Assembly: GCF_016859285.1 (NCBI RefSeq)
Contig: NC_053417.1
Coordinates: forward strand, 10,367,206-10,431,205
Length of the DNA: 64,000 bases
DNA from: Xiphias gladius
Taxonomy: Eukaryota > Chordata > Actinopteri > Istiophoriformes > Xiphiidae
Direction of reading: 5' to 3'
Shown here: one piece after another, positions 1 through 64,000 of the stretch
Position numbering within the stretch: position 1 is the stretch's first letter
How the letters are laid out: every line of letters begins with the position of its first letter
Position numbers and translations under genes: made by a program
The notes under the pieces: model-generated
What the model saw: the letters and a program-made list of their open reading frames with translations, nothing else
Told to the model about the DNA's origin: nothing
Databases searched by the model: none

Positions 1-161
1 GACTCTTCACTCATTAATAAATTTTTATTGTCATGTGTACTGTACAGTAAGGGCTTTAATTGTTTTTTACTTGATGGGGTTTGTACAACAAAAAAAAAAA
101 AAAAGAAATCCACGTAAGTAACAGGATGATAAAAAGATATTTGAAAATGCACTAGTAATCA

Positions 162-166
<5 letters not shown>

Positions 167-250
<84 letters not shown>
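167..250 (+). repeat. (GT)42 microsatellite against the tkt exon acceptor
   Basis: A perfect GT run ends seven bases before the splice acceptor of the tkt exon starting at 258 (…gtgtatctcag), so the transcript has a UG tract where a pyrimidine tract would normally be. It also produces meaningless Cys-Val and His-Thr ORFs on the two strands. Confidence 0.97.
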
Positions 251-252
<2 letters not shown>

Positions 253-257
253 CTCAG

Positions 258-2096
258 CGGCTGAGGATAAGATGGGCTGGCATGGTAAACCCCTGCCCAA
301 AGACATGGCCGAGAGCGTGATCAAGGAGCTGCAGAGCCGCGTCGTCAGCTGTAATAAGCGCCTCTATCCTTCCCCGCCCAATGAGGACGCGTCACCTGTC
401 AGCCTCCGCAACATCCGCATGCCAAGCGCACCCAGCTACAAACTTGGAGACAAGGTGTGATCAGTGGTGGCAGACGAGCTCAACAAATGTTCAACTTTTC
501 AGATAGAATACATCAAAGCTTCAGCCAAGCTGGGACATCAATTATTCATCAGTAAATAATCTGTGTATTTAATGTAGTAGTTAATTGATGGGTTGTCTGT
601 CCGTCCCTGTGTAACCAGATTGCTACGAGGAAGGCGTACGGCATGGCTCTGGCCAAGCTGGGTCGTTACAACGAGCATGTGGTGGCTCTGGATGGAGACA
701 CCAAGAACTCCACCTTCTCCGAGCTCTTTAAGAACGAACACCCCAACCGCTACGTGGAGTGTTACATTGCAGAGCAGAACATGGTAAGAAACAGATGCTG
801 GCTCTCTAGTTAGAAGGCTGGAGAGGTTTTTTGACCAGAGTTCAAACCGAGACGAAGTTCAAGTGTTGCTAAAACAGCAAACATTATAATTACAATACAT
901 TCAAAAGTCCCGACAGTGAGGTTTAGTTCAGTAACAGCTTTCTTTATTAAAAGAAAAAATTACTACATCTCTACTGACTATTCAGCACAAGAAAAAGCTA
1001 AGGTTTTAGCAACGGCAGGTCTGTTGTCATTGGGTACATCACAGAGGTTATTAAATCTTCTACACAACAAATGAAATAAGACCAACTGATTCCTTAATTT
1101 TCGCAACATGTAAAATATCGGATTCATTGTATGTCGTAAATATGAACAGTTTTCGAATACTTGTTGTGGCACACTTTACTTACTACTAGGCGTTTTTTGG
1201 GGGTTTTTTTGCTCTCACGTCGTCCCTTGAGTAGTATTAATATAACCATGTTCCAGTGTTCCTGTTTTATCAACATTAGCGTCACTATGAATCCTTGTTG
1301 GGTCCTCCTATACAACAACAGTACAATCAGAACGGGTCATTGTCTGTCTGGATTTATGAAAAGTCTGCACCATCATGATATAACATGAAATGTAAGTGTC
1401 ACTATGTCATTGTGCTCTGTGGGCCTTTCAGAGCCTTTTAATAACAGTGACCTCAACAACCAGGGCTTACGCTGACTACTACATTATTTACATATTAAAG
1501 TGAGATCATAGGGTGACGAGGATGTTTTTCTCTTTTTGTGTAGCACAAAAAGTAGGGAAGGTTAGAAAGACTAAAAAAGTCACTATTTCATTAAGTTTTT
1601 CTCAGACCAACATTGCCATCACGCCACTAGCGTGTCAAACGTTTTTTTAAATTGATGAGGTATTCAGGTTTTAGTGTCCATTACAGTGATAGAGTAATAA
1701 CATGTCTCAATGTTGATGATTTAGTCCTACATCTGCAGTAGGGGGAGCAGTATAATGAGGGATGCTACATTTTTATCTCTAACAGCAACTAACAGCAGTG
1801 TAGCTGCTATTAGTTGCTGTTTAGCTACGGAGGCAACACCTGAACTTCAGATGTTCATAAAAACTAACAAACTGCTATTTCTGCTTGAACTAAATTCTGC
1901 AAGATTCTACAAAGATGATGGTCTCTGACACACATGTCCATAGCTCATGTTTTTCCCCATCCCACCATACCTGCTATTCCTGCATCTGCCTTGATGAACA
2001 AATAAAACACCTTATTTATCTTACTTTTTTCTTTTTACATTAAATGCAGTGTGTCTAGGCAATCACTCTTCTCTCTCTTCGCTTCCTCCTTTTCCC

Positions 2097-2133
<37 letters not shown>

Positions 2134-5100
2134 CTCTCCTGTAGGTGAGCGTGGCGATAGGCTGTGCCGTGCGGGACCGTAACGTGGTGTTTGCCAGCAC
2201 CTTTGCCACGTTCTTCAGTCGGGCCTACGACCAGCTACGCATGGCCTCCATCTCTGAGAGCAACATCAACCTCTGTGGCTCCCACTGCGGGGTCTCTATT
2301 GGTCAGTGCCCAAACTTGATATTACTGATTGCAATTCAGGGTAATGAACATTTTGTTAGCATATAACTGTGGTAATCAGTGGTTTGAAGATGTTTTCACC
2401 ACTGTGGAGTGACCTCGTATGTAAACCACTGTAACCACTGTTATAGCTTATGATGATTTCACACGCCACTATTAATATTCAAAAGATGCTCTAATGGTCT
2501 TCCATATCAAAGCAACTACAGCCTCAGTGGCCTTTGACCCATAGATGGAAGTAGCTGCATTCATGACGACCTTCCCTGTGACTCGCCTTTCCTCCCATGA
2601 CACCTTTTTCTTAAATTCAGTTTGGCGCATTTCTGCTTTTGGATCGATTCGGCTCACTGAAGGACACACAAACAAGTCAAACTGATAATATTTTTCACAT
2701 GAGCTTGGTCAAAGTAAATGTGGACACTGCATGTTGAATGAAAGTCAACCAAAGCTGATCTTTAAAACAAGCTGTCTGCGGAAGATATTTCAGTCTTGGG
2801 TCGAACCTCTCCTCAGCATGTCTTTTTTATCCTCATCTTCTCACCTCCTCTGTTACTTCTGTCAGTCTCCCTCTCCTGGTGCCAGCAATCCTCCCCTCCT
2901 CCCCTCCTCTCTCTGTCTCTGTGTGTCATGGAGGTGACAACAGAGCGGCTTGATTCTCTTCTCCCTCTTCCTCCTCCTCCAATTTCTCCTTCTCCTCCAC
3001 CTCATCAGGTGTGTTGCAGCTCACCTTTGCAGACTGAAAACATAGTAAACACGTGAGTCTTACTGTACCTGACTTTTGTCTGTTTGTTGCTGTGTATATG
3101 TATGTATATTTAGGTGAAGACGGTCCCTCTCAGATGGGTCTGGAGGATCTGGCCATATTCAGAGCCCTTCCCACTGCAACTGTCTTCTACCCAAGTGACG
3201 GCGTCTCCACTGAGAAGGCTGTGGAGCTTGCCGCCAACACAAAGGTACTCATGGTCACCTGCTATAAGAAATGGGGGGAAAAAAGCAAAATCTTAAATCC
3301 ATAGTTTGTGTTAGAAGCAGAGACCCATGTAGATTATTTCTGATTTGTTCCAGGGTTTGTGTTTCATCCGAACAAGTCGCCCAGAGAACAATATCATCTA
3401 CAACTGCAACGAAGACTTCCATGTTGGACAGGCTAAGGTTTGTGTCAGCTTTTTCCTACCACCATCCATGTACAGTTTATGTCCACATATGTCCACACAC
3501 AAATATATCTTCCCTTCCCACTCAGGTTGTGTATAAAACCAACGATGATCACGTGACTGTGGTTGGAGCAGGGGTGACCCTGCACGAGGCTCTGGCTGCT
3601 GCTGAGCAGCTGAAGAAAGGTACGGAGAAACAGAGCAAGAAAGACGGAAAGAAAAAAAAAAAACTCATGACAGCAAACAAACACTGTCATATATATTTTG
3701 CTTTATGGCTTCTTTATAACTTGATGTCTGAAGACAAAGTGAATAGTCTTTCATATGAAGTGTTAGTTGGACTAAGGTGCATCCTCCACTTCTCTCTCTC
3801 CTCCCTCAGAGAGAATCAACATCCGTGTGATCGACCCTTTCACCATCAAACCCCTGGACTCCAAGACCATCACTGACAACGCCAGGGCAACCAGAGGACG
3901 CATCATCACAGTGGAGGACCACTACTATGAAGGTGAGGGGTCTGACAACACTGCAAAAAAAAAATAAATACCTTCCAAACAAAACAATTTGGGTGGAAAA
4001 AAAAACAGATGTGGCTGAATTAGTTTCTTTAAATGTCCTAAACTTCTTCAAGGAAGGTGTGTTTCAGCCTACAGCATCCAGCGTTCGATTCTGACCTGTA
4101 AATTTTGTCCTTATCTTCTGTCTCTCTTCACTTCAGACTTTCCAATAAAGCAAATATATATTCTGCTTTTAGACCTAAAACTTCAATAATTTTTAAACCG
4201 GATTTGATGGTGTCATTTTGAATTTTTTAAAAGCATATTAAAATTTGTTTCCTGCAGTGTATTTTCTTAAAATTATGATTTGATATTGATTTGATTATTT
4301 TTTATTATTGATTATCTATTGATAGATTCACTAATATCAAAAAAATCACATGAAATGCATGGTCACAAATGGAAATTTAGTCGGTAATCTCACTTCCCTA
4401 GAAGTTCAGTCTCTGGATGGAGAATGTTGCTGCATGATACCAATTATATGTCACATACATTGAAGTTCTGTAATAAGTTAAACACATTTTTTCAACATGT
4501 CCAAATAATATAGAGCAATATAAAGTGTCATTCTACTACATAAATCTAAAGTCTTTATATGATCACATACAATTAAGCTCAGGACAATCACATCTACTGG
4601 AGTAGACAATATTTGCAGGAGAGCTTTAATTTTCAGGCATAAAGATTATAAATCATAAAGATATAGATCATAAAGATGCAGCTGCTTGCGTGTTTATGCT
4701 GCCTGTGTATCAGCTCATGAATAAAAATGCCGCAAGCAACAAAGGACAAAGGTCCATCTGCAGATAGTCTGAGCGAGCTAGGAGAGACGGGAGACCAAGA
4801 GCAAGAGGATGGGAGAAAGAAGACTGACATATAGGGAAGTGTATATGACAGAGAGTTGGGGTTGAACGTTGTGGGTGTGAAGAGAGATTGAAGGTACAGA
4901 AGAGGTGAAATAGATTTTAGAAAAAAAACGCCTATGGAGGGGGGAGGGTGGGAGAGGAGGAGCTGGGAGAGCCTGTCAGGGTTTCTTAATTTCAGCTCTG
5001 GCCTTTGGGCTCTCGCTGACCTACATACAGTACCAGCATGACACAAACAAGTGTCCAAAATGTATTCTCTCTCTCTCTCTCACCCTCCCCTCCTCTCTCC

Positions 5101-5220
5101 TGTTGTGTTTGTGTGCGTTTTTGTTGTCGCACATGTAGCTCTTTTCTCCATCCTTTGAGATTAGAGCCAAACAAAATAGGGAGATGGCACTGCTGTTTGG
5201 TCAGTGCCGTAGCACCTTGC

Positions 5221-5302
<82 letters not shown>

Positions 5303-6803
5303 ACCTATAGATTCATGAGTTATTGATTAGTAGCATTATAGAATTTGGAATATGTGCATGTGTGTGGACATGCAAGCTGCAGATATAAAGCTGTCCTCCA
5401 ACCCCTTCCCCCAAAGTTGAATTTGTTTCTAAACGGTATTTTTGTAACTGCACCGCATGCACAAGCCCCATAGGCCCTCAAATAAAGGAAGCAGAAGCTG
5501 AGGCCCTGTGATAGCCAGTTTCGCCATAATTGGTCAGAAAATGTAAAGAGGGTTTCTTTCATCAGCCTATCGGAAAAGTTTAAAGATAACATATTGTCAG
5601 ATAAATGTCTATCTAGATAGTAAAATGTGTGCATATTGTCGTTGTAGCAAAGCTTATATGACAACATGTCTCCAGGTGTCTGAGCCAAAGAGCTGTCAAA
5701 ACCGCCTGGGAGCTTTAGGTGTTTTGCTACTTTAAGAGCCACATAATACTCCCTAAGAATCTTGTTTTTGTTGCCCTCTGTGGTTAAACTACTCACCTTG
5801 CTGTAGTGATGTACAAGCGTCCTTCAGGTTGTGTCAGTACAGGGTGACATCGCTGTTTGGTGTGGTCGGAGCCACAGTCTTACGACAGACTTTTTATCAG
5901 AGTGAGTGAGTAGCTACCGTATTCCAGTTGTGTGTAGGATTTTTGGACTATAGTGTCCATCAACACCACACACAAAAAACTGAGAGATTGTAGTAAGATG
6001 CTGGCATTTTTAGGTATAATCAAAGTGCCATTTTCCAAAATGAACATACAACAAACTCAAAAATACAGGGAGAATGTCCAAATAGTATACAGATGTGATA
6101 CAGTGCATTTCTCCTTCTCTGTCTCTCATGTGCACACCAATCGCCAGCTAGTAGATCAACCAAGGGCCGGGAAAAATTAAGGAAGGGAGGATGAAGAACA
6201 AGTAATAACTTTTTCATTTCCTCATTCCTCAGCTTTCATTTTCAATCAGAAATGTTTGAGTGAGGGTTTTGATTGAGGTTAAAAAAAAAGTGAGAGAGAG
6301 AGAAAGAGTGAGAAGGGGAGGGAGAGGAGAGGAGAGTCTTAAGGGGGTGAAAGCGAGACAGAAGAGAAGTAGTAAAGTCGAGGGAGAGCGGCGTCAGTCC
6401 TGTCAGTCCACATCAGCCCAATCTTCCATGGAGGTGAGAGAGATTTAATATGACAAAAGGGTGGAAATCAAAAAAATGAAATTGGAAGATTAGAGAACAA
6501 ATGAGAGACTTGAATCTGAATATTAGGAGAAATTCGAGAAAAAACATTTTGCGTGTGCGATGTGGCTGAACCCCTTAAGCAAAGGCCGTGGCTGTTCTAC
6601 ATTCTGATTCCCCAGGTGGCTTAGGTGAGGCAGTGTGCTCGGCGGTAGTGAACGAGACTGGCTTCACCGTCCACCGCCTGGCAGTTTCCCAGGTGCCACG
6701 CAGCGGTAAGCCCCAAGAGCTGCTCCGAGTCTTCGGCATTGACCGTGACGCCATCGCTCAGGCAGTCCGTAAGGTGCTCAGCAACTCCGCCAACGCCAAG
6801 TAA
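258..6803 (+). CDS. tkt: Transketolase, C-terminal ~379 codons (8 exons, 5' part outside window)
   Basis: Thiamine-diphosphate enzyme of the non-oxidative pentose phosphate pathway; it moves two-carbon ketol units between sugar phosphates in the cytosol. Exons: 258-454, 619-783, 2145-2301, 3114-3244, 3354-3437, 3526-3619, 3810-3932 and 6616-6803 (TAA at 6801). Every junction is GT-AG and phases agree. The fragment starts just before a WHGKPLPK motif and covers the end of the PP domain, the pyrimidine domain ([13 protein letters not shown], then ECYIAEQNM carrying the catalytic Glu, [17 protein letters not shown]) and the C-terminal domain ([30 protein letters not shown]). It aligns end to end with vertebrate TKT; about 244 N-terminal residues must lie to the left. 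The last intron (2.7 kb) holds a (CA)n tract. Which teleost duplicate (tkta or tktb) it is cannot be settled here. Confidence 0.95.
784..2144 (+). other. tkt intron; (CT)n tract before the acceptor
   Basis: Intron of 1.36 kb with no coding potential that I recognise. It ends with a (CT)n run at about 2102-2131 that forms a long polypyrimidine tract before the TAG acceptor at 2142-2144. The 2302-3113 intron likewise shows only pyrimidine-rich DNA. Confidence 0.8.
3933..6615 (+). other. Last tkt intron, 2.7 kb, with (AC)n at 5223-5295
   Basis: AT-rich intron joining the VEDHYYEG exon to the final exon. It contains a (AC)36-type microsatellite at 5223-5295 and a purine-rich GA stretch around 6290-6400. 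ORFs here are low-complexity shadows; I see no nested gene. Confidence 0.8.
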
Positions 6804-7414
6804 GAACACTGCGGCAGGGGCGGCAGCAGCAGCAACAACATGGTAAAGGACTCCGTGGTAAACTGGTGATTACCTAAATATACCAACACTGGAGGGGAAG
6901 CACTTGTGGCCCACTCACGCTCTCCTCCCCATGAAACGATCTAAAGCATTTGTTTGAAAAATAAAAAAAGACACCATCGTTTTTCTCTTTAACTGTCATC
7001 GATGTGATTTGACAACCCCACCCAAGATTTTTGCCCCATCAGGTTGTGAGATCAGTAAACACACCTCTGCCCCTTCATGCACACACACGCGCGCACATAC
7101 ACACACAGACACACACACACACATATCCACACCCTCTAACCCTTCCTACCTCCCAGAGAAAGTTCTGGTACTGCTGTATTGTGTCAGTAAAAGCAGTGAA
7201 CGTGGTTTGGAGTAAATTGAAGTCTTTTTTATAATTTCTGTGGAACCCCTCACACGTCTTCAGCGCAGGGTTTCCAACGTCTGCGCCCAGTACAACTTTG
7301 TAAATCCCACCCAACTAGAGCCTGAAGGGTGTGGACAAACTCTGGTTTGGTCTATTTGAGCACTGACTGTTTTTAACCCTTTTGACCCTGACTTGGATGG
7401 GACTGCTTCACACC

Positions 7415-7420
7415 AATAAA
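7415..7420 (+). terminator. Poly(A) signal AATAAA for tkt
   Basis: Canonical AATAAA 612 nt after the tkt stop codon, followed about 20-50 nt later by a TG-rich stretch (7441-7475) that fits a downstream element. The segment 6804-7437 would be the 3' UTR. It includes a short (AC)n run near 7080-7122. Confidence 0.7.
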
Positions 7421-7439
7421 GGGATGGTTTCTTCACAGT

Positions 7440-10400
7440 ACCTGTGTCTGATGTCTTTGTTTTGGGTTGGGGTGGCATGAAACAAGGATCTAATATCACA
7501 ATGAAACACATGGGGGGAAAAAAGTTTTTAAAAGACAGTTTTCTTAATTTTACATCAAAATCCAATTAGCTCAGTCCTGGAAAACTGTATTTTTCAAGGT
7601 TGCATACTGAGTATGAGTACACAATTCATTTGAGGAACATCATTTTCTGTCTCTGCCACTTCCAGTATTTACTCGGAGGACGTTAGGACATGTCATAATG
7701 TATTATTGATTAGTCCTTTGCTGAAACGTTGGAATAAGACCTCTTATTTTTAGTCAAGCTTACAAAAGAGCTCTAGCAGTGCCAACGACAGTTAGATGGG
7801 CAGTCCAACAAATTCATCACTAGTGATCATTTCCAGTTTCCAAGTTTTCATCTAGCACCCCCAACAGGTCAAAAGTTTCACTTGTTCAAAACACGACGAG
7901 ATACGTCAAATTGAAAAATGAAAGACCAAATTCCTGTCGCCAGGCTAACTATTCATTTAAAATGCTCACATTATCTTCAGAATGTGGCACCGTGTGTTAC
8001 TATGCTAACTGTACAAATTCTAAGGTTAATTGCTGATGTTAATTGCGGTATTTCGTGCTAACCCTAACCCATTATAACATATAAACATTTACATTCTACA
8101 TGTTGGCATGCCAACACGCTAATATTTGCAAATGGCTAAACGTAATATTAACAGCATGTTTCAATCTTCAGTTGGTGTGTTTGACTGCAGGGCTGCTGGT
8201 ATGGCCGTACATGGCAAAAACATCAGGTTTTAACTAATAGAGAGCGCTATTTTTTTTATAGAGCAAATCTCATCCCTCAACTTCTCCTGATGGTCAATTA
8301 TGTTTCTATTGTTTATGAATTCATTATTTCATTTGTAAGAGGAAGAATACGTTGCTCTTTCGAAAGTAACAGTGGTGATTTAAACACTTGCTCTCTGTCA
8401 TGTTCTGCCTGAACATATAGTTTCAACCAGAGCAGATCAAATCACATCGCACCATGGTTCCTGATGTTTAATCCTAATTGAGATCTATTTGTCTAATTGT
8501 ACAAAATTATTGCTAAAATGAAGATGTAATAATGGGGGTTTTAAAGGATATAGGTAACTTAAGTATTTGAACAGCACAATGATAAGACAATAGGTCATAT
8601 ATATTGACTGATTACTCCAGATTCTCCACCACTTTTGGACTTGACATACTCCACAATACAATGATGTAATAAATTATATTATTATGAATAAAATATAATT
8701 ATTTACTAATTCATTTCATTTTCCTTCTAAGACGGAGATCAGGTCATGACATTAACAGCATGTTTAAGTTGTTCCCTTAACAATAAAAACAACAATGAAC
8801 AATAAAAAATGAAACAGAAACATGTTCACTTTCTGCAGGACAAATAATGACTTCAAACTAAGAATAATTTGTCTTTTAAATATAATGCAGGTTTTCCATT
8901 GAGGTGGAGTGTTTCTAGCAATCTGTGTCCCACCTTTAGGGACCGTCAGCAGAACAAGGCGCATAGGTCTTTACGTTTTAATGTAAAAACCTATGTAAGC
9001 ATGTACAGTTCTATATAGAGAGCTCAACCCCACCTTATGCAGTCTCTGCATTGGGGAAGTTCACATTTAAGTGCCCTGGTGAGTGCTTGAAGTCTGAAGG
9101 ATTATATGAGCCCGTATCCGCCATGTGGTGTGCATATTTAATGTGTTTTAATAATTGAACAGCCCATTGAAAGATTCACACAGACTGCAGCATGTGTACG
9201 TGCGCTGGCGCATATGAAGCGCCAAGAAGAGTATGTGTCTGGTTCACTGTATGGCGTTTTAGCTGTTAATATCGCTTCCCTTTAATTCAGATTTACTCAG
9301 ACTGGGTTTTGCAATTCAGCAAATTAACACAAGCTCCCATGGAGGGCTGAGCAGCATCTCTATGTTACATTTATGACCAGTCAGTGCAGTAATTAAAAGA
9401 AAGTGTAACTGACACCATGTTATGTTGCCTAAATGAATGCTACAAAAGCTAAAAACAAATTGGGAAACATGTTTTGGAAATGACGGTCTGACTGCACTTT
9501 ATAATCCGTAGTTTTCATATTTAATTGATTTGCCTGTGCAACAGCTGCTGTTGGGTTACACTCCTGCATCTCCAAAGTGTTTAAAAAACTAAAACAAACT
9601 CAACTTAAGCTTAAACAATGTGACTTCTGAGATACTCAGATGGAGTTTTTAAATGGTTTCATAAACCCAGTACTTCTGAAAACGATATGAACCTGTAGAG
9701 GAGCTTGTATTCTTTCAACTTGAAGAAATGACAATCACCAAAAATGGAGATACATACTGATATCAAAATACGTGTGATTTGTTCTGTTAGTTTTAATATT
9801 TGACTGTTTATGGTTTTACTTCTTTTAGATTGATTTTTTTTTGTTTCCGATTCTAGGCTTTAGTCACGGTTTATTCTCAGGAGAACAGAGCTTTTTAGTT
9901 CTCCCATTCCTTTACTGATCTGAGAAACCAAGTTTTAGATTCAAGGGGGGGTAAAGCAGCTATTTACTGTTGCTTATGCAAGACAATTGTAAAAATTGTT
10001 AAAAAGAAATTTGGTTTTGTGTGAAGCTTTCTGAAATGCAGACGGCGAATCCACTGGCACTGAACGCAAGCTTCAGTGAAAGGTAGGTTGCATTTAAGTG
10101 TTTTCTGATGTGTTTGGATTTAAGGCAGAATAGCCAAATGCAGAATTAGAGCAAGATCCTCGGTATCCTTGTACCTGCCAAGTGTCGTCTTTCGGTACTT
10201 CACAGCCCTTTGTACACCGTAGTGACTGAACTCCAGCTGGTGAGAGGGACCACAGAAGATTGGATTTGAAATCTGGGACGACCTTTGACCCCACTCCTAT
10301 AGCGCAGCAGGAGTCTGTCTGGTCTTTGAGGTGGACAGAGTGTGTCAGCTGTGGGTGTGTGTGAGGGAGAAAAGTAAAATGGACTGGGAGAATGTGTGCA

Positions 10401-11910
10401 TGCATGTGCAGTATGTGCATATGTGTATGTTCTTACTATATGCACACTGTGCTGTAGGTGCCAGGAGTGTAGACAGGCTGGGCGTATCTTTCTGAAAGCC
10501 ATCTAAGCATCTGTCTGTGTATCTGTCAATCTGTCATATGGATTCTTCTCCACTAGTGCACACACAACCCAACACACACACACATTATAGTACATATGAA
10601 CACATGTGCAGTGGCTCACACACCTCCTGTCAAATTAGATTGCTGCTTCTTCACCACCTTGACAACACACATACTGTACGTAACATTCAGAAAGCCCTCT
10701 ACATTAAAACATGTCCCCAGCACACACACAGATGAATTAATTACTTACGGCCTGTACATTACACACACTATACAGCAACTATGCCCGCAACCATCGAAAC
10801 CACAAAAACACACACTCAATCCAGGCTGTCACAATCCCTCTCCATTGACACAAGGCAGCACGTTTCTATCATCAAAGTGAATTTTATGCAGTGGGGAGCA
10901 TTTCTGTGACATCTTTGTGTGTGTGTACACTTCGTCGCATTCTCATCCTCTTTAGGGCCAGCGGGGCCGCTTCCTTCCACTTCATTGAGGCCCCACCCCC
11001 CCATCCCCACTGATGCACACGCACACGTTCACAGTCTACCTCATGACCAGTGTCTCAGACACAAAGGAATATCAGCGTACAGTACACGATGCCACGTTAA
11101 AGGGTCTGTACATCTGAATTACAAAATACATATGTTAGTAACATTAAATGTATACCTATTTGGAGATAAATCCTCTGCTGAGACATTTGGGACCACACCA
11201 ATGCTGAAAGTATACAGGGGTGATGGGATTGAATTTCTGATGTTCAACATACTGAAAAATAACATTTGAAACATGACACTGATGAAACTTAACAGCTGCA
11301 TGTCTTTCAGTCAGGATAATCCACAATCCTCCATGAACACTCTGCATGACTAGATACCACAAGAGTTAAGTGAGAAAACTTTATTGTGATTTGGGTGAAA
11401 TGTTCCTTTTAATGGATAAATGCTAGGGAAACAGCAAAAATAATGAAAAATGTTTCTGTTCCCTTTTACATACATTTTTCATTGTTCATGTTCTTTGTAA
11501 GAAAAAAAAAAAGTTTCAACTTAAATATTTAATTCAAGTAAAACGAGTTCTGAAGGCCATAATTCAGACCCCATATCTCATTAGGTTTTATTCAATATAC
11601 ATTTATATTACAGCTTAGCCAACTGAGACACTGAAGTTTCTCTGAACTACTTTCTCTGAATACTAGACATTTGTGTGTAAACACTGATTGCTAAGTCTGT
11701 GTGTCTCAGTGCAACTGTACTCTAACCTGAATAAGAAGTTCCTCTCCCTCATAAAACACTTAAGTGGGGTAAGAATGCGCTGTAGGAGATAAGTGTTCAA
11801 TCTGTTTAACTGCATCAAATATTCAAAATAATGACACCTTTATGAGGAGAGTCATTTTCACAAGTCTTATAAAAGTAAAAGGAATAGATAGGTCAAAGCT
11901 TGCCAAATGC
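7440..11910. other. Intergenic DNA between the convergent tkt and aldo/keto reductase genes
   Basis: About 4.5 kb with no gene that I recognise on either strand. The stretch 7940-8250 is rich in GCTAAC/TAGC words like those in old dispersed fish repeats, but I cannot fix its ends. The ORFs around 10.1-11.3 kb are CA/CT-rich, lack splice-consistent partners and resemble no family I know. Confidence 0.6.
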
Positions 11911-11912
11911 AT

Positions 11913-11918
11913 TTTATT
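11913..11918 (-). terminator. Poly(A) signal for the aldo/keto reductase gene
   Basis: TTTATT on the plus strand reads AATAAA on the minus strand, about 114 nt beyond the stop codon at 12032-12034. This gives a short, plausible 3' UTR. Confidence 0.55.
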
Positions 11919-12031
11919 CTTTTACACTATGTGAATGTACTGTTGGAGATGTTACTCCTCTCTCTTAGTTATTCATTGTCCTCCTCACCCCATCTGTCAC
12001 ATCCAGTCTATCAGTCTCCCTCCTCCCCCCT

Positions 12032-15000
12032 TTAGCTCCTGTACTCATCACCGCAGTCCCCGATGAGTGCCATGAGGTCCCTGGAGCAACGTGTCACTGT
12101 TTCGATGGCGGCGAGATCTTCTGCTGTGAGCTTCAGGTCAGGGCTGCAGCTACGCAGACTGTCGCTGACGTGCTGCCCCGCCCCTGCAACGCCTAACCGA
12201 CAGCCCACAATGACCCCGCCCACCGCAGGGCGGTCCAGCACGTAACGCGTCGCCACGCTGGCCAGTGAGCAATCGTGTCTCTTGGCGACGGTCTCCAAGG
12301 TGACCAGGAGGTCCTGGAAAAGGCTCCAGCCACCCCAAGTGTCGATCATGTTTTTGTACTTGGAGAGGGAGGCTGTGTAGAGTTCCGCCCTAGAGTTAGG
12401 CTCCGCTTTCCCCAGATAACGCTCCGAGAGCAGACCACCAGCTGAGAGAGGACAGTGATTGAAGAAAAAGAGTGGAAAGAGCGATGGAGGAGAGAAGGGG
12501 GCGAAAGAGTGTAAGGAGTCAGGGAGGATAAAAAGACGGCAAGAGGAGGAATACAGGACGGCGTGAAAGGAGAAGTGGGAGGATGAGGTGGCAGGAATAT
12601 AAGGGAATGGAGGTAGAAAAGGTAGAGAGAAAAAACAAGAAAGGGAGGGAAGAGGCAATGGAAAATAAGTAGGCAGAGACGGAGACCAGTGAGGTTAGGA
12701 GGAAGATGGGATGTGGAGAAAGAGGGAGAGGAAGGAGTAAAGATGACAGAGGGGGAGGGCAGAGGAGAGAGGATGTGTCAACGTGTCGACTGACTCCATC
12801 TTAGAAATCCACCATTTTACATCTTTACGCCATAAGGGTAAATGTGATGCTTACGTCATTAAACATGCCTTCATCTTTGTATCTGCTCTTTTGGAGTGAT
12901 ATCCATGTGATCACTAACGCAAATTATAAAACTGTAATTTCTATAATCTGTTGTATCTCACCCAGAGTGCCATAAGTCAGGAGCTGAATGTCGTTGGCCA
13001 GACAGAACTGCTCCATCTTCACTGCAGGTCGCTGGTCAATCACAGAATACTGAACCTACAAGGACAGCCACATTAAAAACATGGTTAGGAGGGGAGAAAA
13101 ATCAAGAGTCTGATGAAGTAGTGTACTAACATGAAGAAGGAAGTGTTACCTGGTTGCTGGAGATGCGGATGCCTCTGTTGGTGATCTCCTCCAGTCTCTG
13201 TGTGTCAAAGTTAGTGAGGGCAAGCTCACCTGAGGAAAAAGAAGGAAACAGGTGGGACCTTGAAGTCTTCTCAGAATAAAAATACAGTTCCTGGATCACA
13301 GGACAGGACCACAATAAACAGTCAACTTTTCTATTTTGGACACTGCATTATTTGTGGACTGAATCCGTCTACAGTCTGTGTGTGACCAGCATCAAAGCCT
13401 GACCAATAATCTAATTTAGTTATTGTGAAGAAATAAATCCAAACGTATGTACAGTAAAACAATAGCACACTTCAAGCGTGTAAAATAATTCAAATAAAAT
13501 TCAACATGAAGGTTCATTCTTGACCGTGGGAACAGCAGCTGGACAAAAAATAAATAGTCAACATTGAGTCCACTGACTTGCCGTTTCTGAAGCTTTAAAC
13601 TACATCTCATGGCCTTTCTCAGCGCACGGATGAGCTGTAGTTGAAATGTGTTTGAAAGCGTTGGAAAACCAGAGTAAGTGGACCTAGTGTTGAGATCAAT
13701 AAAGACTCCATCAGCTGGTGAGGACCGTGAAAACACATTTGGAAAATCTGGAAAAAGGTAGTAAAGGGACCTTGATTTAAGCTTATTTTGTCAAATTACT
13801 ATTTCTGAGGTCAATAAAGAACTTTCAAACTCAACTAAAACATATATATATTGCAACTACCCATATACACCAGTACTGATAAGTCTGAGATAAGCTAATA
13901 TTTATGTGTGTGTATATGATTACTGCTTATACATTAAACATAAACTGGTCAGTGAAGTGTCCACGTGTGTTGACTTTTTTTTTGTCTCTTACTCTTATGT
14001 TTATACGTACATGTTTACAGCATGTATTGTGTATTGCACTGTACATACGTATGACTCCCTCCTGCTGCAGATCGGACAGGTGTCCCAGCGCATCCAGGTA
14101 TCTCTTGTCTCTATAGTCCCACCAGTGGAACTGAACACAGTCCAGACTGTCCACCTGCATACGGCTCATGGAGCGCTGCAGCGCCTTCTCCACCACCTGC
14201 ACACACAGAGACACTTCAGCGCGTGTTTCTGCTTTGAACATTAAAACTAACCTGGGTCCCTTAAAAACAAAATCATGAAAGCCATTTAATGCACATGGTT
14301 TCAGAAATCTCTCTGCGTACATCAACACAAACATAGAATGCCTGACACTACCATATGCATACATTTTTTGTGTTTAACTGCAAATCTGACAAACTAAATA
14401 ATTTAACATAAAAAAACATCTTTTTTTACTGTTGATTTATAGTCATACTTTAGATACAAATAAATCGGGTAGAGTGTTCGCAGTTGCAAAATATTGAATA
14501 GGCACCGTTTTTTCAGAACAATCACACCTTAGTACACTTGAAACCAAAAATAATATCACTTGTGATGTGAAATCTAAAGTTATATGAATTGTTTTCACAG
14601 TAAAGATCTCAGAACACAGAGGACCTAGAGGGAATAATTTAAGTGGACTCAACACAAAGAGAGGTGTCAAATTTATTCTGAAGCTTTTCTTTTGTTAAGT
14701 AGACCGGTAAAGGTAATTAATAATGCCCTGGTTCTTTATAAAGACACACATTGCCCTCTGGTGGATACAACTATTCTCACTGTTAAAAACGTGGCAGCTA
14801 GTGTGAGAGTGTCATGCTTGTCTTAACTCATTTGTCAGAGGCTCACCTTGCGGTCCATTGGTCCTGGTCTGGGCACATATTTGGTCAGACTCTGTAGAGC
14901 TGGGATGGCATTCCCAGAGGATTTGGACTTCAGCTATAGATCAGACAAAGAGTTACAGAAATTACAATCAGAAATTAATAAACATTTGAATTGTGCTATG

Positions 15001-17101
15001 TCTGGTTTCTGTAGCTTGCACATAACCTATTCTTAACTAGTAATATTGTGACCAATATCTTGCAGATTATCAAATACTGTACGATAGTCTTTTACAGTTT
15101 TGTAGTGCAGCCAAAAATGCTGTGATGTAAATTATCTAAAGAGATGTGGCGTTAAGAAGTTTACGTTGATTAGCTTGTTCTACCGGTGACAAAAAGCCTA
15201 GAAAGCATGTGTAACGACATAAATAGGAGACAGAAAGAAAAGCTGGCTGGATGAGAGAAGAGCTCTCTGTCTCTCTGCACGTTATTCCAGGTGAATGGGT
15301 GAGATCACGGTCGATATCATTAGACTGTCACAACACATCAGCCACAAAAACTCTGATCTGAGCCGCACTGGGGCCTTTGTGTGTGTTTCTGTGCGTGTGT
15401 GTATAAGAGAAAAGCAGAGAAAGCATTGGCTATTTCTACTCATGCTTATATGAATGCGTGTGTGCGCGCCTGCGTGCGCGTGTATGTGTGGAGCGTGAGA
15501 GCATTTCTTAATGTGTGTGTGTGTGTGTTGAGAGCATCTGCTGCTCTGTGGCGAACACAGACCCTCAATGGACGGAGCCAGCAGGAACTGTTTGTATGGT
15601 ATAACAACACACTGCAGCTAGATTATTTTGTATTTGCATCATGTAATATAGACAGGTTATTAGTTTTTATTAGTTTTCTTTGGTTCTCTCTCTTTGTGTC
15701 CTGCTTTCTTTCCGTCCCTTTCTGGTAAATGTCACACGCAAAACAGTGTGGAGCACCAACATCTGTCTACTACAGTGCATCAGCCCCCTCTTGTGTTTGA
15801 GGCGGCTGAGTCAGGCAAAAAAAAAACCATTATCAGGCGAGATGTAGCTTCACCACACCTTCACTGTGTTGAATGACTGATAGCAGGCCAGTTACACTTC
15901 AATATGTGATGTTACACTTCATTCAAAATTATGTTTCTTTAATTTGGTAAAAATGTATACCTCCAAACTGTGTATTACAAATGTTTATTCTCCTATTTAT
16001 TCATTTATTAGGTTTTACAAGGATTCTTAACATCGCAGTAATACGAGTTTTAGTCCTCACCCCACAGTGGTATCTCATAGTATCATGTAGTGAGAAGTCT
16101 GAAACTGACCAAGAAAGCAGGTGCAACTGTGTGCGTATGTGAGCAAAGTAAGTGCTTATCGTATCTCCTTTATTCATAAAGGTTTCTGTCTTGAAATGTG
16201 TGTGCGAGCGTGTGTGTGTACCTGGCTGTTGAACTGTCCGAATATTTCTTCTGCAGGCCCATAAATGTCTGCCATGTCGAATGTGGTCAGACCTGCCTCT
16301 ACGTAGGCCCGCATGGCCTCAACTGGGGAGACAGGATGCGGCACGCAGTTAGAGAGGGAGCCCGAGTACAAACAGTGCCTAAAACAGCGGGTACGCCGGA
16401 GCCTGCGCCACTGACATGGAAAGCATTTTTCCATCTGCATGTAAAGATACTACCCTGAGACCGTGGAAACTTTTTCCGTCTTTGTTGTAGTATATGCCGC
16501 AGCTTTACTGCAAAGCCCTTGTACATTGGCTACTGAGGTTAAAGGGTATATGTAGCTTGTCTCTCTTCACCGCAGGGAAACTGCTGTCGTTGTGTAGAAA
16601 CGGTTTTCACCATGGCCCTGGTCTACTTTTTTTCCTGATTTTCCATAACCTTAGACTGTATTTCCTCCCTGTGTTTTGTTTTTTTTAAAACGGCGTTCTC
16701 TCACCCGGTACACCACGGTGTGACACGGGTATAAAATCTCATCTGGCAAAGACTTATTACGTCTGATAAAGACGACATTATTAAGTATATCTGAAAGATG
16801 TGTACAGGGCATGTTTTCTGCTCCAAGCCAGTGCTCCCGCTGTGAACGCCACAGAGTTCCGTTTGTCCGGAATGTTTCCATGACCTACGGGTTCAGGTTC
16901 ACCTGCTCTGGCCTTATCCACCGCCCCGTGAGCCCCGGACACCTGCCACATCCCGTTCAGGACCCGACAGATCTCCAGACCTCCGGACAGTCTCACTTTA
17001 GGCACCGGGGACATCCTGCTGCCAAAGCCGGGGACGGGGGGGCGTCCTGCAGGTTTGAACTTTCTCTCTTGGTAAATACACAGAGAAGGACCCGTGTTCA
17101 T
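12032..17101 (-). CDS. Aldo/keto reductase family oxidoreductase (7 exons)
   Basis: Predicted NAD(P)H-dependent reductase with an (alpha/beta)8 barrel; substrate unknown. Exons in coding order: 17101-16903, 16322-16222, 14933-14847, 14196-14049, 13229-13150, 13055-12962 and 12441-12032 (stop at 12032). All junctions are GT-AG with matching phases, giving 372 aa from the ATG at 17101, or 343 aa from the ATG at 17014, which sits closer to the barrel start ([18 protein letters not shown]). The four conserved AKR active-site residues are visible: Asp and Tyr in [13 protein letters not shown], Lys in LTKYVP and His in [11 protein letters not shown]. The strand motif [13 protein letters not shown] is typical of the superfamily. 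It belongs to the broad bacterial/plant-like branch rather than the classical aldose reductases. I know of no characterised vertebrate member to name it after. Confidence 0.88.
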
Positions 17102-17638
17102 ATTTTTACTTTATAAAATCAACATTAAAATTAGCTAAATAAAAAAAAAATTACTCACTTTGCGTTTCCCTACAGGTTTTGCTCGAACCAGCAGCCGCAG
17201 ACCAAGCGACAAATTAACGTCTCAGTAGAACATTATTCAACAGTTACAAAAGACTTTTCGTAACGTTACAAAAGCCACGAGTGTTTCAGCCAATGGCAGT
17301 CTCTGTTTGGCCGGAAGTAAACTCCTTCTCCAGCAGGCTGGCTGCTGGTTACCTGCCCCCTACTGGACAACACCTGTCACTTCTCTGGAGAAACAACAAC
17401 AAACACCTGAACCTCGTCATGAAAAAAAAAAAAAAAAAAAAAAAATGTAAGGAGAGAAACTAAGAGCTTTAAAGCGCATCTAAAAATGATCAGGCACAGA
17501 CCCGTGATACAGTAAAAAATAATCTTTACTTTTCAGTTACATTCCCCTCATCTGTCTATTGGAAATTAATAGAAACCTTTTACAGACAATCCCTCCAGAC
17601 AACATGATGTAGAAGTCCTATATTTTAGTTTCTTATCA
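17102..17638. other. Short gap between the aldo/keto reductase 5' end and the nsun5 stop
   Basis: About 540 bp containing an A-rich run (about 17420-17445) and a moderately GC-rich part (17160-17350). The latter may hold the promoter of the minus-strand aldo/keto reductase gene. No coding sequence seen. Confidence 0.5.
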
Positions 17639-24179
<6,541 letters not shown>

Positions 24180-27100
24180 TCAGTGTTTAGGGACCCCACT
24201 GTGCTTTTTAACAGTCTTTGCCTTTAAAGAGTTTTTATATAGAAGCAGTCTCTCTGTGGTGTGAGGTGGTAGGCGGTTCCTTTTGGCTCTTACAATGCAT
24301 GCTGCCATTGGAAAAAGCCGGTCGAAGCCCCCTGAGGTGGCTGGTACTGCCAGTAGCGTCTTGGCAATGCCCTGGAGCACGGGGAACCGAGTAGCAGATT
24401 TCCAGTAGAGCACGCTGGAGTTGGTCTCCCACAGTGGTTCGGCCAGGTACACATCAAGCTCTGACATCTTCAAGGTCTTTGCAGGCGGTTGGAGGAAGTT
24501 GAAGATGGACTTGCGCTTGAGGTCATTTCCACTGCCTACGTCACAGTTGTTCTCGTCTGAGCTGGCACCAGATGCCTCCATTAGCGTGTTGGCTTGGCTC
24601 TCCTCTTCGCCATCCTGCTCCTTTTTCAACTCCTTGTTTGTCTGGTCTTTATCTGCTTCCTCAGAAGGAGGTGGTGAGGCCTCCATGCTTTCTAATGTGG
24701 CTTCCACGATGGTACGAGCCTGATTCTTTGACGGAGGAGTTAGGAAACCTGTCTGGTCCTCTAGTTTGGCATCAGAAAACGGCTAGAAAAAGAATGTTCA
24801 AGACAGGGTGAGAGTTATGATTCTGAGTGAAGGTATGACTCCATATAAACAGAGGTGAGTATAAACACAGAGCTCAATATAGAGCTCTACATAAATAAAT
24901 ATAAAATCAGTACAAGATGCCATCTTGCAATTTTGCATCCCACCTTTGAAGTTTTCAGTTCATCAGCTCTGTGGATGCAAAATGGTAAAGCATGACAGAA
25001 GGGGCAGGCTTCTGTCCTAATTCAGTACCTGCATTTTGATCCTGGGGTCAAGCACAGCAGCTAGTATCATGTCCTTCTGGTGAATCAGGGATTGGAAGTG
25101 TGTGTGGAGGCCTGTGCGCAGGGCCTTGTTGAAGTGGGTGTAGTTGGTGACACGGCTCTCCAGGGTCTTATCAAGGCCAATGAGGGAGGGTATGATGAAA
25201 GAGATGGTAACACCATGTCCTTGCAGGACCTGGGTTAGAAGAGGCAAAAAAGGAAATGTTCTCACATAATCTTCTACAAACAATACTCATACTACAACTA
25301 CTGTGATTCCATACATGTATGCAATATGTTAAGGGGTTCACAAAGAAAAAGATGTGTCTAATCCTTGAATCCTTGAATGTACAACTGACAAATTTAGACA
25401 CAAGTGCGTCAACTATTGGATTTATCATAATGTATGTTTGTTTTTAATTTTCATTGAATAAAAAAAAACAAAAAAAAAAACATTCTTACTACATCCATAA
25501 GTTCTCATTAACTTTGTCTTTTACCTGCAAGGCCTCTTCAAAGGGCTCAAGGAGACTCAGGATGTCAGTCACTTGCTCCCTCCTGACCATGACCAGAGGT
25601 GGGGCACTGGCTGTGTCGTTAGCCTCTATGCGGGCCTGGGCAAGGAGCGCCATGATGGTGCTCCAGGCAGATTCCTGCACCATACGGCGTAAAGACAGCA
25701 TCATTGAGTTCCAGCGACAATTACTAGAAGAAGGGCACAGAGACACGTTGCACTCCTTCAACAAAACCTAAACAAACAACAACAAAAGAAAGAGACACAA
25801 AATGGTCATGTTAAAACAATTCAGGAAAGAGACGAAAAGTCTCAAAAATCATGATGAAAAATACCCATCACAGGAAATAAACTGGCAAAGAAAAACAGCG
25901 GTGACACCAACACTAAATGAGACTTAACGAATTATTTAAAAATTTGGTACAACACACTAAAACTTCCAAAAAAAATAAAAAATTTTTGGAAGTATTTGAA
26001 CCTGCAGCTCTAACAGTATCAACAAAGAAAAAACCTTTTTACATTACAAACAACAGAACTAGTACTTTGTTTTATCTCCATACACACACACAAAAAAAAG
26101 AGCACATCTCTCTCAGGTCATGTGCAAGCTTTTTTCATGAAACACTGACCAAACCTTGCTGTTTCAGGACACTGTAAACTTAATCAAAATAAGACACCTT
26201 GCCACTGCTGCCTCATCTTTGGAGGTAAAATTTATAAATATGTGACAGAAAAACAGACTTGCTGACCTGGAGTATTTGCCTTTCCAGAAGAGTATAATCC
26301 AGAGTAAAATAAAATTGAAAATGTTATTTTGTGGCCCAATCCCAATTCCGACCCCTTGGCCCTTCCCCTAGTGTTTTGGAGTGCCCTCGACTGGGTAGTG
26401 GCCCTTCAAAACGGAGCAACAAGGGGGTAGCGGGTTGAAATCTTTACTTAGGAAATGGGAAACGTTTCGTTACTCGTTTTGCAAAGAATTCTGGGAATTT
26501 TCTTCAACAACTCCGTTTGGATTCTGAGAAGTGAAAACGCTCCATTTGGAGGACTTAAAAAAAAACAACAACAAAAAACGGAGGGTTAGGGCATAGTGGT
26601 GGGGCCATGGGGGGGAACTGGAATTGGACCTTAATCTATTTGTCTGTCTCTCCTACCTCACTCCAGTAGGCGCTGCTCCTGAAGAAAGCCACCACGTTGT
26701 GGACCTGTGAGAGCAGGTTCTCCACTACCCTGGAATTCTTCAGTGCCTCCTTGATCACCAGCTGCAGTGTTTTGGCCACACAGGTGGTCCTGTTCCCAAT
26801 CTGTAGCTCTGAAAAGGGGGACTCTGTTTCTGACATCTGGTCTGACAAAAATGCCACTATCTCATCTCCATCTGGTTCTCCCCTGTTGGATGAGCACATG
26901 ATCTTGTAGTCGCAGAACAAGTTGTTTCCGGCCAGGGTTTCTTTCGCCTGATTGGCGAGTACGTAGCCAATGCTGTGAGGAAATATGCCGTAGCTCAGCA
27001 GCACACCTTCAAGCTCGCTGGCCACTGCGGTGCTGAGGTTTTTGTGGCTGACGTGACGGAAAGCCACAATGGGACGACAGATCTGCCAAGAATCACTGAC

Positions 27101-30100
27101 AAAGTGGAGCTGCGCAACGACGATGGGCTCCTCCACTTGTTGGGATTGATCTCCAGCCCAGAGGTCAAAGGTGACATGAATGGCACTTTCACCATCTTTG
27201 GTTCTGGCAAGGCAGGCTTTAAGGTCACGGATGAGCTGAGGCTTAATGGTTCTCTCCACATTGTCATAGAGCTGCAGGCCCATGGCACGCTGGGATAGCT
27301 TGTTGTATTCAGGGCTAATGATACTCATGAAAGACCTGAAGCCTGTGCCTTCTACAAAACTGTGGGAACAAAGATACATTGGCATTATAAATTTTAATGG
27401 GGTGTGTTTGATTGTGTGATCTAGGCTGGTGATTGGATTTCTATCTTAACATGTGGTAGACATACAGGTAACTAGCCTTTCTGCTTCAGGAGGAGGCGTA
27501 TGTGTTGAGCACAGTAATTCAATAAAACACACAAAGGTTGAAAGACCAGCAAGACATATGTTATCGTTCAGGGAACACAGACTCATGAGAGCATGTCTCT
27601 AAATTACATATTACAAACTTAGGTAGTTTAGCAACTTCTGACAACAACCTCACATGGACACATTAACGGCCATTAGCACTAAAAGTCACCTGAGTGGTAG
27701 CATGTCTTCAGCGATCATCCTCAATGCCGCATCAGCAAACTTTTTCTGGTCCACCGGCACGACTGCTGGTGGAGCCCCTGAGCTGGAACTAGGACTGGAA
27801 CTCGAACTGGGGGGCAAGGAGGGACTCGGAGAGGATAACTCTCCCCTCGATGCCAAAGTCTGTGGAGATGGAACAGGCGTTTTCTGCTTGGTTCTCTGAC
27901 ACTCTTTCTGTTTCTTCTCTTTCTTTTGTCTGACCTGCAGAAAAGCAATAAGTAGGAGAGTGAAACCAAGCTTTTCACATGGGAACATTTAGATTTTTTT
28001 AAATAAAAATCATGCATACAAAACCACCTATTAAGTTTATCAGGAAAATTAAAAAAACAAAAAAAACAATCTATATTAAGCTTACCACTTCAGGAGTTAC
28101 TGGTTCAGTGTCTAATACAACGTCACACTTGAAGTCCACCTGTAATACAACATATGATGTAAATCCAGAATAGTGTTGGTGCTGCAATATATTATAAATA
28201 ACACTAGAAGTTTTATTTTTCTTTCATACAGAGTCTGATTAGCAAGCCTCAAAATAATCAATGTACTGATAATGATATTAGTATAATAGAACTGTACTGC
28301 ACTTTATTAAGAACACCACACTAATACTAGGTATGGCCACCCTTTGCTGTAAAACAGTCTCAACTCTCGTGGATTCCACGAGATGTTGGAAACCTTCCTT
28401 TGAAATTCTGGTCCATGTTGACATGATTGCATCACATAATTTCTGCCGATTTGTCAGCTGCACATTTATGCTGCAGATCTCACGTTCTACCACACCCCAA
28501 AGGTGCTCTACTGGATTCAGATCTGGAGATCAGGGAGGCCATTGAGGTATACTGAACTCATTGTCTTGCTCATGTAACCAGTTTGGGACTTTGCTTTGTG
28601 ACATGGTGCATTATCATGCTGGAAGTAGCCATTAGAAGGTAAACTGTGGCCATAAAGGGATGCTAATAGTCAGTAACAATACTCAGGCTGTGGTATTCAG
28701 ACAATGACTTATTGGTGTTAAGGGACCCAAGAAAACCAAGAAAACATCCCTACACCAGCGTGGACTGTTGATACAAGACAGATTGGGTCCATTGATTCAT
28801 TCTGTTAATGTCAAATTCTGATCCTATCATTTGCGTGCCTCAGCAGAAATCAAGATTCACCAGACCAGGCTACATATTTCCAGTCTTCAACTGTCCACTT
28901 TTGATGAGCCTCTGTTCACTGCAGCCTCAGATTTCTGTTCTTGGCTGACTGTAGTGGAACCCAACGTGGTCTTCTGCTGTTGTAGCCCATCTGCCTCAAG
29001 GTTTGACGTGTTGTGCATTCTGGGATGCTTTTCCACTCACAGTTGTAAAGAGTGGTGATCTGAGTTACTGTAGCCTTTCTGTCAGCTCCAACCAGTCTGG
29101 CCATTCCCCTCTGACCACTCTTAGCAACAAGGTCTTTCCATCAACAGAAATGACACTCACTGAATGTTTTTTGTACCCTTCTGAGTACAGTCTACATACT
29201 GTCGTGTGTGAAAATCCCAGGAGATCAGTAGTTTCAGAAACACTCTATCCAGCCCGTCTGACACCAACAATCCTGCCACGGTTCACTTTCTCCATTCTAA
29301 TGTTTGATGTGAACATTAACTGATGCTCCTGACTTGTATCTGCGTGATCTAATGCATTGCACTGCTGACACATGATTGGCTGATTGTATAATTGAATGAA
29401 TAAGCAGGTGTAACGGTGTTCCTAATAAATTGTTTGATTAGTGAATTTACATTTTTCAAACTGTAACCAACAAATATTTTACCAGCTACGTCCCAATGAT
29501 ATTTAATCAACTAAAATGGTGGAAATCAGTAGAAAACTGAAAACAAGGATCCGTACACAATGTGTGCTAAATTCAACTAAAGTTCACTACTGTACCTCTC
29601 CTTCCACAAACTGTTGAATATCAAGGGAAATGCTGTCAGCGTTGTCTTTGTAAAAGCCCAGCTCCGCTTTACGTTTGATGGTAGAGTTCCAGTGATTCTT
29701 CACAGAGTTGTCTGTCCTTCAAGAGGAATTGAAAATGTACATTAAAGTCTCTGTGTCATCCCTGGTTACAAAAGACTTATTTTAAGAGTAACAACAAAAT
29801 AATGCACGTGACTGCCCATCATCTACATTTTTAAATTTCAACAAATCAATCACCGCTAACTGACTCACCTTCCAGGGAGCAGCTTGGCGATCTCAGCCCA
29901 CCGGTTTCCCAGAATGGTGTGGGCTTTGTAGATGATGAGGTCTTCTTCGTCGGTCCAGGAGCTTTTTTTGACCAGTGGGTCAAGGTGGTTGTGCCAGCGC
30001 TCACGACACTGTTTCCCAAGCCGTCCTTTCAAGTGCCTGGCAATCAAAGTCCAGTGTCTGGTGCCGTACTTGCCCACCAGCTCTACTATCTGTCCAGAAC

Positions 30101-33100
30101 AAATACATACGCAAACATAGAACAACAAAGTGAGATAGGACAATATTATCCTCAAGCTGTGTTTAAACTAAGTCTGTATCAGATTTTCTTTGTAATTTTT
30201 CCACCTTTTCGTCTTCCTCTTTGGACCAGAAGCCTTTGACTAAATCAGGATCCAGGTGTTTCTTCCAGCGGTGCATACACTGGAATTCTGTCCGCCCCTG
30301 TCGCAGCAACAGGAAATTAAGTCATTTTTTTTAAATTCTGGGACAGGTTGTTGCATTACTCAAGTTTAAAATGATTAAACATGGAGAGACTGATTAGCAT
30401 TCAGAGATTTGCATTTTTAAGAACCTGACAGACACATGGCTGCAAGCCCTCTGGGATTCTTCTGTTTCATTAACCTTTAAAAGTTCATGTTGCTGATCTC
30501 ATCATTCTCTCTTTCTCAACTGATGTTGTTGCTAATGAATACTTACAGGTAAAAAACTGGCAATGGTTTTCCAATCTTTTTTCCCAAAGTTGGTGATCAG
30601 GATTTTGAGATTGTCATCCTGAAAACACAAGAAGAAATCAGTTCACACACAGTATAATTCAATGTGAGCTTTAAAGCAATGCAGTTTTTATTGAATTTAT
30701 AATTGAATTAAATAATATTATAATTTTAACATTATCTAACAAACCAACAGATCACCAGAAACCTATGTGTCAAATTTCTTGAGCACAAGTTGCCACCTCT
30801 GCTTCAACTGGCTCTTCCTGCTAGCCTGCACCATTACATTTTAGTTACTGACACTAATGTAGTAAACTACTTGAAATTAGAGCCAACAGCTCCAGATAAC
30901 ACCATCCAATGAGTGTGTAAAATATAAATATCAGGCTGCTGTAAGTACAAAAGTTGTTGAAAGTCTTATTTTCACTCACCTCTTCCTGAGTCCATTTGAC
31001 TTTACACTTGGTACCATCCTTCTTCTCTGCTGTGTCTGAGTCAGTGTCAATGTATAAATTACTATCCCCCTCTTCTTCCATGCTGCAAACACACAGTCAA
31101 CCAATAATCAAAACAAACATTTACGGCTGGATTTCAAAATGAGATTACTAAGCGTGAGAAGACACACTATACAGAAGGATTAGATATCTCAGTACAAGGT
31201 ATACAATGTACATTGATATGAACATATGATATGGTTGATATGGACTTCAGAATGGTGGTGTTTAGTTTTTCAAATGTCATTTTTAACCTCACCTTTAGCT
31301 GTCGCATTAATACAACAGCCAACATGTCACTCTCTTTGGACTAACATACTGAAATGCTACATTTAATGCGGTCTCAAGATTAAGACACTATTAGAATGCC
31401 ATTTCCGGCTAATGCCTGTTAAAAGTTACTCTCTATAGTACAATCTACAATGCCACTGCAATCAATATAAAGAACCTGCAAGTTAACATCAAAGTCTATA
31501 GTAAAAACAACATTGCAGATGCCAGACAGGGGAACTCAGAAGAATTTACACAATTATTGGCAGATATATGTGTTCTCTGAAATGTAAATTCCAAATTATC
31601 TGACCTAAAACTCAGTACCAAAGCAATATGTTGGTGTCAGACCAATAAATGTCATTATGGTGCCTAATTCTTATTGCCCTATTCTTGAAAGGCACGTGTA
31701 CTGTACACAGCTAAACAAAGTCTACAGTGCTTTGAAGTCAAAATGCTATGCCTCTGCAGTCAACAGATTCAAACATTGCCGAAACTTGTTTAAAAGTAAA
31801 ATTCCTCCTGATTCATCTCTTAAAACAGCTTACTTGGTAACTGGCATTATCCAGTTCATCTCATGTCTAAAAAATGTCTAAATGTAAATAGAATAAAGAC
31901 TACAGAGACAAAATTAAGTACAAAGGCAGGACTGAATGTTGCAAAGGAATACAAATGTACGTTCAATCCTTAATGACAGCAGAAGAGAGCGTTTACTAAA
32001 CGCTGCCACCAGAGTGGCAGTTCTATGTAAAACAATTTTTTAAAACCTGTCTATATATTCAGCATTAATCAAAACATGCTTGCTCAATATGACAATCTGT
32101 GGTATTTTACAACAATATCCAAATCTCCCGTCAGTCACTACTGGTCTGTCTGATAATGTTAGCCACACTGGTGGCTAAAAGAAAGCCTGTGAATGACTTT
32201 CACTGAAAACATGGAAACTTTTCATTTTCGGACCACCATTCACTGTAAAAATGAACTTTTTGAGGACAGTTTTACTCTCCTATTCTTTATCAGTAAGATG
32301 AAATTTGACATCTTCTCTGTAATGTGCTCAAACAGATAACTTTGTTTGTTGGAAACTGTTGCAGCCAATGAGGAACACACTTTCCACAAGTGTTTTGTTA
32401 AGAGCTAAGACACATAGACTTATATATTCGTATAAATGCTTTGTCACCTATCTAACTCTTCACAATTTCCTTAAGTACAAAGCCTGTGTATTTTACTTTC
32501 CCGTCGCGCAACTATATCAACAAGCATGCATGTTGTGCTCCACAGCCGCGAGCTATCTGCCCACAGAAAAGCTGAGATAGCTTCGCAGCTAACATTAGCT
32601 GCAGCAAACCAAACCATTACCTGGACATGAATATGATACGTTAGGCTATATATATAAATATATATCATCTAAACAATACACTCCGCAGATTTCAAGACAA
32701 AATTACTGAGATGAAATGACTGACAAACTAAAAATCCTTCATTCCAGCTTGCTTGCAATTTGCAGCCAGCTACTTTGGCTAGCAGGTCTCTTGAACACGC
32801 TTGATGAAACGTTGACTGACCATGCAGAGAGTAGAGCGCCTCTAGCGGTGCATGTACGCAAATGCAACAAATCTGCCTGCCATTTTTATCGGCGACAGTG
32901 AGGAGTTTGTGATAAATTTGTGACCAGAACAAGGAAAGCAGGCTGACATGACAGTAGGGAGAAACACAGAAATGCGTACCTAAACTTCAGATTGTGCAAC
33001 TGCTTCTGGAAAACAGCAGGGTCCAGCTTTTCCAGCTCACTACCATGACACAACAGAACAACGGCTTTTAAACGGACATGAGGGAGAGGAAACAACGTCT

Positions 33101-33290
33101 CGCTCACACTCTCATTCACACAACAAATCAAAGCAACCACTGCATTTACAACTATAGCGATGGTTACATTGAAATTATTATAGCCGTTAGATATTCCCAC
33201 CCTGAGCACAACGTAAATACTCATTTTTCTCTCAAATAAAGTAACAACATCCTAAAACGTTCATGTTTCCCTCACTTACCCGCGAGACAT
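24180..33290 (-). CDS. MYBL2-type R1R2R3 Myb domain fused to a hAT-family transposase (12 exons, ~889 aa)
   Basis: Predicted nuclear DNA-binding protein. Exons: 33290-33280, 31082-30980, 30618-30547, 30297-30205, 30089-29869, 29716-29596, 28139-28086, 27934-27690, 27359-26657, 25767-25525, 25229-25029, 24782-24180. All boundaries are GT-AG and phases match throughout. Residues 1-38 (MSR start, DTDSD, KCKVKWT) resemble the MYBL2 N-terminus. Three Myb repeats follow with all nine tryptophans (34, 54, 73; 86, 106, 125; 138, 157, 176) and [20 protein letters not shown] after R3 is MYBL2-like. Residues 225-285 are a Lys-rich then Ser/Pro linker. From about 285 the protein is hAT transposase: [10 protein letters not shown] (368-377), [14 protein letters not shown] (500-513), [10 protein letters not shown] (558-567), an acidic insert (720-770) and the C-terminal dimerisation block (798-870, [18 protein letters not shown]). 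There is no BED finger and no MYBL2 C-terminal domain. Catalysis is probably lost; function unknown. Confidence is for the structure. Confidence 0.93.
26334..26637. mobile_element. MITE with inverted ends in Myb-hAT intron 9
   Basis: The left end reads GGCCCAATCCCAATTCCGAC and the right end, reverse complemented, AGGTCCAATTCCAGTTCCCC; the inside is GC-rich with no ORF. The ends look like those of common non-autonomous fish DNA elements that start with a 'cccaattcc' motif. It is unrelated in sequence to the surrounding hAT exons. Confidence 0.6.
28291..29440 (-). mobile_element. Degenerate Tc1/mariner transposon in Myb-hAT intron 6
   Basis: The ends are imperfect inverted repeats: TTTATTAAGAACACC at the left, and TTTATTAGGAACACC when the right end is reverse complemented. 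On the minus strand the Tc1 catalytic-end motif [11 protein letters not shown] can be read near 28.5 kb, directly preceded by an in-frame stop. N-terminal Tc1-like fragments lie around 28.9-29.1 kb. It is broken and inactive, in the same orientation as the host gene. Confidence 0.8.
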
Positions 33291-34109
33291 CCCTCCTCTG
33301 TATCTCCAGCGTCTGCCCTAGAAACGCAGCCTGGACCGATCAACTGGAAGTTTAAACGTAACTCAAACGAAAAACCCTCTTTTTTGACATAAATTAAAGA
33401 TCCGACAACGCACCGCTGAATAAAGTGTATGTATTAGTTACTAAAATATAGAAAACAGTTAAGCAACTCGTGGCATTCCGAGTAGAAATTTACCCGGGAG
33501 TGAAAATGAGAGGTCTGTTCAAGAACAACAGAGCTGCACAGCTGCACACTCCCCGGAAACGGACCATGCGGATGACGGTTACAACCGACGCTAACGGCTA
33601 ACGGCTGCTGTTGCTCAGACCGTTGACTGTTTGCTCTGCATTCAGGGCTTCACTTTCTAACATTAACAAACCTGTTTAGAAAAAAAAATACCTTTCTCGA
33701 TCAAGCATTCCTGGGCGTTGTCTTGACTGCCGCGTAATGACAACACTAGTTTAGCATTAGAAACATTTTAACTAAATTTACCTCTTCATGAACTCACTGG
33801 TGGGTCCCCTATTTCTGCTAGGCTACATGCTAGCACTGCTCAAACCCATAATTTATTTTGAGTTGTAAGTAAGGCCTCAACTTTTCTAAAGGTAGCAATT
33901 ATAGCAACCTGATGCATAAGAAAATATGTATAAAAGGAGGCAGTCTAGTTTGAATGACATCTGATTTGTCAAAGGAAGGCGCATGTAGGCCTGGCTAGGT
34001 TTTTCTTCAGAATTCACAGCATGCTAATTTTGCCCAGCCGTGTGTGTCTACATGTCTCTCTATGGCTGTGAGGACATGCTGGCCGGTCCTCGCAACTTAA
34101 AGGGCTGTT

Positions 34110-34260
34110 TGAGGGTTATGACTTGATTTTAGGGTTAAAATTAGAATTTGGTTTGGGTTAGGATCAGGGTTAGGTTTGGTGTTGGGCTTTAGTTTTGATG
34201 GTTTATGGTTAGGGCAAGGGGATAGGGAATCCATTTTGTCAGTGAGTGTCCTTACAACCA
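34110..34260 (+). repeat. Degenerate GGGTTAG/TTAGGG-rich tract
   Basis: Contains several AGGGTTA and GGTTAGG words (…gggttaggatcagggttagg…) between decayed flanks. It resembles the degenerate telomere-like minisatellites found in many fish introns and spacers. It is not a clean telomeric array. Confidence 0.55.
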
Positions 34261-36659
34261 TAAAAGGACCAATGCATGTCTGTGTGTGTTAGTGTGCGTT
34301 ATAAGGTTAAGTTTTACAGCCTTGTTCACTTTGGCATTTTCAACTTCGTCCCTGCTCTCTTCATCTGCGTTGCTTAGCAACTATTGGTTCCTCACATTTA
34401 CTACGGTTACTTAAACCAATGTGTTTCTAACAAAATGGGCAGTTTATATTCTTTATCGTGACCCTTTCCATGTGAGAGAAAAGAACATATTTTGAATCTT
34501 TATTGCCCACACAGCTTTTGCGCCTTACTGTCACATTAAACCTTTGTTACCTTCATCCAAACTACTAAAATTCTGTCGACCACATAATAGTAGTGGTGAA
34601 AATGTGGAAAACTATATCTTACACACAATTCTGCATGTGTGTATCACATAGCCTTGGCTTCTGTTTGTTTTTATGCATTACATTCCATTCATGATTCAAT
34701 GACCCCAGTTATGTGTTGTAGTTCTCTTTTTTAACCACTAAGTGGGGCAGTTCCACAGTAATGCAGCTGGTGAGCTGGTAATAAGGTCACCATCTTTCCA
34801 CCTGACTACCTTCTACCTACAGTTGAACACGTGACTGTTAGGATTAATAATTGACCTGTTGATCGCAACAGGAAAAGAGAAATTACTGAGTCTCTGCTGC
34901 TTAAGGTGACCACCATTTCAAACTGTGAGTCAAGTATGTATTTGTTAGTATAGTTTTTTTTTTTAATTTTGTTTTATAATCCTCTTATAACCTTTGTTCT
35001 TCACTAACTGTTCACGTATAGATCTTGTGCTATGTATATTTGTGCATACTAATGGAGACCAGGAAGACTATTAACTGTGGCAGTGGAAGCAAATAGGGAA
35101 TCCGTTTAACATTAAACAATAAAACACTGCTTGCAATGCTTTATCTGGTGAAATTAGTTTGTGCACAGAAAAAACAAATAAGACGAGTGATTAAAAAAAA
35201 AGATGTCATTATCTTATTGAGACTTATTGAAGCTCTGTTTTATATGAAATCTTTTCCAGGAACTATTCTCTTATCTATTCACTGTTGTCTCTGTTTTACC
35301 AGTGCTGTCATTGCTTTATTTTGTATCACTATCATCGGCCTCTTTTCTGATCATTTCCTTACTTTGTTGATATCATTGGGTTTATAACATATTTTCTAGT
35401 CTTTTATTTTTCCTGGAAACTACCTTGTTATGTTGCTATAGAAAACAGCTATTATTTCTACCTGGATTTTATAACACAACCCTAAACACATACAGCATGG
35501 TTGAGAATAGCTTCAGGAAAAATCATCCGTAATTCTGTGAAATGTGTGCATACAGATTTTTTCACCTCTTCCCTCACATCATCCAACATGAAATGGGATG
35601 TGAAGCATCTTGATAAGATGTATTTTTTGCAAGGCTATCTTTTTCAGGAGGGCCCGACTCACACTCACACAATTACACACATTCACTCCTGGAAGCTGGC
35701 CGTTAAAATCACAGTTGGGGTTTGGGGATCAAATCGGCGACACAAGCCCACTCAAGCCTTTAGCCCAGCACTGCCCCTAAATTTACTCTTATCTTTCGCT
35801 TTATGTTTCATAAGCCTTTTCACCGAAGCACAGGTGTAAATAATAAAGTCAGTGATGACTGAATTCCATGTAGGTGATTCAGTGTCAGGGTCCTGGTATT
35901 GTACATGCTGAGAAGAACGGAGGCATTGTTAATGATATTTTAATTTTATTGTATAGTTAGTGTATTCTAACACCTTTTCTTTTTCTACTATGACAAGTCA
36001 GAAAGATCTTCTGCAGGCCTGGCCTATTATCATCATCCTACTTCCTTTCCTTCCCACCTCTGCATTCCTCTTCTTGTATATGCGTTTAGCAGCACCCATG
36101 TCACATGACATGTCCACTCTGGATGTGGATCTAAAGGACAGAGATGTTCAAAGACCTTCGTCTGCCAGTTTTACACGCAGCTGCCTCCGAAACTGGGAGA
36201 TGGACACATTAGCAGAATTAACTGTACAACATCATATCATGCAATCTAGTCTAATTCCATAACCCCATATTAACAGATACATTTCAGAAGGCCAACATAT
36301 TGTTGGTGCAAACCAATTGTTATGTTTGAGGGCTCTGTTGGTGATGCTGCTGTTATGGATTGCATTTTTTTATTACAAATGCATGTAGCTACTAGTCACC
36401 ATGGTATATCAGGCGTAAAACAGATTTTTATTAGACTAGATGTTAAAATGTGTTCTCTGTTGATAAATCAGCGGAGGCTAAAATTAATCAGTGATGTCAG
36501 GCATTATTGATACAACATGATATTTGCAGAGCTCAAGTGTGAAAAGTCAGTGTGTTTGTTTAATGAAACAAGTCTGGTGCCAAAAGGACTTTAAGTGATT
36601 GTGTGCTCACCCTCTAGTCTGCATGTTGCCTCCCAAAAATTGCACAGTATTTTCTGACA

Positions 36660-36900
36660 GGTATGTGTACGGTGGCCCTGAGGGTCAAACCACAATGACA
36701 TTTCAGAAAACATAACATTTCAGAAAACACAACAGCATTTCAGAAAACATGACATTTCAGATTACGGAAAGGGTGAGACAACACTGCTTGTTTTTGATTG
36801 GACAGAACCCAAGTCACCAATCAGAAATTTTACAGTGTGGTGATGCTTCTAGTTTGACCACGTTTGTGCTCTAGCAAGCAAATTAGAAGGTCTTTCGATA
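36660..36900 (-). repeat. Subterminal repeats and decayed DDE segment of the THAP transposon
   Basis: Several imperfect copies of ACATTTCAGAAAACA occur between 36690 and 36765, next to a CGGTGGCCCTGAGGGTCAAA block at about 36670. From 36770 upward, the minus strand reads the ISL2EU-type transposase segment that follows the ORF. I take this as one end of the element; the matching other end was not found. Confidence 0.5.
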
Positions 36901-36986
36901 AATACTTAGAAACAGCCTACGATCACAGCAGCTCTACATCCAAATGCTTGACTGAATTCCATTGGCCATGTAGCTTGAAGTGCATC

Positions 36987-39900
36987 TCACTCGGTCCACT
37001 CATTTAAAAACTCAAATCTACCATGAAGTGTGCCAATTAACTTTTGCCAAACTCTAGAAACAGTGGAATAAGAGGCGCTGAACCTGAAAGCCAAATCTTT
37101 CAGAGGAAGATTAAGTCTCAACCTCAGCCAAATTAATTGTTCACATTTAAAAATCATAGACAAATGTCTACAGGTGATATAAGGCCCGCACACTTGAAAA
37201 ACCTGCAATAAAACTAAGATGTTGGGGAGCCCAGTGTAAAACTTTGTCTTGTCTTCATTCTTCTGAAAAGACTCTTGGCTAAACTGTGTTTCCAATGCTT
37301 TAGTCTGAAGATCACCCAGTTCTGTTGTGGTTTGCTTCAGCATATCTTCCATCCTTTCAATTTCATCCAGGGTTAGTTCTGTCTGGCATCCTGCATCTGC
37401 AGACAATACTGTATATGGCAGTGGGACTGTCACTTTTTCCAAAAATCAAGCCTGAAGGAATTTAAAACGACACGCAATTGGTTTGAATGATCAGTGTTGT
37501 CTAGTTATCTTCTTAGTTGTCAGCTTTCTTACAAAGGTTCAAGGTATCTGGTCCAATTATTTGCAGATTTTTATTTTTTATACAATCATTTAACCAGGTG
37601 AGTTCATTGAGAACCAGTGGTGGAAAGTAGCTAAGTACATTTACTCAAGTACTGTGCTTAAGTACCAACGCTGTGACATAAGGACAAGCAAGGCAAGCAA
37701 ATCTGATATTGCCTGTTTGCATTCATCTTGTACTTTACTGTCCTCTTGTGGCCGACGTAAGCTATGTCTCTGGAAGCTAGGTTGACTACCAGTCGTTAAA
37801 TCTATTGTTTGTGTCATTTTCGTGAGCGTGGCCCTGTCCCGTTGACAAAGGCTGGGGCTTATCAAGCTGGGGGGGCAACATTATTTTTGAATGCTTGCCC
37901 ATTGTGGACAATCCTGGGAACTGACGGGTGCCTAGATATAACCGACTACAGACTCAGCTTCCACCGTTCTGAGATCAGTTATGGAACTGAACACATTAAT
38001 GTAATGGAGTATTCTCACATTGCTGTATTGGTACTTTTATACAAATGCACAGATACGTGTGGAAACTGTACTTGAGCATAAGAAAATCACTTCAACAGTC
38101 TTTTTTTCCCAAGCATGAAGACACAGCAGCAGGAAGTAAACTAGCAAATGACACTACGAATCATCATCTCAAATCAGTATAGGCTGTTTTACTAAGGGGT
38201 TATAACAAGGACAACAGGAGTTAGGGTGTATTATGGAGAAGCATTTGCAAGAAAGGCTCTCCCAGACATATTTATTCAGTTTACATATTAACAGTTAACT
38301 ATGTAACATAATAGCCAACCCTTTTAATTCTGTTCTGCTTTGTATTTATCTTATCAATATTTTTACCTTTCTGTTATTCAAGGTGTAGGGTTCTCTGTGC
38401 AAGATCTGCAGTAAATTTGAGAAGTTTGACACAGCACATTGAGGCAGGAAAATACAGGATTCCTCATCGTCACTGGAGTGTGTCATTTTCAGTTAATGGT
38501 AAATATTTTGAAGATTAAATAGAAGTAGATTTAAAAAAAAAGATATATTTCCTCTATACTGCACATTTGATATGTTTACTGTCAGATCTAAGGAATAATC
38601 CTAATATTATATATGTTATACTTCCATTCCACTACATTTCAGAGGGAAATATTGTACTTTCTTCTTCACTACATTTATTTGACGGCTTTAGTTACTTGCT
38701 ACTTTTGAGATGAAGATTTTACACAATGGATATTATAACAAGCTTTTAAAATAGAACACATCGTTAAAGATTAAACCAGTGGTTTCCAACCTTTTTTGAT
38801 TCTGAGTTATTCACAGCTCTGCCAAATACAGACTTTTCCCTCTAAACTTCTCACATGGTTTCATTTCAATAAATATTCAAATGATCCAACATCTCAAACA
38901 TTTAAGATTTGAGAAAAAGTCCTAAAACTGAAAACAAATTTTTGTATCAGAACTTTTTTTTCCCCTTTCCTCTCCCAGTAATCATCTCACAACCCCTCAG
39001 ATTTATATGGTGTCCTTGTATATAAAGTACTTCAAATCAGCCCCACCTCCAGCTGCTACACATTGATGCTCCAGTATTAATCATCTAATGGTGTCATATA
39101 TAATAATATATCAGTCCGAGGCACCAAACCAGTACTTTTACTTTAATACTTGAGCTACATTTTGCTCATTTGTAGGATTTTTCATGCAAGATTTTTACTT
39201 GTAATGGAGTATTTTTACATTGCTGTATTGGTACTTTTACTTAAGTAAAGAATCGAATACTTCTTCTACCACTGTTGAGAACTTAGTATACCTTATTTGT
39301 TGTCAGAGTCACGTCTGCCTTATCCAACTATAATTTAAGATGCTGTCTACACTCATTCATCCAATTCATTTACCTTGTCGATCGCGTAACATCTCGGTGA
39401 TGTCCTCTGGCCCTGGCTTCTCAGCCGACTCATGGAGATCCAGCAAGGCCTCTGCACCTTCTGTGCGTCTTTGGTGATCATCCCCGGGCCTCGTCCTCTC
39501 CTCTCGTAGAAGCGATGCCTCTGACATGGACTTACCTTTCTGATAGCCCAGGTTAACTGTAGGAGCCCAGTCTACGGACTCAACGTCATTTAAAGCACTA
39601 GGGCAGCCTTGGGAGAACAATAAAACCGCAAGAAACGCTTGTAGCAATAAGGCTGCACCCTGCAAAACACTTTAGCGTTAGTTGTCATTGCTACTTATAG
39701 TTGTTCAGTTACAGTCACAGACAGAAACAATAACTTTAACATTACAAAAGAAAGAAGCAGTTAGCTACATAAACATAGACACATACACCGCATTAAAAGC
39801 TGTTACCGGTATTAATGTTGTGGCTGAATGATTTCCTATATCTGCGTGCGTGAGCGCGCGCACCGTGTCCGTAGCGTTTTTCTACGGTTTCCCGGTCGAA

Positions 39901-40281
39901 TGACATGTCTCCTCTAAATGGCGTGCAGCCGGCCGCGCCGAATATTTTCAATCGTTTGGTGGGTGTGTCGGAGGGTGTTGCCCAGACCGCAGCGACGTAC
40001 ATAATAACGTTTTGCGACTCTCGGTCGGGGCTGAACTTTCCCCAGGTTTAAGTGCTGCGGCTTCCGTTACCTTTGACGAAGTGGTCGCTGCACACACGGG
40101 CATTATCCGACTCCGCTCCTCCCGAGCTCAGGATCGCAAGCCATTTTTTCCGGCGTTTTTCGGTCAATTTCCTGCACTTTTCCCCCTTGTGAACGACAAC
40201 TTTTGGCACTCGATAGAAGCTCCTCGTGGTTTCACGGTTCGAGCGATTCGAGCAGCCATAAACGACGCAAATCATGGGCAT
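36987..40281 (-). pseudogene. THAP-HTH protein of an ISL2EU/Harbinger-like transposon, DDE domain broken
   Basis: Exons 40281-40071, 39607-39374 and 37432-36987 give about 296 aa. Residues 1-90 form a THAP zinc finger: CVVYGCSNRSNRE, SFYRVPKVV, RKKWLAIL, VCSDHFVKG, then DWAPTVNLGY across the intron. Exon 2 continues with a charged linker. Exon 3 has a coiled-coil-like stretch, then the helix-turn-helix of DDE_Tnp_4 transposases (LRLRLNLPLKDLAFRFSAS, TVSRVW). After the stop at 36987 the same frame still reads recognisable transposase (MEFSQAF, VIVGCF, VFIERPSNLLARAQTWSN), but three stops interrupt it, the first catalytic Asp position reads Gly, and the rest of the DDE core is gone. The exon 3 acceptor at 37433 has a poor pyrimidine tract. 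It is either a dying transposon or a truncated, co-opted THAP protein; the intact 5' ORF keeps the second option open. Confidence 0.72.
37614..39275. repeat. Dispersed fish repeats in the THAP gene intron
   Basis: The left part starts GTGGTGGAAAGTAGCTAAGT…TTTACTCAAGTACTG. The right part, reverse complemented, starts CAGTGGTAGAAGAAGTATTC…TTTACTTAAGTAAAAGTACC. These are two common perciform repeat ends, possibly bracketing one composite insertion of about 1.66 kb. The phrase TGCTGTATTGGTACTTTTA also recurs inside at about 38030. Confidence 0.6.
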
Positions 40282-40471
40282 TTTGAGGGCTCGCGATAGT
40301 GTTTCCTCTGTCGAAAATCACTTCCTGCCCTCCATCTGCAGGTCGCGCAGCGCCACAGCGACGTCAGACGCAAACAAACTGTAGAAACAGGGCCACGTTC
40401 AGCCCCGACAAAACATAGTAAAATGTTTATTTAAGCGGAAACGGTGACGAGTTGAACACCTTGTTGCGTTA

Positions 40472-40485
40472 CGCATGCGCACTGC
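40472..40485. promoter_or_regulatory. NRF1-like palindrome upstream of the THAP ORF
   Basis: CGCATGCGCACTG closely matches the NRF1 consensus (GCGCATGCGC). It lies about 190 bp upstream of the minus-strand THAP start codon, in the most CpG-rich part of the window (about 39.85-40.5 kb). A TATAAA at 40495-40500 lies on the plus strand. The promoter role is inferred. Confidence 0.45.
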
Positions 40486-40589
40486 CGGGCAGGGTATAAA
40501 GGGGAAAACCTGACTAAATGAGCGGGGAAACATAGCAAACGCAGATGCCTCCCCACAGGGTTTGAGAAGGAGTGAAAAATAATGTGAAT

Positions 40590-40640
40590 CATATGCTGTG
40601 GCCTTCGCAGTCACCAGATCTCAACCCAATAGAGTGCTGA
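40590..40640 (+). mobile_element. Tc1-like transposase fragment
   Basis: The plus strand reads WPSQSPDLNPIE, the conserved block near the catalytic end of Tc1 transposases, then becomes unreadable. Only a short relic is recognisable; its outer limits are uncertain. Confidence 0.65.
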
Positions 40641-41509
40641 AGGGATGACGTATTTTTGTAGGTCAACCAAAGTATTGGCATCCCTGTGGTTCCCTCAACA
40701 AAAAGCCAAGGTCATTTTTCCATTGGCTTTTGAGTTATTGCAGAAAATAAGTTCTGTGACAGACAAAAGTTTATTATACTTACACATTTTGTTCAGCAAG
40801 ATCATCTTCAGATTGGTTTTTGAAGCCTAAATACAATCGCCAGATATAAAAAGCTAATTTTAGGCTATAAACGAACTACAAAGCAATCAAAAAACTTCAC
40901 TGTCACCACCGCTAAATTTCCAACTTGTAATCTGATTTAGGGCACATACCTCTTCTAAAAGAGCCAGCTTCCCCTTAGAAAGTTAGCAATAGTTTGCAAG
41001 AGCGCATGTATAAACGCAACAAGGCTTTATAGGCGGACAGGTGAGTATATCGGTTTAATATCCCCGAGAACCTCTGTAGTCTCATTTAGCCACCTGTAAG
41101 CAACTGCCTTTAATAAGACACCTAAAAGCTTAAACGAGACTAGGTCAAAACATAGTATATGGTTGGGCTGTCCTTTATCTGTTTGCTTCTCTCCCACTTC
41201 CTGTGCTCACATATGCCATCATTCAATTGAGACGAATTCCCAATAAAAATGGTTCTGATTTACATGGTTTTCTCTTTCTGTTGTCACACAATGGAACAAG
41301 CGTGAAATAGTGACTCAAACACGGCCCATTAAGACTACATGTTAACCAGCAGTCACTTCCAAGCCATTTCCAAGCTGCTGCTCTGCACTGCTCAAAGTCC
41401 GATTTTATAACCAAGACAATGGCTGTGACTTCGACGCAAGGAAACCGGAAGTGCAAAACTGGTAACTTATTTCTATTTTTTAAGACTCATTCCTGCAGCA
41501 CTCCATTTA

Positions 41510-41740
41510 ACACCTATGGGAGACTTTGGACCTATATGTCCGACAGCGCTCTCCACCACCATCATCAAAACACCAAATGATGGAATATCTTATGGAAGAA
41601 TAATGTTTCATCCCTTCATTAGAGTTCAGAGACTTGTTGGATCAATGCCAAGGTGCATTAAAGGTGTTCTGGCGGCTCGTGGTGGTCCAACACCTTACTA
41701 AGAAACTTGATGTTGGTTTTCTTCCTTTAATTTGTCATCC
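41510..41740 (+). mobile_element. Tc1-like transposon 3' end fragment
   Basis: The ORF ends SMPRCIKGVLAARGGPTPY followed by a stop. This is the characteristic C-terminus of fish Tc1 transposases (…ARGGPTPY). The N-terminal and central parts are missing, so it is a truncated copy about 0.9 kb from the fragment at 40.6 kb and possibly part of the same insertion. Confidence 0.7.
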
Positions 41741-42139
41741 GCCTGTATCTGAAATGATGCGGTACCGAATTCCCATACAGCAAAAACACACACAAATGAT
41801 GTGCAAGCTGTACATGAAATTAACAACACTGTTACCTGCCGAGTATTTTATTTGTTTCTTATGGGTTCAATAATCCCACTGGGTTGTGTTGCCACCGTTC
41901 ACAGATGAATACAGTTTGTTGACACCCTTGGTAACACACATATCCACACACACACAAAAAAAGTGTATACCAAACAATCGGAACGTCACAGTGAGGAGGC
42001 CGCTGCGTTAGACGAGCCGATGTGATTGGTCATGATTGTTGCGTCATCACAGATTCAAGCGACCAGACAGGTTTTAGTCCAGAATTATCCAGTATCTGAA
42101 CACTTATTTGGAAGTGAAAAATGAGGAATTGGTTTTAAT

Positions 42140-42440
42140 AAGGGGTGGAGGAAGTGTTCAGATCTATTACTTTTCTGAACAATGTAAAGATGCTTCGTTA
42201 TAAGTAAAAGTCCTGCATTCAAAATCATATTTAAATTTAATACAAAAGTATTATCAACAGAATGTACTTAAAGTAACAAAAATAAAAGTACTCTACATAA
42301 GTACTCTTTTTATGATTATTATAGCTAATGCAATAATGCATAAGCAGCATTTTTGTTGCACTTGATCGAGGTGGAACTGATTCTAACTACTTAACATACT
42401 GTTGGGCTGTTTAATTTGCAAAAGTAATTTCTGATTATAA
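42140..42440. repeat. Dispersed fish repeat ('GGAGGAAGTGTTCAGATC' type)
   Basis: GGTGGAGGAAGTGTTCAGAT…TAAAAGTCCTGCATTCAAAA…AAAGTACTCTACATAAGTAC is the standard body of a very common perciform short element. It is related to the segments at 20.6 kb and 39.2 kb. It lies between the THAP ORF and sgk2. Confidence 0.65.
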
Positions 42441-42444
42441 CTGA

Positions 42445-45073
42445 GTCCTAAAAAGCCCCATTTTGGAATGTAATAAGAATATTCAAACCTGTTTTAATTT
42501 AATTTAACTTGTTTAACAAATGTTCTAGAAATTATATATGTATCTTGAAACAAGCAAGAATGAGGCAGGTCATGGCCTGGTCATTAGAAATTGGGAAAAA
42601 GTTGATATAACAAAATTCTAAATTTATATATATTCTTTTCCCAATATTTTATAAGGACTCAATTCCAGATTTTCTATTTCACGAAGACAGGCATCCGGTT
42701 TTAGAAGCTGATCGCATTTTATTAGAAAATAATCCGCAAAATAACTTGTACCTATAGCTGAGCTAAGGTCCTATAGCTAAGTATAAAAGAGAGAAATAAA
42801 AATGGAAATACTCAAGTCCAAGTATCCCAAAATTGTTCTTACAACATGGAACATTTTCTGTACAAGCTGGTCCCTGATTGGTTAATTATCAAAAACACTG
42901 TTTCTGTTATGCACACATCATGTTTAATGGTTCGTTCAAAAGTACACCTTAAATGTTTTGACAGCTGTTTGATTGATTAACAAGTTTTCTATGTACACAC
43001 ACACACGCAAATGGAATTTTTCTTCTGCTGTCATTTGCCCACAGTGATGCTGCTGCTGGCAGCATGACCCAACAGTGTGTAACGTCAAACCCTCTGTTTA
43101 CAAGATCAGTCAGGGAATAACAGCCTGGCATGAAGGGTTACAGCTTTAGAAGGCAAACGGTGAACCGGGAGAGTCGGAGCAGCGTTTGTCCCTGAGTTTT
43201 GCCATTAATCATTTAGACCATTTAAAGGACTCAATTAAAGCTGTCCTCTCCAAGGAAATACATTGTTATTTCCCTGTTAGTTTATTTGGTTTCATAGAAA
43301 AGCATCTGATACAGTTTTTCTGTGAAATTAAAACTTTGAACAAAACCAACAGACGTTTTTAAGGAGGTAAATAGTACCACGCTATCTTGAGGAATCTGAA
43401 TACAATGGGAATACATTGGAGCTTCTTTAATATCAGATGCAAAAACAGGACTTTAAGTATATATGAATGGAATAATAAAAAAGAAATGCAAGACATCAGA
43501 TGTACATTTTCTAACCGTATCTCCCATCACTGCCAACATCAAACTCCATCCATCACCAATTTCATTTCCAAGGCAGAGAAGCACTTCATGGTTTACGCTG
43601 ATAAAAATCACATTTCTACAGTACATAATCCTATTGCAAAGCCGCTTTGTATATTTACAGATGTCAGATATATTTTTTTCATAATAACATGAACTGTTTT
43701 AGCCTGTTACATATCATGAAATATAACTACTTAATATCGCTGTCTGCTATCTACAGGCTGAAATAATTTCCAGACAAACATATGTGAGGACTTTCCTCAG
43801 TTACAATACGGAAAACTAAACTATAATCCACATAACAAACCACATAATCCACACAATGTGCACACTGCGGTGTATCAACTGACATTTTAAAAGTCTTCCA
43901 CATGGAGCAGTTTTTAACAGCAGTGATCCATCTGCATATTCATTTAGATATTCGGTACATTAACAGACAGGACCACTGTTGTGATGACTAGTAGGCACTG
44001 TTTCACGCCAGCTACGTCACTCACAGTGTTATCTCTCTGTTAGTAAGATTATTTTTATCTTTATTTTCCAACTCCTTTGTTTATCTTTTCAAAGATTTTC
44101 TTCAGGTCATAAAGGAAGAAGAAAAACATTGGAATCAGTCACTTGCATCATTAACGGACTGACATCCCTTTGCACATCTTCTTCTTTTCTGTTTTATATA
44201 TCTTTTTTGTTTTATGTAGTAAGAAACATTAACTTTATATACTTATATACTGTGTACTTAGTAACAATGTTTACAACAGGAAGTTTGGAAATTTTGTGCT
44301 GCACAGGAATCTGCCTTTGTGCCATAGAGCAATGCAACAGTTTCCCAGTGAAATCTGACCCTGCAGAACAGTGTAAAAACAGGTAAAAGCCAGACTTTCT
44401 TTAACATATCATACCAATGTGACAAAAGCATGTACTGATACCTGATGTTAAAAAGGATTTTTTTTTTTTACCCAGCTGTCTCTAGAGTGTAAGTGTGAGA
44501 CTTTTTTTTTTTTTTAATTGCCTTTTCCATATTCTGTATGTCATTCTCAGTTTTCTGGTTTTCTATAGAAATGGGATCCTCAAGACAGACAACATCAAGT
44601 CTGGATGTACACAGGAAGACAATGTTGTGGTTTTTTTTTCTTTTTAAACAGATGTATATAAAAGAATTATAAAACATCTCTTGTGTAAATCCAGCCTTAC
44701 ATGTTGTTCATTCCTTTGCAAATGAATTGAATAAAAATAATTTGCACTGCATCTTAAAGATGCTCCCACTTCTTATGAGCCCTGTGTATTTGGCAAGATT
44801 CTCCACAGGGCGGGCCTGGGAAAATATCCAGGCAGAAAGTTCTATATATGTGAACCTTAAATGTTTTCATTTCAGGCATTTTGTTTTATACAGGCCACCT
44901 TCTTTGCTACACCCTCACGAGGAACAACTTGGAAATCCCTGCTGTGCAATAGATGCACTGTGGGACCTCTGCAATGGTTACCATAATACATGAGGAGCTC
45001 TTATTCCCATGAGAACTAAACTCAAAAGAGGTGTGATCACTGTGTGTGATCTGTTTGTAAGGATCTTGGTCTC
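42445..45073. other. Intergenic DNA and probable sgk2 3' UTR
   Basis: AT-rich DNA without recognised genes. The sgk2 stop is at 45074-45076 on the minus strand, so the transcript should run leftward into this stretch. Minus-strand AATAAA occurs at about 43281-43286, but I cannot choose the real cleavage site. ORFs at 43.4-43.7 and 44.1-44.4 kb look random. Confidence 0.5.
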
Positions 45074-54822
<9,749 letters not shown>

Positions 54823-56388
54823 CTGGAAAAGCAATAAAAATAAGCACAATTCAATAAAAGGAAGGAAAACTAAACATTGCATTCATTTGTCAAAATAAAG
54901 ATACATACACCATGAATATGTGGTATTTAAAAACAGTCACTTTCATTCACTTGCACCATTCAGCAGCAGCATCACTCAACATAATTGAGACACGGTAAAT
55001 TAGATACGTCTAAAAAAGTTATTTCACTGAGAAAACATGACATTGTGTCCACACTATTATTTTCGGGCCATTTTTGGAAAGCTGTCCATCCACACTGAAA
55101 TAGCAAAGCAAAATATCTTCTTCTCGCTCCTGTCCAGGTTGGCAAGCAACAACACTGCATTACAGCGATCATTCGGTAAGGTGCGGGACAGACAGAGGGT
55201 CGCTGCTCCTCCTGCTCTGAGCGTCAGTTTTCCTCGGACAACTTTTACAACCTGACGCGCTGGTTTTCAGATTTTATTGGCGTTGCTAAAATCTCTCTGC
55301 CTCCTGGGGACTGAAACCGGAACTTAGACACAAAATATGGATTTTCGGATTTTAGCTGGCTTTATGTGAACATGGCCTCAATTACACCAGTCTGACACAG
55401 CTAGGACGAAATAGTCAAGGACAGAAAAATCAAATGGGCATCACACTCTCTAATAAAACTGACAGTCATTTAAAGTGAGCATATTAAGCAAATACATTTT
55501 TATTCTGAGACAGAATGGCCTCCATAAACTGGGAACACAGTAAAAGGCAACAAAAGCAAAGAATATTGAGCCTGGAGATAAACACATCAAGATCTGAGTC
55601 ACATTTGTTTTGTTTGCGTTGCCACCTGACTCAAGCATGGCAGCGGTGGAGAGACCTTGACGAGACATGACCTAATACAACAGACATAACATGAAATCAT
55701 GACCAAAACCGCACCAGATCACCTGGATGTATTGCCAATAGTAGTTTGTTCACATGCAGATGTTTGTTAAACAAACAACTTTTTCTTATAACTGGAATTT
55801 AAACTGCGCCGCAGGCATGTTCCCCCTGTCACATGGTTAAACAGGCTCTGGCCCAAAAAAAATAAAAATAAAATGAAAGCATCAAGCAAACATGAAAATG
55901 GACAAACAAGCACAAAGACTAAAATATACTCACATTACATTGTGCCATGGCTATTATCCATTCCACTTCCACTGGACAGTCAGCATCAGTGTTTTACAGA
56001 AATGTGAGAGGAGAGCAGAGCAGAGGAGGATAGGAGAGGAGATGGGGTCAGCTACTGTGGTGAACAGGTCGGGATTAGACTCATTAAACATAGAGATTTC
56101 TTCTCATGAGACTCAAAAGAAGCGGGTCACCTCCTTTCTTCCGTTGTGTGTGTGTATGTGTGTGATTCTAAATCCACTGCTGAACTCAGTATGACAACCC
56201 TAGGATCTGTAGGAGCTGGTAGTTCTGGTTTGTAAGGAACAAGATGCTGGAACAACAGAAACACAATGAGGGACACTGAATATATTCTGTCTGTGTGTGT
56301 GGAGGGACTGTATCAGTTCACACATTTACATGGTAAATATTGCTGTGTCACTCTAATATCTGTCATAAAAATACAGGATGACCAATGT

Positions 56389-56434
<46 letters not shown>

Positions 56435-57445
56435 TGAAACAAAAGCCCCAATTATTCGACTTGATTTTTTTTCTTCGGGAGCTCCAGGCCTGTTCCTCTA
56501 TTTATAGGCATAAAGACGATGGAGGTACCAACTTCTTACATTTAATTTTGCAGAGTGAGTTTGCTGAAATCTTATAAAGTTGATGAAGCCACACAGATCT
56601 ACGTGAAATCAATCAAGCTGCACTAACAAATATATTACTTCTGAGCAATAAAGCATTATCTAAGACTGGTTGAATTCAATTTTTATTTGTCTTTCCCGAT
56701 ATAAATTCCCCTACATGTTACTGTATGCCAACTTGTCTTGAAAAGAAAACCAAAGAACCCCCAAGTAAAGCTGCTGATTTTTCCCAACAATGTGCAGGGA
56801 AAACCTCCTGGGGCAAACAGCTGCTCTCTGTCCAAAGGTTTATTCTTCAGATCGAGCAGGAGACTGTGAATCACCAAATCAGCCCTTAACTCCAAAAATC
56901 TGCCACAGTGCATCAGACAAGAAGAGTCGTCTTTCACAGCCTTGAAAACCCTGACAGAGAAAATTCCATAATCCTTAAAAAATCTTCAAGAATAAAATGA
57001 ATAAAAGTATCCTAAAGTCCTGTGGGAGACCATTACCAAAAATCATATATAAACAAACTATTTAATTACTTCAGAGCTTAAATTAGAAATATTATGCCTT
57101 TTCATTAAAAAAGGAAAAAAAATTGCTAAACTACAAGTTGTTTGGTTTCTCATCACAGTGTCTAAAGCCCACATAAATATGACTATGAATCCTGTAAAAA
57201 AAAAAAAAAAAAACCTGCCACAGCCTGAACTCTGCAGAGGCTAATAGTGATATCAAAGGGAGATCAATAACCTGAGGTGACTGTAAACTCAGGAAGTATC
57301 TCACCATATATATATACATAAAACACCACTACAATACTGACAAGGAGAGAAGAGAGAATCTACAAATATCTGTGCACGAGCAGAAAATCATCTCTGTAAC
57401 TGAGGAAAAAAAGAGGCACTGTTGAAATCAGTACAGTTTGCTCAC
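54823..57445 (-). other. Probable first sgk2 intron
   Basis: 2.6 kb of non-coding DNA containing (AC)n at 56393-56430. If the exon proposed at 57446-57538 is real, this is intron 1. I found no ATG-bearing exon inside that splices in phase to 54822. Confidence 0.45.
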
Positions 57446-57538
57446 CTGCGTGCAGAGGATGAGGAGATCAGTGTGCAGGCAGTCCGCTCGCTTCAGGACA
57501 CTGACGGGACTCAAAGCAGAGCTGTCAGAAGCTGATCT
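57446..57538 (-). other. Candidate upstream exon of sgk2 (doubtful)
   Basis: A good donor (ACGCAG|gtgagc) ends an open stretch in the phase needed by the exon at 54822. The frame reads back through SPVSVLKRADCLHTDLL to a stop near 57.59 kb without any ATG. It may therefore be a 5' UTR exon, or an internal exon with an unseen acceptor. Kept only as a candidate. Confidence 0.3.
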
Positions 57539-60471
57539 GAGGTCAGTTCCCGAAAAAATTGTTAGACGGTCACAAAGGAAGGTCGACTTCAAGAGAGTGA
57601 ATCATTGATGAGGAGTTTCAGAGTTTAAAAGTGAGGCGGAGCAAGGCTCCAGGCTGTCAGTGTGTGTGCCTGTGTGTGTGTGTGTGTGTGTGTCCAGACT
57701 TCAAAATAATTTCACTTCCTGACTCTGCTCTTTGCTTTCAAAATAAGACAAGAAGCAAGTTTTTTTTTTTAAACATTTATTTATATTTTATTTCATTTCT
57801 GTTGCACAAACATAGATATAGCTGTCTAAAATCATATATATCATATCAATCATATATATAGACATACTGAGAAAAATACATGTTATAACTTACTCTGCTC
57901 ACTCATGGGTTTACTCAGGTAATTCACTCTTTACTTCTACTTAAGTAATATGAATCTTTACTCTTAGTGGAGTATTTTTATTTAAAGACCTGTCCACAAA
58001 GACATGTTTAAAGCCATATCTGTGTGTGTTTGTATATATATATATATACACACACACATATATACATATATCTTTTTTTCAGGTTTCTCCATCACATTTG
58101 TGAGTGTCTCATATTGAACTATAACTGGCTTTTAAATGAGTTGTGATGTCACAAAACCCCCTTATAGGTACTCGTCTTCAAGTCAGATTTAACGGGAGCA
58201 GAGAAACTTTGCTCCTTCAGCAAATGAATGTGAAAACAGCCTTCTGGCGTACACACATCATTCTGCACAGTGCACGGTCAAAAAGTCAAGTAAGTAACAA
58301 TCAGCAAAACACATTGCTTGTTACTTTAAGAACACTTTCCACGCCTACTATTTGCAGCATACTTTTATTTTAAAGCGAGTCCATCCTCCTTCCAAAGGAT
58401 AAGAAATAAGTCATGCACACCTGCTGTACCTTCTTGTATGAAACATTTACCACCCATCAGTCAACCAAGTACTTTCAATTTGCTGCGTCAGGCCGCAGCA
58501 GCAGGTTATCAGCAAGGCCTGTTTTTCTGGCCTCTGCAGTGGAACGTGAAGATAAGCAGTGACAGTAGAAAGGGCGTGAAAGGAGTTGTCACCACCACAG
58601 CCAACTGTTGACGACAATATGGTCGATAGGGGGATGTGATACAAGCAAAGAGAGTTTATAGTCAATAGTACAGCGCACAGAAAACACCTGAGCAAGGACA
58701 GGAAATGCAGTGTGTGTGTGTGTGTGTGTTCCATCAAATAAGACAAGAGCCAGAGACTTGAATCAGACCAGACAGCTTTGGACATTTATTAATTCATATG
58801 GATTGAATGACATTGGTGACCCAAGATTATCTTGACACGCACGCACACACACGCATACACATATCCCACCAGAGAGACACACAAATAAGTCATATTTGAG
58901 ATTCCAGGAGCCCTTAAAACTTTCCGGGAAAATAAACTTCATCTCCCAATATCAAATTTTTTTTTTTTTAACCTATTCTGACATAAAATGTAAACATTTC
59001 AAAGATCACTCTGAATGGAGTACCAACCACATGTGAACTTGGCCAGGTATCAAATTCATGATGATAGTGCTAACATTTGGATTTTTGCACTCTCTAGTGA
59101 CCAAGTGTGGGAAAATCATTGTGTAAAATCCACTTGGGTCTCACCGTTGTGCTGAAATGCCAATGCAAAGTGTCCTTTTCATCTATTAAGAATTTGCTAA
59201 AAAATAATTTACGCTCTTTTGCATATAGAGATAAAAACTAAAAACACCGCGTTGTTTCTGTTCTCTGACTCAGATTCTAGATCAGAGGGTAACAATTTAA
59301 ATTACAGCTCCTGTTATCACTTGAGTTTTCACAATAATACTGCGGTGAGAAAGAACAATGTGGAGAATTTCGAGGCAGTAGACGCAAGTGACTAATACTT
59401 TAGAATAATCCGGAAGCCGGGGCTAAAGTCAAGGTTTTCTCTCATGTGCCGCAGCTCTAAGCCTTTTTCCAACAGTCTGAACAAAGCAGCTTATTTATCT
59501 AATTTCCACTGTGTTCTGTTACAGTGTTAGAATTTGTCTGATAACATAAAGGAGCTGCAATATTAAGTGTTAATAAATACAGTACTTCTGTCTCAATTTT
59601 ATTTATTGCACAAAACGTGAAGCTTGTGGGAGCCTCACTGACGAGCCTCACCTACTGCATTCAACTCCCCTAACTCAGTTTTCGGCCGCGTTCACCCCTG
59701 CCCACAGTCCTCCCATCTCTTTCCTTTTAGTCAACATTTATATTTTTTCTCAATTCCTATTAGTACATCTGGTGTTTCGGTATTTTTTTAACCTATGGTG
59801 TTGTCCAAATCTGGGTAGAGTACTCATGAAAATTTGGTCATGTGTAAACCTTTTTTCTTTTTACAAAATAAGTCAACCTGTCAAAGGCTGTCTTAGTACA
59901 CTTCCAACTGACCTGTGTTACAGCGTCCATTAATAGGAATGTTACTCATTCAGGAAGTAAAAGTACTAATGGTATTAGTTTCCGAGTATCTCTAATATGG
60001 CTGTGAGTGGCAGCAGGACGCCATGGCGACATCTACATAAGGCCGACCAGCTGTCTATTCAAAACCAGTGATGTTCGTTGGTTTGGTGATAATCAAACCC
60101 TGACACCAAACCAAACGCATCAGTTGGAAAACCACCAAACGCTGAAAACTTCTGATGTTCCCCGTCACCTGCCTCAGCCTCCTTCTATCCACTCTCCACG
60201 CCAGTTTGTCCGTCAGCTTTATTACATTCCTCCATTTCTCCCAAAAAATTGTCTGTATTTCCTAATTTCCATCCTTTTTCTAACCTCTCCTTCATTCGCC
60301 CTTTACCCTGACTGGACCTAAACCGAACCCCCCCAAAATCCCCCCTCCCTCTCTCTGATGGGTACAGGACACCAAACACATGAAAAAGGGGTCAGGGTCT
60401 TTTCCCTGTAAGAAAATGAATTTGGCACATGATGAGTGGAGGCTCGACGCCCCCTGTGAGTGGGGGCGGGA
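57539..60471. other. Intergenic DNA between sgk2 and l3mbtl1
   Basis: (TG)n at about 57670-57692, (TA)/(CA) runs near 58.04-58.07 and 58.84-58.86 kb, and a 'TTTACTTCTACTTAAGTAA' repeat fragment at 57.9 kb. Minus-strand AATAAA at about 59599 could serve l3mbtl1. No gene recognised. Confidence 0.6.
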
Positions 60472-63715
<3,244 letters not shown>

Positions 63716-63939
63716 CTGAAGGAGGAACAGAGATGGAGCTATAACACATATAAATACTGACATTAGTCAGTACATTTAAGCTCATATTCAAACGGGCACG
63801 TCAAAACCTTTAGTGCCTTGGCCCCAGATGACAAGTACACTCGGTCAAAGCTGTAATGAACCTTTGGGAGCTGGAGAAACATTTTAAACACTATCACACA
63901 CATACGAGATCATAGAATTCATAACCTCAGACATTTTCA

Positions 63940-63940
<1 letters not shown>

Positions 63941-64000
<60 letters not shown>
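63941..64000. repeat. (AC)n microsatellite running off the window edge
   Basis: Pure AC run from 63941 to the last base; its true length is unknown. It lies in the l3mbtl1 intron upstream of the exon at 63715. Confidence 0.95.

Follow-up and report, generated by a model that had tools for sequence, protein, structure and literature searches.

The window (the whole stretch of DNA that we analysed, 64 kb long) contains on its minus strand a predicted gene that joins a Myb DNA-binding domain to the body of a hAT transposase. Rebuilding this gene from the raw window gave 13 exons, running from 33290 down to 24180. All 12 introns have a GT donor and an AG acceptor, and their phases are consistent. 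The resulting frame has 909 codons plus a stop, from the ATG at 33290 to the TGA that ends at 24180. An earlier note on this DNA had proposed 12 exons and 889 codons. That model describes the same gene, and its GT-AG sites and phases hold, but it omits exon 2, which is in frame. The exons are listed below; C21 is the locus of a mybl2 gene to which we return, and C18 is the locus of the fusion.

33280..33290, minus strand: exon 1, carries the start codon
33039-32980, minus strand: exon 2, 60 nt, in frame, phase 2 to phase 2, with GT-AG sites; its use is uncertain
30980..31082, minus strand: exon 3, acidic N-terminus, then the first part of R1; matches an exon of C21 mybl2
30547..30618, minus strand: exon 4, R1
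30205..30297, minus strand: exon 5, the last part of R1 and the first part of R2
29869..30089, minus strand: exon 6, R2 and most of R3
29596..29716, minus strand: exon 7, final part of R3 plus the residues that follow; beyond it, no exon has a recognised counterpart in mybl2
28086..28139, minus strand: exon 8, a short linker exon of 54 nt
27690..27934, minus strand: exon 9, a basic, Ser/Pro-rich linker, after which hAT homology begins
26657..27359, minus strand: exon 10, hAT catalytic region
25525..25767, minus strand: exon 11, hAT body with the RW motif
25029..25229, minus strand: exon 12, hAT body
24180..24782, minus strand: exon 13, an acidic insertion, Dimer_Tnp_hAT (window positions 24231-24461) and the stop codon

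Codon use in the hAT exons scores +0.28 per codon in frame 0, as compared to -0.12 and -0.14 in the other sense frames and +0.04 to -0.22 in the antisense frames, and it resembles that of neighbouring coding exons. Frame 0 of the hAT part has no stop codons, versus 26 and 32 in the other two sense frames. Also, GC3 in the hAT exons is 0.62, versus a GC content of 0.37 in the introns.

Weak but uninterrupted protein alignments run across the junctions within the hAT part (at residues 326, 561, 642, and 709). A hAT on C467 aligns to residues 314-894 of the fusion at 19% identity, and a ZBED4-like gene aligns to residues 520-717 at 23% identity; both alignments span hAT splices. The two splices that join the Myb and hAT halves (227|228 and 245|246) were placed by splice sites and phase alone, and a phase match by itself is worth only about 1 in 3. 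Because exon 8 is 54 nt long, skipping it would also preserve the frame. As a prediction from sequence, the fused gene is likely to be real. Searches with Rfam and for tRNAs gave no matches, and a search with NCBIfam gave a single match, below the cut-off.

Two features surround or precede the start codon:

33000..33700, no strand: CpG-rich region around the start, the sole one between 24 and 34.5 kb
33576..33625, no strand: Myb-site cluster upstream of the start codon, with six YAACNG hexamers within 50 bp

The observed/expected ratio of CpG is 1.02 in 33000-33499 and 1.09 over approximately 33250-33700, while no other 500-bp bin in 24000-34499 exceeds 0.68. The Myb-site cluster is the densest 60-bp cluster of its kind in the window (the next has four sites). 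Between 33290 and 33700 there are nine YAACNG sites, which is the highest count among 360 letter-permuted motifs (the next has eight). Six sites in 60 bp were reached in 0/3000 local resamplings, where the maximum was four; in 100 resamplings of the whole window, two reached five sites and none reached six. Against this, nine of the 360 motifs (the Myb motif is one of them) form a 60-bp cluster of at least six somewhere in the window, and the Myb motif was examined post hoc, together with E2F, CHR, and CCAAT motifs. None of those three has a match upstream of the start. In the stretches that we fetched from the other four Myb loci of the genome, which may or may not include the promoters, no cluster has more than four YAACNG sites. 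We consider the six hexamers to be a candidate cluster of Myb sites, with a possible role in auto- or cross-regulation.

The Myb half and its mybl2 relatives

Pfam's Myb_DNA-binding model matches the fusion protein in three stretches (E=1.4e-49). As the earlier note had reported, the domain is a full R1R2R3 with nine tryptophans (residues 54, 74, 93, 106, 126, 145, 158, 177, and 196), so all three repeats are present with their conserved tryptophans. In the PDB, the Myb half matches c-Myb (1h88, E=5.6e-73), and the alignment covers all three repeats (102/153 identical over residues 51-203). Across R2R3, the fusion is 81% identical to B-Myb (1a5j), 80% identical to C21, and 71% identical to c-Myb (1h88). 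We can rule out a Myb-like protein from a PIF/Harbinger transposon, as the domain is of the R1R2R3 proto-oncogene type.

We searched the genome (690.8 Mb in 1298 contigs) and found 15 R1R2R3 matches at five loci: C18 (the fusion), C21, C4, C5, and C15. The gene content and the presence of two mybl2 loci point to a teleost genome. In a tree of seven sequences, the Myb domain of the fusion pairs with mybl2 from C21 (support 85), and B-Myb (1a5j) joins next. The branch to the fusion is the longer of the pair (0.29 versus 0.19). The introns within the Myb half are at the same positions in the fusion and in C21 mybl2, and the donor of exon 7 is in phase 0 in both. These matching positions indicate that the two are gene duplicates; a retrocopy of a Myb gene is ruled out because the introns were kept. 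Over 157 codons, the two Myb halves differ with pN of 0.15 and pS of 0.78. Synonymous change between them is saturated and protein change is limited.

The C-terminal part of a normal Myb was not found at the fusion locus. The Pfam model for the Myb C-terminal domain (PF09316) has six matches, at C4, C5, and C21, and none at C18 or C15. Since C15 likewise lacks a match, the fusion locus is not the only one without PF09316. When three pieces of the tail of C21 mybl2 were compared to the window, the best match had E=0.35 only. As no recognisable Myb tail was found at C18, we refer to a Myb-domain fusion and not to a normal B-Myb. In B-Myb, the tail includes transactivation, negative-regulatory, and MuvB-binding regions, according to an excerpt of PMC9478404. 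The R1R2R3 locus on C15 (C15:1163001-1181000) is divergent, with a long branch in the tree; one of its open reading frames looks tail-like by eye.

Two genes in the window lie next to the fusion on the same strand:

45074..54325, minus strand: SGK-type kinase gene, with Pkinase_C and kinase exons (best PDB match Sgk1, E=3.3e-109)
60472..63766, minus strand: L3MBTL gene, with SAM and MBT domains; it extends past the window

On the minus strand of C18, the order is L3MBTL, SGK-type kinase, fusion, while on C21 the order is RRM-domain gene, IFT52, mybl2. Pfam identifies the RRM-domain gene by its RRM and nothing more specific; by our reading it is probably SRSF6. All five matches to IFT52 are on C21, with none elsewhere. 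There are 46 matches to MBT, of which four are at C18:10430804-10435401, adjoining the fusion. Five more are on C21, but at 24.60 Mb; mybl2 is at 27.86 Mb and has none beside it. In the human genome, the order is SRSF6, L3MBTL1, SGK2, IFT52, MYBL2 (part of PMC3635907), and a table in the accessible part of PMC5984074 gives the same neighbours for the vervet. C18 and C21 hold complementary parts of the human block, as a pair from a genome duplication would. The fusion falls with mybl2 in the tree and lies in the same genomic neighbourhood, and on these two grounds we are confident that the host gene was a second copy of mybl2 (B-Myb).

We also compared 84 kb of C18 to 48.5 kb of C21. At a threshold of E = 1e-4, these stretches have only the Myb exons and a Tc1-like relict in common. 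The relict on the C21 side is near C21:27854200-27855200; it may just be a common repeat.

The hAT half and its relatives

Homology to hAT transposases extends from about residue 311 to residue 893. Dimer_Tnp_hAT matches residues 817-893 (E=4.7e-9; 36.3 bits, with a cut-off of 21.4), which confirms the hAT body with a C-terminal dimerisation block that had been proposed. The match to hAT-like_RNase-H (E=0.059) is below the cut-off, and an alignment to Hermes spans this region weakly. In the PDB, the hAT half matches Hermes transposase (6dww, E=2.5e-10); its matches there comprise four distinct sequences, of which two are named Hermes transposase and two just "transposase". The rebuilt frame and the Pfam and PDB matches all agree with the earlier claim of an in-frame join between the Myb domain and a hAT body.

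The transposase is probably no longer catalytic if we have assigned the key positions correctly. At the positions that we take to be the catalytic Asp/Asp/Glu and the conserved His of hAT transposases, the alignment to Hermes shows that the first Asp is retained (exon 10). The stretch of exon 10 that aligns to the second Asp has no Asp, the conserved His is replaced by Lys, and the catalytic Glu is replaced by Asp (exon 13). The D-D-E triad is broken, with two of its three residues lost.

We did not identify a BED finger in the window: the best hit, using a model of five BED fingers from this genome, had E=0.11, while a control had E=3.8e-19. A genome-wide search for BED fingers scored 150 of 1091 candidates and proves little. 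BED fingers are not present in every hAT.

Ten matches to the hAT half occur in the genome. Five of these correspond to the exons of the fusion itself, and the remaining five show 24-51% identity along parts of the protein, with E=8e-6 at best. There is no second copy among the ten. The lack of a close relative in the genome suggests that the hAT half is old. Between 23000 and 29590 we found nine pairs of inverted repeats, none of which look like hAT ends by eye. An active transposon or a recent insertion is ruled out by the single copy, the introns, the two catalytic changes, and the lack of convincing terminal repeats. A single scan of viral contigs turned up no relative. In a neutral simulation with substitutions only (1000 runs), the frame stayed open in 35% of runs at 2% divergence and in 1% at 10% divergence, which supports selection on the hAT frame only weakly.

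Two other hAT-derived sequences of the genome may be mentioned here. The nearest by identity is a decayed relict at C11:27892258, which matches the beginning of the fusion's hAT part with 49% identity over 45 residues. Another hAT-derived stretch (positions 2187-4459 of C18:16095000-16103000) has at least two frames and a dimerisation domain, and could be a gene or a relict.

Proposed origin and function

On balance, we favor the view that this gene is one of two mybl2 copies, and that its regulatory tail was replaced by a captured hAT body. Both copies most likely date from the teleost genome duplication. In one of them, a hAT transposon would have inserted downstream of the exon in which the Myb domain ends, and the phase-0 donor of exon 7 would then have been spliced to hAT-derived exons. 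The normal B-Myb tail would have been lost at C18, while the sister gene on C21 kept its tail. The capture would presumably postdate the duplication.

Because the DNA-binding domain of B-Myb has been kept, the predicted protein should bind Myb sites (YAACNG). It would do so without the transactivation, negative-regulatory, and MuvB-binding regions of the tail. The presence of the hAT dimerisation domain suggests that a role in dimerisation or protein interaction was retained, in which case this domain might pair fusion proteins on Myb sites. Such a dimeric protein could compete with B-Myb and other Mybs for these sites. Competition with B-Myb would be the simplest outcome, and we suggest it tentatively, as a plausible guess about the protein's role. 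Feedback would also be possible, via the candidate Myb-site cluster in the fusion's own promoter. We are more doubtful of a broader proposal, in which a swap of tail for hAT after the duplication gave teleosts in general a dimeric brake on B-Myb, which Mybs would induce through the promoter cluster to form a negative feedback loop. The alternatives that follow overlap with parts of the explanation that we favor.

If the fused gene is real, its protein might instead activate a subset of Myb targets. Without their negative regulatory region, Mybs activate reporters that depend on Myb (in the available portion of PMC9478404), so activation by the fusion is conceivable. We think it unlikely, as the tail that holds the transactivation region of Myb was not found at C18.

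A fused mRNA might also exist without any settled function, if the gene is young or under relaxed constraint and is drifting or unique to this species. The second copy of mybl2 may be redundant, and the longer branch to the fusion in the Myb tree is in keeping with such drift. But the fusion's coding frame stays open for about 2.7 kb across 13 exons, and in the hAT exons codon use resembles that of coding sequence. It has changed at two catalytic residues and yet acquired no stop. The apparent age of the hAT half and the low pN relative to pS between the Myb halves also argue for constraint, and we view a functionless chimera as improbable.

The remaining question is whether this is one gene or two. 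Two features bear on it:

23718..23723, minus strand: AATAAA, roughly 460 nt downstream of the stop codon
28300..29500, minus strand: relict in intron 7, decayed and presumably Tc1/mariner-like; a relative lies beside C21 mybl2

A truncated mybl2 could end in intron 7, and a domesticated hAT could start in or near exon 9. Intron 7 contains two AATAAA hexamers, one at 28303, on the edge of the relict, and one at 28212, behind it. It also contains a stop two codons past the donor of exon 7, so a Myb-only product would be possible. Similarly, the frame of exon 9 is open upstream into intron 8, where it begins with an ATG, so a hAT-only product would be possible. On the minus strand, there is no AATAAA between 28139 and 24180 (from exon 8 to the stop codon), while ATTAAA occurs in introns 7, 9 (27393), and 11 (25443), and also at 24090, 24023, and 24001. 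Both hexamers are more common in the window than in shuffled sequences (141 AATAAA versus a mean of 67, and 94 ATTAAA versus a mean of 69), so their presence or absence is weak evidence.

If these were two genes, then the hAT exons would have no CpG-rich region before them, and no recognised DNA-binding domain would stand at the N-terminus of the hAT protein. The splice sites and phases on both sides of the boundary are compatible, which also speaks against two genes. Each half seems incomplete on its own: the Myb half lacks a tail, and the hAT half lacks a CpG-rich promoter or a BED finger. We consider two adjacent genes to be quite improbable, and we infer that both halves of the fused gene are carried on one mRNA.

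Relation to known fusion genes

Fusions of host genes to transposases are a known kind, and the nearest precedent that we found is GTF2IRD2. In mammals, this protein has GTF2I-like repeats at its N-terminus and a Charlie8-like hAT at its C-terminus (in the accessible part of PMC10641963). The earlier note had treated it as unusual that the host, and not the transposon, supplies the DNA-binding part. Given GTF2IRD2, the idea that such a combination has no precedent is not supported. Like the fusion, GTF2IRD2 joins the N-terminus of a host transcription factor to a C-terminal hAT, but it is from another host family. Also, the hAT part of human GTF2IRD2 keeps the DDE/RW residues, according to the same excerpt, while the fusion has lost two of three catalytic residues. 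That excerpt adds that hAT transposons from fish are often misannotated as GTF2IRD2. In the fusion, the hAT exons come after genuine Myb exons and are separated by introns, and they have no second copy in the genome. GTF2IRD2 is said to antagonise its relatives, reportedly from work by Palmer in 2012.

Transposase-capture fusions such as KRABINER (Cosby 2021) also have host exons in frame with a transposase. In the captured cases from tetrapods, DNA-binding domains derived from transposable elements tended to join host regulatory domains (from a portion of PMC12062965). Here, it is the host Myb that supplies the DNA-binding part. This had been suggested from the sequence beforehand, and the rebuilt frame and the Pfam and PDB matches uphold it.

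As for relatives of each half, B-Myb (MYBL2) shares the R1R2R3 domain, the intron positions, and the genomic neighbourhood with the fusion. The fusion differs in having a hAT body, and the C-terminal Myb regions were not found in it. The ZBED4-like gene on C2 and the hAT on C467 resemble the fusion in having a hAT body with a dimerisation domain, but BED fingers are present in them and each has a single long open frame. The fusion lacks a BED finger, and its hAT part is spread over five exons.

We found no description of a Myb-hAT fusion in the open-licence literature, among the titles and abstract openings of the matches listed. An automatic annotation model of this gene may exist. If our interpretation is correct, then the MYB proto-oncogene family would contribute a case to the few known genes in which a host DNA-binding domain acquired a transposase body, and the gene would show how a duplicated regulator of the cell cycle can be rebuilt. 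It also raises the questions of whether the fusion is shared among teleosts, when it formed after the genome duplication, and whether it opposes B-Myb.

Two other open frames on the minus strand of the window are worth recording. The frame at 19616-20212 adjoins NSUN5 and encodes 198 residues without a Pfam match. The frame at 36987-37445 contains HTH_Tnp_4 and is a transposase fragment.
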